A stretch of 64,000 bases of DNA from Micromonospora olivasterospora (GTDB taxonomy: Bacteria; Actinomycetota; Actinomycetes; Mycobacteriales; Micromonosporaceae): positions 2,852,001 through 2,916,000 of the forward strand of contig NZ_VLKE01000001.1 of NCBI RefSeq assembly GCF_007830265.1, read 5' to 3'. A program made the position numbers and the translations under genes. The notes below the pieces were generated by a model that had not been told where the DNA came from, did not search any database, and saw only the letters and a list, made by a program, of their open reading frames with translations. The stretch's first letter is position 1, and every line of letters begins with the position of its first letter. Shown piece by piece: positions 1-64,000 of this stretch.

Positions 1-152
1 CCACCCGCCTCGACCGAGCTGGGGGAGGCCGAGACGTTGGTGACGCTCGGGGCGGCGAATGCGGGTGTGGCGGGGACGGCGAGCAGGGCGCCGGTTACCA
101 GCGCTACGACCACACCGGCCCGCTGCTTCCAGGCACGTCGGTGTGTTGACAC
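1..152 (-). CDS. N-terminus of a secreted protein (cut by window edge)
   Basis: Only the first 50 codons are inside the window; the gene runs off the left end. The translation begins with a basic stretch (STHRRAWKQR), a hydrophobic core of about 17 residues (AGVVVALVTGALLAVPA) and an AFA-A type signal-peptidase site, then a Ser/Pro/Val-rich mature start. This is a classical Sec signal peptide, so the product is exported. The start is GTG at 152, eight bases after a GGAAGG ribosome site; a second in-frame GTG at 158 is possible. The mature protein is not visible, so no function is proposed. Confidence 0.75.
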   Translation of the reverse strand, partial: MSTHRRAWKQRAGVVVALVTGALLAVPATPAFAAPSVTNVSASPSSVEAG

Positions 153-312
153 GTCCACCGCCTTCCGGTCTGACCTCCCCTGACCGGCGGGTGCCGGGCC
201 GGGGATCATCACGGTACGAAATACGCCGTCGGCAACTATGCCTTGTCCGGCTCCGTCGGCGCGACCCAGGGCCAGCGTCGAAAGCGCCATACCCGGGTCG
301 TATTGTCCCGTC

Positions 313-678
313 GTGTCCTCTCCGCACATAAAGTCCGCGGCGGTCGCCGCGGCGTTCGCCGCCCTCGACGAGGGTCGTACCCCCGAACGGCCGGTGTTCC
401 GGGAGGCGGTCCGTGTCCTGTTGACGGCCCTCGCGGAGCGTGCCCCCGGCCGATCGGTCGAGGTGCGTGTCCCACCATACGGCGCGGTGCAGTGCATATC
501 CGGCCCTCGACACACCCGCGGCACCCCGCCGAACGTGGTGGAGACGGATCCGGTCACCTGGCTGGAGATCGCGACGGGCCGCCGAGGCTGGGCCGAGGTG
601 GTCGCCGAGGGCCGCGTTCGGGTCAGTGGCGCCCGGGCTGACCTTTCCGCTCACCTTCCGCTCCACCTGGGCGAATAG
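313..678 (+). CDS. Sterol carrier family protein
   Basis: A 121-residue protein that I recognise as the small actinobacterial sterol-carrier-like protein often found just before purF. The recognisable core is a helical N-terminus ([14 protein letters not shown]), a [13 protein letters not shown] stretch and a [13 protein letters not shown] segment typical of MDMPI/SCP2-like folds. The GTG at 313 is chosen because the protein then begins VSSPHIKS, as relatives do; the frame stays open another 25 codons upstream but reads as noise. Substrate and role are unknown. It is co-directional with purF, 159 bp upstream of it. Confidence 0.72.
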
Positions 679-837
679 TCCTGGGAGACAAGTCACACAG
701 AGCGGCCGAATCGTGACTTTCTGTATTGACGCAGGTTCGCGTACACTGTCAGGCGACGACAGGGTCCCGGCCGAGAAGTGCGGACCCACCCCCGTGATCC
801 CGCCAGAACCAGTCCCGACCAGCAGAGGGAGCGGCAG

Positions 838-2379
838 GTGCCCCGAGGCGACGGCCGGCTGAGCCACGACCTTGACCCCCAACGACCCGGCCCGCAGGAC
901 GCGTGTGGCGTCTTCGGCGTCTGGGCGCCGGGGGAGGAGGTCGCCAACCTGACCTACTTCGGGCTCTACGCCCTCCAGCACCGTGGCCAGGAGGCCGCCG
1001 GGATCGCGGTCAGCGACGGCTCCGGCGTGGTGGTCTACAAGGATCTGGGCCTGGTCGCCCAGGTCTTCGACGAGCCCACCCTGGCCAGCCTGCGCGGGCA
1101 CGTCGCCATCGGGCACGCCCGCTACTCGACCACCGGCGCCTCGACCTGGGAGAACGCCCAGCCGACCATCAGGTCCACCAGCGCCGGCACGACCATCGCG
1201 CTGGCCCACAACGGCAACCTGGTCAACACGGCCGACCTCCAGCGCGAGGTGAGCGAGCGCGGACTGGTGGCCGACGGCGCGACCAACGACACCTCCCTGG
1301 TGACCATGCTGCTGGCCAGCCGGCCCGACCTCTCGGTCGAGGCCGCCGCGCTGGAGGTGCTGCCCCAGCTGCGCGGCGCGTTCAGCTTCGTCTTCATGGA
1401 CGAGTCGACCCTCTACGCGGCCCGCGACCCGCACGGCGTACGCCCGCTGGTGCTCGGCCGCCTGGAGCGCGGCTGGGTGGTGGCCAGCGAGACGGCCGCG
1501 CTCGACATCGTCGGCGCGAGCGTGGTCCGCGAGGTCGAGCCGGGCGAGCTGATCGCCATTGACGAGGACGGCCTGCGTTCCGCCCGGTTCGCCGCGCCGG
1601 AGCCGAAGGGCTGCCTCTTCGAGTACGTCTACATCGCCCGCCCGGACGCCACCATCGCCGGCCGCAACGTGTACGCGGCACGGGTGCAGATCGGTCGCCA
1701 GCTCGCCAAGGAGCACCCCGTGGAGGCCGACCTGGTCATCCCGGTGCCGGAGTCGGGTACGCCGGCCGCGATCGGGTACGCCGAGGAGTCCGGCATCACC
1801 TACGGCGCCGGCCTGGTGAAGAACCCGTACGTCGGCCGGACCTTCATCCAGCCGTCGCAGACCCTGCGCCAGCTCGGCATCCGGCTCAAGCTCAACCCGC
1901 TGCGGGCGAACGTCCGCGGCAAGCGGCTGGTCGTGGTCGACGACTCGATCGTGCGCGGCAACACCCAGCGTGCCATCGTCCGGATGCTGCGCGAGGCGGG
2001 TGCGCTGGAGGTGCACGTCCGGATCTCCTCCCCGCCGGTCAGCTGGCCGTGCTTCTACGGCATCGACTTCGCCACCCGCGCGGAACTGCTGGCCAACGGG
2101 CTCGACAACGACGGCATCCGCCGGTCGATCGGGGCCGACACGCTGGGCTACGTCTCGCTCTCCGGCCTGATCGCCGCGACCGAGCAGCCGAAGACCCGCC
2201 TCTGCCGGGCGTGCTTCGATGGGGAATACCCGATCCCGCTGCCGGACGGGAACCTGATCGGCAAGCACGTGCTCGAAGGAGTGGGACGCCGGATCGCCAA
2301 CGCGGCGCCGGAGGATCCCGACCGCAATGTCCCACCGCTCGTCGCCACCTCGGGCGGCGCGACCGTACACCGCCCATAG
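838..2379 (+). CDS. purF: Amidophosphoribosyltransferase
   Basis: First committed step of purine synthesis: transfers the amide nitrogen of glutamine to PRPP, giving phosphoribosylamine. 513 residues. A short propeptide ends before Cys23 (DACGVFG), the N-terminal nucleophile of the glutaminase domain, so self-cleavage is expected. The C-terminal half is a phosphoribosyltransferase with the PRPP loop VVVDDSIVRG near residues 364-376. Cys259, Cys405, Cys456 and Cys459 (CRAC) sit where the Bacillus-type enzyme binds a 4Fe-4S cluster, so this is the Fe-S class. The GTG at 838 has an AGAGGGAG ribosome site seven bases upstream; the upstream in-frame GTG at 778 has none. purM follows after 64 bp and is probably co-transcribed. 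Confidence 0.96.
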   Translation: MPRGDGRLSHDLDPQRPGPQDACGVFGVWAPGEEVANLTYFGLYALQHRGQEAAGIAVSDGSGVVVYKDLGLVAQVFDEPTLASLRGHVAIGHARYSTTGASTWENAQPTIRSTSAGTTIALAHNGNLVNTADLQREVSERGLVADGATNDTSLVTMLLASRPDLSVEAAALEVLPQLRGAFSFVFMDESTLYAARDPHGVRPLVLGRLERGWVVASETAALDIVGASVVREVEPGELIAIDEDGLRSARFAAPEPKGCLFEYVYIARPDATIAGRNVYAARVQIGRQLAKEHPVEADLVIPVPESGTPAAIGYAEESGITYGAGLVKNPYVGRTFIQPSQTLRQLGIRLKLNPLRANVRGKRLVVVDDSIVRGNTQRAIVRMLREAGALEVHVRISSPPVSWPCFYGIDFATRAELLANGLDNDGIRRSIGADTLGYVSLSGLIAATEQPKTRLCRACFDGEYPIPLPDGNLIGKHVLEGVGRRIANAAPEDPDRNVPPLVATSGGATVHRP

Positions 2380-2443
2380 CACCGCCCGACGCGGTTACGG
2401 CCGGCCACCACCGGCGCCCGCGAGAACCACAAAGGGGAGAACC

Positions 2444-3598
2444 GTGACGCACGTGTCCGAGCGCAGCGGCACCGGAAGCAGCCCGACCGGCACCGGCGGC
2501 GACCGCCAGCCCTGGACGGCCGGGTCCGGCCGCCCCGCGCGCAAACGCTCGGTCTCGTACGCCGAGGCCGGCGTCTCGATCGAGGCGGGCGACCGCGCGG
2601 TCGAGCTGCTGAAGTCCAAGGTGCGGCAGACCAGGCGGCCGGAGGTCCTGGGCGACCTCGGCGGGTTCGCGGGCCTGTTCCGGCTCGACACCGCGAAGTA
2701 CCGCAACCCGATCCTGGCGTCCTCGACGGACGGGGTCGGCACCAAGCTGGTGATCGCCCAGCAGCTCGACATCCACGACACGATCGGCATCGACCTGGTC
2801 GCCATGGTCGTCGACGACCTGGTCGCCTGCGGTGCCGAGCCGCTGTTCCTGCTCGACTACATCGCCTGCGGCGAGGTCGTTCCCGACAAGGTCGCCGAGA
2901 TCGGCGCCGGCATCGCCGACGGCTGCCGGTACGCCGGCTGCGCGTTGCTCGGTGGCGAGACGGCCGAGCACCCGGGCGTGCTGCGCCCGGACGAGTACGA
3001 CGTCTCGGCCACCGGCGTCGGCGTGGTGGAGGAGAGCGAGATCCTGGGCCCGGAGCGGGTCGAGGTCGGCGACGTGGTGATCGCCATGCGCTCTTCCGGC
3101 CTGCACTCCAACGGCTACTCGCTGGTCCGGCACGTGCTGCTCGGCGCGGGCCGGATGCGGCTGGACGTGGTGATCGAGGACTTCGGCCGGCAGCGCACCC
3201 TCGGCGAGGAGCTGCTGACGCCGACGAAGATCTACGCGCAGGACTGCCTCAAGCTGATCGCCGAGGCGGAGGTGCGGGCGATCGCCCACGTCACCGGCGG
3301 CGGCATCCCGGGCAACCTGGTCCGGGTCCTGCCGGAGCACGTCGACGCCGTGGTCAACCGGTCCACCTGGAAGCCCCAGCCGGTCTTCGACCTGATCCAG
3401 TCCAAGGGCCGGATCGAGGACGCGGAGATGGAGTCCACGTTCAACATGGGCGTCGGCATGTTCGCCGTCGTCTCGGCCGAGGACGCCGACCGGGCCCTGG
3501 CCACGCTGACCGGGCGGGGCGTCGACGCCTGGCAGGCCGGCGAGATCATCGAGGGCACCGGCAAGGTGCAGATGGTCGGGCAGCACACCCGGGGATGA
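2444..3598 (+). CDS. purM: Phosphoribosylformylglycinamidine cyclo-ligase (AIR synthetase)
   Basis: Closes the imidazole ring in purine synthesis, converting FGAM to AIR with ATP. The 384-residue translation has the PurM signatures SYAEAGVSIEAGD, LASSTDGVGTKL, GMVVDDLVA-like and LLGGETAEHPG. An N-terminal Ser/Gly/Thr-rich extension of about 33 residues precedes the conserved core, which is common in actinomycetes. The GTG at 2444 follows an AAAGGGGAGA ribosome site. It lies 64 bp after purF and ends inside a perfect inverted repeat that probably terminates the pur transcript. Confidence 0.96.
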   Translation: MTHVSERSGTGSSPTGTGGDRQPWTAGSGRPARKRSVSYAEAGVSIEAGDRAVELLKSKVRQTRRPEVLGDLGGFAGLFRLDTAKYRNPILASSTDGVGTKLVIAQQLDIHDTIGIDLVAMVVDDLVACGAEPLFLLDYIACGEVVPDKVAEIGAGIADGCRYAGCALLGGETAEHPGVLRPDEYDVSATGVGVVEESEILGPERVEVGDVVIAMRSSGLHSNGYSLVRHVLLGAGRMRLDVVIEDFGRQRTLGEELLTPTKIYAQDCLKLIAEAEVRAIAHVTGGGIPGNLVRVLPEHVDAVVNRSTWKPQPVFDLIQSKGRIEDAEMESTFNMGVGMFAVVSAEDADRALATLTGRGVDAWQAGEIIEGTGKVQMVGQHTRG

Positions 3599-3618
3599 TC
3601 ACGCTGCGCTGATCATCC
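3593..3618 (+). terminator. Hairpin overlapping the purM stop
   Basis: Perfect 9-bp inverted repeat GGATGATCA / TGATCATCC with an 8-base loop; the purM TGA lies in the left arm. No U-run follows, as is usual in high-GC actinomycetes. It could instead be an operator for the downstream radical-SAM unit. Confidence 0.5.
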
Positions 3619-3661
3619 GGGCACCTGATCGGGGGTTCACCCGAGTGGCCATCGCCGCCTA

Positions 3662-3682
3662 GCCTGAAGGGCGCCTTCAGGC
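3662..3682 (+). promoter_or_regulatory. Hairpin/operator-like repeat before the radical-SAM gene
   Basis: Perfect 9-bp inverted repeat GCCTGAAGG / CCTTCAGGC with a GCG loop. It ends two bases before the strong ribosome site (GGAAGGAGG, about 3685-3693) of the radical-SAM gene. It could be a repressor operator or a 5' leader hairpin affecting translation of the RiPP genes. No regulator gene is adjacent. The role is inferred from position only. Confidence 0.4.
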
Positions 3683-3696
3683 CAGGAAGGAGGGCG

Positions 3697-4830
3697 ATGG
3701 CTGCTCGGGAACGGTCGGTCGGCGGGATGCGCGGCATCGCGGCGGTCCCGTCGTACGTCGTCATGCAGCCAACCACGCTGTGTAACCTCGACTGCGCGTA
3801 CTGCTATCTGCCGCTGCGGGCCGTCGACCGGCGGATGCCCGTGGCGGTGGCCGAGGCGGTGGCCGCCTCGGTGAACCCGTGGGCGGCGGCCGGGCGGTTC
3901 TCGGTGGTCTGGCACGGCGGGGAGCCCCTGGCAGCCGGCCGGGAGCACCTGGCGGCCCTGCTCGCCCCGTTCCATCCCGGGGTCGAGCACCACGTGCAGA
4001 CCAACGCCACCCTGGTCGACGACGCCTGGTGCGAGTTCTTCGCGACGCACCGGATGCGGGTCAGCGTCAGCGTGGACGGCCCGCGCAGGCGCAACGACGA
4101 GCGGGTCACGCGGGCGGGCCGGCCGGCGTACGACCGGATCGTGCGCGGCGTGGCCGCGCTGCGCCGGCACGGGCTGCCGTTCTCGGCGCTGGCCGTGGTG
4201 AACGACCCGACGCCGGGGCGGGCCACCGAACTGTACGACTACTTCCTCGGCCTCGGCTGCGACGTGCTGGGCGTCAACATCGAGGAGACGGAGGGCGTCA
4301 ACACCCGCGGCAACGCCCACGAGGCGGCGGCGGTGCGGGCGTTCTGGGCCGAGCTGGTGGCCGCCTGGCGGCGGGCGCCCCGCATCCACCTGCGCGAGGT
4401 GGAGTGGTCGCTGCGGTACGTCGGGGCGGTCCTCGACGGCACGGCGGACGACCTGTTGCCCCGGCGGCTCGATCCGATCCCCACGGTCGGCCACGACGGG
4501 TCGGTGACCGTGCTCTCGCCCGAACTGGCCGGCTTCACCGACCCCCAGTACGGGGACTTCAGCAGCGGTAACGTCCTGACCACCCCGCTGGCGGAGATCC
4601 TCGCCGGTGCGGCGGGGACGCCCTGGGTGGGCGAGTTCCTGGCGGGCGTCGAGGCGTGCCGGGCGTCCTGCCCGTACTTCGGCTTCTGCGGGGGCGGTCA
4701 CGCCGCCAACCGTTACTTCGAGCTGGGGCGTTTCGACAGTACGGAGACCGACCACTGCCGCAACAGCAAGATCCGCCTACTGGAGGGAGTGTTGGACCAT
4801 GCCCGAGACCACCGGACACCGGCCGTCTGA
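3697..4830 (+). CDS. Cyclophane-forming radical SAM/SPASM peptide maturase
   Basis: A 377-residue radical SAM enzyme predicted to crosslink side chains of the peptide encoded immediately downstream. CNLDCAYC at residues 29-36 is the CxxxCxxC motif for the SAM-binding 4Fe-4S cluster. HGGEPL and VQTNATLVD are typical peptide-maturase segments. A C-terminal SPASM-type cysteine cluster starts at Cys321 (CRASC, then FGFCGGGHAANRY, ending TDHC) for auxiliary Fe-S clusters. The family resembles the GrrM/AmcB-like maturases that form three-residue aromatic cyclophanes. The start ATG has a GGAAGGAGGG ribosome site. The gene overlaps the precursor start by 32 bp, so the two are translationally coupled. 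It interrupts an otherwise conserved purM to bldC gene order, which suggests insertion. Confidence 0.85.
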   Translation: MAARERSVGGMRGIAAVPSYVVMQPTTLCNLDCAYCYLPLRAVDRRMPVAVAEAVAASVNPWAAAGRFSVVWHGGEPLAAGREHLAALLAPFHPGVEHHVQTNATLVDDAWCEFFATHRMRVSVSVDGPRRRNDERVTRAGRPAYDRIVRGVAALRRHGLPFSALAVVNDPTPGRATELYDYFLGLGCDVLGVNIEETEGVNTRGNAHEAAAVRAFWAELVAAWRRAPRIHLREVEWSLRYVGAVLDGTADDLLPRRLDPIPTVGHDGSVTVLSPELAGFTDPQYGDFSSGNVLTTPLAEILAGAAGTPWVGEFLAGVEACRASCPYFGFCGGGHAANRYFELGRFDSTETDHCRNSKIRLLEGVLDHARDHRTPAV

Positions 4831-5035
4831 GCGCGCCGGGGCAGCCGTCGTCGACCGGGTTGCCGAGCGGGTGCGGGAGGGCGCCGCGGGGCTCACCGCG
4901 CTGCTCCGCGAGGCGGAGGACGCGCGCCGGCTGCGGGCGGAGGTGGCGGTAGGCGAGGGCACCAGTGCGGTCTGCGCCTGGAACCACTTCGAGAACATCC
5001 CGACGTTCTACAACTGGAACAACCGCCCCCGTTGA
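4799..5035 (+). CDS. Cyclophane RiPP precursor peptide
   Basis: A 78-residue precursor. Residues 1-55 form a charged, helical leader rich in Ala, Arg and Glu. The C-terminus is a core rich in aromatics and Asn: AWNHFENIPT followed by FYNWNNRPR. The core contains four aromatic-x-(Asn/His) triplets: W61-H63, F64-N66, F70-N72 and W73-N75. This is the motif that three-residue cyclophane-forming radical SAM enzymes crosslink between the aromatic ring and the beta-carbon of the third residue. A GGAGGGAG ribosome site lies nine bases before the ATG, inside the maturase gene. No protease, transporter or second tailoring gene is adjacent, so leader removal and export must use enzymes from elsewhere. 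Crosslinks are inferred, not seen. Confidence 0.82.
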   Translation: MPETTGHRPSERAGAAVVDRVAERVREGAAGLTALLREAEDARRLRAEVAVGEGTSAVCAWNHFENIPTFYNWNNRPR

Positions 5036-5045
5036 GAAGTGCCCG

Positions 5046-5100
5046 CGATCAAGGGCCTGCCGGTGCGCCCGGAGGCTCCGGCACGGCAGGCCCCTGATCG
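5046..5100 (+). terminator. Terminator of the RiPP unit
   Basis: A 17-bp arm (5046-5062) pairs with 5084-5100 with one mismatch, leaving a 21-base loop. It begins 10 bp after the precursor stop. Confidence 0.8.
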
Positions 5101-5177
5101 TCGGTGGACACGCCGCCTCGCGATGGGCACATGCGTGAGCACGCGGGGCTCACCGCGTGCTCAGATGTGACCGGGGG

Positions 5178-5393
5178 TCAGCGGGTCGGGCGGACCCAGG
5201 GATCCGGGTCCTCGTCCGCATGATCATCGTCATCGTCGTCGACATACTCTTTGTAGTCGTCGTCGAAGTCGTGGTCCGACTTGCCAGCACCCGCCAGTTC
5301 GCGCTGCAAGGCGGTGAGGTCGGTGTTCGGGGAGTGGTACTTCAACTCCCGGGCCACCTTTGTCTGCTTGGCCTTAGCACGGCCGCGCCCCAT
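5178..5393 (-). CDS. DUF3073 family protein
   Basis: A 71-residue protein of unknown function, conserved across actinomycetes next to purM. It begins MGRGRAKAKQTKVARELKY, a basic segment that defines DUF3073. It ends in an extremely acidic tail with runs of Asp (DDDYKEYVDDDDDD), giving a strongly dipolar, probably disordered chain. The ATG at 5393 has a GAGGGGG ribosome site and gives the family N-terminus; 21 further upstream codons are open but not family-like. The gene is convergent with the RiPP unit and transcribed in the same direction as the dehydrogenase to its right. Likely cytoplasmic; role not established. Confidence 0.85.
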   Translation of the reverse strand: MGRGRAKAKQTKVARELKYHSPNTDLTALQRELAGAGKSDHDFDDDYKEYVDDDDDDHADEDPDPWVRPTR

Positions 5394-5673
5394 GGCTCGA
5401 CCCCCTCGCACAGAATGCGGGGCAGCCCGAAGGCGGGCCCCGATGACGTCAGGCATCTCTCGTGGCTCTTACGGTACATGGGGATGCCACCGTTCGGCAC
5501 CTCGGGTTACCGTCAGCCGGCACCGCGCGTCGCGGTGATCCGACCGTCACCAAGTGTACTCGGGTAAGGGGCGTACGCCGACTCGCTCGTGACGCCGGGC
5601 AAATCGGCAGGAATCTCCCCAATTTCCAGCTTAACGCGGGCGTGCCATCCGGTTTCACCGGCTCGCCGTTCCG

Positions 5674-5697
5674 GGGGGCGGGAACGCTCCCGCCCCC
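5674..5697 (-). terminator. Terminator of the dehydrogenase gene
   Basis: Perfect 10-bp stem (GGGGGCGGGA / TCCCGCCCCC) with a 4-base loop, 12 bases past the dehydrogenase stop on the minus strand. The rest of 5394-5708 holds no gene and should carry the promoter of the DUF3073 gene; I see no clear -35/-10 pair. Confidence 0.75.
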
Positions 5698-5708
5698 GGA
5701 CGTGAGGC

Positions 5709-6791
5709 TCACCGCAGATGGATCGTGCGCAGCCGGCCGACCTCGGCCATCCGGCGCTCGGCGAGCCGGTCCGCGGCCGCCGCCGGCGGCACACCCTCCT
5801 CGTCGGCCAGCCGCAGGATGTCCCGGGTGGTGTCATAGATCTTCGTGGCGCGCAGCTTCGCCCGCTCGAAGTTGAAGCCATCGATCTCGTCGGCGACCTG
5901 GATCACGCCGCCGGCGTTAACCAGATAGTCGGGGACGTAGAGGATGCCCCGGTCGGCGAGGACCTTCTCGATGCCCGGGTGGGCGAGCTGGTTGTTGGCC
6001 GCCCCGGCGATCACCTTGGCCCGCAGCGCCGCCACCGTGTCGTCGTCGAGGGCGCCGCCCAGCGCGCAGGGAGCGTACACGTCGATGTCGGAGGCGACCA
6101 GGGCGGCGGTGTCGTCGACCAGCTCGACCTGCGGGTGGGTGGCGCGCACCCAGGCGAGGGCCTTCGGGCTGACGTCGGTCGCCACGACCTCGGCGCCGTC
6201 GTCGATCAGGTGACTGGTCAGGTGCTTGCCGACCTTGCCCAGGCCGGCCACACCGACCCTGCGGCCCTTCAGGCTCGGCGCGCCCCACACGCGCTCCGCG
6301 GCGGCCCGCATGCCCTGGAAGACGCCCCAGGCGGTGAGGATCGACGAGTCACCCGCGCCCCCGTGCTCCACACTGCGACCGGTGACGAACCGGGTCTCCC
6401 GCGCGATCACGTCCATGTCCGCCACGTACGTGCCGACGTCGCAGGCGGTGTAGTAGCGGCCGTTCAGCGACTCGACGAAGCGGCCGTACGCGCGCAGCAG
6501 GGGCTCGCTCTTGATCTGTTCCGGGTCGCCCCAGATGACCGCCTTGCCGCCGCCGTGGTCGAGCCCGGCCAGGGCGTTCTTGTAGGCCATGCCGCGGGAC
6601 AGGTCCAGCACGTCGGCGAGCGCCGCCTCCTCGCTGGCGTACGGATAGAAGCGGGTGCCGCCGAGGGCGGGGCCCAGCGCGGTGGAGTAGATCCCGATGA
6701 TCGCCTTGAGTCCGGTTTGCTTGTCCTGGCAGAACACGACCTGTTCGTGACCGGTGGACAACGGGTCGTCGGTGCTGGCGAATACGCCCAT
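5709..6791 (-). CDS. vdh: Glu/Leu/Phe/Val dehydrogenase (probable valine dehydrogenase)
   Basis: NAD-dependent oxidative deamination of a branched-chain amino acid to its 2-keto acid, supplying acyl-CoA precursors. 360 residues, normal for leucine/valine dehydrogenases. [13 protein letters not shown] contains Lys71 and the catalytic Lys83. The Rossmann motif GVAGLGKVG lies in the C-terminal domain, and the late NNQLAHP and DYLVNAGGV segments are family hallmarks. The ATG at 6791 has a CAGGAG ribosome site; upstream codons are not conserved. In Streptomyces the gene at this position beside bldC is vdh, so valine is the best guess, but leucine or phenylalanine cannot be excluded from sequence alone. 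Confidence 0.88.
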
Positions 6792-7008
6792 GGCTGGCTC
6801 CTGTATCGGTGGGCATCCTTGTGGGACGCGGCCCTGGTGGCGCGCCGGCGGGATGTTGCCGGTGCTGCCGAGCCTAGTATCGGCCGACACCGTACTGCCG
6901 CTGGCGGGTGCGGGCACAAGGGCTACCCGGGGTGCCTGAGCAGGCATGCCAGCCGTGTTCCGGGGGCGCTGCGGGCGTCCGGGTTCCGTCTCGTGGGAGG
7001 ATCGCGCC

Positions 7009-7848
7009 GTGCCGTCGCTCTTCGCTTCGTATCTGCGCATGTACGAGCCGCTGACCGCCTTCGACCGGGAACGCCAGTCGTTCTGGCGGCGCTACGCCCA
7101 GGAGGGCCGAGCCGTCGCCCCCTCCGAGGGGCCGGTGCGGCAGCGTACGGTCGTTATCGAGGCGCTCGGCGCGGGTTGGACCCGGCTGCCCGACCTGCCC
7201 GACGAGGCGTACGTCCTGGAGACCGACGACACCCTGCTGGTCTGCCCGTGGAACCTGCGGGTCCGGGTGGCGGAGGCGGCGCTCAGCGCCCGGGACGGCG
7301 TGCCGCCGGTGCTGGCCGACGCGTTCGTGCCCCCGGTGCTGGCCGGGCAGGCCAAGGCGGTCGTGGAGGACTGGCGCAGCGGGGCGCGGGTGCTCGAACA
7401 CGGCGTCCCCCGGGTGCACGAGCAGATCGCGACGTGGGGCGTGCCGCTGCGCTGGTTCGTGCTGTTCGAGCCGGCGGAGCGGCACTTCGTCACCGAGCCG
7501 GGCCGGCGGGCCCTGCGTTACCGGACGGAGATCTCGCGGGCCCGTCGCCGCTCCTCCCGCGCGCTGTCGGTGCTGCGCAAGACCGTCGGCGAGGCGCCGA
7601 TCACCGAGGCGGTCGAGGAGGCCGCCCGATGGCTGGAGGAGTTCCACCCCCGCTCTGTCGTGGAGTTGGACTACGGCGGGCTGGTCCAGTTGCTCTCCGA
7701 CGAGACGCTGGAGGCCGACGACTCCCCGGCGCTCGTGGCACGAGGTCTGGCCGGGCTCTCCAACGGGGAGACCGAGGCGGCCTCGGCGGCGTACGACAAG
7801 CTCGTGGCACGGTGGCGGGCCGTTCAGCTGCTGGAGCGTTGGAACTAG
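7009..7848 (+). CDS. Conserved hypothetical protein between vdh and bldC
   Basis: A 279-residue protein that I recognise only by position, as the equivalent of the Streptomyces gene between vdh and bldC (SCO4090-type). It has no signal peptide and no membrane segment. It is rich in Arg, Glu and Trp. Segments such as [19 protein letters not shown] at the N-terminus and [17 protein letters not shown] strands suggest a soluble globular fold. The GTG at 7009 follows GGGAGGA. No catalytic motif is evident. Function unknown; strict synteny with bldC hints at a housekeeping or developmental role. Confidence 0.75.
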
Positions 7849-8132
7849 CCCTGACCTGGGTACGGAGTTCCCAAGGGGTTGAAAACCACCCATGGGAAGG
7901 CTCCCAACCCGAGGGGTGCTCGTAGTTTACGCATCACGAACCGTGATCATGAGTCCTGATAAGACACTTTCTGAGGCGTATTAGTCGTATAAATCGGGCA
8001 TGGTTCATCCGTCCGTCTAGGGACCTTCGGCCGTTCGGCCCATGTCGGACATCGGGGACTAGCCGGACCATGGGAGACGCGTCGGCCGGCGGGACCCCGG
8101 CCGATGTCTATACCTGTGGAGGAGTGACCGAT
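7849..8132 (+). promoter_or_regulatory. Upstream region of bldC
   Basis: 284 bp without a gene. It contains the least GC-rich stretch nearby (about 7920-8000, including TAGTTTACGCATC and CGTATTAGTCGTATAAATC), a plausible place for the bldC promoter. I cannot assign a specific sigma factor motif. Confidence 0.4.
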
Positions 8133-8342
8133 ATGGCATCGCGAACGCACGAACCGGAGCCGCTGCTCACACCGGCCGAGGTGGCGTCGATGTTCCGTGT
8201 CGACCCGAAGACGGTGACCCGGTGGGCCAAGGCCGGCAAGCTCAGCGCCATCCGCACCCTGGGGGGCCACCGTCGTTACCGCGAGTCGGAGGTTCGGGCC
8301 CTGCTGCAGGGGCAGATCCCGCAGCAGCGCCAGGGAGACTGA
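8133..8342 (+). CDS. bldC: BldC developmental transcriptional regulator
   Basis: A 69-residue MerR-like winged-helix DNA-binding protein without an effector domain. In Streptomyces BldC is a DNA-coating regulator that delays the switch from vegetative growth to sporulation. The sequence is almost that of the known protein: LLTPAEVASMFRVDP is the first helix pair, followed by KTVTRWAKAGKL (recognition helix), then the wing IRTLGGHRRYRE. The ATG at 8133 follows a GGAGGAGTGA ribosome site; in-frame codons before it are not conserved. It is monocistronic, bounded downstream by a strong hairpin. Confidence 0.96.
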   Translation: MASRTHEPEPLLTPAEVASMFRVDPKTVTRWAKAGKLSAIRTLGGHRRYRESEVRALLQGQIPQQRQGD

Positions 8343-8372
8343 CCGACGAGAGAAGCTCCGAGACGTTCAGAG

Positions 8373-8421
8373 GTCAGGGGCGGCGAGCGTATCGCGACAG
8401 CGAGGCTCTGCCGCCCCTGAC
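8373..8421. terminator. Bidirectional terminator between bldC and the PPOX gene
   Basis: Perfect 12-bp inverted repeat GTCAGGGGCGGC / GCCGCCCCTGAC with a 25-base loop, lying between two convergent genes. Confidence 0.75.
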
Positions 8422-8447
8422 GCTGTCTGGGACGACCCGCGCACGGC

Positions 8448-8828
8448 TCACTCGGTCAGGGTGACCCGGACGCCCACCGTGCCGCGCTCACCCCGCCGCA
8501 GCCGGCTAGCCAGCAGGCTCAGCCGGCCGAGCATCCGGTATTTCTGCTTCATCAGCTCGCGCACCCGCCGGGTGCCGGCCAGGTCGTAGAGTGTCGCGTG
8601 GCCGGGCACCCCCTCGCCGTGCGGCCGGCCCCGGACGTCGCACGGGGCCACCGTCACCTCTCCGCTGCGGCGGATCCGCTTCACCTTGCCCGAGTCAGCG
8701 GCCGTCCAGACGGCCAGCGCGTCCCCGTCGCGGACCGCCCAGACCGGCGTCGGCACCGCCCGGCCGTCCCGGCGGAACGTGGTGAGCAGCAGGTACTTCT
8801 CGGCGGCGAGCCGATCCAACGTGCTCAT
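8448..8828 (-). CDS. PPOX-class F420-dependent oxidoreductase
   Basis: A 126-residue split-barrel flavin/F420-binding protein of the Rv2061 type. The N-terminus LAAEKYLLLTTFRRDGRAVPTPV carries the two beta strands that open the barrel. WTAADSGKVKRIRRSG is the helix and basic segment contacting the deazaflavin phosphate. VTVAPCDVRGRP matches the family core. It probably reduces or protects against a small redox substrate with reduced F420; the substrate is unknown. The start ATG at 8828 gives the family N-terminus, though the ribosome site is weak. Confidence 0.8.
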   Translation of the reverse strand: MSTLDRLAAEKYLLLTTFRRDGRAVPTPVWAVRDGDALAVWTAADSGKVKRIRRSGEVTVAPCDVRGRPHGEGVPGHATLYDLAGTRRVRELMKQKYRMLGRLSLLASRLRRGERGTVGVRVTLTE

Positions 8829-8887
8829 TCGGCCAGGATACGACGGGGCGGGCCGGCGGGTGAGCCCGTCGGGGCCCTCCTTCCACG

Positions 8888-9175
8888 TCAGACCTGGACG
8901 GTCGGGGGCAGCTGCTCGGGCGGGAGGCCGCCGTCGCCGTCGACCACCTCGTCCGGGGTGCCGTCCTCGTCGAGGTCGACCATGGTGACGTCCACCTTGC
9001 CGTCGTGGTCGGTGTCGAACTGGAACAGGTCGGCCCGGCCGTCGCCGTCGGTGTCGACCACCCAGACGTCCGTCCGGCCGTCGTTGTTGGTGTCCGCGCG
9101 GAGCAGGTCGATCCGCTCGTCGCCGCGGGTCTCCACGGTCTCCGCGTTGTCCACATTCTGCGGTGCCTGGCTCAT
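8888..9175 (-). CDS. Small acidic protein with repeated DxDxDG calcium-binding-like loops
   Basis: A 95-residue cytoplasmic protein (no signal peptide). Its centre is built from five consecutive repeats of roughly 13 residues, such as DTNNDGRTDVW, DTDGDGRADLF, DTDHDGKVDVT, DLDEDGTPDEV and DGDGG. Each repeat has the Asp-x-Asp/Asn-x-Asp-Gly pattern of dockerin, thrombospondin type 3 and EF-hand-like loops. The protein therefore probably binds Ca2+ along its length. Proteins of this style are usually secreted, so the absence of a signal peptide is notable. The ATG at 9175 has a strong AAGGGAAGGA ribosome site. It is divergent from the hydroxyacyl-CoA dehydrogenase gene. No family name is certain. 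Confidence 0.72.
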   Translation of the reverse strand: MSQAPQNVDNAETVETRGDERIDLLRADTNNDGRTDVWVVDTDGDGRADLFQFDTDHDGKVDVTMVDLDEDGTPDEVVDGDGGLPPEQLPPTVQV

Positions 9176-9339
9176 GTTCGGTCCTTCCCTTGGTTGTCGC
9201 CCGTCCTACCCGCGTCGGCGCGCCCCCACGCATCCTGCCGCCGACCGTGCTGCATAGGGTCGCACCCATGAGCCAGCGGAGCGGGCGGCCCGGCACGGCG
9301 GAGACCCCGCGAAGCCGCCGTACGCAGCGAGGAGACGTC

Positions 9340-10197
9340 ATGAACGGTCGTTTTGTCGTCGTCGGGGCCGGCACGATGGGCCTCGGCATCGCCTACGTGG
9401 CGGCGGGCGCGGGCTACCGCGTCGAACTGGTCGAGGTGGACCCGGGCAGGGCCACCGCCGCCGGCGAGCGCCTCGACGAGCTGTGGGAGCGGGCGGTGGG
9501 GCGGGGGAAGCTCACCGCCGACGAGGCGGCGGCGAACCGGGACCGGCTGACGCTGCGGTCCGCCCTCGCCGAGGTCGCGCCGGAGCCCGAGGTGGTCGTC
9601 GAAGCGGTCCCCGAGCGGCTGGACCTCAAGCGCGCCGTCCTGCGCGACGCCGCCGCGTTGCGCCCCGCGCTGCTGGGCAGCAACACCTCCAGCATCCCGA
9701 TCGCCGACCTGGCCGCCGGACTGGACCGCCCGGAGCGCTTCCTCGGGCTGCACTTCTTCAACCCCGTCTGGGCCATGGCGCTGCTCGAGGTCGTGGTCGG
9801 CCCGGCCACCGCCCAGGAGACCACGGCGGCGGCCGTCGCGCTGGCCGGCCGGCTCGGCAAGGCCCCCGTCGTCGTACGCGACATGCCCGGCTTCGCCACC
9901 TCCCGGCTCGGGGTCACCCTCGGCCTGGAAGCGATCCGCATGGTCGCCGACGGGGTGGCCAGCCCGGCCGACATCGACAAGGCGATGGTGCTGGGCTACC
10001 GGCACCCGGTGGGCCCGCTGGAGCTGACCGACCTGGTCGGCCTGGACGTCCGGCTCGACATCGCCCGTACCCTCCAGGCGGCGTACGGGGACCGGTTCGC
10101 GCCGCCGCCGCTGCTGGAGGAGATGGTCGCGGCCGGCAGGCTGGGCAAGAAGTCCGGACAGGGCTTCTACACCTGGGAAGGGGGCGTGAGGAAATGA
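9340..10197 (+). CDS. 3-hydroxyacyl-CoA (3-hydroxybutyryl-CoA) dehydrogenase
   Basis: NAD(P)-dependent oxidation of 3-hydroxyacyl-CoA in beta-oxidation or butanoate metabolism. 285 residues, the length of stand-alone short HADHs. The Rossmann motif VVGAGTMGLG is at residues 6-15; LGSNTSSIPI and GLHFFNP carry the catalytic Ser/His region; the C-terminal domain has GYRHPVGPLELTDLVGLD. The ATG at 9340 has a GAGGAGA ribosome site. Its stop overlaps the next gene's start (ATGA), so the two enzymes are translationally coupled. Confidence 0.9.
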   Translation: MNGRFVVVGAGTMGLGIAYVAAGAGYRVELVEVDPGRATAAGERLDELWERAVGRGKLTADEAAANRDRLTLRSALAEVAPEPEVVVEAVPERLDLKRAVLRDAAALRPALLGSNTSSIPIADLAAGLDRPERFLGLHFFNPVWAMALLEVVVGPATAQETTAAAVALAGRLGKAPVVVRDMPGFATSRLGVTLGLEAIRMVADGVASPADIDKAMVLGYRHPVGPLELTDLVGLDVRLDIARTLQAAYGDRFAPPPLLEEMVAAGRLGKKSGQGFYTWEGGVRK

Positions 10198-10937
10198 GCG
10201 GCCTGCGGCTGGAGGAACACCCGGACCGGCTGGTGGTGACGTTGGACCGGCCGGAGAAGCGTAACGCGATCGACGCCGACCTGATCGGCGAGCTGCACGC
10301 GGTCTGCGCCGAGCTGGAGGCCCGCCCCCGGCTGCTGCTGCTCACCGGGGGCGCGGAGGGCATCTTCGCCGGCGGGGCGGACATCGGTCAGCTCCGCGAG
10401 CGGGGCCGGCTGGACGCGCTCGCCGCGATCAACTCCGCCGCGTTCGCCCGCATCCGGGCGCTGCCGATGCCGACCGTCGCCGCCGTGGACGGGCCGGCGC
10501 TGGGCGGCGGCGCCGAGCTGGCGTACGCGTGCGACCTGCGGGTGTGCACGGCCCGCGCGGTCTTCGGCCAGCCCGAGGTGCGGCTGGGCATCCTGGCCGG
10601 GGCGGGCGCGACCCACCGGCTCCCAGCGCTCGTGGGCGAGGCCCGCGCCAAGGAGCTGCTGTTCACCGGCCGGCGCGTGGACGCCGAGGAGGCGCTGCGG
10701 ATCGGACTGGTCAACCGGGTGGTCGCCGAGCCCGCCGAGCTGCTGCCCGCGGCGCACGGCCTGCTGGACGAGATGGCGACGGCGTCCGCTCTCGCGCTTC
10801 GCCTCACCAAGCTGGCCGTGGACGCGCCACCGGCCGCCCATCCGCAGCTCGACCTCGTCAGCCAGGCGGTGCTGTTCGAGGACGAGGAGAAGCGGCGGCG
10901 GATGACCGAGTTCCTGGAACGCCGCCGCCCCCGCTGA
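10194..10937 (+). CDS. Enoyl-CoA hydratase/isomerase (crotonase family)
   Basis: A 247-residue crotonase-fold enzyme likely hydrating trans-enoyl-CoA to the substrate of the preceding dehydrogenase. Typical segments are VTLDRPEKRNAID at the N-terminus, GAEGIFAGGADI (first oxyanion strand), AAVDGPALGGGAELA (second oxyanion strand) and FGQPEVRLGILAGAGATHRLP with the acidic residue region. It starts within the stop of the HADH gene (4-bp overlap). Substrate chain length cannot be told from sequence. A perfect terminator hairpin follows. Confidence 0.88.
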   Translation: MSGLRLEEHPDRLVVTLDRPEKRNAIDADLIGELHAVCAELEARPRLLLLTGGAEGIFAGGADIGQLRERGRLDALAAINSAAFARIRALPMPTVAAVDGPALGGGAELAYACDLRVCTARAVFGQPEVRLGILAGAGATHRLPALVGEARAKELLFTGRRVDAEEALRIGLVNRVVAEPAELLPAAHGLLDEMATASALALRLTKLAVDAPPAAHPQLDLVSQAVLFEDEEKRRRMTEFLERRRPR

Positions 10938-10965
10938 CAGCCCGCGCCCCGGCGACGGACCCGCG

Positions 10966-11000
10966 ACGGCCGCCCCCGGAGGACTTCCGGGGGCGGCCGT
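10966..11000. terminator. Convergent terminator
   Basis: Perfect 15-bp stem ACGGCCGCCCCCGGA / TCCGGGGGCGGCCGT with a 5-base loop, between the hydratase and the opposing solute-binding protein gene; a TCGTCGTCGT tail follows on the plus strand. Confidence 0.88.
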
Positions 11001-11009
11001 TCGTCGTCG

Positions 11010-12356
11010 TCAGTGCCGGAACTGCACGCCCGAGTCGGCGAGCGCCCGGATCACCTGTGCGGACTCGCCGAAGCCGATGACCAGCACGGCGTCCGCGCCG
11101 TACTCCTTGATCTCGCGGGCACCGGCGGAGAAGTCCAGCGGCGGGGCCTGGGCGTCGGCCGGCGGCTCGTACGTCAGCAGCTTCACCCGGTCGTCGCCCA
11201 TCCCGGCCCGCTCCAGCTCGGCGCGGACGGCCTCCCGGAAGCCCTCGCCGTAGGAGTCCTTCCGGGCCACCAGCACGATCCTGTGCGGCCCGTCGCGCAG
11301 GATCACGTCCGCCAGCGCCCGGCCCTGCAGGCTGTCCGGGGGCGCCGTACGGAAGTAGAGGCCCTTGTCCTCGATCGAGGTCAGCCCGGCGTCGGTGTTG
11401 GACGGTGAGAACAGCACCCGGCCGGCGGCCACCACGTCCGGCAGCACCGCCCGAGAGATGCCCGAGGCGCCGGCGCCGATGATGACGTGCACGCCCTCCT
11501 TGATGTGCGAGGCCACCGTGGCCCTCGCGACATCCGGGTTGGTGCCGTCGTCGCCGGCGATCCAGGTCACCGGCTCGCCGAGCACGCCGCCGGCGGCGTT
11601 GACCTCCCTGACCGCCAGGGTGGCCCCGGCCGCGAGTGGCGGGTACGCCATGGCCAGGTCACCGCTGCGCGGCAGCAGGCCGCCGAGGACCAGCGGCGCG
11701 TCGGGGGCCTTGCTGTCGCCGCGCTGCGGGCGCGCCCGGGGCGGCTTCCTGGTGCTCGCCGCCGACTCGTCACCGGCGCCGACGAACTCGGTCTTGCCCT
11801 CGTCGAGCTTCTGGTACCCGAAGGTCAGCGTGGCGTAGCTGGCCGTCGCCGGCTCGCCGGCGTCGGTGAAGCCCGCCCGGTTGAGCGACACGCCCCGATA
11901 CTCGATGTCCTGACCTTTGCGGGCGAGTTCGAGGCAGGCCACCGCCTCCTCGCAGCGTTGCCCGCCGTTGGTGACCCCGACGATCTGCTTGGCGATCGCG
12001 GCCGGCTCCGTGGTGCCCGCCAGTTGCGCGGCCAACGCGCTGATCAGCACCGCGTCGTACGACTCCGCCGCGTAGAGGAAGTCGTTCAGCTTCGGGTCGA
12101 CGGCCCGCAGCCTGTTCTTGAAGGCGTCCGGCAACGGCGTGGACGGGGTCGTGCCCTTCATGCCGTCGATCAGATCGGCGCGCTCCTTCATCCCTTCGGC
12201 GTACGAGTTCTGCATGTTGCCGTCGGTGCCGTAGAGGCGGACCTGTGGGGTGGTGGTCCTCTCCTCGGCCTTGTCGGTGCCGCAGCCGGCACCGGCCAGG
12301 AGCAACGCCCCGCAGGCCACCAGAGCGGCGGCGCGCGGACCGTGTGATGGGAGCAT
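11010..12356 (-). CDS. Lipoprotein solute-binding protein (type 1 fold), apparently circularly permuted
   Basis: A 448-residue lipoprotein of the branched-chain amino acid type solute-binding family. LLLAGAGC places the lipidated Cys at residue 25. The order of the two halves is odd. Residues 39-181 (starting VRLYGTDGN, then GMKGTTPSTPLPDAFK, LYAAESYDAV, GGQRC and FTDAGEP) correspond to what is normally the C-terminal half. A Ser/Lys/Arg/Asp-rich linker (182-220) follows. Residues 221-448 (LVLGGLLPRSGDLA, VNAAGGVLGEPV, GAGASGISRAVLP, LYFRTAPPDSLQGRA, ADAVLVIGFGES) correspond to the normal N-terminal half, and the chain stops at the hinge. The ATG at 12356 has a GAGGAAGGA ribosome site. No permease genes are adjacent. 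Ligand unknown. Confidence 0.85.
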   Translation of the reverse strand: MLPSHGPRAAALVACGALLLAGAGCGTDKAEERTTTPQVRLYGTDGNMQNSYAEGMKERADLIDGMKGTTPSTPLPDAFKNRLRAVDPKLNDFLYAAESYDAVLISALAAQLAGTTEPAAIAKQIVGVTNGGQRCEEAVACLELARKGQDIEYRGVSLNRAGFTDAGEPATASYATLTFGYQKLDEGKTEFVGAGDESAASTRKPPRARPQRGDSKAPDAPLVLGGLLPRSGDLAMAYPPLAAGATLAVREVNAAGGVLGEPVTWIAGDDGTNPDVARATVASHIKEGVHVIIGAGASGISRAVLPDVVAAGRVLFSPSNTDAGLTSIEDKGLYFRTAPPDSLQGRALADVILRDGPHRIVLVARKDSYGEGFREAVRAELERAGMGDDRVKLLTYEPPADAQAPPLDFSAGAREIKEYGADAVLVIGFGESAQVIRALADSGVQFRH

Positions 12357-12523
12357 GGTCGTCCTTCCTCGGGCGAAGGTCCGCTGCGCACATTAGCGTG
12401 CCGGACCCGCCGGTGGGACCGTGGAGGACGGTGATTCTCCTGCTCGGCGCGTGCGGACACGGACGGGCCACGACCAAACTGTCCGGTGGTCACCGCTTGA
12501 CCACTCGTCGTACTCTTCGCCAG

Positions 12524-12913
12524 GTGACTGACGTACCGCAGCAGATGCTGGACGACGCAACCGCCGTGCTTCACTCGGCACTGTCCGGGGACGGCGCCGC
12601 GGTGGTGGGTACCTTCGACGCGGTCGTCGACCGGTCGGGCCTGGCCGGGGCGTACGGGGTGGCCTGGTGCCTGGCGGCCACGATGGTCGGGGACGTACCC
12701 CGGTCGGGTGGCGCGGCCCTGGAGTTCCCCGGCATCGACAACGCTGGGTACGACACCCGCTGGGTGGCCCGCTTCGTCAGTGCGTACGCGAACGCGGACG
12801 CCGACACCGGGGAGGCCCTGTTCGGGGCGGCGGTCGCCGACGGTCTGCTGCCCGACTGCCTGCTCACGCTCGCCGGCTCCACCGTGGCCACCCTGCGCAG
12901 CCGGGTCCGCTGA
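12524..12913 (+). CDS. Conserved hypothetical protein
   Basis: A 129-residue soluble protein beginning VTDVPQQMLDDATAVLHSALSG. It is mostly helical by composition, acidic, without a signal peptide, membrane segment or known motif. GTG at 12524 is taken as the start because upstream codons are unlike protein; its ribosome site is poor, so the start is uncertain. It is divergent from the solute-binding protein gene and 81 bp before the DUF2786 gene, possibly in the same transcript. Not recognised. Confidence 0.6.
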   Translation: MTDVPQQMLDDATAVLHSALSGDGAAVVGTFDAVVDRSGLAGAYGVAWCLAATMVGDVPRSGGAALEFPGIDNAGYDTRWVARFVSAYANADADTGEALFGAAVADGLLPDCLLTLAGSTVATLRSRVR

Positions 12914-12994
12914 CGCCCCGGCGCCGTCGCCCACGGCCCGCGCCGGGTGTCCGCGACGGTTCCCGGCCAGCGCCGGTGTGATAGCTGTGGTGGC

Positions 12995-13702
12995 ATGTCG
13001 GAGGCCATGCTCGCCAAGGTGCGCAAGCTGCTGGCGAAGGCCGAGGACCCGGCCTGCACGCCGCAGGAGTCCGCGGCCTTCACGGCGAAGGCCACCGAGC
13101 TGATCGCCCGCTACGGCGTGGACCGGGCGCTGCTGGCCGCCCGCGACCCCGCCAGCGATCCGGTCGGCGACCGGGTGGTAGAGGTCGTCGCCCCGTACGC
13201 CCGCGACAAGGCCGGGCTGCTCGCGGCCGTCGCCGACCCACTGCGCTGCCGTTGCGTGCGCCGCCGCCACGGCAGCGGGTTCGCGATGCACCTGTTCGGC
13301 TTCACCAGCGACCTGGAGCGGGTCGACGTGCTCTTCACCTCGCTGCTGGTGCAGGCCGCGCACGGGCTGGCCGCGACGGCCGTCCCGCCGGGCGAGCACC
13401 CGGCGGCGTTCCGGCGTTCCTGGCTCGCGGGTTTCGCCCAGGTCGTCGGCGCGCGGCTGCGCGACGCCGAGGCCAGCGCCGTCGCCGACGTCGGTGGGCC
13501 GTCGGTCGCGCTGGTGCTGGCAGACCGCTCGGACCGGGTCCAGCGCCGGGTCGCCGAGGTGTACCCGCGGCTGCGCTCCGCCGCCCCGCGCCGGCTCGCC
13601 GGCACCGGGTTCCGCTCCGGCGCCGCCGCCGGTCACCGGGCGGAACTGGGCGGGCGGGGAGCCGTCGGCGACGTTCGGCCGGCCGGGGGGATCGGCCGCT
13701 GA
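12995..13702 (+). CDS. DUF2786 domain protein
   Basis: A 235-residue protein whose first 45 residues are a clear DUF2786 domain: MLAKVRKLLAKAEDPACTPQESAAFTAKATELIARYGVD. The rest includes a HLFGFTSDLERVDVLFTSLLVQAA block, also found in the second, longer DUF2786 protein at 46.8-48.2 kb, so the two are paralogues sharing about 200 residues. The ATG at 12995 gives the family N-terminus but the ribosome site is weak. The domain has no established biochemical function; a predicted metal-free helical DNA or RNA role has not been shown to my knowledge. Confidence 0.78.
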   Translation: MSEAMLAKVRKLLAKAEDPACTPQESAAFTAKATELIARYGVDRALLAARDPASDPVGDRVVEVVAPYARDKAGLLAAVADPLRCRCVRRRHGSGFAMHLFGFTSDLERVDVLFTSLLVQAAHGLAATAVPPGEHPAAFRRSWLAGFAQVVGARLRDAEASAVADVGGPSVALVLADRSDRVQRRVAEVYPRLRSAAPRRLAGTGFRSGAAAGHRAELGGRGAVGDVRPAGGIGR

Positions 13703-13771
13703 TCGCCTACCCGGGCCGTCCCACCGGTTGCCGGCGGCGCGGGAGCTGGACGTCGGGGGCGGCCGTGATCG

Positions 13772-14293
13772 TCAGGACAGCGGCGGGTGGTTGCGGGCGA
13801 CGGCGGTGACGAAGCGGGACAACAGCTCGTGCCAGCCCGCGGTGAGCGCCTGCCGGTACCCCTCGGCCGCCTCGCCGTGCCGGTCGAAGTGCCGATGCTC
13901 GACCTCCACCCGCACCCGATCCGCATCCGGCAGGAACAGCACCTCCACCTCGCTCGCCTGCGCCGGGTCGGGCACCGGCACCCGGTCGGGGCCGATCTGC
14001 CAGGTGAACACGAGCCGGCGCGGCGGATCCCAGGTGAGCACGCGGCCCCAGTCGTTGCGGAAGCCGTACGGGCCGATCTCGTAGAGCATGCCGCCGGCGT
14101 GGGGCTCGATCCCCAGCTCGGCCAGCGCCACGGGCCCGGACCAGGTGTATTCGGCGACCCACCAGTCGGTCAATGCGCCGGTGAACACCGCGAAGGCGTG
14201 CTCGGCTGAGGCGGGGACGAGGAGCGTGCTGCGGAGCGAGAACTGCGCGACATCCTGCCGGACGTCTGTCGGCCCGGTCATCTCCTGTCCCAT
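13772..14293 (-). CDS. SRPBCC (START/AHSA1-like) domain protein
   Basis: A 173-residue hydrophobic-pocket protein. The early strand QFSLRSTLLVPASAEHAFAVFTGALTDWW and later GGMLYEIGPYGFRNDWGRVLTWDPPRRLVFTWQI are typical of the Aha1-like branch of the SRPBCC superfamily, as is the C-terminal helix GWHELLSRF. It binds an unknown small ligand or acts as a lyase/chaperone. Two starts are possible: ATG at 14293 or ATG at 14281; the latter is directly abutted by GGACAGGAG and so is too close to that site. Confidence 0.8.
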   Translation of the reverse strand: MGQEMTGPTDVRQDVAQFSLRSTLLVPASAEHAFAVFTGALTDWWVAEYTWSGPVALAELGIEPHAGGMLYEIGPYGFRNDWGRVLTWDPPRRLVFTWQIGPDRVPVPDPAQASEVEVLFLPDADRVRVEVEHRHFDRHGEAAEGYRQALTAGWHELLSRFVTAVARNHPPLS

Positions 14294-14629
14294 AGGGCCG
14301 GACCCTACCGGCTCGGAAGCGCGGGCGCACCGGTGTGAGTGCCCGCTTCCGGACACCCGTACGACCGGATGCCGGACAGCGGCGTTTGTCCTCCGGACGC
14401 GCTTGCGGCCCCGACACCGCCGTGGTCAGGTTGCCGTCGCGTTCGTGGAGATACGCCGCGTTTGGCTTGTCGCGCCGCGCCCACCGACGCGGCGGTCGGC
14501 ATGCCGCTAAGGCGACCGTCGCTCATGTGCTGTCGGGAGGTTCACAGCCGGCGGCCATCCGGGAGCGGCCGGTGTTGTGGACGCGGACGGACAGGACGCG
14601 GGGCCTGTCGCGCATCGCTGCTCTTCCTG

Positions 14630-14746
14630 TCAGCCGATGGTGGGGCTACGGCGTTCGATGAGGGTGACGTCGCGCCAGGTGCCGTGGTGGCGGCCGATCC
14701 GCCGCCGGATGCCGGCGGTGCGGAAACCGCAGGCGGCGTGCAACGG
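14630..14746 (-). pseudogene. Remnant C-terminus of a GNAT acetyltransferase
   Basis: The last 38 codons read PLHAACGFRTAGIRRRIG followed by RHHGTWRDVTLIERR, the characteristic end of phosphinothricin/methionine sulfoximine-type N-acetyltransferases. No N-terminal two-thirds of the domain is present: upstream codons on this strand lose all resemblance at about 14750. It is therefore a gene fragment. The break coincides with the start of resemblance in the opposite-strand small gene beginning at 14781, suggesting a deletion joint. Confidence 0.6.
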
Positions 14747-14780
14747 GGCGACCGGCGGCGAGGTCGCCTTCGCAGTCGCG

Positions 14781-14897
14781 ATGGAGGCGCGGCACGCGGA
14801 GCGGACGCACGCCGGCCCGGCGCAGCGCTGCACCGCGTGCCGGCTCGACGTGGCCAACGAGCTGGCGTCGTTCTCGGGCCGCCGCTGCGACGAGTGA
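14781..14897 (+). CDS. Possible small CxxC protein
   Basis: A 38-residue reading frame (MEARHAERTHAGP, then RCTACRLDVANELASF) with one CTAC motif that could be half of a metal site. There is no good ribosome site, and the frame continues upstream without a clear start, so it may be the 3' part of a truncated gene. Listed because composition is more protein-like than its surroundings. Confidence 0.28.
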   Translation: MEARHAERTHAGPAQRCTACRLDVANELASFSGRRCDE

Positions 14898-15028
14898 ACC
14901 CTCGGCACTCGGCGGGGATCAATCCGCCGCGCGTCATGGTTCACCATGGGTGGCGACGACCGAGAGGGTCGGGCGGGGCCTGGCCAGGCGAGTGCTCCCG
15001 CCGCCGCCCGCGCCGGAGGGGCTGGCGG

Positions 15029-15238
15029 ATGCCGAGGTGGGGCATCCGCCGGACTCGCGTTGCGACCTGGGTGTTCCTTGCGGTTACCGCCGCCTCGACC
15101 GCGCTGCACTGGTACCCGGTGTACGCGGCGGGGCTGCTCAGGGTTGTGGTCGCCAACGGGCGCAACGACTGGTACCGCGGCTGGGTCAAGGGCTATGAAG
15201 CTCGCCGCACGCAGCACCTGCGGGAGCTGAACGAGTAG
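15029..15238 (+). CDS. Small single-span membrane protein
   Basis: 69 residues with a basic start (MPRWGIRRTRVAT), one hydrophobic segment (WVFLAVTAASTALHW, extending into VYAAGLLRVVV) and a charged C-terminus ending RTQHLRELNE. GGAGGGG lies eight bases before the ATG. Not recognised. It lies in the low-quality stretch between the SRPBCC gene and the GntR gene, where 14300-15020 otherwise holds only the GNAT remnant and the 38-residue frame. Confidence 0.45.
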   Translation: MPRWGIRRTRVATWVFLAVTAASTALHWYPVYAAGLLRVVVANGRNDWYRGWVKGYEARRTQHLRELNE

Positions 15239-15264
15239 CCGAGGGCGCATCGCCCAATCGGCCT

Positions 15265-15492
15265 TTATTGTTGGGTCTGGTCGCGCACGAACACGCCCTT
15301 GCCCTGCTGTCCTTCCACTAGTCCGCGCTCGGACAGGATACGCAGGGCGGTCTGCACGGTGGTGACGCTGACCTCGTACCTTTTGGCCAGCTCAGCGTAG
15401 GTGGGCAGGCGGTCGCCGCCCTTCAGCTCTCCGACCTCGATCAGCCCGGCGATGTCATTCACGACGCGCACGTAGTCAGGGACTCTGGCCAT
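15265..15492 (-). CDS. GntR-type DNA-binding protein (winged helix only)
   Basis: A 75-residue protein that is nothing but a GntR winged helix-turn-helix: DIAGLIEVGELKGGDRLPTYAELAKRYEVS, then VTTVQTALRILSERGLVEGQ and the wing GKGVFVRD. There is no ligand domain, as in small GntR repressors carried by actinomycete integrative elements and phages. The ATG at 15492 has an AAGGAG ribosome site. It is divergent from the LPKTG mini-protein and glycosyltransferase, with about 200 bp between, and is the likely regulator of that pair. Confidence 0.82.
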   Translation of the reverse strand: MARVPDYVRVVNDIAGLIEVGELKGGDRLPTYAELAKRYEVSVTTVQTALRILSERGLVEGQQGKGVFVRDQTQQ

Positions 15493-15693
15493 GGGGAACT
15501 CCTTGCTCGGCTCCCAGATCGTGGCATGTGAAGTGACACTCTTTGGCCACAACCTTGACTTAGGTTTCCAAGGCACCTAGCTTGCACGCGGGGGCCCTGC
15601 TCGGCATTCGCTGGCCATCCCCGGCGCAGCGACCGGTCTGCCGTTCCGGTCGCTGCGTCCAAACGGCTGCAACAAGAAATGGAGATCATCCTG

Positions 15694-15882
15694 ATGTCTG
15701 GTGGATCGCTGCCCAAGACTGGAGCCGGAGCGGTGACGCTCGGCGGCGGGGTGCTGGGCCTGGAGGGAAGCATCACGATGCCGCGGGAGGTGGCCATCGT
15801 GGGCGTCGCCATCGGCGTCATCCTACTCGGGTCGCTTCTCGTTCGCCTCGGCTGGCGGCGCGGACGCCCTGCGGGCCAGTGA
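15694..15882 (+). CDS. Mini-protein with LPKTG motif and one membrane segment
   Basis: 62 residues. LPKTG, a sortase recognition motif, occurs at residues 6-10, followed by a Gly-rich segment, a hydrophobic helix (VAIVGVAIGVILLGSLLV) and a positive tail (RLGWRRGRPAGQ). That is the layout of a cell-wall sorting signal with nothing in front of it, and with a longer than usual gap between motif and helix. ATG 15694 is preferred over 15679 because GGAG lies eight bases before it. Its stop overlaps the glycosyltransferase start (GTGA). Role unknown; it may anchor or assist the synthase. Confidence 0.6.
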   Translation: MSGGSLPKTGAGAVTLGGGVLGLEGSITMPREVAIVGVAIGVILLGSLLVRLGWRRGRPAGQ

Positions 15883-17252
15883 CGGCCCGGATCGTCCGGG
15901 GGCGGCACCTCTTCGTGGCGGCGGTCGTTCTGGCCGCCGCTGCGGCGTGGATGGGCCACCACGTGCTGGCCGCTCTCGGCACTCTAGAAGGCGGCGGCAG
16001 CGGCCTGACCCTGGCCTACGCGGTGATGTTCCTGTTCCTGGTTATTCAGTTCGGCGCCGCGTACCTGGAGCGGCCGGCGAAGGTCACCGACAGGGTGCAG
16101 AAGCAGCTCGACCAGCTGTGCGTCGTCGCCCTGGTCCCCGCGTACAACGAAGACGCGAAGGCGCTGCAAGAGTGCCTCATGTCGATGATCTTCCAGACCC
16201 GCAAGCCTGACACGATCTACGTCGTCGACGACGGATCCAAACACACCGATGGCTACCGGAAGGTTCAGCGCTGGTTCCTCGAAGTGGCGCCGATGCACGG
16301 CATCCGCCCTGTCTGGCACATCCAGTCCAACGCCGGCAAGCGTCATGCCCAAGCCAAGGCGGTCATGGACACCCCCGAGGCGGACGTCTACTGGACCGTC
16401 GACTCCGACACCGTCTCCGACCCCAGCGCCCTCGCCGAGCTGCTCAAGCCCTTCGGCAACCCGGAAGTCCAGTCCGTCGCCGGGATCGTCATGGCAGCCA
16501 ACGTCCGCGTCAAGCAGGACTGGGGCAAGCATAGGACCAACTTCCTCACCCGCTTCACCGACCTTTGGTTCGTCGCCGGCCAACTCACCGACCGCTCCTC
16601 GCTGTCGGTGCTCGGCAGTGTCTGGGTCAACTCCGGGCCCATCGCGGCATACCGCGCCGACCTCATCCGCAACAACCTGCACTCCTATTTGGCCGAGACG
16701 TTTTTCGGCCGACCGGTCCCGTTCAGCGACGACTCGATGCTGACCCTGTTCGCCATGCTCCGCGGCAGAACCGTCCAGCAACCCACCGCGTTCGCCTACT
16801 CCCTGATGCCGGACCGGATCGGCCACTTCAACCGCATGTTCCTGCGCTGGATGCGCGGCTCCTTCATCCGGAGCTGGTGGCGGGTGCGCTACCTGCCGAT
16901 CCGCAGCTTCGCTTGGTGGGCGCACATCCTGCGCTGGACCCAGAGTGTCGCCGCGACCGTCCTGTTCGTCGCCGTCATGCTCGTCTCCCCGGTGATCGAC
17001 TTCCGGATCGAGGCACTGCCCTGGATGCTGGGCGTACCGATCGTCGTCGGCTACGCCCAGACCCTGCGGTACATGACCATTCGGCGCTCGGACCAGCCTC
17101 TGCTCTACCAATGGGGAACGTGGGCGCTCTCGCCCGTCGCCGTCTTCTTCGCCCTCGTGTGGCTGCGCGCCATCCGCTGGTACGGCGTGGCCACCTGCTG
17201 GAAGACCGGCAGCTGGGGCACCCGCCAGACCGTCGAGGTCGCCATGAACTGA
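15879..17252 (+). CDS. Family 2 processive glycosyltransferase (hyaluronan-synthase-like)
   Basis: A 457-residue membrane glycosyltransferase. An N-terminal hydrophobic pair is followed by the GT-A domain: VVALVPAYNED, then IYVVDDGSKHTD, VYWTVDSDTVSD (the DxD metal site) and the acceptor region GRPVPFSDDSML. FLRWMRGSFIRSWW is a Q/RxxRW-like product-binding motif of NodC/hyaluronan/cellulose synthases. Three or four C-terminal membrane helices follow. It likely polymerises an extracellular polysaccharide; the sugar cannot be told. GTG 15879 overlaps the preceding stop, so it is coupled to the LPKTG mini-protein. A hairpin terminator lies 22 bp downstream. Confidence 0.83.
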   Translation: MTARIVRGRHLFVAAVVLAAAAAWMGHHVLAALGTLEGGGSGLTLAYAVMFLFLVIQFGAAYLERPAKVTDRVQKQLDQLCVVALVPAYNEDAKALQECLMSMIFQTRKPDTIYVVDDGSKHTDGYRKVQRWFLEVAPMHGIRPVWHIQSNAGKRHAQAKAVMDTPEADVYWTVDSDTVSDPSALAELLKPFGNPEVQSVAGIVMAANVRVKQDWGKHRTNFLTRFTDLWFVAGQLTDRSSLSVLGSVWVNSGPIAAYRADLIRNNLHSYLAETFFGRPVPFSDDSMLTLFAMLRGRTVQQPTAFAYSLMPDRIGHFNRMFLRWMRGSFIRSWWRVRYLPIRSFAWWAHILRWTQSVAATVLFVAVMLVSPVIDFRIEALPWMLGVPIVVGYAQTLRYMTIRRSDQPLLYQWGTWALSPVAVFFALVWLRAIRWYGVATCWKTGSWGTRQTVEVAMN

Positions 17253-17273
17253 CCGTCGTCGCTCGGCGGTCAA

Positions 17274-17309
17274 GCGGCCCGCCCGATCCGACTGGATCAG
17301 GCGGGCCGC
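17274..17309 (+). terminator. Terminator after the glycosyltransferase
   Basis: Perfect 10-bp outer stem GCGGCCCGCC / GGCGGGCCGC, continued inward by GATCC / GGATC after one mismatch, 4-base loop. Confidence 0.88.
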
Positions 17310-17576
17310 GTCATGTCTGGCCGCGATCCACGTTGCCGAATCTTGGCCACCGCCGTACCTTCCCGGCCGTGAAGACCACCGCCTGACGGGCGCTCCCCTG
17401 CTGAGCCGGGAGAAGGGCACGCCCCCGACTCCACTCGTACCGGCATTTCACCCACTCGACCAGGAGGCGCCGCCCGAGATGGCCTGCAACGTGGGCGCCA
17501 TGCTCCGCATCTACGAGGAGCCCGGCCGGACGATCGGCCTGCGGATCACGGCCGTGCTGAAGGGCAGGTCGTCACC

Positions 17577-17957
17577 ATGGCCCGTACCGATGTCCACCGA
17601 CCCTTCTGGGTCCAGGAGCGCGACCCGTACTGCCGCCGCGAGTTCCGGGTGCGCCACAACCACTGGTTCCTCGACGAGTGGGACCCCGAGCTGAAGCGCT
17701 ACCTCGTCAAGCTCTCGATCCCCTGCGATCTGCACGAGCGCGACGGCAAGCCGCGCAAGGTCTGGACCCGCTGCGGGCCAACCTTCACCGGCACCCGCGG
17801 CTGCTGCGGTCTCTGCGCCAGCCAGCCCGGCCGGAAGCGCCGGCGGCGGCAGGAGCACCACGGCTGGCGGGCGATGCGCCACCAGCTGCTCGCCGCCCAC
17901 CGCGGCGGCCACCGCGACCTCGACGTCCCTCCGATCAACGGGAAGGCCTGGCGGTAG
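17577..17957 (+). CDS. Hypothetical protein (mobile-element type)
   Basis: 126 residues, Arg/His/Trp-rich, beginning MARTDVHRPFWVQERDPYCRR. It contains several Cys (IPCDLHERDG, RCGPTF, RGCCGLCASQPG) that could form a zinc site. A GAAGGGCAGG ribosome site precedes the ATG. I do not recognise a family, but this style of short, cysteine-containing protein packed head to tail is typical of actinophage and integrative-element cargo. An upstream frame at 17479 overlaps it and is not convincing. Confidence 0.55.
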   Translation: MARTDVHRPFWVQERDPYCRREFRVRHNHWFLDEWDPELKRYLVKLSIPCDLHERDGKPRKVWTRCGPTFTGTRGCCGLCASQPGRKRRRRQEHHGWRAMRHQLLAAHRGGHRDLDVPPINGKAWR

Positions 17958-18383
17958 ATGACCGACGATCAGCGGCGGCACATGCTGCTGCGGTTGTGCG
18001 AGGACGACGGCGTGGTCCGCGCCGGCGGCATGCACCACGGCACGGACTACCCGTGCACCGGCAGCGCCCACTTCGCCGGCGCGCACCTGTTCTGCACCAA
18101 CCCGATGCACAACAGCTACGGCCTCAGCCGCGCGGACCTGCTGGCCAAACCGGGGTGGCCGTGCAGCGCTGTGCAACGACGGTGAGCCGCACCGCTGGCA
18201 GCCGGTGTCCTTCGTCTTCGAGTCCCAGCTGCTTGACGACGGCGGCGCGTCATCATCCGCCAGCCCAACACCCGGGGTGGCCGGGTGTACCTGGTGTGCA
18301 TGGGCTGCCACACCCACACGTACATGCAGACCGAGTTCGTCGGCTACTGGCTGGCCGGCCCCAACGATCCGGAAGGGGCGTGA
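17958..18383 (+). pseudogene. Hypothetical mobile-element gene, probably frameshifted twice
   Basis: The ATG follows the previous stop directly. The first part reads MTDDQRRHMLLRLCEDDGV to AHLFCTNPMHNS and then runs into a stop at 18183-18185. Protein-like sequence continues in a second frame (LCNDGEPHRWQPVSFVFES, then QLLDDGG, about 18170-18245). It then returns to the first frame (RVIIRQPNTRGGRVYLVC, then MGCHTHTYMQTEF) and ends at 18383 overlapping the next ATG. Two compensating one-base shifts restore one protein of about 140 residues with Cys/His pairs suggestive of zinc binding. Sequencing error or genuine decay are both possible. Confidence 0.5.
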
Positions 18384-18604
18384 TGGCCGACAGGCACGTG
18401 ATCATCCACCTCATCGAACACGACGACGGCGGCCTCACCAGCAAGCGGTGGCCCATGGACGCCGAGCAGGCGAACCTGGCCGTCGCCGCGCTCGGCGACC
18501 CGGCGTCGACCGGCTACCTGGCCGGCGAGGACCGCGACCGCCTGGCGCCGTTGGTCTCCCGCGCGTCGATCGTCGATCAGCACGAGCGAGGCGAGGCCGC
18601 GTGA
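18383..18604 (+). CDS. Hypothetical small protein
   Basis: 73 residues, beginning MADRHVIIHLIEHDDGG, acidic, no motif recognised. Start overlaps the preceding stop by one base (TGATG) and its own stop overlaps the next start, so it belongs to a tightly packed operon of mobile-element type genes. Confidence 0.6.
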   Translation: MADRHVIIHLIEHDDGGLTSKRWPMDAEQANLAVAALGDPASTGYLAGEDRDRLAPLVSRASIVDQHERGEAA

Positions 18605-18729
18605 AGCAGAAGCTCAAGACCGGCGACGAGTACGACGCCGTCCTCGACCGCCGGACCTACAAGTACCTGCGGCGCGCCGGCGTCGCCTCGCGAATCAAGC
18701 GGGGGCTGGTGAGCCCACACGGTCGGTAG
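18601..18729 (+). CDS. Hypothetical basic peptide (phage-like)
   Basis: 42 residues: VKQKLKTGDEYDAVLDRRTYKYL, then a basic tail RRAGVASRIKRGLV. The DEYDA...RIKR pattern resembles small proteins of mycobacteriophages and actinomycete integrative elements. GTG start overlaps the previous stop. Last gene before the tRNA cluster terminator. Confidence 0.55.
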   Translation: MKQKLKTGDEYDAVLDRRTYKYLRRAGVASRIKRGLVSPHGR

Positions 18730-18765
18730 CGGGGGAACCTGTCGATGAATGGGCCGGAGAAAGAC

Positions 18766-18804
18766 TTAGGGCGGTGACCGCGTTTCCGCTGGTCACCGCC
18801 CTAA
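18766..18804. terminator. Terminator between small genes and tRNA cluster
   Basis: Perfect 14-bp inverted repeat TTAGGGCGGTGACC / GGTCACCGCCCTAA with an 11-base loop, between two convergent transcripts. It would end both. Confidence 0.9.
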
Positions 18805-18824
18805 TAGCCCGGCGAAAGGCTATG

Positions 18825-18898
18825 TGGCCAGGGGCGGGGTCGAACCGCCGACCTTCCGATTTTCAGTCGGACGCTCGTACCAACTGAGCTACCTGGCC
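18825..18898 (-). tRNA. tRNA-Phe (GAA)
   Basis: On the minus strand a 74-base cloverleaf: acceptor GGCCAGG pairing with CCTGGCC plus discriminator A, anticodon stem TCCGA / TCGGA with loop CTGAAAA (anticodon GAA), T-arm GGCGGTTCGAACCCCGCC. No encoded CCA. Its 3' end faces the remnant integrative element, the usual attachment geometry. Confidence 0.97.
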
Positions 18899-19001
18899 GT
18901 GCTGCTCGGCTCATGGTACCCAGGTGACGGCCTCACCGCCCGAAGGGCACCTGCTCCGATACGCAGAACGCCGCGCAACATGCGCGCGGCGTCAGCGCTT
19001 G

Positions 19002-19075
19002 CGGTCCTGACGGGACTTGAACCCGCGACCTCCGCCTTGACAGGGCGGCGAGCACTCCGACTGCTCCACAGGACC
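19002..19075 (-). tRNA. tRNA-Asp (GTC)
   Basis: 74-base cloverleaf on the minus strand: acceptor GGTCCTG / CAGGACC, anticodon stem CCGCC / GGCGG with loop CTGTCAA (anticodon GTC), T-loop TTCAAGT. Lies between tRNA-Glu and tRNA-Phe in one transcript. Confidence 0.97.
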
Positions 19076-19116
19076 TAGCTGGTGTTTACCGGTGTTGCTC
19101 CGGCTTGCGCCGGTCG

Positions 19117-19189
19117 TGCCCCCAACGGGATTCGAACCCGTGCTACCGCCTTGAAAGGGCGGCGTCCTGGGCCGCTAGACGATGAGGGC
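19117..19189 (-). tRNA. tRNA-Glu (TTC)
   Basis: 73-base cloverleaf on the minus strand: acceptor GCCCTCA pairing with TGGGGGC (one G:U), anticodon stem CCGCC / GGCGG with loop CTTTCAA (anticodon TTC), T-loop TTCGAAT. First of the Glu-Asp-Phe cluster, an order common in actinomycetes. Confidence 0.96.
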
Positions 19190-19272
19190 GGCCCCGCTAT
19201 CATTGCACACTCACAAATCTAGCGGACTTGCTCCCATCCGGCCCCGCCGGAGGCTTGGAAAGCATACGTGAC

Positions 19273-19314
19273 GGCCGGCCCCCGGACCAAATCGGTATGC
19301 CCCTGGGGCCGGCC
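19273..19314 (-). terminator. Terminator of the deacetylase gene
   Basis: Perfect 10-bp inverted repeat GGCCGGCCCC / GGGGCCGGCC, 22-base loop, starting 29 bases past the deacetylase stop. The remaining bases up to the tRNA-Glu should hold the tRNA promoter. Confidence 0.75.
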
Positions 19315-19342
19315 GCGCGCGAAACCGCAGGCCAGGGCCGGT

Positions 19343-20164
19343 CTAGCGGAGCCGGACGAGCCCGTAGCGTCGCTTCAGCTCCCCGATCAGGTTCGCGCAG
19401 GCGGCGACCGTGGCCGCCCGGTCGCCGCCACCGTCGTGCAACAGGACGATCGAACCGGGCCGGGTCGCCTTGACCACCCGCTGCCGGATCGTGGGGGCGG
19501 TGGGCTTGGCCCAGTCCTGCGGGTCGACGGCCCAGTGCAGCGGGCGCATCCCGAGCTGCCGGGCAACCGCCACGACCTCGGGGGTCCACCGCCCACCCGG
19601 CTGCCGGTAGAACGGCACCTTGGCGCCCGGCACCGCCGCCTGGATGGCCCGGTTGGTGCGTACCAGGTCGGCCTTGATCTCGCCGACGGGCCGCCGGCCG
19701 AGGTTCAGGTCGTGCTGCCAGCTGTGGTTGCAGAGCTGGTGGCCCTCCCGGACGATCCGGGCGACGAGCTGGGGGTAGCGCCGGGCCCGGGTGCCGATGA
19801 CGCAGAAGGTGGCCTGCGCCTTGGCCGCCTTCAACTGGTCGAGGATCTTCGGCGTCCAGACCGGGTCCGGCCCGTCGTCGAAGGTCAGCGCGACCGCGTG
19901 GCTGCCGGTGGTGCGCCGCAGCCCGGCCGGGAGCGTGGTGGGAAGCGGCCGGAGCCGGGGCGGGGCGGTCCGGGTCGGCTTCGGCTTCGGCTTCGGCGAG
20001 GTGGTGGGCTTCGGAGTCGCCGGCGGCGTCGGCGTCGGCATCGGCTTCGCCGATCCGGTCGAGGCGGGGGCGGCCTCCGGGCGCGGGGCGTTCGCGCGCT
20101 CGGCGCAGCCGGCGAGGAAGAGGACCAGGCTGAGGCCGAACGCCAGTACGGCGCGTGCGCTCAT
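19343..20164 (-). CDS. Lipoprotein polysaccharide deacetylase (NodB domain)
   Basis: A 273-residue lipoprotein: hydrophobic leader with lipobox LFLAGC (Cys20), then a Pro/Thr/Lys-rich spacer of about 50 residues crossing the wall (PTPTPPATPKPTTSPKPK). A NodB deacetylase domain follows, with HAVALTFDDGPDP (metal Asp and catalytic Asp), NHSWQHDL (metal His pair), FYRQPGGRWTPE and, near the end, IVLLHDGGGDR. It removes acetyl groups from cell-wall or extracellular amino sugars outside the membrane. The ATG has a CGGAG ribosome site. It could remodel peptidoglycan or modify a polysaccharide such as that made by the GT2 3 kb away; the latter link is speculative. Confidence 0.9.
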   Translation of the reverse strand: MSARAVLAFGLSLVLFLAGCAERANAPRPEAAPASTGSAKPMPTPTPPATPKPTTSPKPKPKPTRTAPPRLRPLPTTLPAGLRRTTGSHAVALTFDDGPDPVWTPKILDQLKAAKAQATFCVIGTRARRYPQLVARIVREGHQLCNHSWQHDLNLGRRPVGEIKADLVRTNRAIQAAVPGAKVPFYRQPGGRWTPEVVAVARQLGMRPLHWAVDPQDWAKPTAPTIRQRVVKATRPGSIVLLHDGGGDRAATVAACANLIGELKRRYGLVRLR

Positions 20165-20258
20165 CGTCGCTCCGAGGGGTGGGGTCCGTGGGCGACTCGA
20201 CGCTAGTGGAAGCTTCGCGAAATGGGCAGACCCGTCAGGCCCCTACCGGGTCGTCCAG

Positions 20259-21239
20259 CTAGTCGCACACGGCCAGGGTCAGCGCGAGCGCCTCGGCGAG
20301 ATCAGCCGGCCGGAGCACGCCGGCCGGCAGCGCGTCCGCCTGCCAGCCCGGCCCGGCGGCCAGCACCAGCAGCGGCCGGCGGGGGCCGGAAAGCAGCGCG
20401 GCGAGCTGGGCCGGGCTGGCGGTGTCCCGGGTGTGCGACCAGAGCACCACGGCGGCCGGTCCGGTGCGGTTCACCGCCTCGACCAGCGCCGCCGCCGGCA
20501 CCCGGGCACCCAGCGTCCGGTACGCGACGCCGGCCTCCGTCAGGGCGGCGGCCAGCGCCTCCAGCGGCAGGGTGTGCTGCTCCTCGTCCGCGCAGGAGAG
20601 TAGGATCCGCGCGGGCCCGGCGGCCGTCCTGCCCCGCGCCACGGCGGCGAACGCCTCCGAGACGCACCGGGACACCAGGTGCTCCACCTCGATCAGGCCG
20701 GCGGTGGCGGCGTGCCGGTCGCCGATGCCGGCGAGCACCGGCCGCAGCAGCCGGTCCCAGGTGGCGACGACCCCCTCGGCGGCCAGATGACGCCCGATCG
20801 CCTCCGCGATCGCGACCGAGTCCAGGCGTACCGCGGCCCGGGCGAGCCCGCGCGCCGCCGGGCCGGCGCGGCCGACCGGGACGCCCCGCCCGCCGCGGGC
20901 CGACCGCCCCTCGCCGACCCGCCCCTGCGCCGCTTCGCCCACAGCCGGCACGTGGTTCGGGTCGCCGTGCGGCGGCCGTTCGTACGGGCTCGCTGTGGGC
21001 GTCTGCGCGGCCGGGGCCCGGCGGGCCCACCGGGCCGCCTCGACGGGGGGCACGCCCTCCGCGGTGAGCCTGCGCATGACCTCCAGGCGCGCGAGGTCCG
21101 CCGGCGTGTACCGCCGGTGCTGCCCCGGCACGTGCTGGCTGGGCCCGAGCCCGTAGCGCTGGTGCCAGCTGCGCAGCGTGGTGACCGCGACACCCAGCCG
21201 GCGGGCCACCGCCCCCGCGCTCAGCGCCTCATCGGCCAC
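20259..21239 (-). CDS. MerR-family regulator with C-terminal B12-binding domain (LitR/CarH-like)
   Basis: 326 residues. The N-terminus is a MerR DNA-binding domain (SAGAVARRLGVAVTTLRSWHQRY, GQHRRYTPADLARL). A Gly/Arg-rich linker follows (about 85-130). The C-terminus is a cobalamin-binding cap and Rossmann pair: WDRLLRPVLAGIGDRH, then SCADEEQHTLPLEALAAAL, where the E-x-H matches the (D/E)xHxxG lower-ligand motif with Pro in place of Gly. LitR and CarH repress carotenoid genes in the dark using adenosylcobalamin, which light breaks. It overlaps the idi gene by 11 bp as the last gene of the crtI operon, fitting that role. The GTG at 21239 has GGAGCGG upstream. Confidence 0.85.
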   Translation of the reverse strand: MADEALSAGAVARRLGVAVTTLRSWHQRYGLGPSQHVPGQHRRYTPADLARLEVMRRLTAEGVPPVEAARWARRAPAAQTPTASPYERPPHGDPNHVPAVGEAAQGRVGEGRSARGGRGVPVGRAGPAARGLARAAVRLDSVAIAEAIGRHLAAEGVVATWDRLLRPVLAGIGDRHAATAGLIEVEHLVSRCVSEAFAAVARGRTAAGPARILLSCADEEQHTLPLEALAAALTEAGVAYRTLGARVPAAALVEAVNRTGPAAVVLWSHTRDTASPAQLAALLSGPRRPLLVLAAGPGWQADALPAGVLRPADLAEALALTLAVCD

Positions 21240-21852
21240 CCGGCCGCTCCGACGCGTCGCCGGTGGGGGCGTCGGACCGGGTCACGCTGGTGCCGGGGGC
21301 GCCCTCCGCGGGCGGGGACGGGTGCAGCAGGCGGTGCAGCACCCCGCCCAGCCACGGTGCGTACGCGTCGGGGTCGGTGTCCAGGGCGCCCGCCAGCTCC
21401 ACCGGGTCGACCCAGCGCAGCTCGGCGACCTCGTCCGGGTCGGGGCGCAGCGGCGTGTCGGCCGGTACGTCCGCCCGCAGGACGTGGTCGTACTCGAACT
21501 CCACCCGGAGGGTGGCGGGGTCGTCGGCGCGGTAGACGTACACCCCGACGGGGGTGAGGTCGACGGGCCCGGCGCCCAGTTCCTCGGCCAGCCGCCGGTT
21601 GGCGGCCTCCGCCAACGGCTCCCCGGGGCCGGGGTGGCCGCAGCACGAGTTGGCCCAGCGCAGCGGGAATCGGGTCTTGACGGCGGCCCGGCGCTGGAGC
21701 AGCACCCGGCCGGCCGGGTCGACCAGCAGGACCGAGAAGGCGCGGTGCAGCTGGCCGGGCGGCTGGTGGGCGGCGGCCACGGTCGCCTCACCGTGCGCCC
21801 GACCGGCGTCGTCGACCAGCTCGACGAGGTGCGCCTCGCGTGCCCCGATCAT
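21229..21852 (-). CDS. idi: Isopentenyl-diphosphate delta-isomerase (type 1)
   Basis: Interconverts IPP and DMAPP, feeding isoprenoid and carotenoid synthesis. 207 residues with a Nudix-type fold: HRAFSVLLVDPAGRVLLQRR, the type-1 signature RWANSCCGHPGPGE with the catalytic Cys, and ANRRLAEELG-like acidic metal ligands; VEFEYDHVL is the second active-site segment. Its ATG overlaps the crtI stop (ATGA) and its stop overlaps the regulator start, so the three genes form one coupled operon. Confidence 0.92.
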   Translation of the reverse strand: MIGAREAHLVELVDDAGRAHGEATVAAAHQPPGQLHRAFSVLLVDPAGRVLLQRRAAVKTRFPLRWANSCCGHPGPGEPLAEAANRRLAEELGAGPVDLTPVGVYVYRADDPATLRVEFEYDHVLRADVPADTPLRPDPDEVAELRWVDPVELAGALDTDPDAYAPWLGGVLHRLLHPSPPAEGAPGTSVTRSDAPTGDASERPGGR

Positions 21853-23330
21853 CGCGCACCGCCGGTGACCCGGGCGGCGGCCAGCTTGCCGGAGATGAGC
21901 ACCATCGGCACGCCGACGCCGGGCTGCGTGCCGGAGCCGACGAAGACGACGTTGGGCAGGGACCGGTGCAGGTTCGACGGGCGGAACGGGCCGGTCTGGA
22001 AGAGGCTGTGCGCGGACGCGAACGGGGTGCCGGCGGCCATGCCCTGCTCGGCCCAGTCCGCCGGGGTGACCGTGCGCAGCACCTCGACGCCGGCGCCGAA
22101 GCCGACGTACCCGCGTTCCTCCAGCGTCGCGACGAGCTGGTCGGCGTAGCGGCCGCTCAGGTCGCCGCGCCAGTCGAGCGGGGCCCGGTCGAGGTTGGGC
22201 GCCGGGGCGAGCACGTAGTAGGTGTGCCGGCCGGTCGGGGCGACCGACGGGTCGGTCCGACTGGGGTTGGTCACCAGCAACGACGGGTCGGTCATCAGCT
22301 TCCCCCGACGGATCACCTCGTCGAACGTGCCCTTCCAGGACCGCCCGAAGTGGATGTTGTGGTGCGCGATCTTCTCATAGCCCTGCCGTGATCCGACGTG
22401 CAGCACCACGCAGGACGGCGAGTAGGTGAGCCGGCGTCGCCGGGCCGGCGGGAGCAGGTCCCGGTAGGCGACCGGCAGGTCGGGGTTGAGCACCACCACG
22501 TCGGCCGGGACGAACTCGCCGTCCGCCGTGGTGACGCCGCTCGCCCGGCCGCCGGCGGTCTCGACCCGGGTCACCGTGGTCCCGTACCGGATCTGCACCC
22601 CGTGCTTCTCGGCCGCGCCGGCCAGCGCCCGGGAGACCGCGTGGACGCCGCCGCGCGGGAAGTACACCCCGGCCACCGAGTCGAGGTACGCGATGACCGC
22701 GTAGATGGCCAGCGCGTCGTGCGGCGCGAGCCCGGCGTACATCGCCTGGAAGGAGAAGATCCGCTGGGTGCGCGGGTCCCGGAAGAACTGCTCGATCTTC
22801 GTCTGGAGCCGGCGGAACGCGCCGTTGGCCAGCAGCCGCAGCAGGTTGCCGGTGAGCAGGTCGGTCGGCGCGTCGAGGTTGCGCTCGATGAAGTCGGCCC
22901 GCTCCAGCCGCCACAGCTCCCGGGCGTAGTCGACGAAGCGCAGGTAGCCGTCGGCCTCCCGGGGACCGCAGAGCGCGGCGATCCCGGCCGCCATGCGGGT
23001 CGTGTCGGTGACGACGTCCAGCGTGGAGCCGTCGGCGTAGTACGCCCGGTACGCCGGGTCGAGCGGCGTCAGGTCGAGCCAGTCGCCCAGCTCCTCGCCG
23101 ACCGCGCCGAGCGCCTCGGCGATCAGGTCCGGCATGGTGAGGACGGTGGGTCCGGTGTCGAACTCGTACCCGTCGACGTCGAGCCGGCCGGCCCGGCCGC
23201 CCGGCACCGGCTCGCGCTCCAGCACCGTCACCTGCCGGCCGCCGCCGGCCAGATGGAGCGCGCAGGCCAGCCCGCCGAGCCCGGCGCCGACGACGACCAC
23301 CCGGTCCGTCGGTCCCGTCACGGTTCGCAC
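21849..23330 (-). CDS. crtI: Phytoene desaturase
   Basis: FAD-dependent desaturation of phytoene towards lycopene. 493 residues, normal length. The dinucleotide-binding start is RVVVVGAGLGGLACALHLA; GGRAGRLDVDGYEFDTGPTVLTMP is the CrtI N-terminal signature; the C-terminal signature is NVVFVGSGTQPGVGVPMVLISGK. GTG at 23330 is chosen because a near-perfect AAGGAGGTGA ribosome site precedes it; the upstream open frame is noise. Divergent from crtB across a 157-bp regulatory gap. No geranylgeranyl diphosphate synthase or cyclase is in the window. Confidence 0.95.
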   Translation of the reverse strand: MRTVTGPTDRVVVVGAGLGGLACALHLAGGGRQVTVLEREPVPGGRAGRLDVDGYEFDTGPTVLTMPDLIAEALGAVGEELGDWLDLTPLDPAYRAYYADGSTLDVVTDTTRMAAGIAALCGPREADGYLRFVDYARELWRLERADFIERNLDAPTDLLTGNLLRLLANGAFRRLQTKIEQFFRDPRTQRIFSFQAMYAGLAPHDALAIYAVIAYLDSVAGVYFPRGGVHAVSRALAGAAEKHGVQIRYGTTVTRVETAGGRASGVTTADGEFVPADVVVLNPDLPVAYRDLLPPARRRRLTYSPSCVVLHVGSRQGYEKIAHHNIHFGRSWKGTFDEVIRRGKLMTDPSLLVTNPSRTDPSVAPTGRHTYYVLAPAPNLDRAPLDWRGDLSGRYADQLVATLEERGYVGFGAGVEVLRTVTPADWAEQGMAAGTPFASAHSLFQTGPFRPSNLHRSLPNVVFVGSGTQPGVGVPMVLISGKLAAARVTGGAR

Positions 23331-23487
23331 GTGGTCACCTCCTTCGGAACGTCGGCCGCCGGCGCTCCACCATTCCAGCGGCAGGCCGCCCAGTCGCGCC
23401 CGACAAACCGCGTCGCCGCCCGCCCGGCGAGCGTACCGTAGGGTTACGAGTTGCGTCGATTGATGCGTCGCTTTGCCGAGGAGGGCC
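23331..23487. promoter_or_regulatory. crtI/crtB divergent control region
   Basis: 157 bp between the divergent carotenoid genes. TGCGTCG occurs twice in direct orientation, 12 bp apart (23452-23458 and 23464-23470), within TTGCGTCGATTGATGCGTCG. This is a candidate operator for the MerR/B12 regulator encoded in the crtI operon; promoters must also lie here. The operator assignment is inference. Confidence 0.45.
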
Positions 23488-24444
23488 GTGGACACCGACC
23501 TCGCCGCCGCCTACGACCGCTGCCGCGAGCTGCACAGGCGTCACGGCCGCACCTACTATCTCGCCACCGGCCTGCTCCCCGCCTGGAAACGCCGGCACGT
23601 GCACGCCCTCTACGGCTTCACCCGGTACGCGGACGAGATCGTCGACCGCATTGAGGACACGTCGCCGGACGAGCGGGCGGCCCGACTCGACGACTGGTCG
23701 GCACGCTTCCTGGCCGGGCTCGGCGGCGCACCCGTCGACGACCCGCTGCTGCCCGCCGTCCTGCACACCATCGCCGTGTTCGACCTGGACCGGGCCGACT
23801 TCGCGGCGTTCCTGCGCAGCATGGCGATGGACCTGACGGTCACCTCGTACCGGACGTACGACGACCTGCTCGACTACATGGAGGGCTCCGCCGCCGTCGT
23901 CGGCACGATGATGCTGCCGATCCTGGGCAGCTCCGACCCGGCCGCCGCCCGGGAGCCCGCCCGCCAGCTCGGCCTCGCCTTCCAGCTCACCAACTTCATT
24001 CGGGACGTGGCCGAGGACCTGGGCCGCGACCGGACGTACCTGCCGGACGAGGACCTCGCCGCGTTCGGCGTCACCCGGGAGGACCTGCTCGCCGCCGTCG
24101 CCGGGCGCCGGAGCACCCCGCGGATCCGGGACCTGATCGCGTACGAGGTGACCCGTGCGCAGGCCCACTACGCCGCCGCCGCGCCGGGCATCCCCCTGCT
24201 GGCACCCGGCTCGCAGGCGTGCATGCGGACCGCGTACGCGCTCTACGGCGGCATCCTCGACGAGGTGGCCGCCCAGGGCTACGACGTCTTCGCGCGCCGG
24301 GCCCGCGTATCCGGGCGACGGCGGCTGGCCGTGGCGGGGCGCGCGCTGCTCGCCCCGGCCGGCACCCCGGTCACGCTCCCCGGCCCGAGGCCCAAGGAAG
24401 GGCTCCCTGTCCACGCATTCGGTCGCGCAGGGGCCCCGTCCTAA
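23488..24444 (+). CDS. crtB: Phytoene synthase
   Basis: Condenses two geranylgeranyl diphosphates into phytoene. 318 residues with both Asp-rich metal sites: YADEIVDRIED in the first third and NFIRDVAEDLGRDRTYLP in the second. RTYYLATGLLPAWKR is the typical entry segment. GTG at 23488 follows GAGGAGGG. It provides the substrate for the divergently encoded desaturase. It converges on the beta-lactamase-like gene with 16 bp between stops. Confidence 0.95.
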   Translation: MDTDLAAAYDRCRELHRRHGRTYYLATGLLPAWKRRHVHALYGFTRYADEIVDRIEDTSPDERAARLDDWSARFLAGLGGAPVDDPLLPAVLHTIAVFDLDRADFAAFLRSMAMDLTVTSYRTYDDLLDYMEGSAAVVGTMMLPILGSSDPAAAREPARQLGLAFQLTNFIRDVAEDLGRDRTYLPDEDLAAFGVTREDLLAAVAGRRSTPRIRDLIAYEVTRAQAHYAAAAPGIPLLAPGSQACMRTAYALYGGILDEVAAQGYDVFARRARVSGRRRLAVAGRALLAPAGTPVTLPGPRPKEGLPVHAFGRAGAPS

Positions 24445-24460
24445 CCACCGCCGCCCCCGG

Positions 24461-25525
24461 TCATAGGCACGAGTGCAGCGCCTCGACCAGTTCGTCCACC
24501 CGGTCGTGGTCGGCCAGCCGGGCCGTGGCGTACGCGAACGTGTAGCCGCGCGCCGGGTCCGCCCAGGCGCTGCTGCCGCCGATCCCGCCCATGCCCCAGC
24601 TGCCGTCCGGCTCCCACTGCATGCCCAGCGTCCAGCACGCCCGGCGGTCCAGCACCACGTCCGGCCCGTCGTACTGGACCCGGGTCGCCTCGGCGACCAG
24701 CTCGGGGCTGAACAGGCGTACCCCGTCGAGCGTGCCGCCGGCGAGCAGGCCGGCGTAGAGGCGGGCCAGCCCGGCGGCCGTCGCGTGCAGGTTGACCGCC
24801 GGCACCTCCGCGCCCCGCCACACCGGGCCGTTCAGCACCGCCGGGTCGAGGCCGCCGGCCGGGTTGCCCAGGGCCCGCGCCCGCGGCGAGCCCGGCTCGC
24901 CCAGCGTCCGGGCCGGCCAGCCCGGATCGCCGTACGACAGGTCGGCGCACCGCCGCCGGTCCGCCGGCCCGAGGCCGAAGCCCAGGTCGAGCCGCCACGG
25001 CCCGGCGATCTCGTCCGCCAGGAACCGGCCCACCGACCGGCCGTCCACCCGCCGGACCAGCTCGCCGACCAGGTGCCCGTACGTCCAGGCGTGCTCGCCC
25101 GCGACGGAGCCCGGCTCCCACTCGGGCTCGGCGGCGGCCAGGTCGGCGCAGAGCAGCGCCCAGTCGGCGACCGCCTCGGCCGGACGGGGCACCGGGAACG
25201 CCGGCAGCCCCGCCGTGTGGCTCAGCACCTGCCGCACGGTGGCCCGGGCGCGGAACGCCGGCCAGTGCGCGGCCACCGGGTCGTCCAGGCCGAGCCGGCC
25301 CCGGTCGACGAGCGCCAGCAGGCACAGCGCCGCCACCGGCTTGCCGACCGAGTACACGTTGACCAGGGTGTCCGGCCGCCACTCCCGCCCGCCGCCGGCG
25401 GCCCCGCCGACGACGTTCACGACCGGCCGCCCGTCGTACCAGACGGCGAGGGAGGCCCCCGCCTCCCGGCCGGTGGCGAGCAGGTCGTGGAAGCAGTCCA
25501 GGACCGGGGCGAAGCGTGCGTGCAT
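24461..25525 (-). CDS. Beta-lactamase-family serine hydrolase
   Basis: A 354-residue class C beta-lactamase/EstB-type esterase or peptidase. Ser59-Val-Gly-Lys62 is the SxxK nucleophile motif; Tyr149 in AWTYGHLVGELV fits the second motif (YxN/YxH type); GMGGIGGSSAW near the end matches the HxG/KTG region. There is no signal peptide, so it acts in the cytoplasm and is more likely an esterase than an antibiotic-resistance enzyme. The ATG at 25525 begins MHARFAPV. Substrate unknown. Confidence 0.85.
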   Translation of the reverse strand: MHARFAPVLDCFHDLLATGREAGASLAVWYDGRPVVNVVGGAAGGGREWRPDTLVNVYSVGKPVAALCLLALVDRGRLGLDDPVAAHWPAFRARATVRQVLSHTAGLPAFPVPRPAEAVADWALLCADLAAAEPEWEPGSVAGEHAWTYGHLVGELVRRVDGRSVGRFLADEIAGPWRLDLGFGLGPADRRRCADLSYGDPGWPARTLGEPGSPRARALGNPAGGLDPAVLNGPVWRGAEVPAVNLHATAAGLARLYAGLLAGGTLDGVRLFSPELVAEATRVQYDGPDVVLDRRACWTLGMQWEPDGSWGMGGIGGSSAWADPARGYTFAYATARLADHDRVDELVEALHSCL

Positions 25526-25615
25526 CCGGCCACGGTAGGGCCTGCCCGCCGGGGCGGGCGCGGCAATTCCGGCCCGGCGGGGGTGGCCGCGGCCCGCCCG
25601 GTACGGAATGCTGGC

Positions 25616-27040
25616 GTGGTGGTGCAGCCGGAACTGGTGGACGTGGTCGTGGTCGGGCTCGGCGTCGGCGGCGAGGAGGTGGCCGGGCGGCTCGCCGAGG
25701 CCGGCCTGCGGGTCGTCGGGATCGAGCGGGGCCTGGTCGGCGGGGAGTGCCCGTACTGGGGCTGCGTCCCGAGCAAGATGATGATCCGGGCCGCGAACGC
25801 CCTCGCCGAGGCCCGCCGGGTCGACGGGCTCGCCGGCACGGCCCAGGTCCAGCCGGACTGGGCGCCGGTGGCGAAGCGGATCCGCGAGGAGGCCACCGAC
25901 ACCTGGGACGACACGGTCGCGGTGCGGCGGTTCACCGACAAGGGCGGCCGGTTCGTCCGGGGCGACGGCCGGCTCGACGGCCCGGGCCGGGTACGCGTCG
26001 GCGACCAGGTCTTCCAGGCGCGGTACGGGATCGTGCTCGGCACGGGCACCCGTCCCGTCGTCCCGCCGATCGACGGGCTGGCCGACACCCCGTACTGGAC
26101 CAACCACCAGGCGATCGAGGTCGAGGAGCTGCCGGGGTCGCTGCTGGTCCTCGGCGGCGGCGCGATCGGGCTGGAGCTGGCGCAGGTCTTCGCCCGGTTC
26201 GGGGTCGCGGTGACCGTCGTCGAGGCGATGGACCGGGTGCTCGCCGTCGAGGAGCCCGAGGCGTCCGAGGTGGCCGCGGCCGCGCTGCGCGCCGACGGGG
26301 TGCGTGTCGAGACCGGCCTGCGGGCCGAACGGGTCAGCCACGACGGGCGGGTGTTCACCCTGCACGGCGCGGGCGGCGTCACGTTCACGGCCGACGAGCT
26401 GCTGGTGGCGACCGGCCGGCGGGCCGACCTCGACGAGCTGGGCCTGGAGACGGTGGGCCTCGACCCGTCCCGGCGCCACCTGGCGGTCGGCGACCGGATG
26501 CGTGCCGCCGAGGGGATCTGGGCGGTCGGCGACCTGACCGGCGAGGGCCCGTTCACCCACGTCGCCATGTACCAGGCCGCCGTCGTGATCGCGGACGTGC
26601 TCGACCACGCCCGGCAGGCCCAGCCCGGGCCGGACGCCGGCAGCGCCCTGAGCGGGGTGGCGGGCCCGGCCGGGGTGCCCCGCTCCGACTACCGCGCGCT
26701 GCCCCGGGTCACCTTCACCGACCCGGAGGTCGGCGCGGTCGGGCTGACCGAGCGGCAGGCGCGGGAGCGCGGGATCAACGTGCAGGTGGGCGTCAGCCAG
26801 CTCGGCTCGTCGACCCGGGGCTGGATCCACCGGGCGGACGGGCTCATCAAGCTGGTGGCCGACGCCGACCGGGGCGTGCTGGTCGGGGCGACGTCTGTCG
26901 GGCCGGCCGGCGGCGAGGTCCTGTCGGCGCTGGTGGTGGCGGTCCACGCAGCCGTGCCGATCGGCCAGCTGCGTCAGATGATCTACGCGTACCCGACGTT
27001 CCACCGCGCCATCGAGGACGCCCTCCGCAACCTCCGGTAG
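25616..27040 (+). CDS. Class I pyridine nucleotide-disulfide oxidoreductase
   Basis: A 474-residue FAD enzyme of the lipoamide dehydrogenase/mercuric reductase/mycothione reductase group. The N-terminal FAD motif is VVVGLGVGGEEVAGRL; the redox-active disulfide is GGECPYWGCVPSK (Cys45 and Cys50). LLVLGGGAIGLELAQVFARFG binds NAD(P)H. IWAVGDLTGEGPFTHVA contacts FAD. The interface helix near the end reads YAYPTFHRAIEDALR, retaining the active His-Glu pair in an altered context. The substrate is unknown; the Trp between the cysteines is unusual. Three GTG codons in a row begin the gene; the first is used. Confidence 0.85.
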   Translation: MVVQPELVDVVVVGLGVGGEEVAGRLAEAGLRVVGIERGLVGGECPYWGCVPSKMMIRAANALAEARRVDGLAGTAQVQPDWAPVAKRIREEATDTWDDTVAVRRFTDKGGRFVRGDGRLDGPGRVRVGDQVFQARYGIVLGTGTRPVVPPIDGLADTPYWTNHQAIEVEELPGSLLVLGGGAIGLELAQVFARFGVAVTVVEAMDRVLAVEEPEASEVAAAALRADGVRVETGLRAERVSHDGRVFTLHGAGGVTFTADELLVATGRRADLDELGLETVGLDPSRRHLAVGDRMRAAEGIWAVGDLTGEGPFTHVAMYQAAVVIADVLDHARQAQPGPDAGSALSGVAGPAGVPRSDYRALPRVTFTDPEVGAVGLTERQARERGINVQVGVSQLGSSTRGWIHRADGLIKLVADADRGVLVGATSVGPAGGEVLSALVVAVHAAVPIGQLRQMIYAYPTFHRAIEDALRNLR

Positions 27041-27045
27041 CGCCG

Positions 27046-27832
27046 CTATGCCGGGGTGCCGTGCCGGCCCGCGCCGGCCGCGAAGCGGGCCGCGCCCGCC
27101 GCCGCATCGGCGGCCAGCGACTCGACGCCGTACGCGAGCTCGACCGCCAGCGCCTGCGCCTCGGGCAGGCCGGCGCAGGCCAGCACCGCCGCCCGGTCGT
27201 TGCGCAGGCACGTCTGCGGGTGGCGGGCGATTTCGGCGGCGAGTCGCTCGGCCTCCGCCCGGGCCTCGCCCGGCGCGACCAGCCGGTTCACCAATCCCAT
27301 CCGGTACGCCTCGTCCGCCGGCACCGGCCGCCCGGTGAGGATCAGGTCCAGCGCCCGGCTCTCCCCGATCAGCCTCGGCAGCCGGACCGTGCCGCCGTCG
27401 ATCAGCGGCACCCCCAGCGCCGGCAGAACACCCCGAGCACCGCGTCGGACTCGGCGATCCGCAGGTCGCACCAGAGCGCCAGCTCCAGCCCGCCGGCCAC
27501 GGCGTACCCGGAGATCGCGGCGAGCACCGGCTTGGACAGGCGCATCCGGGTCGGACCCATGGGGCCGTCGCCGTCCGGCTCGACGCGGTTGCCGCTCGGG
27601 GTGCCGATCGCCTTCAGGTCCGCGCCGGGGCAGAACGTGCCGCCGGCGCCGCAGAGCACCGCGACCGCCGCCGCCGGGTCGGCCTCGAACGCGCGGAACG
27701 CGTCGGCCAGCGCCCGCGCGGTCGGGCCGTCGACGGCGTTGCGGGCCGCCGGCCGGTCCAGGATCACCGTGGTCACCGCGCCCGCGTCTACGGGCATGCC
27801 GGTCCTGCTGCGGGCTCGACCCGTACCCCCAT
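27046..27832 (-). pseudogene. Crotonase-family enoyl-CoA hydratase, frameshifted
   Basis: A recognisable enoyl-CoA hydratase split between frames. The first part (VTTVILDRPAARNAVDG, GTFCPGADLKAIGT, SGYAVAGGLELALWCDLRI, VFCRRWG) ends at a stop. The rest (VPLIDGGTVRLPRLIGESRA, LTGRPVPADEAYRMGLVN and so on) continues in a second frame. The break is a run of five C on the plus strand (27411-27415); a sixth would restore the frame. The expected start MGVRVEPAAG (ATG at 27832) is in yet another frame, implying a second shift at about 27797-27815. The gene is either inactive or mis-sequenced. Confidence 0.8.
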
Positions 27833-27888
27833 CGGGACAGCATGCCGCCCCGGGGCGCCGGCGCGCCAGGGCGGCGCATGCGTGGGCC

Positions 27889-28130
27889 TCAGCCCTCGTC
27901 GCGGCGGGCCAGCTCGCCGCGTCGGCCCCGAGCGCGGTGGCGGTCCCGGCGCTCGTCGCGGCGGGCCAGCGTGGCGCCTCGGCCCCGAGCGCGGTGGCGG
28001 TCCGGCGTTCGTCGCGGCGGGCCAGCGTGGCGCCGAGGGCGGCGGCGACCACGCAGCCGACGCCGGCCAGCTGCGGCCAGGCCAGCAGGAGCGACCGCAT
28101 CTCCACTACGATCGGCGGCGGCACGATCAT
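27889..28130 (-). pseudogene. Small membrane protein with tandem charged repeats, frameshifted
   Basis: Reads MIVPPPIVVEMRSLLL, a hydrophobic helix (WPQLAGVGCVVAAALGA), then copies of an Arg/Asp-rich repeat (TLARRDERRDRHRARGRG). The coding repeat is about 57 bp. The first copy lacks one base relative to the second (TCC versus TCCC on the plus strand at about 28001), throwing the frame; with the base restored the protein ends ELARRDEG at 27889 with about 80 residues. Function unknown. Its start lies four bases from the cobalamin riboswitch on the other strand. Confidence 0.5.
27900..28018. repeat. Two-copy tandem repeat of about 57 bp
   Basis: Two near-identical units, each with GTCGCGGCGGGCCAGC at the start and CCCCGAGCGCGGTGGCGGTCC near the end, plus a partial third. 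They encode the charged repeat of the small membrane protein. Units are 57 and 56 bp. Confidence 0.75.
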
Positions 28131-28133
28131 GTG

Positions 28134-28300
28134 AGGTGCCCCACGCGAGTGGGGAGAATCGGGAAGCCGGTGCGAATCCGGCACGGGCCCGCCGCGGTGA
28201 CCGGGGAGCCACCGTCCACGCGCGCAGAGCGCAGCCACTGGCCGCACGGCTGGGAAGGCGGGCGGCCAGGCGTCGATCCGGGAGTCCGAAGACCGGCCTC
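28134..28300 (+). promoter_or_regulatory. Cobalamin (B12) riboswitch
   Basis: The sequence follows the cobalamin aptamer element by element: opening hairpin GGTGCCCC...GTGGGG, GGGAAGCCGGTGCGAATCCGGC, then GGGCCCGCC, GGTGACCGGGGAGCC, GCCACTG, GGGAAGGCGGG, and the B12 box CCGGGAGTCCGAAGACCGGCC ending near 28298. A further hairpin (GCCCGCCCG / CGGGTGGGC, 28310-28329) lies between the aptamer and the bluB ribosome site and is the likely expression platform. Binding of B12 should lower bluB expression. Confidence 0.93.
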
Positions 28301-28350
28301 GCGTCGACCGCCCGCCCGTACGGGTGGGCCGAGCGCAGCGGGAGCCTGCC

Positions 28351-28971
28351 GTGGAACTGTACGACGCCATCCACCGTCGCCGTGACGTCCGAGCCCAGTT
28401 CACCGGGGATCCGGTGCCCGAGGAGACCCTGCGTCGCGTCCTCGCTGCGGCGCACGCCGCGCCGAGCGTCGGCTATTCGCAGCCGTGGGACTTCATCCTG
28501 GTCCGGGACGCCGACACCCGCCGCCGCTTCCACCAGCACGTCCAGGCCGAGCGGGACACCTTCGCCGCCACCCTGGACGGCCCGGCCGCCGAGCGGTTCG
28601 CCCGGATCAAGATTGACGGGGTGCTGGAGTCGACGCTGTCGATCGTGGTCACCTACGACGCGGCCCGGGGCGGCCCGGCGGTGCTCGGCCGGCATGCCAT
28701 CGCCGACGCCGGCCTCTACTCGGTGTGCCTGGCCATCCAGAACCTCTGGCTCGCCGCCACGGCCGAGGGGCTCGGCGTCGGCTGGGTCTCCTTCTACCGG
28801 GAGCCGTTCCTCGCCGAGCTGCTGGGCGTACCGGACGGCATCCGGCCGGTCGCGTGGCTCTGCGTCGGGCCGGTCACCCACCTGGAGGCCGTACCGGACC
28901 TGGCCCGGCACGGCTGGCGCCACGCGCGCCCGCTCGCCGAGGCCGTCCACCACGATCGCTGGCCGGGCTGA
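28351..28971 (+). CDS. bluB: 5,6-dimethylbenzimidazole synthase
   Basis: A 206-residue nitroreductase-fold enzyme that cannibalises reduced FMN with oxygen to make 5,6-dimethylbenzimidazole, the lower ligand of vitamin B12. BluB signatures are present: IHRRRDVRAQF at the start, HAAPSVGYSQPWDFILV, and the C-terminal LGVGWVSFYREPFLAELLGVP. The upstream cobalamin riboswitch makes the B12 assignment strong. GTG at 28351 has GGGAG nine bases before it. It stands alone; no other B12 genes are in the window. Confidence 0.95.
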   Translation: MELYDAIHRRRDVRAQFTGDPVPEETLRRVLAAAHAAPSVGYSQPWDFILVRDADTRRRFHQHVQAERDTFAATLDGPAAERFARIKIDGVLESTLSIVVTYDAARGGPAVLGRHAIADAGLYSVCLAIQNLWLAATAEGLGVGWVSFYREPFLAELLGVPDGIRPVAWLCVGPVTHLEAVPDLARHGWRHARPLAEAVHHDRWPG

Positions 28972-29122
28972 TCCGCTGGCCCCCATGGCGGCGGTATGGC
29001 GGTATCCGCGCCGGGAGGATGCCCCCGTGTCGGTGACATGCTGGTGTCCGTTCCCGGCGCGGCCGGCGCGAATTGTCGCCGTCGCCCGGTTTGCGGCCGC
29101 TTCCGCCGGGAAGTCGGACGGC

Positions 29123-29974
29123 ATGCGGGCACTCTTGACGAAACTCGAACAGAACTCGGCGCTGGACCGGGCCGGCGACCGGTTGCAGCGCGGTGTCCAG
29201 GCCACCCTCCGGCCGCAGCGGGTCCGCGACCTGCTGCACGGAGTGTTCCTCGGGCACCCGTTGCATCCGGCGATGGTGCAGGTGCCGGTGGGTGCGTGGA
29301 TCAGCGCGGCCGTGCTCGACCTGATGCCGGGGCAGCGCCGGGCCGCCACCGCACTGGTCGGGCTGGGCACGGTCAGCGCCCTCCCGGCGGCGGTCGCCGG
29401 GCTGAACGACTGGGCGGCCCTCGCCCGCGACCAGCGGCGGGTCGGCCTGGTCCACGCCGCCGCGAACACCGTCGCCCTCGCCCTGTACGCGGGCTCGCTG
29501 GCGGCGCGGCGGCAGGGCCGGCACGGGGCGGGGCGGATGCTGGCGTACCTCGGGCTGACGGCGGCGAGCACCGGCGCGTACATCGGCGGGCACCTGGCGT
29601 ACAAGCAGGCGGCGCAGGTCAACCAGAGCGTCTCCGAACTGCACCGGATCAGCGACGGCTGGAAGGCGGTGGCGGACATGGCCGCGCTGCCGCAGCGGAA
29701 GCTGATCACGCGCGAGGTGGACGACGTCTCGGTGATCCTCTACCGGCACGGCGACGACGTCACCGTGATGCTGGAACGCTGCCCGCACCAGAGCGGCCCG
29801 CTCGGCCAGGGCGAGGTCACCCAGGTCGACGGGCACGACTGCGTGGTCTGCCCGTGGCACGGCAGCACGTTCCGGCTCAACGGCGGCGAGGTCGTGCACG
29901 GCCCGGCCGCGAACGACCAGCAGATCCTGTCGAGCCGGGTGATCGACGGGGTGCTCCAGGTCCGACTGCCCTGA
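29123..29974 (+). CDS. DUF2231 membrane protein with C-terminal Rieske domain
   Basis: A 283-residue fusion. The first 160 residues are a DUF2231 module: HGVFLGHPLHPAMVQVPVGAW followed by about four membrane helices (LVGLGTVSALPAAVAGLND, ANTVALALYAGSL, MLAYLGLTAASTGAYIGGHL). The last 100 residues form a Rieske 2Fe-2S domain with the ligand pairs Cys220-x-His222 (CPHQSG) and Cys243-x2-His246 (CPWHGS). It is likely a membrane-bound electron-transfer protein; the partner is unknown. The ATG is chosen at MRALLTKLEQ with GGAAG upstream; a longer form starting further left cannot be excluded. Confidence 0.85.
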   Translation: MRALLTKLEQNSALDRAGDRLQRGVQATLRPQRVRDLLHGVFLGHPLHPAMVQVPVGAWISAAVLDLMPGQRRAATALVGLGTVSALPAAVAGLNDWAALARDQRRVGLVHAAANTVALALYAGSLAARRQGRHGAGRMLAYLGLTAASTGAYIGGHLAYKQAAQVNQSVSELHRISDGWKAVADMAALPQRKLITREVDDVSVILYRHGDDVTVMLERCPHQSGPLGQGEVTQVDGHDCVVCPWHGSTFRLNGGEVVHGPAANDQQILSSRVIDGVLQVRLP

Positions 29975-30053
29975 CTGCGCCGCCCGCACCCCGGCGTCGG
30001 CTCCGGGACGGGGCGTGGGTGGTGGCGGCAGGTGCGGGGCAGCGGTGTGCGGG

Positions 30054-31312
30054 TCAGTCCCGGCGGTGCCGGCCGGTGACGAAGGCCCGCGCGCCGGCGG
30101 TGGCGCGCGCGGTGGTGGTCCGGGCGGCGGAAGCGGCTCGGGCGGTGCTGGCTTGGGCGGTGCTGGCTTGGGCGGCGGCGGGCCGGCGGCGCAGTCCGAG
30201 AACCGCGCCGATCTGCGCACCGACGATGCTGGCGACGGCGAGCACCGCCGACACCGCGAGCGGCCGGTTCACCCGGTCCTCCGCGCCGGCCCGGGACGCC
30301 CCGGCGGCCATCGCCGGCTGCCCGCCGGCCGGCGGCTGGCCCACCTGCTGCGTCGACTGGGACGACCCGGCCGCCGGCTGACTGGCCGACGGCCCCGGCG
30401 AGGGGCGGGTGGCCCGAGGCGACGAGGGCGTGCCGGGAGCGCCGGACCCAGCCGGGTCGGCCGGGGACGCCGGAGCCTCGGACGGCGCGGCCGGGGACGC
30501 CGGCGGGCGACCGGGTCGCCGGGGGCGGGGGCCGCCGGCCGGGCCACGAGCCGGCCGGTGGCGTGCGGACGCGCCCCGCCGTCCTGGCTGCCGTCGGGGA
30601 GCCGGATCAGCTGTCCCGGGCGGATCCGGTCGGGGTCGCGCAGCCGGTTCAGCTTCGCCACGTCCCGGTAGCGGTCGAAGTCGTCGAGATAGCGCTCGGC
30701 GACCTTGCCGAGGTAGTCGCCCCTGGCCACCCGGTAGACCGTCGGCCCGGCCTGGTCCGGCGCCCCGACGGCCGTGGCGGCCGTCGCCGCTGCTGCCTGG
30801 GCGGCCGCCGGAGGCGTCGCGGCGGCCGGAAGGGCAGCCGCCAACCCGTGGGCCGCCGCCGGGTACGCCGCCGCTGCCGCCGGGGCAGCTGCCGCGTACG
30901 GGCCGGTCAGGGCGGTGGCGGCGCTCGCGGCCGGGCTCGCCGCGATGATCAGCGCGACCGACCCGACCAGGGCGGCGGCGGCCCGCTGCTGACGGCTCAT
31001 GCCGGGCAGCCGGGGAGCCGGCCGGCGCACCGACTGCGCGCCGAGTTCCACGAGCACGGAGAGGGCGAAGGTGGCCCACCCGAACCAGCCGACCAGGGCG
31101 AGCGCGCGCAGGAGGAGCCGCCCGTCGTCGCGGCTGGTGAGCGTGGTGCCGATCTCGGCGAGGGTGGGTAGGTGGTCGGGCAGCGGGTTGCCGGCGAACG
31201 CGATCAGCGCCACCGGCGCCCCGACCAGCACCGCGACCAGCACGACCAGCGCGCCGAATCCGGTGAGGACCTGCCCGGCCCGCCGTGCGGCGGAGCGACC
31301 CCGTGCGGCCAT
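30054..31312 (-). CDS. LysM-domain membrane protein at the end of the Tad operon (frameshifted)
   Basis: N-terminal membrane helices (VLTGFGALVVLVAVLVGAPV; LLLRALALVGWFGWATFALS; further AALVGSVALIIAASPA), an Ala/Pro-rich segment, then a LysM domain (YRVARGDYLGKVAERYLDDF, LNRLRDPDRIRPGQLIRLP). The frame then breaks at about 30500-30512. In the next frame a Ser/Pro-rich linker (PASPAAPSEAPASPADPAG) and a final membrane helix (LAVSAVLAVASIVGAQIGAV) run to the stop at 30054. A one-base shift is needed to join them. It probably binds peptidoglycan and helps position the pilus machinery. The ATG at 31312 has a GGAAGGGAAGG ribosome site. 17 bp past the TadG-like stop, so co-transcribed. Confidence 0.72.
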
Positions 31313-31328
31313 GGCGTGCCTTCCCTTC

Positions 31329-31789
31329 CTACGGGCCCTCGGTGAGCGCCCGCGCGGTGGCCTCACCGGAGACGGTGACGGTGTTGCCGAAGCCGAAGAG
31401 GCCGAGCATGTACCGGTCGTAGGTGACCGTGACGTGGACGCGGATGTGCTTCTCCCCGTCCACGACCGGGAATTCGACGGAGTGGTTGGTCACCCCGGCC
31501 GCGGCGAGGTAGCTGCCCACCGTCGCCCGGGCCGCCGCCTCGTCGATCTCCTTGGGGCCACCCTCGATGGCCCGCGCCCGGTCGATGGACTGCCCGCCCG
31601 TCCGGGCCGCCTCGGCGGCGAGGTTGTCAGCCCGCTGCGCCGACCGCAGTTGACCGGCGCCGTCGAACGCCAGGCCGATGATCGCGAGCACGCCGATCAT
31701 GGCGGCGGCCAGGAACAGGCTGACCCGGCCGTCGTCGCCGCGCAGCCACCGCGCCCGGCGGGATCGGGGGTGGGCGGGGGCCGGGTCAC
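31329..31789 (-). CDS. TadG/pseudopilin-like protein (frameshifted at N-terminus)
   Basis: A pilus-assembly protein with one N-terminal membrane helix: DDGRVSLFLAAAMIGVLAI, then IGLAFDGAGQLRSAQRADN, a TadG/TadE-type start; the periplasm-facing part ends TVTVSGEATARALTEGP. The frame with the helix has no start codon. The natural start is GTG at 31789, overlapping the preceding stop (GTGA), and reads VTRPPPTPDPAG before shifting by one base near 31748-31762. It probably joins the minor pilins of the Tad system. Confidence 0.65.
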
Positions 31790-32319
31790 GACCGGCTCCG
31801 GTAACGGTCCAGCGGGGAGGTGAACGTGGCGGAGACCGTCCGGCTGCCGGGCATGCCGGGCAGCAGCGACAGGTGGATGTCCGCGAAGGAGACCGTGCAG
31901 CTCACCTGTACGGTCACGGCGGCGGGCTGCCCGGGGTCCGTGGCGTACGCCTGCTCGAAGGTGGCCGGCGTGCCGTTCACGTTGCCGGTGAGAGCCAGCG
32001 CGGGCTGCCCGACACAGTTCGCCCGCTGCCAGTCCAGCTGGGAGCCGGCTGCGGCCCGGGCCGCATCGCGGGCGGCCTCGGCGTCCCGGGAGATGGACGC
32101 GGCCCGGGCCGCGTCGTGCGCCGCCGACTGGACCGCCTCCTGCGCGATCGCGGTACGCCCGGCGACCCCGGCCAGCACCATCAGGGCGATGAAGGCCGGG
32201 GCGAGGACGGCCACCTCGACGGCCACCGAGCCGCGCTCGGATCGATGGCCGCCGGGCACCGGCCGCCGCCACCTCTCCGAGCGTTCGCGCAGTTGGCGAA
32301 CCCGCCGCACGACGCTCAT
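31786..32319 (-). CDS. TadE-family minor pilin (TadF-like)
   Basis: 177 residues: basic leader (SVVRRVRQLRERSERWRR), then the prepilin-like RGSVAVEVAVLAPAFIALMV with Gly before and Glu at +5 as in TadE proteins, one membrane helix, and an extracytoplasmic domain with two Cys (ANCVGQPALALTGN, VQVSCTVSFAD) likely disulfide-bonded. It overlaps both neighbours by 4 bp. Expected to be processed by the prepilin peptidase at 40.3 kb. Confidence 0.8.
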   Translation of the reverse strand: MSVVRRVRQLRERSERWRRPVPGGHRSERGSVAVEVAVLAPAFIALMVLAGVAGRTAIAQEAVQSAAHDAARAASISRDAEAARDAARAAAGSQLDWQRANCVGQPALALTGNVNGTPATFEQAYATDPGQPAAVTVQVSCTVSFADIHLSLLPGMPGSRTVSATFTSPLDRYRSRS

Positions 32320-32830
32320 CCCGTCCACCGTTCGGCCGTGCCGTGGGCGGTCTGCCGTACCGCGAAGTCGACGCCCGGGACGACCGACAGGGACCGGCCG
32401 GTCACCGTGCAGGTCACCTCGGTGGTGTCGGTCACGCACGCCGGGCCGGGCTGCTCCCAGCCGACCAGCCAGTCACCGGCGGTGGTGAGGAACGCGACGG
32501 CCCGCGCCTCCCCGGCGCCCGGCGGGGCCAGGTGGACGCGCTGCGCGTTGACCGCGGACTGCGCGGCGTTCAGCGCGGTGGCCCGGGCGACGAACCAGGC
32601 GGCGACCTGGATCGAGCCGAAGAGCAGCACCAGGATCGCCGGCATGACCACGGCCAGTTCCACCGGATTGGCGCCCCGGTCGGTTCCGTACCGGGTGAGC
32701 CGCCGCCCGGCGGCGGTGCGGCCCCGGCGGATGCTGAGCAGAGCGCGGCGCAGGGGCCGCCCGACCCGCGCGGGCCGGGCCGGTCGGCGGGTGCCGGCCG
32801 GCTCCGCTCCGCGAGCGCGGGTCGAGCCAT
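32316..32830 (-). CDS. TadE-family minor pilin (frameshifted leader)
   Basis: The main part has RGANPVELAVVMPAILVLLFG, a TadE-type processing site (Gly, then Glu at +5) and membrane helix, and a periplasmic domain with two Cys (GPACVTDTTEVTCTVTG). In this frame the leader is open but lacks a start until GTG 32663 at the helix itself. The natural ATG at 32830 (MARPALAERSRPAPADRP) is in a different frame, and a one-base shift near 32761-32791 joins it to GRPLRRALLSIRRGR ahead of the helix. Six bases separate it from the Flp gene. Confidence 0.68.
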
Positions 32831-32835
32831 GCGGG

Positions 32836-33048
32836 TCAGCTCCCGGCGCCGGGGGCGGTGTTGTTCGGGATGGCGTTCATCCAGTCGTTGGCCTTGGTCA
32901 GGGCCAGCGCGGTGACGGCCATCGCGACGGCGACCAGGCCGAAGATGATCACGGCGGTCGGCACGGGACTGTCGCCGCGCTCGCCGTCACGGCGCAGCTC
33001 GGCCAGCCGTGTCCGCAGCGCGACGTGCAGGTAGGCGATAAAACTCAT
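32836..33048 (-). CDS. Flp-type major pilin candidate
   Basis: 70 residues with a charged leader (ALRTRLAELRRDGERGDS) and one hydrophobic helix (AVIIFGLVAVAMAVTALAL), ending NDWMNAIPNNTAPGAGS. Size and layout fit an Flp pilin or Flp-like DUF4244-type protein, but the Glu at +5 of classical Flp pilins is absent. The ATG has GAAGGAG upstream. Located right after tadC in the Tad operon, as Flp pilins usually are. Confidence 0.7.
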   Translation of the reverse strand: MSFIAYLHVALRTRLAELRRDGERGDSPVPTAVIIFGLVAVAMAVTALALTKANDWMNAIPNNTAPGAGS

Positions 33049-33073
33049 GACGGTGCTCCTTCTCGGGGTGGGT

Positions 33074-33943
33074 TCACAGCCGGGCGACGAACGGGTAGAC
33101 CATGAAGCCGAGCAGGACGAAGACCAGCAGCGACCCGGGGATGTCCAGCCGACTGGTCACCGCCTCGGCGCGGGCGAGGTTGTCGGTGCGGATCTGGTCG
33201 CGCAGCGAGTCGGCCCGGCTGCGCAGCGTCTCGTGCACCTGCGCCCCCTCCCTGCCGGACGAGCGCATGATCGCCCCCACGTCGCCCAGTTCCGGGATGC
33301 CGATCTTCTCGGCCAGCTCGCGCAGCTCGTCCCAGGGCGAGTGCATCTGCATCTGGGCGATCCGCAGCGACTCCCGGATCCGGTCGAACACCCAGCCGTC
33401 GCAGATCGCCGCCGCCCGTTCGAGGGCCTGCACCGGGCCGTGCGCAGCGGAGAGCTGCAACGCGACCAGGTCCAGGTAGGTGCAGACCGCCTGGCGGAAC
33501 TCGTCCCGGGCGGCGGCCGCGCGCACCAGCACGGCGCGGTGCGCCAGCAGGGCGGCGACCAGTGCCATCCCCAGGCTCCCCAGCACCGGTACGACCACCG
33601 GGACCGACCCCCCGCCGAGGAACAGCAGGGTCGCCGCGAGGGTCGGCGCGACCAGCCCGACGAGCGCGGACAGCAGCACGGACAGGGCGTACTGCTCGGG
33701 GGTCTGGTCGATCAGCGCGAGCTGCCGGTGCGGCGGGCGCAGCCAGCGGGCGAACCCGCCGATCCAGTCGAGGCTCCGCCCGGCCGGGGCGACCCGGGCG
33801 GCGCCCGGCGGCTGGTGCAGCCGGCGCAGGGCGGGGCCGAGCGCGGGGGTGGCCGGCAGCGCCTCGCGGACCACCAGGAACACCCCGAGCCCCACCGCCG
33901 CGCCGCCGCCGACGGCAAGGGTGAGCTGCCAGTTGAGGATCAT
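33074..33943 (-). CDS. tadC: TadC-like type II/IV secretion inner membrane protein
   Basis: 289 residues, T2SSF (GspF-like) fold. Two membrane helices occur in the first 130 residues, followed by the cytoplasmic domain (EFRQAVCTYLDLVALQLSAA, DRIRESLRIAQMQMHSPWDEL, ELGDVGAIMRSSGREGAQV) and a last helix (IPGSLLVFVLLGFMVYPFV). Partner of TadB in the platform that couples the ATPase to pilus extrusion. Separated from tadB by the 57-bp repeat array; the ribosome site AAAGGGGGC lies just after the array. Confidence 0.88.
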   Translation of the reverse strand: MILNWQLTLAVGGGAAVGLGVFLVVREALPATPALGPALRRLHQPPGAARVAPAGRSLDWIGGFARWLRPPHRQLALIDQTPEQYALSVLLSALVGLVAPTLAATLLFLGGGSVPVVVPVLGSLGMALVAALLAHRAVLVRAAAARDEFRQAVCTYLDLVALQLSAAHGPVQALERAAAICDGWVFDRIRESLRIAQMQMHSPWDELRELAEKIGIPELGDVGAIMRSSGREGAQVHETLRSRADSLRDQIRTDNLARAEAVTSRLDIPGSLLVFVLLGFMVYPFVARL

Positions 33944-33957
33944 CGGCGCCCCCTTTC

Positions 33958-34230
33958 GTTCGCGACTGCGGGGCTCCGCTTCGCTGCACTCCTCGCGCTC
34001 ACGGTGCCTTCTTTGTTCGCGACTGCGGGGCTCCGCTTCGCTGCACTCCTCGCGCTCACGGTGCCTTCTTTGTTCGCGACTGCGGGGCTCCGCTTCGCTG
34101 CACTCCTCGCGCTCACGGTGCCTTCTTTGTTCGCGACTGCGGGGCTCCGCTTCGCTGCACTCCTCGCGCTCACGGTGCCTTCTTTGTTCGCGACTGCGGG
34201 GCTCCGCTTCGCTGCACTCCTCGCGCTCAC
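33958..34230. repeat. 57-bp tandem repeat array, 4.8 copies
   Basis: Four exact 57-bp units (33958, 34015, 34072, 34129) and a fifth cut at 45 bases (34186-34230). The unit begins GTTCGCGACTGCGGGGCTCC and ends GGTGCCTTCTTT. It lies exactly between the tadB stop and the tadC start; the tadB TGA is inside the last copy. The unit resembles single copies that follow genes in Micromonospora genomes, as I recall, here expanded in tandem. Translation of either strand gives only low-complexity sequence. Confidence 0.95.
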
Positions 34231-35129
34231 GCGATCGCCTCCGCCGGGTCGGGGGCGGGCAGGAACCGCGCCGGCCTGGGCGGCTGGCTCATCGACCGCA
34301 CCCAGGCCAGCAGGCCGACGAACGCCGCGCCGAGCACCGCCATCACGAGCTGCCCGACCGGCGTGCCGTACGGGCGGACGTACTCGGTGTTGACCAGCCC
34401 GTACGCCAGGGTCAGCAGGGTCATGCCGGTGAGGAAGCGGACGGCGAACCGCGGCTGGGTGCGCTTGGCCTCGATCTCCCGCCGGGTGGCGACCTCGGCC
34501 GCGGCGGCGCTCGCGATCGAGCCGAGTACGTCGCCGAGTCGTTCGCCCCGGTCGCTCAGGTGCAGGATCAGCGCCGCCACCACCTGGTCGCAGACCGGGT
34601 CGGCGATGTCGTCCGCGAACGCGAGCAGGGCGGACCGGGCCAGCCAGCCGGCCTGGAGCCGGGCGGCGAGCAGCCGTACCTCCTCCTCGATCTCCTCCGG
34701 GACGGTGGCGATGGTGCCGATGATGGCCTGCTGGAGGCCCTGGCCGGTGGCCGAGACGTCCTTGAGCCGGCGGGTCCACTCGCCGACCGCCTCGATCCGG
34801 GCGATGGCCCGCTGTTCCGTCCGGCCGACGGAGAACAGCCACGGCGTGCCAGGCACCGCCACGCCGACCAGCAGCCCGACCACCGGCAGCCCGGTGAGCA
34901 GGAAGGTCAGCGCGCCGGCCAGCACCGCGCCGCCGAGCAGCAGTTGGTGGTGGCGTTGCTCGCGGGGGGTGGCGCCGGGGCCGAGCCAGAGCCGGCGCAG
35001 CCCGCGCCCGGCGCCCGGGGCCGGGCCGGACGGCCGGGTGGTGCCGACGAGCGCCACCACGGCGAGCACCAGACCGGCGACGCAGGCGGCGCCGGAGACC
35101 ATCGCGATCAGCTCGACGTTCGCGCTCAC
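34227..35129 (-). CDS. tadB: TadB-like type II/IV secretion inner membrane protein
   Basis: 300 residues, GspF-like. N-terminal helix (LIAMVSGAACVAGLVLAVVAL), further helices (LLLGGAVLAGALTFLLTG, VVGLLVGVAVPG), the cytoplasmic domain (EWTRRLKDVSATGQGLQQAI, GERLGDVLGSIASAAAAEV, TRREIEAKRTQPRFAVRFL) and two C-terminal helices. Forms the platform with TadC. GTG at 35129 overlaps the tadA stop (GTGA). The stop codon lies in the repeat array. Confidence 0.88.
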   Translation of the reverse strand: MSANVELIAMVSGAACVAGLVLAVVALVGTTRPSGPAPGAGRGLRRLWLGPGATPREQRHHQLLLGGAVLAGALTFLLTGLPVVGLLVGVAVPGTPWLFSVGRTEQRAIARIEAVGEWTRRLKDVSATGQGLQQAIIGTIATVPEEIEEEVRLLAARLQAGWLARSALLAFADDIADPVCDQVVAALILHLSDRGERLGDVLGSIASAAAAEVATRREIEAKRTQPRFAVRFLTGMTLLTLAYGLVNTEYVRPYGTPVGQLVMAVLGAAFVGLLAWVRSMSQPPRPARFLPAPDPAEAIA

Positions 35130-36667
35130 CGGGCCACCGCCGGTGTGAGGCGGCTGTGCCGGGGACGCTGCCAGGCGCCCGCGCCGGCCTCGATCCACCG
35201 GCCCAGCAGGCGGGCGTCGTAGCCCACCCGGAGCAGTTGGTCGCGGACGCGTTCGGGCAGGTGGCGGGGGATCGCCCGGCCGTCCGGGCCGGGACCGAAG
35301 ACGGTGGTGGTGACGATCCGGTTGCCCTCGCCGACTCCGATCACCTCCTCGACGTGGGAGACGAACCGGTGCTTGCGCCCGCCGATCGCGGTCTCGTCCT
35401 CGACGGAGACGTAGACGATCAGGTCGAGGGCGTTGCCGGCCATCCGGCGCGCCTGGTCGACCGTCATCTCCCGGCCGTGGGCGAGCGCCAGCTCGACGAT
35501 CCGCTCGCCGACCCCGGCGGGGGTGCGGGCGTGGATCGTGCACATCGAGCCCCGGCTGGTGGTCATCGCCTGGAGCATCGGGACGATCTCCCGGGACCGC
35601 ACCTCGCCGACGACGATCCGCAGCACCCCCATCCGTAGCGCGACGGGGATCAGGTCGGCGATCGTCACCTCACCGGCCGGCCGGCCGTCCAGCCCGCGTT
35701 CGCCGTGCCCCTCGCGCGCCTCGAAGCTCATCACCGCCCGGTGCCGGGAACCGCGCCGGGCCGGCAGCAGCTCCCGGCTCTCCTCCAGCAGCACGTACGG
35801 CTCGTCGGCCGGGATCTCGTCCATCAGGGCCCGGACCACCGTGGTCTTGCCCGCCCCGGCCAGCCCGGCGACCATGATGTTGAGCCCGGCCCGCATGGAG
35901 GCCCGGAGGAAGTCCCGCAGCAGCGGGTCGATCATCTCGTCCAGGTCGCCCCGGCCGCCAGCCAGGTCGTCGAGGCTCACCTCGAGGGTGTTGTGCTTGC
36001 GGATCACCGCGTACGGGCGGTGGCTGACCAGGAACACCGCGGCCAGCCGGCTGCCGTCCGGCAGTTGCAGGTCCAGCGTCGGCTTGGACGTGGACAGCGA
36101 GCGCTCGGTCGCCCCGGCCCGGCGGGCCGCCGCCTGCAGGATCTCCACCAGTTCGTCGTCGCTGTCGGCGATCGGTTCGGCCCAGTCGACTCCGCCGCCG
36201 TGCCGGGTGATGCGCACCTGGTCGCAGCCGAGGATGTGCACCTCCTCGATGGTGCCGTCGACCAGCAGCGTCTGGAGCCGGCCGAGGCCGGCCAGCTCGG
36301 CGGTCACCTGGTCGAGCAGCAGCCGCTCCTCCCCGGCGGGCATCGGCGTGCCGGCCCGGCGGACCGCGTCGGCGTACTCGGCGACCACCGCGACGGCGAG
36401 CCGGGCCCGCTCGACCTCCTCGGCGTCGGCGTCGAACTCCCGGCCGCGCTGCCACAGGGTGAGCCGCTCGCTCAGCTCCCGGCGCAGCTCCCGCACCACC
36501 GCGAAGTCGACCCGCGGCCGGGCCGCCGGGGGCGCCGCGGGCGGCGCGGAGACGGAAGATGGCGCGGGCTGGTGCCGCCCGTTCGGCGGTGGCAGCGGCG
36601 GCGCGGTCGAGGTCGCGCCGGGCTGCTGGGGGCCGCGGGGGTCGTGCGAGACGGGCTCAAAGCGCAT
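35126..36667 (-). CDS. tadA: TadA/CpaF pilus assembly ATPase
   Basis: 513-residue secretion ATPase powering Flp pilus assembly. A Pro-rich N-terminal tail of about 50 residues is followed by the CpaF N-terminal domain (ELAGLGRLQTLLVDGTIEEV) and the RecA-like core: Walker A GLAGAGKTT near residue 274, Asp box EPYVLLEESREL, Walker B RIVVGEVRSREI, and TTSRGSMCTIHA with the His box. It overlaps the upstream TadZ-like gene by 11 bp. Confidence 0.93.
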   Translation of the reverse strand: MRFEPVSHDPRGPQQPGATSTAPPLPPPNGRHQPAPSSVSAPPAAPPAARPRVDFAVVRELRRELSERLTLWQRGREFDADAEEVERARLAVAVVAEYADAVRRAGTPMPAGEERLLLDQVTAELAGLGRLQTLLVDGTIEEVHILGCDQVRITRHGGGVDWAEPIADSDDELVEILQAAARRAGATERSLSTSKPTLDLQLPDGSRLAAVFLVSHRPYAVIRKHNTLEVSLDDLAGGRGDLDEMIDPLLRDFLRASMRAGLNIMVAGLAGAGKTTVVRALMDEIPADEPYVLLEESRELLPARRGSRHRAVMSFEAREGHGERGLDGRPAGEVTIADLIPVALRMGVLRIVVGEVRSREIVPMLQAMTTSRGSMCTIHARTPAGVGERIVELALAHGREMTVDQARRMAGNALDLIVYVSVEDETAIGGRKHRFVSHVEEVIGVGEGNRIVTTTVFGPGPDGRAIPRHLPERVRDQLLRVGYDARLLGRWIEAGAGAWQRPRHSRLTPAVAR

Positions 36668-37457
36668 GCGGCACCCCCTGCGCCGCCGGCCAGGCCAGCC
36701 GGGCCCGGCGCCGGTCGAGCAGCGCGCGGATCGGCACCTCCAGGGCGCCGGCGGCGCGCATCAGCGGCCGTCCGGCCCGCACGGTCCCGCCGAGGGTGAG
36801 CACCTCGGCCGTACGCGGGTCGTCCGGCAGTCGCGCGATCACCGGCAGCCCCAGCGCCTTGCTGATCTCGCCGCTGGCGTGCCCGTCGCCGACCGGCAGC
36901 AGCCGCAGGGTGCCCGGCGGGACGCGGTGCTCGGTGAAGTCCCGCTGGATCGTCCGGACCATCGCCCGGGTGGCGGAGAGGTCGGGCAGCTTCGCCCGGG
37001 TGACCAGGAGCACCACGGCGGCGGCACGCAGGATCGGCCACGGCGGGCCGGTGACCTGGAGCCGGCCGCAGTCCACCAACACGTCGTACGGCGGCTCGCC
37101 GCGCTCCAGCCCGAGGAAGTAGTCGGTGAACCGCTGCCAGAGCGGGGTGACGCTGCCGGCCTGGGCCGGGTCGACGACCCCGGGCAGCAGCAGCCGTTCC
37201 CGGCGGGGCGCGTCCAGGTCGACGAGCTGCGACCAGAACGCGCTCTCCAGGCTGCCGTCGCGCAGCTCGCCGACGGCCAGCTCGCCGATGCCCCGGGGGC
37301 CGTCGAGCGCGCCGCCGAGGTAGCCGGCGAGGACCGAGCCGCCGGACGGGTCGCACTCGGCGAGCACCAGCCGCCGGTGCCAGGTCAGGGCGCAGGCCAG
37401 CGCGGCGGTGGTGACGCCGGGCGAGCCCTTGGCCGAGACCAGCGCGATGACCGCCAT
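36657..37457 (-). CDS. TadZ/CpaE-like ParA ATPase
   Basis: 266 residues. MAVIALVSAKGSPGVTTAALACAL has the deviant Walker A lysine position of MinD/ParA (KGSPGVTT); LVLAECDPSGGSVLAGYLGG follows as switch I, and DVLVDCGRLQ as Walker B. Such ATPases place the pilus machinery at a cell pole or septum. In actinomycetes the equivalent is often annotated Ssd or CpaE-like. The N-terminal receiver domain of full CpaE is absent. Confidence 0.85.
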   Translation of the reverse strand: MAVIALVSAKGSPGVTTAALACALTWHRRLVLAECDPSGGSVLAGYLGGALDGPRGIGELAVGELRDGSLESAFWSQLVDLDAPRRERLLLPGVVDPAQAGSVTPLWQRFTDYFLGLERGEPPYDVLVDCGRLQVTGPPWPILRAAAVVLLVTRAKLPDLSATRAMVRTIQRDFTEHRVPPGTLRLLPVGDGHASGEISKALGLPVIARLPDDPRTAEVLTLGGTVRAGRPLMRAAGALEVPIRALLDRRRARLAWPAAQGVPHAL

Positions 37458-37459
37458 GC

Positions 37460-38116
37460 TCAGGCCGCCTTGGTCAGCACGACCGCCACCCGGTCCTGGG
37501 CGGCCAGCGCCACCACGGCCGGCACGTCCCGGGCGGCGAGCGCCACGTACAGCACCACCTTGCTGGTCTCCGGGGTGGCGGTGTCGATCACGGTGCCCTC
37601 GAACCGGGTGCCGCCCGCCGACTGGCCCGTGGCCCCGCGGTCGGGGGTGCTGACCAGCAGCACCCGGTCGCCGGGGTGCAGCCGCTTCGCCGGCACCTGG
37701 CCGTGGCCGAGGTCGAGCGCGATCTGCTGCTGGCCGGGGCCGAGCAGCGGGTCGTCGGTGAGCTGGCCGAGGGTGAGCAGGGTGCCCGGGGCCAGCGCCA
37801 CGGCGGCCCGCTTGCCCACCACGTCGCGCAGCCTGCCGGCCGGCACCGGCCGCAGCCCCTGACCGCCGGCCACCTGCACCGTGATCAGGTCGTCCGCGCT
37901 GAGCGTCCGGCCCACCTCGACCGGGCGGGCCACCGCGAGGTAGCTCCCGGTGGCCCGGACGGAGGTGACCGCGAACGCCGCGCCGAGTCCGCCGAGGGCG
38001 ATCAGCAGGACGGCGAGGCCGAGCAGGCCGGGGCGGACCCGGCGCTGCCGGACCACCCTGGGCGGGGCGACCGGCGCGTCCACCGGGCCCGTACCGTTGC
38101 GCGTCGCGAGACTCAC
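37460..38116 (-). CDS. SAF-domain pilus assembly protein (CpaB/RcpC-like)
   Basis: 218 residues: one N-terminal membrane helix (GLLGLAVLLIALGGLGAAFAV) and a SAF domain (ARPVEVGRTLSADDLITVQV, DVVGKRAAVALAPGTLLTLGQL), then a beta-rich tail. In Gram-negatives CpaB/RcpC supports the secretin; here, with no outer membrane, it may act in the wall zone. GTG at 38116 overlaps the preceding stop. Confidence 0.85.
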   Translation of the reverse strand: MSLATRNGTGPVDAPVAPPRVVRQRRVRPGLLGLAVLLIALGGLGAAFAVTSVRATGSYLAVARPVEVGRTLSADDLITVQVAGGQGLRPVPAGRLRDVVGKRAAVALAPGTLLTLGQLTDDPLLGPGQQQIALDLGHGQVPAKRLHPGDRVLLVSTPDRGATGQSAGGTRFEGTVIDTATPETSKVVLYVALAARDVPAVVALAAQDRVAVVLTKAA

Positions 38117-39171
38117 CGGGTCACCACCTGAAGTTCGTCGATCTGGATCTGTGCCGTGCCGCTGGTCCGGGTCTGGGTGATCTCGCCGCTCTGGCCGCCG
38201 CCTTCCCACGTCACGGTCCAGAACGTGGTGGCGCTGACGTCGTACGTGTCGGCCCGCGGGTAGCCGTCGTAGCCGCAGTCCGGGGAGGGCTGGCCGGCAT
38301 GCGCGCCGTTCACCTCGTACGGGGTGCCGGGGCCGTGGCATTCCACCTTCTCGCCGTTGTCCATGTCCCAGACGATCCGGTCGACCTTCGCGGTGATGCT
38401 CACCGTCAGGCCGCGGTCGGAGGCGGACGCGTCCAGCGGGCCGAAGTAGTGCACGCCCGGGCTGGCCCACATCCACACGGGCAGGCCGACCAGGCCGGGG
38501 CCCTTGCTCTTGCGCGGGGCGACGCTCAGCCGGGGCGGCAGCAGCGAGATCGAGGCGAGCGCGCGCCGGGCCAACTCCTCCGGGTCGGGCGGGGTGCCGT
38601 ACCCGGGCGGCGGGGCGTCGCGCAGCTCCGCGTGCCAGTTGCCCAGCTCGCCGCCGTTGCAGGTGACCTCGTACCACTGCTTGCCCTCGGGCGTGTCGGG
38701 CGGCTGCTGGGCGAACAGCTTGTAGTAGCAGCCGCTGCCGTTGTCGAACCAGCCGAGGAGGTCGTCGTAGCAGGGGATGACGCGGCCGTTCCACTGGCAC
38801 TTGCCGCCGCCGTCGGAGCCGCCGCCGTCCCCGGGGTCCCCGCCGTCGCCGGGCCTGGCCGGGGTGCCCGGGTCGTCGTCCCAGACGTTGCAGTCGTGCT
38901 GGCCGACCGGGCACTCGATGCCACCGGCCCGGGCCGCCCGCGCGGTCGTGGCCGCGGCGGCGGGCGGCGCGGCCGCCGCGGCGAGCAGCAGGGCCAGGCC
39001 GATCCCGGCGAGCCGCCGTGCCGCGCGGAGCCGCGCGTCGCCGGCCGTCCGGGCAGCCGCGAGCCGGCCGGGCCGGCGGGACGCCCCGGCCGCGCGGGAC
39101 CGGGCGGCCGGCGAGCCGACGCCGGTCCCCGGCGCGGTGCCCGGGACGTCCCCTCCTCCCCAGGTCAGCAC
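38113..39171 (-). CDS. Secreted protein of the Tad locus, unknown function
   Basis: 352 residues. After a basic N-terminus comes a signal-type hydrophobic stretch (LAGIGLALLLAAAAAPPAAA). The mature part begins with two Cys (IECPVGQHDC), a Gly/Asp-rich spacer (PGDGGDPGDGGGSDGGG), then a Cys/Trp/Tyr-rich region (KCQWNGRVIPCYDDLLGWF, GCYYKLF). The C-terminal beta-rich domain has two more Cys (VECHGPGTPY, PDCGYDGYPR) and a final ATTFWTVTWEGGGQSGEI region. At least six Cys suggest disulfides. Related proteins in actinomycete Tad loci are wrongly called ATP/GTP-binding. GTG at 39171 overlaps the upstream lipoprotein gene. Confidence 0.72.
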   Translation of the reverse strand: MLTWGGGDVPGTAPGTGVGSPAARSRAAGASRRPGRLAAARTAGDARLRAARRLAGIGLALLLAAAAAPPAAAATTARAARAGGIECPVGQHDCNVWDDDPGTPARPGDGGDPGDGGGSDGGGKCQWNGRVIPCYDDLLGWFDNGSGCYYKLFAQQPPDTPEGKQWYEVTCNGGELGNWHAELRDAPPPGYGTPPDPEELARRALASISLLPPRLSVAPRKSKGPGLVGLPVWMWASPGVHYFGPLDASASDRGLTVSITAKVDRIVWDMDNGEKVECHGPGTPYEVNGAHAGQPSPDCGYDGYPRADTYDVSATTFWTVTWEGGGQSGEITQTRTSGTAQIQIDELQVVTR

Positions 39172-39731
39172 GGCTGGTCCTCGTGGGCGACGCCGGCGCT
39201 GATCAGCCAGCGGCCGTCCGGGTACCGGGTGGCGGTCGCCGTCGCCAGGTGCCGGCCCCCGCCGGAGCCGGGAACGACCCGTTTCGTCTTCGCGTAGACC
39301 AGGCGGTAGCCGGTGGCGTCCAGGCAGTCCTGGATCTCGACGGTCGCCGGGACGGTGTCCAGGCTGACGGCGGTGACGGTCGGGTCGGAGACGAGCGTTC
39401 CGGTACGCATCGCGCCGTGCTCCTTCGCTTCGCGAATTGACAGACGAACCCGGGTCAGCAACGGATCGGCCAGGAATCTGGCCAGTTCCGGATCGTGCGG
39501 ATCGGCGCGCCGGCTGGCCGTACGGGATGCCGCGAGATATCCGGAATAGGCGGCGAGCGCCGCTTCGCGGGCCGCCCGTTCGTCCGCCGCGGAGTGCGTC
39601 GGGGTGGCCGTCTCCGCCACCGGGAGCGGCTCGGCGGTCGCCTCGGGTGCCGTGCCGCAGGCGGCGACCGGGCCGGCGGCCAGGGCCGCGACCAGGAAAA
39701 TCGTCCACCGGCCGGGATGCCGTGCTCGCAA
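39165..39731 (-). CDS. Lipoprotein at the head of the Tad operon
   Basis: 188 residues. The leader LRARHPGRWTIFLVAALAAGPVAAC has a lipobox ending at Cys25. The mature part has a Thr/Pro/Ala spacer, a helical segment (ALAAYSGYLAASRTASRRAD) and a beta-rich domain resembling small NTF2-like proteins (VEIQDCLDATGYRLVYAK, GRWLISAGVAHED). TTG at 39731 is chosen because AAGGAGG lies eight bases upstream; longer forms lack a ribosome site. First gene of the operon. Confidence 0.75.
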   Translation of the reverse strand: MRARHPGRWTIFLVAALAAGPVAACGTAPEATAEPLPVAETATPTHSAADERAAREAALAAYSGYLAASRTASRRADPHDPELARFLADPLLTRVRLSIREAKEHGAMRTGTLVSDPTVTAVSLDTVPATVEIQDCLDATGYRLVYAKTKRVVPGSGGGRHLATATATRYPDGRWLISAGVAHEDQPC

Positions 39732-40320
39732 CGCCGCGCCTCCTTGCTGGCGACCCGGGGCCGGCCCACCCGCTGCCTCCGGGTGTGCGGCAGCGCGACC
39801 GGATGTCAGTCGCCCGGCCTTTCCGCGCCGCCACTGCATTTACCTGCGCTGATCTTTTTGGGATTCGTGAATCGGTATCCTCGTTCGGCCTCCGACGCCT
39901 TGTCCGGGGTTGCGTCGTACCCAAGGGGCGAGCATAGGCTGACGCTCAGCGATGCAACAGAGGTAATTTGCGCGAACACGCTGAGTGATGATCGGTGGTG
40001 GTGGCGGATGGCGCGACTCGGCACCGGTCGGGCGCGGTCATGGCGGTTTCCGGGCCGGGTGGCGATGGCCGTCGCGCCCGCTCCGGGTGTCCGGCAGAGG
40101 CGTCCATTCCGGGTGAAAGGTCGACCCGCCGGGGGTGATCGGCCCGCCCTGTCCCGATCGGTGGGGCGCGCCGGCCAGTTCGCGTACCGGCCCGCCTCGT
40201 CGGGCGCAAGGGCCTCCGGCGAGGCGGCGGCGGGCGGGTTTCCGCGCCATCCGCTACACGAAGGTCAGCGCAAAACTACCCAGCGTGATGTCCGCGAGGT
40301 GTCCCGGTCGGGAGGCAGCC
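39732..40320. promoter_or_regulatory. Divergent region between the Tad operon and prepilin peptidase
   Basis: 589 bp without a convincing gene. The stretch about 39840-39990 is less GC-rich (CTGATCTTTTTGGGATTCG, AACAGAGGTAATTTGCG) and is the likely place for promoters of the Tad operon. I find no clear operator. Confidence 0.4.
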
Positions 40321-41124
40321 GTGGCCGTTGACCGCCTGCGGCCGCCCCCGGCCGCCCCCGATCCTGTTCCGATCGCGCCGGCCACCGCGCTGTCGCCCCG
40401 ACCCTGGGTACGTCTGTCGGCCGCCCTGGCGCTCGTCCCCGTCCTCCGGCTGGCGGTCGCCCGGTACGCCGTACCGCCCGGGGAGCCGGACCGGGCCGGC
40501 TGCGCGCGGTGTGGCACGGCGCTCGGGCTGGACCGGCCCTGGCCGGCGCTGGGCCCGGCCGCGCGCTGTCCCGGCTGCCGCGCCCGGGTCGGCGCCCCGC
40601 CCTACGCGGTCGAGTTGGCCGTGCTCGCGGGGCTGGCGGCGCTCGCGCTGGCCGGCGGCGCGCCAGCCGAGCGGGCGGCCCTGGCCTGGTGGCTCGGCTG
40701 GGCTGTCCCCCTCGTCTTCGTCGACGCGGCCGTGCACCGGCTGCCGGACAGGCTCACCTGGCCGGCGGCCCTCGGCGTCCAGGCCCTGCTCGGGGTGGCC
40801 GCCCTGGTCTCCGGGGAGGCCGGCCCGTGGCTGCGCGCGGCGCTGGCCGGCGTCGGGCTGGCGCTCTGCTTCGCCGCCACGACCCTCCTGCTCGGCCGGC
40901 GGGGCTTCGGCCTGGGCGACGCCAAGCTGGCGCTCGGGGTGGGCGCGCTGCTGGGCTGGCACGGCTGGCCGGTGCTGGTGCTCGGGCTGGTGCTGACCTT
41001 CACGCTCTCCGCGCTGACCAGCCTGGCGTTGCTGCTGGCCCGCCGGGTCCGCTGGTCGAGCCACCTGCCGTTCGGCCCGTTCCTGGCGCTCGGCACCCTC
41101 GCGGCGCTGCTGCTGGCGACCTGA
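40321..41124 (+). CDS. Prepilin peptidase (A24 family, TadV/PilD-like)
   Basis: 267-residue membrane aspartic protease that cleaves prepilin leaders. An N-terminal zinc-ribbon-like pair (CARCG, CPGCRARVG) of the full-length PilD type is present. It is followed by membrane helices, the first catalytic Asp region (FVDAAVHRLPDRLTWP) and the second, FGLGDAKLALGVGALLGW, which is the GxGDxK signature. The GTG at 40321 follows CGGGAGG; an ATG at 40288 is an alternative. It is divergent from the Tad operon and would process TadE-type pilins and Flp. Confidence 0.9.
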   Translation: MAVDRLRPPPAAPDPVPIAPATALSPRPWVRLSAALALVPVLRLAVARYAVPPGEPDRAGCARCGTALGLDRPWPALGPAARCPGCRARVGAPPYAVELAVLAGLAALALAGGAPAERAALAWWLGWAVPLVFVDAAVHRLPDRLTWPAALGVQALLGVAALVSGEAGPWLRAALAGVGLALCFAATTLLLGRRGFGLGDAKLALGVGALLGWHGWPVLVLGLVLTFTLSALTSLALLLARRVRWSSHLPFGPFLALGTLAALLLAT

Positions 41125-41142
41125 CCCGCCGCTCGCGCGGCG

Positions 41143-41772
41143 TCAGGAAGGGGCCCGTCCCTTCAGCGCCACCGGGCCGGCGGCGCGGCGTTCCCGGCGG
41201 CGCAGCAGTTCGGCGACGGGCCGGGCCAGCAGCGGTGTGCCGACCGTGCCGACCAGCGCGCCGAGGAGGAGGCCGGCGGCCACGTCGTGCGGGTAGTGCA
41301 CGCCGACGAAGGTGCGGGAGAAGGCGGCGAGCACGGCCAGCGGGACGGCGTACCAGGCGAGCCGGCGCGAGAGCAGCAGGATCGCCGCCGCCAGCGCGCC
41401 GGCGATCGTCGAGTGGTTGCTCGGGAACGACCAGTCGCCCACCGGTGGGCAGTGCCCGGCGATGATCACCAGATCGGCCGGCGTACGGCAGGGACGGTCC
41501 TCGTCCACCACCGACTTGAGCAGCTCGCTGCCGCCGTACGCGAGGACCACCGCGACCGGCGCGGCCAGGGCGAGCGCGAGCCTGCTCGGGCCGGCTCCGA
41601 GCCTCGGCACCGCCGCCGCCACGAGGAGGACGCCGAGCATGATGATCGACCACTCGGTGAAGTGCATGGCGAACCACCGCACCGGCTCGGGCGTGCCGTC
41701 CGCGAAGTCGACGATCTCGCGGTACAGACTGGTGCTTACCTCCGGAATATCTGACAAACCAATGTCAATCAC
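41143..41772 (-). CDS. PAP2-family membrane phosphatase
   Basis: 209 residues, five or six membrane helices with the three PAP2 motifs: KSVVDEDRP (KxxxxxxRP), DWSFPSNHS (PSGH-type with Asn in place of Gly) and SRTFVGVHYPHDVAAG. Likely an undecaprenyl-pyrophosphate or lipid phosphate phos­phatase acting at the outer membrane face. The GTG start has GGATGA upstream. Converges on the peptidase gene (18 bp apart). Confidence 0.87.
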   Translation of the reverse strand: MIDIGLSDIPEVSTSLYREIVDFADGTPEPVRWFAMHFTEWSIIMLGVLLVAAAVPRLGAGPSRLALALAAPVAVVLAYGGSELLKSVVDEDRPCRTPADLVIIAGHCPPVGDWSFPSNHSTIAGALAAAILLLSRRLAWYAVPLAVLAAFSRTFVGVHYPHDVAAGLLLGALVGTVGTPLLARPVAELLRRRERRAAGPVALKGRAPS

Positions 41773-42030
41773 GACTCATCCTATCAAGAGTTCACACGCC
41801 GTTTATCTGACCGCAGGCTAGGAAACTGACCGGACCACCGCAGTGGACGAAGGTCGGGTGCGGGCTACGACCCAGCTTCCCGGCCAGCGCCGACCTGGCC
41901 CCGCTGGTGGCCATCGGCGCCGGGTGACCGGCCTTCGCCCTCGTCGACGCGGGGCCGGGAGGCGTGGCGGGGCGATCGCCCACCGGCCGTCCGCCGCGGT
42001 GATGATCGACCGTCGACCCGGGGAGGCGCC

Positions 42031-44451
42031 GTGCACAGCCATTCGACCGCCGACCGGACGGCCGGCGGGGCGGGCGACGACGGCTGGCGCATCCGCCGGA
42101 CCGGGGCCGACCTGGACCGGCTCGGCGAGACCGAATCGGTCTTCGCGCTCGGCAACGGCTGGGTGGGCTGGCGCGGCAACCTCGACGAGGGCACCCCGTA
42201 CGGAATGCCGGGAAGCTACCTCAACGGCTTCCACGAGCAGCGCGAGCTGACCTATCCCGAGGACGGGTACGCCTTCCCGCAGCGCGCCGACACCGTGGTC
42301 AGCGCGCAGAACGCCGCGCTCGTCCGGCTCTGGGTGACGGGCCCGGTCGACGTCCGCGGTTCGGGCGGCGCTTCGGACGGGGAACCGCTGGACCTGCGCA
42401 CCGGCACGCTGCACGAGCACGAGCGGGTGCTCGACCTGCGGGCCGGCGTGGTGGAACGACGTACCGACTGGAGCTCGCCCGCCGGCCACCGGGTCCGGGT
42501 CTCCAGCACCCGGCTCGTGTCGCTGCCCCGGCGCCCCGTCGCCGCCGTCCGGTACGTCGTCGAGGCGGTGGACACCCCGGTCGACGTCCGGGTCTGTGCC
42601 GACCTGCTAGCGAACGAGCGGGTGCCCGAACGCTCCGACGATCCCCGCGCCGCCTCGGTGATCCACGACCCGCTGACCGCCGAGGCCCGCCGCGCCGACG
42701 GCCTGGACGGCGTGCTGGTGCACCGGACCGACCGCAGCGGGCAGCGGGTCGCCACCGCCGTCGCCCACCAGGTCTCCGCGCCCGCCGGGTTCGCCACCGA
42801 GGCGGACTTCGTCCCCGACCGGTTCCGGCTCGCGGTGACCGGCCGGCTGCGCCCCGGCGACCGGCTGGAGCTGACCAGGTACGCCGCGTACGAGTGCGCC
42901 CCCGTCGGCGGCGTGTCCGCGGCCGAACTGGCCGACCTCGTCGCCGCCGAGGCGCACGCGGCCCGGGCCGAGGGCTTCCCCGGGCTGCTCGCCGCACAAC
43001 GGGCCGCCCTCGACGCCGCATGGGCCACCGCCGACGTGGTGCTCGACGGTGACCCGGAGCTCCAGCAGGCGGTCCGGTTCGCCGTCTTCCACCTGCTCCA
43101 GGCCGGTCGCCCGGACGGGGACCGGACGATCCCGGCGAAGGGGCTGACCGGCAACGGTTACGACGGGCACGTCCTCTGGGACACCGAGGGCTACGTGCTG
43201 CCGGTGCTGACGTACCTGGCCCCGGAGGTGGCCCGTTCCGCCCTGCGCTGGCGGCACGCCCACCTGCCCGAGGCCCGCGAGCGCGCCGCCGAGCTGCGGC
43301 TGGCCGGGGCTGCCTTCCCCTGGCGCACGATCGGCGGCCGGGAGTGCTCCGGCTACTGGCCGGCCGGCAGCGCCGGGCTGCACGTCAACGCCGACATCGC
43401 CGACGCCGTGCTGCACTACGTCGCCGCCACCGGCGACCGGGAGTTCCTGGCCGGGCCGGGCGTCGACCTGCTGGTGGAGACCGCCCGGCTCTGGCACCGG
43501 TTCGGCCACTGGTCCGACGACGGCGCGTTCCACCTGCACGGCGTCACCGGCCCGGACGAGTACACCGCCCTCGTCGACGACAACCTCTTCACCAACCTGA
43601 TGGCCCGGCGCAACCTGCGGGGCGCGGCCGACGCCGCCGAGCGGCATCCCGAGGCGGCGGCCCGGCTCGGCGTCGACGCGGCCGAGATCGCCGGCTGGCG
43701 GGCCGCCGGCGACGCCATGTTCGTCCCGTACGACCGCAAGCGCGGCGTGCACCAGCAGGCCGCCGGGTTCACCGAGCAGCCCGAGTGGGACTTCGCGAAC
43801 ACCAGCTCCGACGAGTACCCGCTGCTGCTGCACTACCCGTACCTGGAGCTCTACCGGCGGCAGGTGATCAAGCAGGCCGACCTGGTGCTGGCCATGCTGC
43901 GCTGCGCGGGGGAGTTCACCGCCGCCGAGAAGGCGCGCAACTTCGCCTACTACGCGGCCCGTACCGTCCGCGACTCCTCCCTCTCGGCGGCGCCGCAGGC
44001 CGTGCTGGCCGCCGAGGTCGGCCACCTCGACCTGGCGTACGACCTGTTCGCCGAGACGGCGTTGCAGGACCTCGCCGACCTGGGCGACAAGAGCGCCGAC
44101 GGGCTGCACCTGGCCTCGCTGGCCGGGGCGTGGCTCGTCGTGGCGCAGGGCTTCGGCGGGCTGCGCGACGACGCGGGCGTGCTCTCCTTCGACCCGCGGC
44201 TGCCCCGCCGGCTCCGGCGGGTGGCGTTCAGCCTGCGCTGGCGCGGCCACCGGCTCCGCGTCACCCTCACCCCCGAGGGGGCGCGCTACGAGCTGCCCGA
44301 CGCCGGCCCGGGGGACGCGGTCGAGCTGTGGCACCACGGCGAGCGGCTCCAGGTGACCGGGGACGCCGCGGTGACCCGTCCGCTGCCGCCGCTGCCCGAC
44401 CCGGGCCCCGAGCCGCCGTCCCCGCCCGGCCGCCGCCCCGCCCGGCGGTGA
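42031..44451 (+). CDS. Glycoside hydrolase family 65 protein
   Basis: 806 residues, the usual size of maltose/trehalose/kojibiose phosphorylases and related hydrolases. N-terminal beta-sandwich (ESVFALGNGWVGWRGNLDEG, GTPYGMPGSYLNGFHE), then the (alpha/alpha)6 barrel with KGLTGNGYDGHVLWDTEGYVLP and the catalytic acid Glu510 in GVTGPDEYTALVDDNLFTN. The segment EWDFANTSSDEYPLLLHYPY follows. Cleaves an alpha-glucoside with phosphate or water; substrate undetermined. GTG has GGGGAGG upstream. No beta-phosphoglucomutase is adjacent, so the pathway is not evident here. Confidence 0.92.
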   Translation: MHSHSTADRTAGGAGDDGWRIRRTGADLDRLGETESVFALGNGWVGWRGNLDEGTPYGMPGSYLNGFHEQRELTYPEDGYAFPQRADTVVSAQNAALVRLWVTGPVDVRGSGGASDGEPLDLRTGTLHEHERVLDLRAGVVERRTDWSSPAGHRVRVSSTRLVSLPRRPVAAVRYVVEAVDTPVDVRVCADLLANERVPERSDDPRAASVIHDPLTAEARRADGLDGVLVHRTDRSGQRVATAVAHQVSAPAGFATEADFVPDRFRLAVTGRLRPGDRLELTRYAAYECAPVGGVSAAELADLVAAEAHAARAEGFPGLLAAQRAALDAAWATADVVLDGDPELQQAVRFAVFHLLQAGRPDGDRTIPAKGLTGNGYDGHVLWDTEGYVLPVLTYLAPEVARSALRWRHAHLPEARERAAELRLAGAAFPWRTIGGRECSGYWPAGSAGLHVNADIADAVLHYVAATGDREFLAGPGVDLLVETARLWHRFGHWSDDGAFHLHGVTGPDEYTALVDDNLFTNLMARRNLRGAADAAERHPEAAARLGVDAAEIAGWRAAGDAMFVPYDRKRGVHQQAAGFTEQPEWDFANTSSDEYPLLLHYPYLELYRRQVIKQADLVLAMLRCAGEFTAAEKARNFAYYAARTVRDSSLSAAPQAVLAAEVGHLDLAYDLFAETALQDLADLGDKSADGLHLASLAGAWLVVAQGFGGLRDDAGVLSFDPRLPRRLRRVAFSLRWRGHRLRVTLTPEGARYELPDAGPGDAVELWHHGERLQVTGDAAVTRPLPPLPDPGPEPPSPPGRRPARR

Positions 44452-44454
44452 GCT

Positions 44455-44946
44455 TCAGGCCGTGGCGGCGGGGCGGGAACGGGCCGGCTGGTCGGTGGCC
44501 CCGGACATCCGCTCGACGACGGCCTCCAGCTCCTCGAACGCGTACGCCCAGTTGTGGCACTTGAAGCTGCGCAGCCCCGCTATCGGGGTGCGGCAGTCGA
44601 CGCAGTACACCCCGGCGATGGCCGCCGGGACCTCGGTGTTGACGTACCGGCGGTCGCCCAGGATCACCCGGGCGATCATCGCCGGCTCGTGTACGCCGTG
44701 CAGCGCCGACGAGACGATGTCGAGCCAGGTCACCCGGCGGGCGCACTTCGGGCAGTCCGGCTCGTCGCCGCTGACCCACAGCGGCGCGCCGATGCTGCGC
44801 GGCGGCATCCCGAGCAGCTTCTCCAGCCGCCGGACGTCGTGCTCCGGCGTGACCCAGCGGTGCCGACCGGGCAACGAGGCCGGTGAGTCGTACACGGCGC
44901 GGAACAGAACGGGATCGACCTCCACGGTCTGTTGTTGACGGGTCAT
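44455..44946 (-). CDS. Hypothetical protein with two CxxC zinc-ribbon pairs
   Basis: 163 residues. CPKCARRVTW and CVDCRTPI form two CxxC knuckles about 49 residues apart, likely one zinc site. Other segments (VDPVLFRAVYDSPASLPG, KCHNWAYAFEELEAVVERM) match nothing I know. The ATG at 44946 has GAGGAGGT five bases upstream. Cytoplasmic. 44947-45448 on its 5' side holds no gene apart from a strong hairpin. Confidence 0.65.
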   Translation of the reverse strand: MTRQQQTVEVDPVLFRAVYDSPASLPGRHRWVTPEHDVRRLEKLLGMPPRSIGAPLWVSGDEPDCPKCARRVTWLDIVSSALHGVHEPAMIARVILGDRRYVNTEVPAAIAGVYCVDCRTPIAGLRSFKCHNWAYAFEELEAVVERMSGATDQPARSRPAATA

Positions 44947-45165
44947 CGCGTACCTCCTCGACCTGGGGGCCCCCGGACCGCGCCGGCGGCGTCGGCCCCG
45001 TCCACCCGCCGGCCCGGCGCCGGCACCCATCCGTCGGCGGAGCCCCACCATTGCCCGGCGGGACGGCCGACCCAACCGGATCAACGACACGACGGCCGGT
45101 GCGTCGTCACCCTGAGTGTCGGATGTTGGTCCTGACGCCACGCTTCGCGGCACCGGCCCGGCCGT

Positions 45166-45198
45166 GCTGCGTGCCGCCGCCTCGCGGCGGCACGCAGC
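45166..45198. terminator. Perfect 15-bp hairpin
   Basis: GCTGCGTGCCGCCGC / GCGGCGGCACGCAGC with a 3-base loop. No gene ends immediately before it on either strand; it may insulate the accessory region, or end a lost transcript. Confidence 0.6.
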
Positions 45199-45448
45199 GG
45201 CTCCGCTCCGCCCCGAACTACTGGCGGGGAGCCGGCGTCGGGAATCCCCAAAATCCCGGTCGATGTTCCGCTGGCGGCGCGGTTGGTCGCCGGTCGTGGC
45301 GTGACCGAATCCGTCGATCATTCGGGAAATGCGGACGTCGGGTGGCCGGACAACGGAGTCCGAGCCCCCACTCGCCACCCTTGACCCATTGACGATCAGT
45401 CCTGCCCGGATCCATATAGTATCGATAGTCCCCACACTCCGAAAGACC

Positions 45449-45880
45449 ATGGATATTGGACGCAGTCGTTTGAGCCGCGACGATGGGAGCCGTCCCGACG
45501 AGCAGCAGGGTCGGCCCGACCAACCCGGATCCGGGCGGGTCAGTGCGGCCGGCGACCGGTCGGTCGCGGGCGGAGCCATCAGGAACAACGTCATCGCGAC
45601 TGGCGACCGGGCCACGATAAACATCAATCGCTATCCGGCGAATCTGCCTCAGGTCGAGGAGGTCGGCCGGCGAAAGGTGTGGATGGCGCCCCGACGTCCC
45701 GCGCCGGTGTTCGTCGGCCGGAACCGCGCCCTCGCCCAACTGGAACTGGTCATGCGATGGCGGCGGGGTCGTCGGGCAGAGCGTCGCCGGGCTGGGCGGG
45801 GTCGGCAAGCCTTCCGCGCCGCCCACCCTGACGACCTCAGCCACGAACTCCTCGACGAGCTCCCCGGCCGTCCAGCGTGA
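45449..45880 (+). pseudogene. N-terminal remnant of a STAND/NB-ARC-type NTPase
   Basis: Reads MDIGRSRLSRDDGS, then VAGGAIRNNVIATGDRATIN and PAPVFVGRNRALAQLELVM, the standard entry to actinobacterial NB-ARC/TPR proteins. The next expected block, the P-loop, is present but in another frame (GGGVVGQSVAGLGGVGK, about 45757-45807). After it all resemblance stops and the opposing reductase gene begins. So the gene is both frameshifted and cut just after Walker A. Confidence 0.6.
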
Positions 45881-45881
45881 T

Positions 45882-46439
45882 TCAGCGCGCGCGGCGGTAG
45901 TGCATGGCCACCGCGCCGTTGCGGAGCGGCTCCGCTGAGAGCAGTTCGAGCTGGCGCGTGCCGGGCAGCCCGCCCTGGTACAGCGTCGGGCCGTGGCCGG
46001 CGATCCTGGGTTGGACGAGCAGCTGGTACTCGTCGATCAGGTCCAGCCGGTCGAGCTCGGTCGCGAGCTTGCCGCTTCCGAGGAGGACCCCGGCCGGGGC
46101 CGCGTCCTTGAGCTTCTGCACGCCCTCGCGCAGATCGCCGGCGATGTGGTGGCTGTTGGTCCACGGGAAGTCGTTGCGCGTCGACGACACCACGTACTTG
46201 GGTTTGGCCTCCAGCTTGACCGCCCACTCGCGCATGGCCGGCGGCGCCTCCTGGTCGCCGCGCGCGACGGCTGGCCAGTAGCTCTCCATCATCTCGTAGG
46301 TGACGCGACCCCACAGCATTGCCCCGCACTCGTCCAAAAGACGGGTGAAACGGGCGTGCGTCTCATCGTCGGCGATCCCCTCCTGATGGTCGACGCAACC
46401 GTCCAGGGTGAGGTTGAGGCTGAAGGTGAGGAGACCCAT
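45882..46439 (-). CDS. Dihydrofolate reductase family protein (RibD C-terminal type)
   Basis: 185 residues: MGLLTFSLNLTLDGCVDHQ start, MLWGRVTYEMMESYWP, YVVSSTRNDFPW, then GVLLGSGKLATELDRLDLIDEY and ending AVAMHYRRAR. This is the RibD_C/DHFR-like NADPH reductase fold, common as uncharacterised actinobacterial reductases. Not the essential folA by its motifs. ATG at 46439 gives the family start. Confidence 0.85.
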   Translation of the reverse strand: MGLLTFSLNLTLDGCVDHQEGIADDETHARFTRLLDECGAMLWGRVTYEMMESYWPAVARGDQEAPPAMREWAVKLEAKPKYVVSSTRNDFPWTNSHHIAGDLREGVQKLKDAAPAGVLLGSGKLATELDRLDLIDEYQLLVQPRIAGHGPTLYQGGLPGTRQLELLSAEPLRNGAVAMHYRRAR

Positions 46440-46817
46440 AGCCGGCGAGTCTAGCGCCACGAGAGCCCACGCCCTCGCCAGGGAATGCGGCGACATGCGT
46501 CGCCTCGCGACACCGGGACGCACCCCCGACCAGCAGCTACGCGTGATGTCGCCAGGCGTCATTCCAGAGTTGGGTGCTCGATGGGTGCTCGGACACTAGC
46601 TAGGGCCAAAAATCCAACAAATGCCCCAACGGAAGGAGGCCAAAATAGTGATGCGGGGCTATTTCCCCAGTTGAAAGGGTGGGCCGGACGTACCACCATG
46701 CGAACCAACCGGCGACCATCACCGGTAACCCGCTCCCACTACGTCTGCGCAGGTCACGCCGCTGGTAGACAGGGCTCTCTTGCCGAGGCCGGTCGACGGG
46801 CTCGACACAACAGCCGA
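46440..46817. other. Intergenic region with one copy of a direct repeat
   Basis: 378 bp without a supported gene. Bases 46698-46742 (beginning ATGCGAACCA) are about 75% identical to 49764-49808; the two copies flank the DUF2786 and helicase-associated gene pair in direct orientation. Confidence 0.5.
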
Positions 46818-48176
46818 CTATTCGTGTGCGACCGGTTGCCGCCTGTGCAGTGCAGCCCGGTCGGCCGCGGCCCGGCCCGAGGCCCAGCCCTCCCGGTTGT
46901 TGATGGCCGTCGCGTGCTCTGTCAGGTCGGGGAACTGCCTCTCGAAGGCATCACGCACCGCGCCGTCACGCGCAGCGAGTACAGGCAGCAGCTGGGCGGC
47001 GCCCGCCGACGCGGTCATCTCCCGGTCCACCCCCTCGGTGGCGGCGCTGAGCCGTTCACCGATCCGCGACGCGTACGCCGTAAGGAATGACTGTCGGAAC
47101 GATCGGGTCGTGTTGCGTCCGTACTTGTCAATGCTCGGCTTGGCCTGCGTCATCGCCCTCGTCGCCTGCACGAGCAGCGAGGTGAACAGCAGTTCGGTCG
47201 ACTCCAGATCGGCCGGAAAGCCGACGATGGTGGTGAAGCCGAACCGCTTCATCCACACCGCCCGACAACTGTTGGCCTCCGCGACGACCTGCAGCAGCAG
47301 CGTCTTCGGCGCCTCGTACGGATTGTCGATGCTCACCCGCCGGGTCACTGGTTGGTCGCGTTCGCCCGACGCAGCGACGAGCAGGGCGTGATCGATGCGA
47401 TGACGGGCCATCAACTCCTGTGCCTTCGCCGTGAAGGCGTCGGCCTCCTCCGGGAAATCGGTGGACTCCGCCTTGGCCAGCAACGCCCGGACCCGATCGA
47501 TCATCCGCTGATCGAGGTCGTCAGGCGGTACCACTGCGGCGGACATGGCAGTGCCCGGCATCGGGCCGACCTGCTCGATCGCCGGCAGCGTCGCGAGAAG
47601 ATGAAGTACCTCGACCATGATGGCGATCACCCCGACGCGGTCGAGGGCCTGCCGTTCGCCCCAGGCGGTCACATAGTGGTCGTCGTGCGCCCACCACACC
47701 TGCGCGTCGAGGGCAGCCAACTGCGACTGCCACCGCCGATCGACCGTCGCCGTGGAATAGCTGCGCATCTGCGCCGCGATGGCGTCGACCATGAGCCGGC
47801 CGTGCCGCGTGGTGTACTCGCGGCGGGCCACCCGTGCCAGCTCGGCCGGCTGCCAGCCGCGCCGCCACGCGTGCTCCACCTCGCGAAGCAGGAAGGCCAA
47901 CAAGGCCCGGTTGACGACCTGGATGCCGGTAGCACCGCCGGGGCCAGTGGTCAGCAGGGCGCGGCAGCGGTCGAGCTCGGCGGTCTCGTCGCGGTGCTGG
48001 GCGTGGACCGCCTGGTCGATGATCTGTTCGGCGATCCGACGCTGGGACGGAACATGTGGCACGCCGAACAGGCTCAGCGGGTCGTCGGGGCCGGACTTCC
48101 CGGCGGCCCTTCGACGCTGAGCCGCCTCCGCGGCCTTCCGCTTGGCCTTGTGCCGTTCCCGACTGTTCTTGCCCAC
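46818..48176 (-). CDS. DUF2786 domain protein (long form)
   Basis: 452 residues. A Lys/Arg-rich start (GKNSRERHKAKRKAAEAAQRR) is followed by a helical region of about 200 residues. The DUF2786 domain comes next (MIDRVRALLAKAESTDFPEE, ADAFTAKAQELMARHRID). Then comes the same C-terminal region seen in the shorter paralogue at 13.0 kb (RFGFTTIVGFPADLESTELL, FTSLLVQATRAM). Biochemical function unknown. It lies 150 bp downstream of the helicase-associated-like gene on the same strand, probably in one transcript. GTG start at 48176. Confidence 0.78.
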   Translation of the reverse strand: MGKNSRERHKAKRKAAEAAQRRRAAGKSGPDDPLSLFGVPHVPSQRRIAEQIIDQAVHAQHRDETAELDRCRALLTTGPGGATGIQVVNRALLAFLLREVEHAWRRGWQPAELARVARREYTTRHGRLMVDAIAAQMRSYSTATVDRRWQSQLAALDAQVWWAHDDHYVTAWGERQALDRVGVIAIMVEVLHLLATLPAIEQVGPMPGTAMSAAVVPPDDLDQRMIDRVRALLAKAESTDFPEEADAFTAKAQELMARHRIDHALLVAASGERDQPVTRRVSIDNPYEAPKTLLLQVVAEANSCRAVWMKRFGFTTIVGFPADLESTELLFTSLLVQATRAMTQAKPSIDKYGRNTTRSFRQSFLTAYASRIGERLSAATEGVDREMTASAGAAQLLPVLAARDGAVRDAFERQFPDLTEHATAINNREGWASGRAAADRAALHRRQPVAHE

Positions 48177-48326
48177 TGGCCTCTGCCCGGCTCGACGATA
48201 CGAAACCCACAGAGGCTACCAACCGGGCCGACGGGGCAGCCCACGGCGCGACGACGAGAGCAGCAGGTCGGGCCAATGAGTGGGTACGAGACGCCGTCTC
48301 GGTGGAGATCGCCTCGTCAGTCCGGG

Positions 48327-49664
48327 CTATCGGACTGGTAGGGCATAGCCCAGCGCCTGTAGCGCCCGGCGGAAGGCCGGTTCGTGTTCCGCCGTGACGG
48401 CGAGGTGCCGTTCGCCGATCGGGGTGCAGAGCGGCCGGAGCCGACGGTCGTGGTGGATCAGTGCGGCCAGTGCCGGGTCGGCGCATTCGATGAGGCGCAC
48501 CTGACCCAAGTCACGTAGCCGCCGGACGCGAGCCGTCACGTCGTCGAGCAACACCAACAGGGTGGCGGGCAACTCCGACTGCTCCATACGATCAACCAGG
48601 AAGTCGCGGAACTGTTCGGCGGTGCGACCGGCGGCGACGGCGGCGAGTACGGTGTCCGGGGTGAGCGCCCAGACCCGCTCGGTGGTCCGTTTCGCATAGG
48701 CGTCGAGGACGAGGCGGTCGGCCGGGCTCAGCTCGCCAATGGCGACCACATCCAGGTTGGACAAGACCTTCAGGCTACGAATGGGTGCTGCGTCGACCGG
48801 CGTCCGGTACGACGCGGTCAGGTCGAGAGCGTACGCCCCGAGCCCGGTCAGTCGCAGCGCCCGCAGTCCGTCGTAGCGGCTCAGGTAATCGAGATCGTCG
48901 GCACCCCAGTTGCCGTGGTAGTCATCGCGAGCACCGGCCGGCCCGTCATAGGCGATGTCGACAAGGCCCAACGTGGCCGCGTACTCGAAAATGACCGCGA
49001 GGGTGTACCGACCCTCCAGGATCTCCCACTCACCGAATCCGGCATAGCCGAGACTGCCGTACTGAGCGTCGACCAGGTACAACTTCCACAGCGCCCGATC
49101 GCTACGCGCGACCGTCGGCGACAGGCCCGCAGCACGCATCGAGGCGAACAGGTCATCCACCTCGACCCAGACACCGGGGCGGCAGGTGGCCAGCGCCGCC
49201 GACACCCGCTGCCGCCGGGTCTTCGCCGAGGTCAGCACGTTGGTGGCGCGCTGGCCCTTGATGTGCTCAACCCGGCTCAACTCGTCAAGCACCGCCTTGT
49301 CGACCCAGGAACGCCACAGGCCCCTGATGACCTCCGCAGCCGGTTTCCCGAGTGCCGACCGGCCCCGGGTAGTCAGCTGAAGTTTCCCGCCCACCACATC
49401 GGCCAGGCCGCCGGCCTGCACGAGCAGCGGCCACGCGTACGCAGCGATCGCCTCGTCCGGGTAGAAGTCGCCGCCCGACAGCGCATCGGCGATCATAACG
49501 ACACTGGCCGCAGCCGGACGTCGGGTCTTGTCACTGCAGCGCAACCGCCCCGAGTCACACAGTCGCAGCACGGCGTGCACATCAGCCAACGCATGACGCT
49601 CGGTCGGGCGCAGCTCGCCCGCCTCCGGACAGTGGTCGATCAGTGCGACCGCAGGTTCAGACAC
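48327..49664 (-). CDS. Hypothetical protein resembling a helicase-associated (Helicase_C_3-like) domain
   Basis: 445 residues, soluble. Most of the N-terminal 280 residues are not recognised. The C-terminal part (IRSLKVLSNLDVVAIGELSP, YAKRTTERVWALTPDTVLAA, VAAGRTAEQFRDFLVDRM, LPATLLVLLDDVTARVRRLR, LIECADPALAALI) resembles the conserved domain found beside or within actinobacterial XPB/Ssl2-like helicases. No Walker motifs are present, so it is not itself a helicase. Function unknown. Paired with the downstream DUF2786 gene. GTG start at 49664. Confidence 0.55.
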   Translation of the reverse strand: MSEPAVALIDHCPEAGELRPTERHALADVHAVLRLCDSGRLRCSDKTRRPAAASVVMIADALSGGDFYPDEAIAAYAWPLLVQAGGLADVVGGKLQLTTRGRSALGKPAAEVIRGLWRSWVDKAVLDELSRVEHIKGQRATNVLTSAKTRRQRVSAALATCRPGVWVEVDDLFASMRAAGLSPTVARSDRALWKLYLVDAQYGSLGYAGFGEWEILEGRYTLAVIFEYAATLGLVDIAYDGPAGARDDYHGNWGADDLDYLSRYDGLRALRLTGLGAYALDLTASYRTPVDAAPIRSLKVLSNLDVVAIGELSPADRLVLDAYAKRTTERVWALTPDTVLAAVAAGRTAEQFRDFLVDRMEQSELPATLLVLLDDVTARVRRLRDLGQVRLIECADPALAALIHHDRRLRPLCTPIGERHLAVTAEHEPAFRRALQALGYALPVR

Positions 49665-49763
49665 GCGGCAATCCTAGTCACCGCCTGCGACAGACAGGCC
49701 ATCGGCTGATAACGGCGACGGACGGTTCGCGCATAAGATCATCTGTGGACCGGAGGCGCCACC

Positions 49764-49808
49764 ATGCGAACCACACCGCCACCATCGCCGGCGACCCACT
49801 GCCACTGA
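49764..49808 (+). other. 14-codon frame / second copy of the direct repeat
   Basis: ATG to TGA encodes MRTTPPPSPATHCH with GGAGG eight bases before the ATG, so it may be translated, perhaps as a leader. About 34 of its 45 bases match 46698-46742. No gene follows on this strand. The surrounding 49665-49905 holds nothing else I can support. Confidence 0.35.
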
Positions 49809-49905
49809 ATCCGCCCAACTCGCCTCGCTGAGGGCCCACAGCCAAGGAGTGTCATGCCGTCGCGGCCACAGCGGCGGCATCGCCGGACCCGACCTGGAAG
49901 GTGTC

Positions 49906-50220
49906 CTACGAACGGTAGGCGTCACGCCGGTGGCGGATCGAGTGGATCTCCACGACTCGTTTCGCCTCGTTGATCCGATAGACGATCCGGTACGTGCCGC
50001 GCCGGGCGGAATGGAAGCCGTCGAAGGGTTCGTCGAGAGGCTTGCCCACTCGATACGGGTTGATCGCGATCGCCCGCTGGATGGTTTCCGTCGCCGCAAC
50101 CGCCACCTCCAACGGCAGGTCCTCGTGCAGATTGCGGCGAGCCTGCCGGGAGAACATCACCGTGTATGGGCTGAGGGGTTCGTTGGTGCGGTCGTCCACC
50201 CGCTTGCCCCCCGGAGGCAT
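49906..50220 (-). CDS. RelE/ParE-family toxin
   Basis: 104 residues. After a short leader, YTVMFSRQARRNLHEDLPLE, RAIAINPYRVGKPLDEPFDG, RRGTYRIVYRINEAKRVVEI and HSIRHRRDAYRS give the RelE fold: the basic patch and final Arg/Tyr residues used for ribosome-dependent mRNA cleavage. It starts inside the antitoxin stop (TGATG). A shorter start at MFSRQARRNL is possible. Confidence 0.88.
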   Translation of the reverse strand: MPPGGKRVDDRTNEPLSPYTVMFSRQARRNLHEDLPLEVAVAATETIQRAIAINPYRVGKPLDEPFDGFHSARRGTYRIVYRINEAKRVVEIHSIRHRRDAYRS

Positions 50221-50504
50221 CAGGCTGCCCTGCTTCGACGCCGCTCCAGCTCGGCACGAACCTCGTCCACCGAGAACGTGTCGCCGGCTGCGAAATCCTC
50301 CCGCGACTGGCGCAGGTCTGCGAGGGTCTCGTCGTCGGACAGCAGGTCGAGCGTTTCCCGCATCGACTCGTACTCGGCCACCGAGATCAGCATCACGTCG
50401 GCCCGGCCGTTACGGGTGATCGTGAAGTGGTCATGCTCCCGGGCGACCCGGTCGGCGAGTTCGGCGATCCGGGCCTTGGCTTCCGTGATCGGAATAGTCT
50501 CCAT
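50220..50504 (-). CDS. Phd/YefM-family antitoxin
   Basis: 94 residues: METIPITEAKARIAELADRV, then HFTITRNGRADVMLISVAEY is the Phd/YefM DNA-binding and dimer domain; the acidic tail (DDETLADLRQSREDF, VDEVRAELERRRS) would wrap the toxin. It precedes and overlaps the toxin gene, the standard order, and should autorepress the pair. The ATG at 50504 is used; one three codons upstream is possible. Confidence 0.88.
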   Translation of the reverse strand: METIPITEAKARIAELADRVAREHDHFTITRNGRADVMLISVAEYESMRETLDLLSDDETLADLRQSREDFAAGDTFSVDEVRAELERRRSRAA

Positions 50505-50735
50505 GCCAACCACTTTAGCGACCGGTCGTGATTATGGTCAATCCGAATCCCTATCGCGACCCGGCTCCTGCCCGCTCGTTGAGCGTCCGGGCCAGCAATC
50601 GATGCCTCGGAGGACCATGGATGTCCGGCCCCGCCCCGCCACCCCATGTCGCCCAGGCTCCCCGACTCTGGCACCGCCGCGGCCGAGCGTCGGTGCCCGA
50701 GCAACGTCGGTTGATTGAGCTCCGGTACCTGCACG

Positions 50736-51208
50736 ACGCTGGACCTGACCGGCATCGGACCGTCCGGCGCGGCCCGCCTGCTCGGCGACATCGCAGACAT
50801 CGCCCGGTTCACCAGCCGCGCCCACTTCGCCTCGTGGAACGGCACCGCACCGATCGACGCCTCCTCCGGCGAGCAGAACCGCCACCGACTCTCCAGAGCC
50901 GGGAACCGGCGCATCAACCGGGCCCTACACATCATGGCCATCGTCCAGCTACGCCGTGACACCGAAGGACGCCGCTACTACCGGCGCAGACTGGCCGCGG
51001 GCAAAACCCCGATGGAGGCCCTACGGGCACTGAAACGGCGCCTGTCCGACATCGTCTACCGGCAGATGGTGGCCGACGCGAAGCTGATCAGGACGGGCCC
51101 GGAAGGACACGCGGGGGCGACTCTGCAATCCAGCGCGGCCGACCCAAACCCCAAGATCGACACTTCGGAAAAGCCACTTCCCGGACCCGCCGCACCCCAG
51201 CCTAGGCC
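50736..51208 (+). pseudogene. IS110-family transposase, C-terminal fragment
   Basis: Only the Transposase_20 half is present: GIGPSGAARLLGDIADIARF, FASWNGTAPIDASSGEQNRH, RAGNRRINRALHIMAIVQ and RYYRRRLAAGKTPMEALRAL. The N-terminal RuvC-like catalytic domain is missing, so it is inactive. The open frame runs through the target sequence into the neighbouring IS4 element's end, where the terminal repeat supplies a TAG stop at 51219-51221. Confidence 0.85.
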
Positions 51209-51221
51209 CAAGGCCGGGTAG

Positions 51222-52670
51222 TTAGGGCGTTGCGGCTGCTGTCAAGCGGGGTTTGCGGGGTTTGCGGGGTGGGGATGGTGTGGGTGGTGGGAGTGGTTCG
51301 GTGGTGTCGTCGTGGATGGTGATGGCGAGGTTGGTGATCTTCTGGTTGGTGGTGGGTCTGCCGGGTGGGTGTTTGGCGTAGCGGGACAGTGGTGATTTGA
51401 CGCGGCGGGTGCTGGTGCGTGCTCGGCGTGGTGGGAGGAGTTCAGCGAGGACGGCGCGGCCGATAGCGCCGGTGAGGTCGGTGTTCTCGGGCAGGACGTC
51501 GGCGGCGTTGGTGAGTTGTTCCCGGGCGGTGTGCAGGGCGATGGTGAAGCTGGCCCGGTCGGGGTCGGTCCCGGGCCGGGTTTCGGTGGCGTGGACCATC
51601 GCGGTGCGCAGCGCCTGGTAGACGGTCAGCAGTGCCCACAGTTCCTGCTGGATGCCGGTCGGGTCGCCGGAGCGCAGGATTCGTCCGTGCAGGATGGTGT
51701 GGCGCAGGGCGTAGTACGCCGATTCGTGTTCCCAGCGCTGGTGATAGAGCTCGACCAGGCGGTGTGCCGGGTGCCGGCGGGGGTCGCGCAGGGAGGTGAC
51801 GAGGCGGTAGACGCCGGTGTAGGTGGTGGCGTCGGCGCAGGTGACGGTGACGGTGGCGTCGATGACCCGGACGGGGACGTGGTTGAGGACGCTCAGGTAT
51901 GAGCCGTCGTCGAGGCGGGCCAGGACCGGCAGGCGGCGGTTGCCGCGCAGCCGGCCCAGGAATTGGGCGCCGGTGCCGGCGACCGCGGTCAGGAACATGT
52001 TGGAGTCGAAGCCCTTGTCCCACAGCACGAGCATGCCGGCATCCAGCAGATGCAGCAGTTTGCTGGCGTAGCTGGTCTCGCCCTCGGCGGTCGGTCCGAA
52101 CACCGCACCGAGCATGCCGCGGGTGCCGGTCTCGACCAGCGTCATCAACTCCACCGCCGGGTAGCCGTTTCCGGTGCGTTTGCCGAGCCAGGCACGGTTG
52201 CGGGCGGTGTCGGCGGTGCGTTGGGAGGTACAACCGTCGAAGGACACCGTGCGATAGCGGCCGAACCGCACCCCGGGAGTGTGTGGCTGCGCGAGAGGCC
52301 CGGCGAGGACCTCGAAGAGGGCCTTCACCGGAGCGGGACCGACGCGGCGGCGCAGGTCACGTAGCCCTTTACCCGATGGGACGACCACGACCAGCCCCAC
52401 CAGCCCGGCGATCATCTTGGCCCAGACCCGCCGGTAGCCGACCTCCGGGAACAGGCACATCGCCAGCACGAAGTACACCCCGACCCGGGACGGCAGGTTC
52501 CGTAGTCTTGCCTGCACCGTACCGGTCTCGGCCAGCACCGCATCGACGAGTTCAAAGGGCACGATCGAGGTGAGTTCCCCGAGATGGCCCGGGGCGAACA
52601 CTCCCGCCGCGACCCGGACAGTGCGGGTGATGGCGGCCACAGTGCGGGACAGGGCAGAATGATCCGGCAA
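51222..52670 (-). CDS. IS4-family transposase (copy 1)
   Basis: 482 residues, identical to the transposase at 55.6 kb. DDE-type: first Asp in TVSFDGCTSQRTAD, second in MLVLWDKGFDSNMF, and the YREK-like block LVELYHQRWEHESAYYALRH with the catalytic Glu. The start is TTG with CGGGAG upstream. The TAA stop (51222-51224) lies inside the terminal inverted repeat. Confidence 0.93.
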   Translation of the reverse strand: MPDHSALSRTVAAITRTVRVAAGVFAPGHLGELTSIVPFELVDAVLAETGTVQARLRNLPSRVGVYFVLAMCLFPEVGYRRVWAKMIAGLVGLVVVVPSGKGLRDLRRRVGPAPVKALFEVLAGPLAQPHTPGVRFGRYRTVSFDGCTSQRTADTARNRAWLGKRTGNGYPAVELMTLVETGTRGMLGAVFGPTAEGETSYASKLLHLLDAGMLVLWDKGFDSNMFLTAVAGTGAQFLGRLRGNRRLPVLARLDDGSYLSVLNHVPVRVIDATVTVTCADATTYTGVYRLVTSLRDPRRHPAHRLVELYHQRWEHESAYYALRHTILHGRILRSGDPTGIQQELWALLTVYQALRTAMVHATETRPGTDPDRASFTIALHTAREQLTNAADVLPENTDLTGAIGRAVLAELLPPRRARTSTRRVKSPLSRYAKHPPGRPTTNQKITNLAITIHDDTTEPLPPPTPSPPRKPRKPRLTAAATP

Positions 52671-52782
52671 CGGAACTCCCGGGCAGAAACGGTGGATCTT
52701 GGTCGACCGCCAGTTCTACCGGAGTTCCGTTGCTTTTACCGCCCCCGGGCCCATCGGCTTGACAGCCACGCCCGCCGCCTAA

Positions 52783-54533
52783 GGGGCTGCAGATCATCAA
52801 CACGCGGCTTTGGGCTCTGGCGGGGTGGTGATGCCTTCTGTGGTGGCGAGGGTGTAGAGGTCGTTTAGGGTGGCGAGTCGCTGTGGGCCGGGTTGGATGC
52901 TGTGTCCCGCCTGTTGCAGGAGTTGCCGGGTCTCGCGTATCCGCCTGTTGATTGTTTCGGGTCGGACGCTGAACAGGGCGGCGACGGCGACCTGGGACAG
53001 GGCGAGTCGGTGGTGCAGGATGGCGGCGATGAGCCGGTCGGCGAGGGTGAGGACGGGGCGGCGGCCGGTGCCGGGCGCGGTCAGTCGGGGACGGTGACCG
53101 CGTCGCTTGTTCAGGCGTGTTTCCCGCTGCTGGTCGTGCAGTGTCATCAGGGTGGTGATCAGTGCGTCCCACTCGTCGGGGGGTAGTCCGGTCAGGGCCG
53201 GATGCGCTAGCCAGGCCAGGTCGGGGCTGGGCTGGTCGAACGGGTCGGGGGCGTTGTTGACCTGTTCGTATTCCTCGGGGTGCAGGGTGTAGTTCCACTC
53301 ACCGTGCCAGTCGTGGCGGCTCAGCGGTAGCGCGTCGTGTTGTCGGTCGCTGAGGCGTACGCCGGTGTCGTAGGTGTTGGTGTCGAGGGCGGCGTGTACG
53401 CGTAGGCCGGTGCGGGTCGTGGTGGCGGCGATGCTCTGCACGATCACGTCATGGCTGGTCAGCGGCCGGCCCCGCCAGTTCATGGTGATGTGGGAGAACA
53501 GCCGGTGTTCGACCTTGTTCCACTTTGAGGTGCCGGGTGGGAAGTGGCACACGGTGATGTCCAGCCCTGTCTGCACGGCGAGGGCGGCCAGTTCCGCTTT
53601 CCAGGCGCGGGTGCGGTAGCCGTTGGAGCCACCCGCGTCCGCGGTGATCAGCAGCCGCCTGGCGTGCGGATAGTCGCTGGAGCCGATGCTGTTCCACCAA
53701 CGGCGGATCGACTCCACGGCGAACGCGGCGGTGTCGTGGTCGGTGCCGACGTTGACCCAGCCGGTGTTGGCGGCCAGGTCGTAGATGCCGTAAGGCACCG
53801 CCTTGCCCAGCTCGCTGTCGGGGAAGTCGTGAGTGCGGGTAGCGACCGGTTCACCGGCCGGCCGCCACTGGCGGCCGGCGTTGGCGAACGGGCCGACCAG
53901 TTCCTTCTTCTTGGTGTCCACGCTGACGACCGGGTCACCGGTGTCCTGATGGTCTCTGACCTGGTCGTTGATGTAGCGGAACTGCGCGTCGCGGTCCGGA
54001 TGCTGCTTACCCTCGATGGTCTTGGCGTTGGCCTGCAGGCTGAACCCGTCGGACCGCAGCAGGTCGGCCACGGTGTCGGCGCCCACCGGGTGGCCCTGAC
54101 GGGTCAACTCCGCGGCGAGGGTGCGGGTCGACTTGGTCGTCCACCGCAGAGGCGACATCGGATCGCCCCGCTCGTCCGGCTCGACCAGAGCCAGCAACGC
54201 CGGGCGCAACCGCGGATCCGTCTCGGACAGGCTTCTGCGGCCTCCGCCCAGGCGGCGTGCCCTACCCAAAGGGGGATCGCCCGCGTCCAAGTCGGACACG
54301 CCGCGAGAGACCGTGTTCTCGGCGACCCCGGCAGCCCGGGCCACCGCCCGGATCCCGCCGTGCCCCAACGCCCGCGCCTCAGCGCCCATCAGCAGGCGAC
54401 GCTGCCGCTCATCCAGATGCGGAAAGATCGCTTCGAACTTCGCCGCCAGCATTTGTTCGGTTTCCACCGTCACGGCCATACCACATCCAACACGGCCGGA
54501 CAGGAAAACCTCTACTTATTTCTCGGCAGACCC
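52783..54533 (-). mobile_element. ISAzo13-family element
   Basis: 1751 bp inserted within the right terminal repeat of IS4 copy 1. Ends are GGGGCTGCAGATCATCAA (left) and, on the opposite strand, GGGTCTGCCGAGAAATAA (right), an imperfect inverted repeat. TAA is duplicated on both sides (52780-52782 and 54534-54536). The IS4 length check supports these limits exactly. Confidence 0.88.
52797..54479 (-). CDS. ISAzo13-family transposase
   Basis: 560 residues. N-terminal helix-turn-helix (GGIRAVARAAGVAENTVSRG), then the DDE core: VVSVDTKKKELVGPFANAG (first Asp), RLLITADAGGSNGYRTRAWK (second Asp), and CHFPPGTSKWNKVEHRLFSH (catalytic Glu). These are ISAzo13 signatures. The N-terminus also reads HLDERQRRLLMGAEARAL, shared by this family. 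Full length, likely functional. ATG at 54479. Confidence 0.93.
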   Translation of the reverse strand: MAVTVETEQMLAAKFEAIFPHLDERQRRLLMGAEARALGHGGIRAVARAAGVAENTVSRGVSDLDAGDPPLGRARRLGGGRRSLSETDPRLRPALLALVEPDERGDPMSPLRWTTKSTRTLAAELTRQGHPVGADTVADLLRSDGFSLQANAKTIEGKQHPDRDAQFRYINDQVRDHQDTGDPVVSVDTKKKELVGPFANAGRQWRPAGEPVATRTHDFPDSELGKAVPYGIYDLAANTGWVNVGTDHDTAAFAVESIRRWWNSIGSSDYPHARRLLITADAGGSNGYRTRAWKAELAALAVQTGLDITVCHFPPGTSKWNKVEHRLFSHITMNWRGRPLTSHDVIVQSIAATTTRTGLRVHAALDTNTYDTGVRLSDRQHDALPLSRHDWHGEWNYTLHPEEYEQVNNAPDPFDQPSPDLAWLAHPALTGLPPDEWDALITTLMTLHDQQRETRLNKRRGHRPRLTAPGTGRRPVLTLADRLIAAILHHRLALSQVAVAALFSVRPETINRRIRETRQLLQQAGHSIQPGPQRLATLNDLYTLATTEGITTPPEPKAAC

Positions 54534-54552
54534 TAACTACCCGGCCTTGAGC

Positions 54553-55462
54553 CTAGGCCGTGTCTCGTCGATCTTGGGTGAGGTCACGTAGCCAGATCTT
54601 CATCGTGGCGATGTCGACGGTGGCCTGGTACATGTAGTCGCGCTTGTCGTACCTGGTCGCGACCGCCCGGAACTGCTTGAGCTTGTTGAACGCCCGCTCA
54701 GCGGTGTTGCGCTGCTTGTAGCGCTCCCGGTCGAAGTTCGGTGGCCGGCCGCCGCGAGATCCCTTCTCGCGACGGTTGGCCGCCTGATCGGCCTTGATCG
54801 GGATCGTGGCCTTGATGCCGCGACGGCGTAAGTGAGAACGGATAGCCTTCGAGCTGTACGCCTTGTCAGCCAGGACATGCCCGGGACGGGTACGCGGCCG
54901 GCCGACCCGGCGGGGAATCCGGATAGCGGCCATGACCTGCGTGAAGCCGGTGCAGTCGGCCCGCTGCCCGCACGTGGTGTGCCGCGCGATCGGACGGCAA
55001 CGCCGGTCAGCGGCCAGGTGCAGCTTGGTGGTCAACCCGCCACGGGACCGGCCGAGGGCTTCCCTTCCGCCCTTTTCGTCCCTGGCGGCTTCCCCCTTTC
55101 GGGTGATCCGCCGCCGGGGCGTGCCGAGCACCCGCCGCGTGCTGGTGCGCCCGGATCGAGGAGGTGTCCACCCCGACCGTCCACTCGTCGCCTTCCTCGG
55201 CGTCGCAGTCGATCCGCAACGCCGCGCAGATCCGCGACCAGGTCCCGTCCATCGCCCACCTGCGTTTGCGCTGGTAGACCGTCTTCCACGGACCGAAACG
55301 CTCCGGCAGGTCACGCCACGGAATCCCGGTACGTTCCCGGTACAAGATCCCCGAGACCGTCGTCCGATGGTCACGCCATCGGCCCCCACGCGGCGGATCC
55401 GCTGGCAGCAACGGCGCCAGAAGCGCCCACTCGTCATCGGTCAACTCATGCCGTCGAGACAC
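54553..55462 (-). CDS. IS5-family transposase (two frames, programmed frameshift)
   Basis: Frame A (GTG 55462) carries the DUF4096-type N-terminus SRRHELTDDEWALLAPLLP, GIPWRDLPERFGPWKTVYQR and the first Asp in VGVDTSSIRAHQHAAGAR. Frame B carries ALGRSRGGLTTKLHLAADRR, HVLADKAYSSKAIRSHLRRR (second Asp) and RNTAERAFNKLKQFRAVATR (Glu). They meet near an A4G3 run (plus strand 55070-55076), a plausible slippage site of the kind used in the IS427 group. The TAG stop falls in the CTAG target duplication. Confidence 0.88.
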
Positions 55463-55509
55463 GCCAATCTATCTACCAAAACCCGCCCCGAAGATCCACG
55501 AGACACGCC
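54557..55509 (-). mobile_element. IS5-family (IS427-like) element
   Basis: 953 bp flanked by CTAG on both sides (54553-54556, 55510-55513). Ends read GCCGTGTCTCGTCGATCTT and, reversed, GGCGTGTCTCGTGGATCTT. It sits in the loop of the hairpin formed by the two facing IS4 ends. Confidence 0.9.
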
Positions 55510-55516
55510 CTAGAAC

Positions 55517-57103
55517 CAAGGCCGGGTAGTTAGGCGGCGGGCGTGGCTGTCAAGCCGATGGGCCCGGGGGCGGTAAAAGCAACGGAACTCCGGTAGAACT
55601 GGCGGTCGACCAAGATCCACCGTTTCTGCCCGGGAGTTCCGTTGCCGGATCATTCTGCCCTGTCCCGCACTGTGGCCGCCATCACCCGCACTGTCCGGGT
55701 CGCGGCGGGAGTGTTCGCCCCGGGCCATCTCGGGGAACTCACCTCGATCGTGCCCTTTGAACTCGTCGATGCGGTGCTGGCCGAGACCGGTACGGTGCAG
55801 GCAAGACTACGGAACCTGCCGTCCCGGGTCGGGGTGTACTTCGTGCTGGCGATGTGCCTGTTCCCGGAGGTCGGCTACCGGCGGGTCTGGGCCAAGATGA
55901 TCGCCGGGCTGGTGGGGCTGGTCGTGGTCGTCCCATCGGGTAAAGGGCTACGTGACCTGCGCCGCCGCGTCGGTCCCGCTCCGGTGAAGGCCCTCTTCGA
56001 GGTCCTCGCCGGGCCTCTCGCGCAGCCACACACTCCCGGGGTGCGGTTCGGCCGCTATCGCACGGTGTCCTTCGACGGTTGTACCTCCCAACGCACCGCC
56101 GACACCGCCCGCAACCGTGCCTGGCTCGGCAAACGCACCGGAAACGGCTACCCGGCGGTGGAGTTGATGACGCTGGTCGAGACCGGCACCCGCGGCATGC
56201 TCGGTGCGGTGTTCGGACCGACCGCCGAGGGCGAGACCAGCTACGCCAGCAAACTGCTGCATCTGCTGGATGCCGGCATGCTCGTGCTGTGGGACAAGGG
56301 CTTCGACTCCAACATGTTCCTGACCGCGGTCGCCGGCACCGGCGCCCAATTCCTGGGCCGGCTGCGCGGCAACCGCCGCCTGCCGGTCCTGGCCCGCCTC
56401 GACGACGGCTCATACCTGAGCGTCCTCAACCACGTCCCCGTCCGGGTCATCGACGCCACCGTCACCGTCACCTGCGCCGACGCCACCACCTACACCGGCG
56501 TCTACCGCCTCGTCACCTCCCTGCGCGACCCCCGCCGGCACCCGGCACACCGCCTGGTCGAGCTCTATCACCAGCGCTGGGAACACGAATCGGCGTACTA
56601 CGCCCTGCGCCACACCATCCTGCACGGACGAATCCTGCGCTCCGGCGACCCGACCGGCATCCAGCAGGAACTGTGGGCACTGCTGACCGTCTACCAGGCG
56701 CTGCGCACCGCGATGGTCCACGCCACCGAAACCCGGCCCGGGACCGACCCCGACCGGGCCAGCTTCACCATCGCCCTGCACACCGCCCGGGAACAACTCA
56801 CCAACGCCGCCGACGTCCTGCCCGAGAACACCGACCTCACCGGCGCTATCGGCCGCGCCGTCCTCGCTGAACTCCTCCCACCACGCCGAGCACGCACCAG
56901 CACCCGCCGCGTCAAATCACCACTGTCCCGCTACGCCAAACACCCACCCGGCAGACCCACCACCAACCAGAAGATCACCAACCTCGCCATCACCATCCAC
57001 GACGACACCACCGAACCACTCCCACCACCCACACCATCCCCACCCCGCAAACCCCGCAAACCCCGCTTGACAGCAGCCGCAACGCCCTAACTACCCGGCC
57101 TTG
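55517..57103 (+). mobile_element. IS4-family element, copy 2 (intact)
   Basis: 1587 bp with perfect 18-bp terminal repeats CAAGGCCGGGTAGTTAGG at both ends. Flanked by CCTAGAAC on the right (57106-57113) and on the left once IS5 is removed, an 8-bp target duplication. Orientation is opposite to copy 1, with transposase 5' ends facing each other. Confidence 0.93.
55642..57090 (+). CDS. IS4-family transposase (copy 2)
   Basis: 482 residues, identical to copy 1, with the same DDE residues (SFDGCTSQRTAD, LWDKGFDSNMF, YHQRWEHESAYYALR). TTG start with CGGGAG six bases upstream; TAA stop within the terminal repeat. Identity of the two copies implies recent transposition. The C-terminus is Pro-rich (PLPPPTPSPPRKPRKPR). 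Confidence 0.94.
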   Translation: MPDHSALSRTVAAITRTVRVAAGVFAPGHLGELTSIVPFELVDAVLAETGTVQARLRNLPSRVGVYFVLAMCLFPEVGYRRVWAKMIAGLVGLVVVVPSGKGLRDLRRRVGPAPVKALFEVLAGPLAQPHTPGVRFGRYRTVSFDGCTSQRTADTARNRAWLGKRTGNGYPAVELMTLVETGTRGMLGAVFGPTAEGETSYASKLLHLLDAGMLVLWDKGFDSNMFLTAVAGTGAQFLGRLRGNRRLPVLARLDDGSYLSVLNHVPVRVIDATVTVTCADATTYTGVYRLVTSLRDPRRHPAHRLVELYHQRWEHESAYYALRHTILHGRILRSGDPTGIQQELWALLTVYQALRTAMVHATETRPGTDPDRASFTIALHTAREQLTNAADVLPENTDLTGAIGRAVLAELLPPRRARTSTRRVKSPLSRYAKHPPGRPTTNQKITNLAITIHDDTTEPLPPPTPSPPRKPRKPRLTAAATP

Positions 57104-57156
57104 GCCCTAGAACAACCCCCGCCGCCGCCTCTTGACACAGAGGGGTGCCTACCTGC

Positions 57157-57759
57157 TCAAGGCCCCGGGTGTGTCCGTGGAACGGATTGGTCCTTGCTTA
57201 TGCGCAGGATCAGGGTCACCGCGTCCTCCGAGTGGGCTGTTGGTGTCAGAACCTCCTGCAAGAGCAGGCCACGCATCGCGGCAATGGTGACGGTGGCCAA
57301 AGCCAGCGCTTCCTTGGCGTCGAGCCCTTCGCGTTCCGCCAGCGAGGCCAGCATCTTGGTCAGGTCATCGAGCGAGTCGATGAACTCACGAAAGTCCTCC
57401 GGGCTGTGCGCGGCCAGTCCTACGACGTGGAAGAAGCCACGGACACGCGACAGCTGCTCCGGCCGAGTGTAGGCCCGCCAGATCGCCACGACGAGGTCGT
57501 CGAAGCTGCCTTGCTGGGCGGCCTCGAAAAGCGCCTCGTTGTCACGAGATCGCTGTGCCTTGAGCATGGCCGCCAAGACACCCGAGAGCGACCCGAAGTG
57601 GTACCGCAGGAGGGCGTGGCTGGTCTGGGTCCTGGCGGCGATCTCACGGAGCGACACCGCCGGTGAGGGAAGCGCCTCCTCGTAGGCGTCGAGAAGCCGG
57701 GCCAAGAGACGCTCGCGTGCGTCGCCTTTGCGTTCCGTGCTTGACAGGATCACTCCCAC
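57157..57759 (-). CDS. TetR-family regulator
   Basis: 200 residues. N-terminal TetR helix-turn-helix: ARERLLARLLDAYEEALPSP, SLREIAARTQTSHALLRYHF, SGVLAAMLKAQRSRD. The C-terminal ligand domain is typical in size. Divergent from the amidohydrolase operon with 87 bp between, so it most likely represses that operon in response to its substrate. Start GTG at 57759, or the second GTG two codons in. It is the first chromosomal gene right of the IS stack. Confidence 0.88.
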   Translation of the reverse strand: MGVILSSTERKGDARERLLARLLDAYEEALPSPAVSLREIAARTQTSHALLRYHFGSLSGVLAAMLKAQRSRDNEALFEAAQQGSFDDLVVAIWRAYTRPEQLSRVRGFFHVVGLAAHSPEDFREFIDSLDDLTKMLASLAEREGLDAKEALALATVTIAAMRGLLLQEVLTPTAHSEDAVTLILRISKDQSVPRTHPGP

Positions 57760-57846
57760 AGTTTATCCATTGGAAAAGAACGACTGCGGTGTCGTGGTGC
57801 TTCACACATGGTCTCAGTCGGCTCGCAACGACGGAGGGGACGACTG

Positions 57847-59073
57847 GTGGGAAGTTTTCAGGTAGTCGGCGCGGCGGTCGTCGACGGGTCGGGTCGCGAC
57901 CCCGTCAACGTCGACGTCAGCATCGAAGACGGGCATATCGCCCGGCTTGGTGCCTCCAGCGCACACGGCGAGCGCCTCGATGCCGAGGGGCTGACGATGA
58001 CGCCTGGCCTGATCGACGCTCACGTTCACCTGGGCTTGTCGAGCCTGATCCGGCCGCAGTTCTCGTTTCAGATCAGTGCCGCTGAGATCGCGGCGGACAT
58101 CTTCGCCACGGCTGGCGCGACACTCGATGCCGGCTTCACGACCGTTCGAGACACCGGCGGGATCGACGGCGGCGTCGTCACCACGATCGCGAAGGGCAAG
58201 GTCAGGGGACCGCGCGTGTTGTCATGTGGACCTGTTCAGTGCCAGACAGGCGGGCACGGCTACTACGGAGCCGACTGGGAACCCACCGAGCTGTGGAGCA
58301 GCCATCACGTTCCGGGTTTGTGCGCCCTGTCCATGATGTCGGGCAACGCCGACGAGCTGCGAGGCAACGTGCGCGAGGCCTTCCGTCGCGGAGCCTCCTT
58401 CCTGAAGCTATGCGTGACAGGCGGAGTGGTCGGCGCTCGCGACCGGCTGACCGACACCCAGTTCACTGTGGAAGAGATCGCCGTCGCTGTTCAAGAAGCC
58501 GCGGCACGTGGCACCTACGTGACTGTTCACGCCCACAACAACGAAGGCGTTCGGAACGCCGTCGAGGCCGGGGTACGTTGTGTCGAGCACGGCACCGACC
58601 TAGATGCGTCCACGGCCACCCTGATGGCCACTCGCGAGGTCGCCCTCGTGCCCACGTTCGCCATCGTCGAGCAACTGCTGCACGACACCGCTGGAGCGGG
58701 CCTCGACGAATCGACCCGCGATCGTGTGATGGGTGTTCGTGAGCGGATGACCGAGGCGCTCGCTGTCGCCAAGGAGGCCGGAGTACGGATCGGGCTGGGT
58801 TCCGATCTCATCGGTCCGGCTCAGAACCGTCGAGGCGAGGAGCTCAGATTGCGCGCGGAACTTGAGACACCGATGGAAGCTCTCGTGGCGGCCACGAAGA
58901 CCAATGCCGAGATCCTCGGCCTGTCCAGCGAGGTGGGGGGCATCGCTCCCGGCATGCAAGCAGACCTTGTGCTCTGGAAGGGCGACCCGCTTGAAGATCC
59001 GACGCTTTTCGCCGACCCGTCCAACGCCATCGTCGTCGTCCAGGCCGGACGCGTTGTGAAGGACCTGCGATGA
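57847..59073 (+). CDS. Amidohydrolase-family protein (prolidase/imidazolonepropionase-like)
   Basis: 408-residue metal-dependent hydrolase. LTMTPGLIDAHVHLGLSSLI carries the HxH metal pair (His59, His61); GASFLKLCVTGGVV has the Lys usually carboxylated; YVTVHAHNNEGVRNAVEAGV and CVEHGTDLD give the two later His; RIGLGSDLIGP the final Asp; IAPGMQADLVLWKGDPLED closes the beta-sandwich. The family hydrolyses cyclic amides or dipeptides such as Xaa-Pro; the substrate here is unknown. GTG at 57847 follows GGAGGGG. Its stop overlaps the next ATG. Confidence 0.88.
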   Translation: MGSFQVVGAAVVDGSGRDPVNVDVSIEDGHIARLGASSAHGERLDAEGLTMTPGLIDAHVHLGLSSLIRPQFSFQISAAEIAADIFATAGATLDAGFTTVRDTGGIDGGVVTTIAKGKVRGPRVLSCGPVQCQTGGHGYYGADWEPTELWSSHHVPGLCALSMMSGNADELRGNVREAFRRGASFLKLCVTGGVVGARDRLTDTQFTVEEIAVAVQEAAARGTYVTVHAHNNEGVRNAVEAGVRCVEHGTDLDASTATLMATREVALVPTFAIVEQLLHDTAGAGLDESTRDRVMGVRERMTEALAVAKEAGVRIGLGSDLIGPAQNRRGEELRLRAELETPMEALVAATKTNAEILGLSSEVGGIAPGMQADLVLWKGDPLEDPTLFADPSNAIVVVQAGRVVKDLR

Positions 59074-59924
59074 GCGCCATGTGGCAGGGCTGCCTCGCCG
59101 ACACAGACTATTTCGAGACGCGTTCCAGCGGAGGGCACGACTACGGCGTCTGGGTCACCACGCCACCGGGCTACGACCCCGCCACGACGCGAGCGCCTGT
59201 CGTGTACGTGCTCGACGGCAACTGGGCCGTGGGCATGACGGCTCCGCTCATCGTCACCCAGCGGGACCCCATGCAGCGGATCCAGCCCTACATCCAAGTC
59301 AGCGTCGGCTACGCGGGCGAGAAAGCCCGGCACTGGGAACGGCTGCGCAACAGAGACCTCGTGCCACCCGGCGAGCCCATCGCCAAGGAATTCGTCGATG
59401 CCGTGGAAATGGCACTCCAAATGGGCGCGATGACACGCGAGGAAGCCGATGCCTATCTCGCCGAGCTACGCGCCTCCCGCGCCGACGCGTTCCTGAGCTT
59501 CCTTACTGCGGAACTGCACCCACGGATCGAACACGACTACGGCACAGCCATGAGCGGTCACGGCCTCTTCGGCTACTCCTACGGCGGACTCTTCAGTCTC
59601 TATGCCTGGCTCACCGGCAATACGCTCTTCGAGAGCATCGGAGCAGGCAGTCCCGGCGTTGCCAGTGAAGACAGTCAGGTCTTCGCCCAGCTCGAAAAGA
59701 TGGGCGACAACCTGCCTACCGCCAAGCTTCACCTGACCGTAAACGACCGAGAGCTTCTCGGAGACCTGGCCGTCTACCAGACCCTCGCGAAGAACACGGC
59801 CACCGTCCTGCACCGCCTGACCGCCCGCGGCGGAGCCGTCACCAGCGCGGTCCTGCGCGAAACGCACGTGACCGGCCTGCAGGCCTCGTTCCTCAGCTAC
59901 CTCAGGACCTGCCGTGCGCTATGA
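59070..59924 (+). CDS. Alpha/beta hydrolase (esterase D/Fes-like)
   Basis: 284 residues. Starts with a beta-rich entry (GHDYGVWVTTPPGYDP, PVVYVLDGNWAVGMTAPL), then GHGLFGYSYGGLFSLYAWL with Ser170 as nucleophile (GxSxG), a late acidic region (LTVNDRELLGD) and a final His (RETHVTGLQ). This is the putative esterase family of IroE/Fes-type. Coupled by ATGA overlap with the amidohydrolase and by 11-bp overlap with the next gene, so it shares the pathway. Confidence 0.85.
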   Translation: MSAMWQGCLADTDYFETRSSGGHDYGVWVTTPPGYDPATTRAPVVYVLDGNWAVGMTAPLIVTQRDPMQRIQPYIQVSVGYAGEKARHWERLRNRDLVPPGEPIAKEFVDAVEMALQMGAMTREEADAYLAELRASRADAFLSFLTAELHPRIEHDYGTAMSGHGLFGYSYGGLFSLYAWLTGNTLFESIGAGSPGVASEDSQVFAQLEKMGDNLPTAKLHLTVNDRELLGDLAVYQTLAKNTATVLHRLTARGGAVTSAVLRETHVTGLQASFLSYLRTCRAL

Positions 59925-61221
59925 GAGAGGACGACATGCGAGTACCGATATGGTCGTGATCGGGGCAGGTGTGATCGGTTCGTCGATCGCCCTTGAGCTT
60001 GCGCGGGCTGGGCACCGCGTTATCGTGCTCGATCGGACCCCGGGGGCCGGACAGGGGTCGACCTCGGCATCGAGTGCGATCGTCCGATTCAACTTCTCCA
60101 CCACCGCCGGGGTGGCGATGGCGTGGGAGGCGCATTTCGGCTGGCTCGACTGGGCCGGCCACCTCGAGCACGATGTCGGCGACCTCGCGATATTCCGCAA
60201 GAGTGGGCTGGTCATGCTGGACGTCGAGGCGGCTCCGCGTACGTCGTGGCTTCCGTTATTCGATGAGGTCGGTGTTCCCTACGAGGAATGGGACAGCGCG
60301 ACATTGGCCGAGCGCGTTCCAGGCATCGACGCCGGCCGCTATTGGCCGCCGAAGCGGCTCGACGACGACGAATTCTGGAAGGACGCGAAACACTCGCTCG
60401 GTGGCGTGTACACCCCGGACGCCGGTTACGTCTCAGACCCGAGCCTCGCCGCCGTAAACCTCGCCTCCGCGGCCTCGGCGTGCGGGGCGGAGTTCCGCTT
60501 CCGCAGCACGGTGTCAGCGGTGGATATGGCCGGCGGGCGCGTGACATCGGTGCGACTGTCGGACGGCACCCGGATTCCCTGTGCCGTCGTGGTCAACGCG
60601 GCCGGACCGTGGTCGGGCGCGTTGAATCGGTTGGCCGGCGTGGGTTCCGACTTCACGGTCGGAGTGCGCCCGATGAGGCAAGAAGTAGCGCACGTGCCGA
60701 TCCTGGAGGGCTATGAGGGGCCCGTGGTGGCCGACATGGATCTGGGCACCTATTTCCGCAGTGAAGTAGGAGGGAACCTGCTCGTAGGCGGAACGGAACC
60801 GGAGTGTGATCCGATGCAGTGGACCGACGACCCGGACACCGTCGACATCCACCCGACGGCCGCAGTCTTCGAGGTTCAGGTGACGCGGGCCGCGCGGCGG
60901 TTGGCCGGTCTGCCGGTGCCCAACCGGGCGCGCGGCGTGGTGGGCGTTTACGACGTCGCCGACGATTGGACTCCGATCTACGACCGCACCGAACTCGAGG
61001 GCTACTACGTCGCGATCGGAACGAGCGGCAACCAGTTCAAGAACGCGCCGGTCGTGGGGCAGTTGATGACGGAGTTGATCAACCAGGTGGAGAACGGCGT
61101 CGACCACGACGCGTCGCCTGTCCGGTTCCGGGCCCCGCGCACCGGCCTGGAGATCGACCTAGGTGCGTTCTCTCGTAAGCGCAACCGAAACACCGCGAAC
61201 TCGGGCACGGTGATGGGCTGA
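59914..61221 (+). CDS. FAD-dependent oxidoreductase (DAO family)
   Basis: 435 residues of the D-amino-acid oxidase/sarcosine oxidase/glycerol-3-phosphate dehydrogenase superfamily. FAD motif MVVIGAGVIGSSIALELARA near the N-terminus, QGSTSASSAIVRFNFST (flavin contact), PCAVVVNAAGPWSGALN and a C-terminal WTPIYDRTELEGYYVAIGTS, NQFKNAPVVGQ. Most like bacterial sarcosine/dimethylglycine-type or opine oxidase subunits. Likely oxidises an N-alkyl or D-amino acid released by the two preceding hydrolases. GTG 59914 is used; the ATG at 59950 is an alternative. Confidence 0.87.
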   Translation: MRYERGRHASTDMVVIGAGVIGSSIALELARAGHRVIVLDRTPGAGQGSTSASSAIVRFNFSTTAGVAMAWEAHFGWLDWAGHLEHDVGDLAIFRKSGLVMLDVEAAPRTSWLPLFDEVGVPYEEWDSATLAERVPGIDAGRYWPPKRLDDDEFWKDAKHSLGGVYTPDAGYVSDPSLAAVNLASAASACGAEFRFRSTVSAVDMAGGRVTSVRLSDGTRIPCAVVVNAAGPWSGALNRLAGVGSDFTVGVRPMRQEVAHVPILEGYEGPVVADMDLGTYFRSEVGGNLLVGGTEPECDPMQWTDDPDTVDIHPTAAVFEVQVTRAARRLAGLPVPNRARGVVGVYDVADDWTPIYDRTELEGYYVAIGTSGNQFKNAPVVGQLMTELINQVENGVDHDASPVRFRAPRTGLEIDLGAFSRKRNRNTANSGTVMG

Positions 61222-61229
61222 GCCGGAAC

Positions 61230-61771
61230 TCAGACGAGGCGTTGCGTCCGGGTGACCTTGATGCCCAGATGCAACGCCAGCCGCTGTTCTCCGTCGGCAA
61301 GTTGTCGAGCAGCCGTGACGCCGCGCCATGCAGCACTGTCGGCAGCTCCGGGCAGCCAGCCCGGTCACCGAGGAGGTGCGCTTCGTCAAAGACACACAGG
61401 GCCAGTTCCGAGCCCAGCCCCAGACCGATCCCTTCCGAGTCCCGGCAGTCGGTCAGCGTCCATATGTTGCAGCCCCAGTCGACGAGCCAGATCAACCCGT
61501 GAGGTGCGAAACCCTCGGGGTCGGCGGTGAAGGCCTGGTGGACGTCGAGGATGTCTTCCCAATCGCCGATCCACTCGCCTCCGGGAACGCCGAGAGCGCC
61601 GACGGAGGGTCCGAAGCCGCCGTTGGCCACTTCCAGGTACAGGCGGCGCAGCAGCGTGGGGAGCGGATAGCCGACCACCTTTGCGGCGTCGCTGACAGCC
61701 TTCGTCAACGCGGGCGGCGGTAGGTCGGCTGCGCGATCACGTACCGCTGCGATGATCTCTTCTTCGGTCAC
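61230..61771 (-). CDS. SMI1/KNR4-family protein (frameshifted)
   Basis: The N-terminal 140 residues are a clear SMI1/KNR4 (SUKH) domain: LPTLLRRLYLEVANGGFGPS, GWEDILD-like, GLIWLVDWGCNIWTLTDCRD, ALCVFDEAHLLG. After this the frame loses sense. Another frame gives SAAWRGVTAARQLADGEQRL and ALHLGIKVTRTQRLV, ending at 61230, so a one-base shift at about 61330-61372 is likely. SUKH proteins are common immunity proteins against polymorphic nuclease toxins. The next gene is also immunity-type. GTG start at 61771. Confidence 0.72.
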
Positions 61772-61822
61772 TGCTACTCCGCTCGGCTCTCGGACCGACC
61801 ACGTGACAGCAAGTTTTCCCGC

Positions 61823-62275
61823 TTACTCGAAGATCGTGTCGCCAACGCCGTAGTTGTCCCACCACGACGGTCGGTGCTTATGTACTGTCCCGGCGACTCG
61901 TGTGAGCAGTAGCCAGTTGCCGTTCAGTACCAGCGCCGCGTCTTCCGCCTGGCTGGCGAGTACGCGGCCTACAGCCGACACCATGGTGGGGATCGCGGCC
62001 TCGGGCTGGTCGTTCTTGCTCATGTGGAAGACGACGTTGACGTACGCGTCTGGCTCCCACTCCCACTGGGTCCCGTCGTCGTCCTCGGCGTCGAAGTAGC
62101 CGTGGCTGCCCCCGGAGACAGTGACGGTGTACCCGAGCTCATCCTCGAGGCCGCCGCTGAGCAACCGAGGGTAGCCGGGCAGGGCAGACTCTTCGACGCC
62201 TTCCGGGGCGACGACCGAGGCGACCTGCTCCAGCGGGATGTCACCCGCCAGCGTCAGTCGGTATTCGATACCCAC
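61823..62275 (-). CDS. SitI3-family immunity-type protein
   Basis: 150 residues beginning MGIEYRLTLAGDIPLEQVAS, with VSGGSHGYFDAEDDDGTQWE, VNVVFHMSKNDQPEAAIPTM and ALVLNGNWLLLTRVAG. I recognise the pattern as SitI3, named for an immunity protein of a myxobacterial contact-dependent toxin. It lies 16 bp downstream of a toxin C-terminal fragment on the same strand, the usual toxin-immunity order. GTG start at 62275. Confidence 0.72.
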   Translation of the reverse strand: MGIEYRLTLAGDIPLEQVASVVAPEGVEESALPGYPRLLSGGLEDELGYTVTVSGGSHGYFDAEDDDGTQWEWEPDAYVNVVFHMSKNDQPEAAIPTMVSAVGRVLASQAEDAALVLNGNWLLLTRVAGTVHKHRPSWWDNYGVGDTIFE

Positions 62276-62290
62276 GTGCTGCCTGCCTTC

Positions 62291-62508
62291 TCAGTCTCGC
62301 CGGACGATCTGAATGATCGCACCGCTTCGGGTCACCGCCGCCAGTTCCTTGAGGTGCTCGATCGGCCAGTCGTCGAACTGCTTCTGCAGGGCGGCGAGGT
62401 CACCGCGCCAGTCCTGCAGGTTCAACACCACGCGTTGGGTCTGTTGGCTCGAAAGGAGGCGACTGGAGGCGATCGGCTGCGTTTGTTGATTCCGAGGCGC
62501 GGTGGACC
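62291..62508 (-). pseudogene. C-terminal fragment of a CdiA-like polymorphic toxin
   Basis: The open frame (no start codon) reads SSRLLSSQQTQRVVLNLQDW, RGDLAALQKQFDDWPIEHLK, ELAAVTRSGAIIQIVRRD and stops at 62291. The VVLNL-DW ... FDDWPI-LKE ... V-SG-I pattern is that of the last strands of CdiA C-terminal nuclease (EndoU/tRNase-like restriction-fold) domains. The body of the toxin has been removed by the adjacent IS1182 insertion or an associated deletion. Immunity genes follow directly. Confidence 0.6.
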
Positions 62509-64000
62509 GAGTTTTTCAGGCTCTTGTGATGTTCTCGTGGGTGGGTTGACGCCCTGATCGACAGGGCACGCCGTGTCCCGTCTAGGTTTCTGGCTTGTCG
62601 AAGGTCAGAAACTGAAGATTGGGAAACGGCGTGCGTTTGACCAGGGTATTGACTCTGCTGCCGAATTCGGTTCAGGCGGCGAGGGCGAGGTCGAGGCGTT
62701 GGAGGTTGCTGGTCCGGCCTGGTTGGAGGGGGTGTCCGGTTGACCAGGCGTGGAGCCGGATGAGGTTGAGGGCGGTCGCGGAGAACACGTGTTGGAGGTG
62801 GGTTTTCGCGGTGCCGCGGTAGCGGGCGTGGCGGATGCCGGTGATTGCGAGGGCCTGGCTGATTGTGCTTTCGATTCCGGCGCGCAGCTTGTACTTGTCT
62901 GGCCAGTCTTCGGTGGTCTGCCGGGCGCGGGCCTGGGCCAGGGCGTGGTGCAGGTCGCGGGGGTAGAACGTGAGCTGTCGGCCGCCGCGTTTCGCGGTGG
63001 TGCACTGTGCCTGTGCGGGGCAGGGCCGGCAGGTGGTGCCGGCGAACTTCACCACGATGACTTCGGTGCCGCGTTGGGTGGCCGGGCTCCAGCAGGAACT
63101 GGTGCGCCCTTGCGGGCAGGTGACCTGCCGGGTGTCGAAGTCGATGGTGAAGGCGGTCTTGTCGTATCCGGTGCCGGCGCGGGCCTGGGCTGACTGGTCG
63201 AGCAGGGCGGGGGTCACGAGGGTGACTCCGTAGGTGGTCGCGGCGGTGGCGATGACCTCGGCCGAGGGGTAGCCGGAGTCGAGGTAATGCTCGGCGGGCA
63301 GCAGTTCACGTTCGTGTAGCTGCTGGTGGATGCCGGTGGTGGCCTTCACATCGGGGACGGTGGCCGCGGTGGTGGCCACGTTCGTGATCAGGTTCGGGGT
63401 CCGTGGCTTGCGGTCAGCGGGCTCGGCTCGTTCGTCCTGGCCGGCGGGTGTGTAGGAACCCCGGTCATCATCGCAGGTCTCCGTCAGGTGAACCTTGAAT
63501 CCGTTCCAGAACAGGTCCTCACCCTTGGCGGCCCACCGGGTATCCGTGTCGTAGGGGGAGGTGATCCGTGATCTGGCGGGCGGGAGACCGTCTGTGTCTG
63601 CCTCCCGCCGCCGGATCACCTCCCGCCCTCGCGTGTCGATGGTGATGTAGTAGTTCTGCACCAGCACGATGCGCAGCGTCTGCACGGCGGGCAGTTCACG
63701 CAGCCAGGCCGGGGCGCTGGGGGCGAATACCGCGCGGAGCAGGGCTACCGCGTCGGCGCCGTAGACCTGCGCGAGGCGGTCCCGCTTGGCCGCCGAGGCG
63801 GGTAGCCGCCAGGAATCCACGCGGGGTCCGTACCGGTGCGCCCACTCGCCGACGTCGATCACCGTAGCGAGCCAGGACCCGGCGGCCACCGTCAACGCTT
63901 CCAGGCAGGCACGTACCGACTCGCCGGCCAGTTCCAGACGGTTGAGGTCGCGGACCGCGCTGATCACGTGGGTGGAATCGGTGCGCTGCTTACCGCCGGC
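62509..64000 (-). mobile_element. IS1182-family element (runs off window)
   Basis: Right part of the element including most of the transposase; the other end is outside. The left limit is not certain: GAGTTTTTCAGG at 62509 is the best candidate terminus because the toxin fragment's coding pattern stops there. 62521-62671 is noncoding. Confidence 0.6.
62672..64000 (-). CDS. IS1182-family transposase (partial)
   Basis: The window shows the last 442 residues or so; the frame is open to the edge with KQRTDSTHVISAVRDLNRLE, carrying the first catalytic Asp. The second Asp is in EHYLDSGYPSAEVIATAATT, the Glu in KYKLRAGIESTISQALAI. A CRPCPAQAQCTTAKRGGRQ segment is the family's zinc-knuckle-like insertion. 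DDE transposase, apparently intact as far as seen. Confidence 0.92.
   Translation of the reverse strand, partial: AGGKQRTDSTHVISAVRDLNRLELAGESVRACLEALTVAAGSWLATVIDVGEWAHRYGPRVDSWRLPASAAKRDRLAQVYGADAVALLRAVFAPSAPAWLRELPAVQTLRIVLVQNYYITIDTRGREVIRRREADTDGLPPARSRITSPYDTDTRWAAKGEDLFWNGFKVHLTETCDDDRGSYTPAGQDERAEPADRKPRTPNLITNVATTAATVPDVKATTGIHQQLHERELLPAEHYLDSGYPSAEVIATAATTYGVTLVTPALLDQSAQARAGTGYDKTAFTIDFDTRQVTCPQGRTSSCWSPATQRGTEVIVVKFAGTTCRPCPAQAQCTTAKRGGRQLTFYPRDLHHALAQARARQTTEDWPDKYKLRAGIESTISQALAITGIRHARYRGTAKTHLQHVFSATALNLIRLHAWSTGHPLQPGRTSNLQRLDLALAA

Follow-up and report, generated by a model that had tools for sequence, protein, structure and literature searches.

The amcB-amcA pair between purM and a DUF3073 gene in Micromonospora olivasterospora: a catalogued cyclophane peptide system with a probable housekeeping-like role

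Introduction

Between purM and a gene for a DUF3073 protein, Micromonospora olivasterospora carries a gene for a radical SAM/SPASM protein that overlaps a gene of 78 codons. What does this pair make, and how did it come to lie there? RiPPs are commonly seen as weapons that change fast and occur patchily, and the initial annotation read the pair as a novel cyclophane RiPP locus inserted into a conserved gene order. The window considered here is the whole stretch of 64,000 nucleotides that was analysed (GCF_007830265.1, contig NZ_VLKE01000001.1, positions 2,852,001 to 2,916,000). Positions below are those of the window.

2327..3598, + strand: purM flank (longest open reading frame; translation probably begins further inside it); TIGR00878, 440 bits, cut-off 236
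3636..3667, + strand: putative promoter of the unit, TTCACC-N18-TAGCCT(GA), a motif in the upstream regions of relatives
3697..4830, + strand: amcB, cyclophane-forming radical SAM/SPASM peptide maturase of 377 residues; NF041718
4799..5035, + strand: amcA, precursor peptide of 78 residues, type 3a; NF041722
4799..4966, + strand: AmcA leader, residues 1-56, variable, holding a conserved L..LL.EAE.AR..RaE stretch
4967..5032, + strand: AmcA core AVCAWNHFENIPTFYNWNNRPR, residues 57-78, with triplets W61-H63, F64-N66, F70-N72, and W73-N75
5044..5101 (fold 5033-5110), + strand: strong 3' hairpin, a probable U-less terminator; -48.6 kcal/mol, z -4.55
5178..5399, - strand: DUF3073 protein flank; PF11273, 85.9 bits, cut-off 25

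Results

A Maturase and Its Precursor

AmcB belongs to NCBIfam family NF041718, scoring 524.9 bits (cut-off 425) over positions 1-361 of the 362 in the model, and matches the Radical_SAM domain PF04055. Its CX3CX2C motif consists of C29, C33, and C36; the C-terminal C321, C325, C331, and C354 are what we take to be the SPASM set. All 168 AmcB homologues share C29, C33, C36, C112, C325, and C331, and 167 of the 168 keep C321 and C354. AmcA, whose reading frame overlaps that of amcB by 32 nucleotides on the same strand, belongs to NF041722 (AmcA_3a), with 115.2 bits (cut-off 65) over the entire model (1-58 of 58). Its relatives number 1048 at E≤0.01, and among the best 120 many are named "multiple cyclophane-containing RiPP AmcA." Of 145 distinct loci with an AmcB more than 60% identical, 144 show a recognisable core behind it; the single exception, L203, is an indexing artefact at a contig edge, and the core of that genome is present in L259. 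Because both frames far exceed the cut-offs of dedicated models and the core recurs behind AmcB so regularly, the locus stands above chance. No precursor was recognised at three loci (L123, L252, and L254), and in three genomes with AmcB (G182, G202, and G240) neither precursor model found an AmcA.

The assignment as a maturase with a precursor of the three-residue-cyclophane type is thus borne out by both family matches, and the persistence of the downstream frame next to the maturase holds in relatives. The C-terminus, ...SAVCAWNHFENIPTFYNWNNRPR, contains the four aromatic triplets as claimed from the translation (W61-x-H63, F64-x-N66, F70-x-N72, and W73-x-N75). The two points of novelty put forward for the locus, its two-gene make-up and the histidine of the first triplet, fail: AmcA_3a/AmcB is already a named and curated family, and WNH, found as WNH-FEN in 132 of 145 distinct cores, is its norm. 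At the family level the locus is one more member of a catalogued family and differs in nothing. The literature searched yielded no description of the synteny and frozen core of AmcA_3a/AmcB, and nothing on AMC peptides.

A Near-Frozen Core behind a Drifting Leader

Of 145 distinct precursors, 118 have the core of the window letter for letter. Fourteen others are near variants (ten with Y71F, four changed at the C-terminal end), and 13 carry other cores (11 of type 3b, two of a third type). Among 128 sequences of type 3a, 20 of the 22 core positions are invariant; this set was picked by the string AVCAWNH, which fixes seven of the 22 by selection, and without that selection the 13 other cores are included among the 145. 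The 45 residues preceding the core have a mean pairwise identity of 0.49 in the same 128 sequences, in which individual L, A, R, and E positions of the conserved leader stretch are invariant. Cys59, which the initial annotation did not mention, is found in every one of the 132 WNH-type cores; it is also part of the pattern used to search for cores of this type.

Measured by the best windows of 22 residues, positions of at least 99% identity number 17 in AmcB, 18 in ValDH, and 20 in purM, which puts the constraint on the core roughly level with that on the best purM stretch. Five of 50 DUF3073 windows reach 20 of 22, and all 44 windows of BldC surpass the core in conservation. Judged from these alignments, the 3a core is near-frozen. 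Synonymous codon variety is 0.212 in the core versus 0.218 in matched invariant columns of AmcB, purM, and ValDH (P 0.41); since silent sites vary normally, the constraint acts on the peptide. Constraint at the nucleotide level, by an RNA or an overlapping frame, was considered and rejected, the mean synonymous variety showing no excess. Individual codons do deviate: Ala60 is low (0.04 of reference columns are as low), and Arg76 and Pro77 are high.

The same pattern of conservation bears on whether amcA encodes a precursor at all. Its leader is long relative to the core, as might be expected of a short accessory protein, AmcB then modifying something else. The C-terminus, however, is frozen while the leader drifts, the core follows AmcB at nearly every locus, and the two proteins match paired NCBIfam models, so that such a role is very improbable.

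As many as four cyclophanes had been proposed for the core. In the 13 other cores, three of the four triplets still fit aromatic-x-(N/D/Q/E); the exception is W61-x-H63, which is replaced by W-x-P, W-x-A, or P-x-P. Because the i,i+2 pattern is kept at only three triplets across core types, the sequences lend comparative support to three rings and make the fourth (W61-H63) doubtful.

An Old Acquisition at One Chromosomal Site

In two genomes of the same class (G338 and G443; loci L248 and L249) the order purF-purM-DUF3073-ValDH-u300-BldC is uninterrupted. Since there is no insert there, the interval is rightly described as opened relative to that order. The statement that the unit lacks a protease or exporter is likewise true of the neighbours tested, from 3697 to 8339.

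The opening is not, however, a local event. AmcB scores above its cut-off in all 151 genomes sampled from the genus and in 158 of 200 from the family, counting any AmcB type; one family genome with no match (G192) reflects the contig edge at L203, and 21 no-match genomes were not itemised. In the order sample it was found in 71 of 397 genomes, 68 of them from the organism's own family, and in the phylum sample in two of 396, both from its own genus. The 3a core was present, at the same place in the chromosome, in 24 of the 44 genera of the family that were sampled. Both purM and DUF3073 lie near the primary loci (midpoints within 3.2 kb) in 53/61, 58/63, and 9/16 cases of three sets that overlap in species and in which some contigs end nearby; the remainder all keep one of the two. 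At L138 the purM/DUF3073 order is unchanged and the gap is wider than the 3.2-kb limit.

In trees of ValDH plus u300, the genomes with AmcAB at purM/DUF3073 form one clade requiring one change, with support of 100/96 in a tree of 67 rows and 96 in one of 80 rows; in both cases the tree program flagged a meeting of long branches at L236. No loss of AmcAB inside the clade was seen among the genomes examined. Distances in AmcB and ValDH are correlated (Mantel r 0.79, 0/999, 110 loci). A recent horizontal insertion in this strain is rejected by its presence throughout the genus sample and by the single change on the tree. Comparison of the purM-DUF3073 interval across the family, which the initial annotation had suggested, thus finds it empty in the outgroups, as supposed, but points to one old acquisition inherited in the family.

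The core has been less constant than the site. The core states (3a, 3b, third type, or none) require five changes on the tree, indicating that the core was replaced a few times. Among 24 genomes from genera added later, 11 have 3b, six have 3a, two have the third type, and five match neither model.

Promoter and Hairpins

The pattern TTCACC-N18-TAGCCT occurs in 61 of 127 distinct upstream regions versus none of 127 reverse complements, and TAGCCTG alone in 88 versus 10 of 127; the relatives in these counts are not independent. Across the organism's own genome, the extended pattern is matched exactly once, at this locus, and once more with three mismatches (backward control, 2). A wider regulon sharing the promoter is rejected by this single exact copy.

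Hairpins had been noted on both sides of the unit. The 3' hairpin stands, and is probably a U-less terminator; a scan for U-tract terminators after amcA found none, as the hairpin has no T run. The 90 nucleotides past amcA have a median folding energy of -46 kcal/mol in 128 sequences, for which there was no shuffle control. The 5' hairpin (3585-3640) does not stand out from shuffled sequence: z is -1.08, and 23 of 200 shuffles fold as well.

Discussion

A Peptide for Everyday Use?

The best explanation is probably that AmcA and AmcB form a vertically inherited, housekeeping-like triceptide system. The unit would be transcribed from its own promoter. AmcB would recognise the AmcA leader and, using its SAM cluster and SPASM clusters, link a carbon in the aromatic ring of residue i to the β-carbon of residue i+2. 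The product would contain about three C–C cyclophanes (F64-N66, F70-N72, and W73-N75), with W61-H63 as a possible fourth. An unlinked protease may release the core, and the crosslinked peptide may then have an unchanging partner, cofactor-, metal-, or signal-like in nature, within the producer cell or on its surface. It is because of this proposed partner that the product is viewed as a housekeeping peptide and not an arms-race antibiotic. That a nearly unchanged peptide of 22 residues occupies this position in over half of the family genera sampled suggests routine use by the producer and not a dispensable antibiotic. No target was found, nor a protease or exporter among the neighbours in 3697-8339, nor a regulon by genome-wide search with the promoter pattern.

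A fixed external target could also be the source of a frozen core. AmcA_3a would then be a secreted antibacterial triceptide held constant by a universal target, with export and immunity encoded elsewhere. Darobactin and dynobactin are related radical SAM peptide antibiotics, according to PMC9055067 and PMC11002830. A pentapeptide-repeat protein whose sequence resembles MfpA, Qnr, and McbG-like chains adjoins the sister AmcA_1 system in 36 of 37 distinct loci; near the primary locus, in contrast, none was found in the flank examined of 146 entries. This difference hints at a different, possibly gyrase-linked, role for the sister system. Antibiotic clusters usually show patchy turnover, unlike the presence of AmcB in every genus genome sampled, with one gain and no loss seen. 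An antibacterial role for AmcA_3a is therefore unlikely.

In a narrower form of the housekeeping explanation, the product would be a peptide that binds metal or serves as a redox cofactor, comparable to PQQ, mycofactocin, or bulbicupramide. PQQ- and mycofactocin-type RiPPs resemble AmcA in their conserved cores. Cys59, His63, and the Asn side chains, held on a rigid multicyclic scaffold, would serve as ligands or redox participants, and C59 and H63 are present in all 132 WNH-type cores. There is also a precedent in Microbulbifer, in which a genus-wide obligate RiPP is reported to be a copper chelator (PMC12538549). Against this, both Cys and His are missing from the 11 cores of type 3b and the two of the third type, so that such ligands are not needed in those cores at least, and no partner enzyme was found. 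Both the narrower form and this choice of ligands seem rather unlikely, if less so than a secreted antibacterial.

A bolder extension of the housekeeping-like explanation, tentative and on balance doubtful, is that AmcA_3a gave rise to a lineage-defining housekeeping peptide, acquired once between purM and DUF3073 and preserved almost unchanged as a cofactor-, metal-, or signal-like constituent of the cell, while AmcA_1, with the pentapeptide-repeat protein, became a gyrase-directed weapon. If so, a single signal or ligand system could be set in different ways, and the two or three discrete core types at the locus would be those settings. AmcA_3a and AmcA_1, with its adjoining candidate immunity protein, would allow domestic and weapon roles to be compared within one family. 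Should the housekeeping-like explanation be true, a housekeeping natural product whose target stays constant would belong to the core of a large and drug-relevant actinomycete family. The small size of both genes allows immediate testing.

Comparison with Known Systems

The closest known system is AmcA_3a/AmcB itself (NF041722 and NF041718), as both genes of the window lie over the curated cut-offs. The second-best model for AmcB is TIGR04261 (GrrM/OscB), at 238.4 bits against a cut-off of 310; AmcB is related to that subfamily but is no member of it, and it also scores under the curated cut-offs of XyeB, FxsB, and YhhB. Like AmcB, GrrM/OscB and other triceptide maturases are radical SAM/SPASM enzymes; these other enzymes make i,i+2 links from an aromatic ring to Cβ, and according to PMC11002830 OscB, XncB, and MscB connect Trp C7 or C6, or Phe C4, to Cβ of Asn, Asp, Arg, or Ser.

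AmcA_3b (NF041723) occupies the same locus as 3a, with an AmcB 68-71% identical where no contig end cuts it. Its core keeps F-x-D, F-x-(Q/E), and F-x-N, but has WRP, WRA, or PRP in place of WNH, gains F-P-T, and is without Cys59. AmcA_1 (NF041721, whose cut-off is exceeded by two of the three precursors tested) resembles 3a in its AmcB-type maturase and multi-triplet core. Its AmcB, however, is 40-46% identical to that of the window, its locus is not at purM, and its core is of the ...FDNRPTWDN...WDNWNKKK kind. The bulbicupramide cluster of Microbulbifer (PMC12538549) is like AmcA in being a RiPP obligately retained across a genus; it differs in belonging to other organisms and in a product that chelates copper.

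Identity and Layout of the AmcAB Locus

The two-gene locus between purM and the DUF3073 gene is a genuine system that has already been catalogued. Its radical SAM/SPASM maturase, AmcB, matches NCBIfam NF041718 with 524.9 bits (cut-off 425), and its precursor, AmcA, matches NF041722 (AmcA_3a) with 115.2 bits (cut-off 65). AmcB also shows kinship with GrrM/OscB, although its 238 bits fall under the cut-off for that family (310). AmcA has 1048 relatives in the protein collection at E 0.01; among the best 120 of these, many source-named entries read “multiple cyclophane-containing RiPP AmcA”, and all 120 carry PF28164, a model absent from the Pfam copy in which AmcA itself found no match. UniRef names starting “Acyl-CoA carboxylase” on three relatives among the matches listed (P0014, P0050, and P0070) are apparently mis-annotations. 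The initial annotation had taken the two-gene make-up and the histidine triplet to be novel; since both genes belong to named families in which these traits are typical, neither is new. Among the papers listed by searches of the open-licence literature, none dealt with AMC peptides.

Features of the locus
3598: stop of purM, the flank 5' of amcB
3697–4830, + strand: AmcB ORF, 377 aa
4799–5035, + strand: AmcA ORF, 78 aa, C-terminus SAVCAWNHFENIPTFYNWNNRPR
5178–5399, − strand: DUF3073 gene, the other flank of AmcAB

Reading of the ORFs bears out the coordinates first assigned and the overlap (32 nt), and the four aromatic-x-(Asn/His) triplets occur in the C-terminus at the residues claimed; the core also holds Cys59, previously overlooked. 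Of the hairpins proposed for both sides, the 3' one is strong (z −4.55), and the 5' one does not stand out from shuffles (z −1.08, 23 of 200 equally good). The names purF, ValDH, u300, and BldC are labels given in this analysis: ValDH matches an ELFV dehydrogenase domain and BldC an HTH_17/MerR-type domain, and the gene labelled purF in the conserved block is, by its sequence, a putative purF.

Upstream of amcB, at 3636–3667, stands the putative promoter TTCACC-N18-TAGCCT. Of 127 distinct upstream regions, which are related rather than independent sequences, 61 carry it, versus 0 on the reverse strand. The upstream sequence differs in other genera, and no second exact copy of the motif occurs in the organism's own genome. 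A perfect 9-bp inverted repeat at 3662–3682 (GCCTGAAGG / CCTTCAGGC, 3-nt loop) overlaps the putative −10 and stops short of the amcB ribosome site; it forms a weak hairpin (z −1.47) and, by eye, is kept only partly in relatives.

Distribution and Origin

AmcB exceeds the cut-off once in its own genome, in 151 of 151 genus genomes (a sample from a larger group), and, counting any AmcB type, in 158 of 200 family genomes. In the order sample 71 of 397 genomes are positive (68 from the same family, 3 from family f88), as are 2 of 396 in the phylum sample, both of the same genus. At E 1e-60, AmcB of any type occurs in 35 of 44 sampled family genera, including g41, for which the single locus retrieved belongs to the sister type described below; by genus code, a primary-type locus, at purM and DUF3073, was fetched for 32 of the 44. 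At least 63 AmcAB loci are named, among them loci of Micromonospora, Salinispora, Plantactinospora, Actinoplanes, Asanoa, Catellatospora, and Dactylosporangium.

With midpoints at most 3.2 kb apart counted as near, AmcB has both purM and DUF3073 beside it in 53 of the 61 primary loci, in 58 of the 63 named loci, and in 9 of the 16 that make up an additional set, the three sets sharing species; in every remaining primary locus one of the two is still near. In the exceptions the purF-purM part has moved, the DUF3073-BldC part is inverted, the contig ends, or, in one case, the gap is wide. In two outgroup genomes of the same class the block is intact and the interval between purM and DUF3073 is empty. 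On a 67-row tree of ValDH and u300 (19 own-genus loci reduced to 6, loci lacking ValDH excluded, and a program warning on one long branch, L236), genomes with syntenic AmcAB form one clade (support 100/96) with one change; 13 added rows left one change, with support 96. Eight of the nine AmcB-less genera are on the trees, all outside the clade, and the ninth (g14) is absent because its locus lacks ValDH. This single change, together with the correlation of AmcB and ValDH distances (r 0.79, 110 loci), points to one gain followed by vertical descent. No loss was seen in the clade among the genomes examined, a set that leaves out 21 no-match genomes of the 200-genome family sample, apart from several more of genus g11 that appear in the order sample.

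The interval has other occupants. One AmcAB-less genome of genus g12 carries an ATP-grasp peptide maturase there (L234:7687–8996; TIGR04187, 402 bits, cut-off 350). The maturase follows an 87-aa frame whose match to ATP-grasp RiPP precursors is below threshold (19.6, cut-off 25), so that by sequence this interval appears to house another kind of RiPP. In genus g40, which neighbours the AmcAB clade on the tree, an acetyltransferase-like frame occupies the interval (L230:5380–5895; L245:6273–6788); the L230 frame encodes an amino-acid N-acetyltransferase (277 bits against NF005921, cut-off 180), and that of L245 is similar by eye.

Core Conservation and Number of Rings

With search patterns derived from cores already seen, a recognisable core was found behind AmcB in 144 of 145 distinct loci (AmcB >60% identical, enough sequence downstream), the single miss being an artefact. 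The 145 distinct precursors comprise 118 with an identical core, 10 with Y71F, 4 changed at the C-terminal end, 11 of type 3b, and 2 of a third type; by genus code among 44 sampled genera, 3a occurs in 24, 3b in 8, and the third type in 1. Among 128 3a sequences (picked by AVCAWNH), 20 of 22 core positions are invariant; mean identity over the 45 preceding residues is 0.49, calculated from stop-to-stop frames that, for the shortest precursors, include a few residues ahead of the start. Core codons are as varied (0.212) as those in matched invariant columns of AmcB, purM, and ValDH (0.218; P 0.41), and thus conservation is on the peptide. The count at ≥99% identity in the best 22-residue window is 17 for AmcB, 18 for ValDH, 20 for purM (3 of 362 windows), and 20 for DUF3073 (5 of 50); BldC exceeds the AmcA core in conservation (44 of 44 windows). 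The frozen core and the synteny merit specialist attention.

Core types (spacing by hand)
3a, reference: WNH-FEN-I-PT-FYN-WNN
3b and third type: WRP-FED-A-FPT-FYQ-FTN; PRP-FED-A-FPT-FYQ-FSN; WRA-FSD-A-FPT-FWE-FSN; WRA-FED-S-FPT-FYE-FTN; WTD-V-FTT-Q-FTE-FSN

Two or three discrete types (3a, 3b, third) share one locus (L257–L267, L272, and L273 versus L059–L138). Core-type states, absence included, change 5 times on the tree, and no intermediates were seen among the loci compared.

Up to four cyclophanes had been proposed. Across core types, with the third type aligned to 3a by hand, the aromatic-x-polar pattern is maintained at three triplets, with N/D, N/Q/E, and W/F swaps, but not at W61-x-H63. 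This comparison favours three rings in the product; W61-x-H63 may form a fourth.

Function and Comparison with a Sister System

No exporter, protease, or immunity gene was found among the tested neighbours of AmcAB. Taken with genus universality, vertical descent, and the fixed core, their absence suggests that the product would serve the producer in a constant role. The account of bulbicupramide in PMC12538549 indicates that a genus-wide RiPP can act as a metal chelator, but the 3b cores contain neither Cys nor His.

A sister system consists of divergent AmcA_1-like loci with an AmcB-type maturase, away from purM; of three sister precursors tested against NCBIfam AmcA_1, two were over the cut-off and one under. 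A pentapeptide-repeat protein, counted at E ≤ 1e-5 and with at least 32% identity to the query, flanks 36 of 37 distinct sister loci and is near 0 of 146 primary-locus entries, which are not deduplicated and vary in flank length. It belongs to PF13599/PF00805 (e.g., L127:7334–7993 and L119:7335–7994) and lies directly behind the precursor in the cases read. Two loci of family f88 (L253 and L256) have WDN-type precursors near a pentapeptide-repeat match on the opposite strand. The sister-system protein resembles MfpA, Qnr, and McbG-like chains in sequence. Pentapeptide-repeat proteins of this kind shield gyrase, and the sister-system protein is a candidate for self-immunity against a gyrase-directed peptide.
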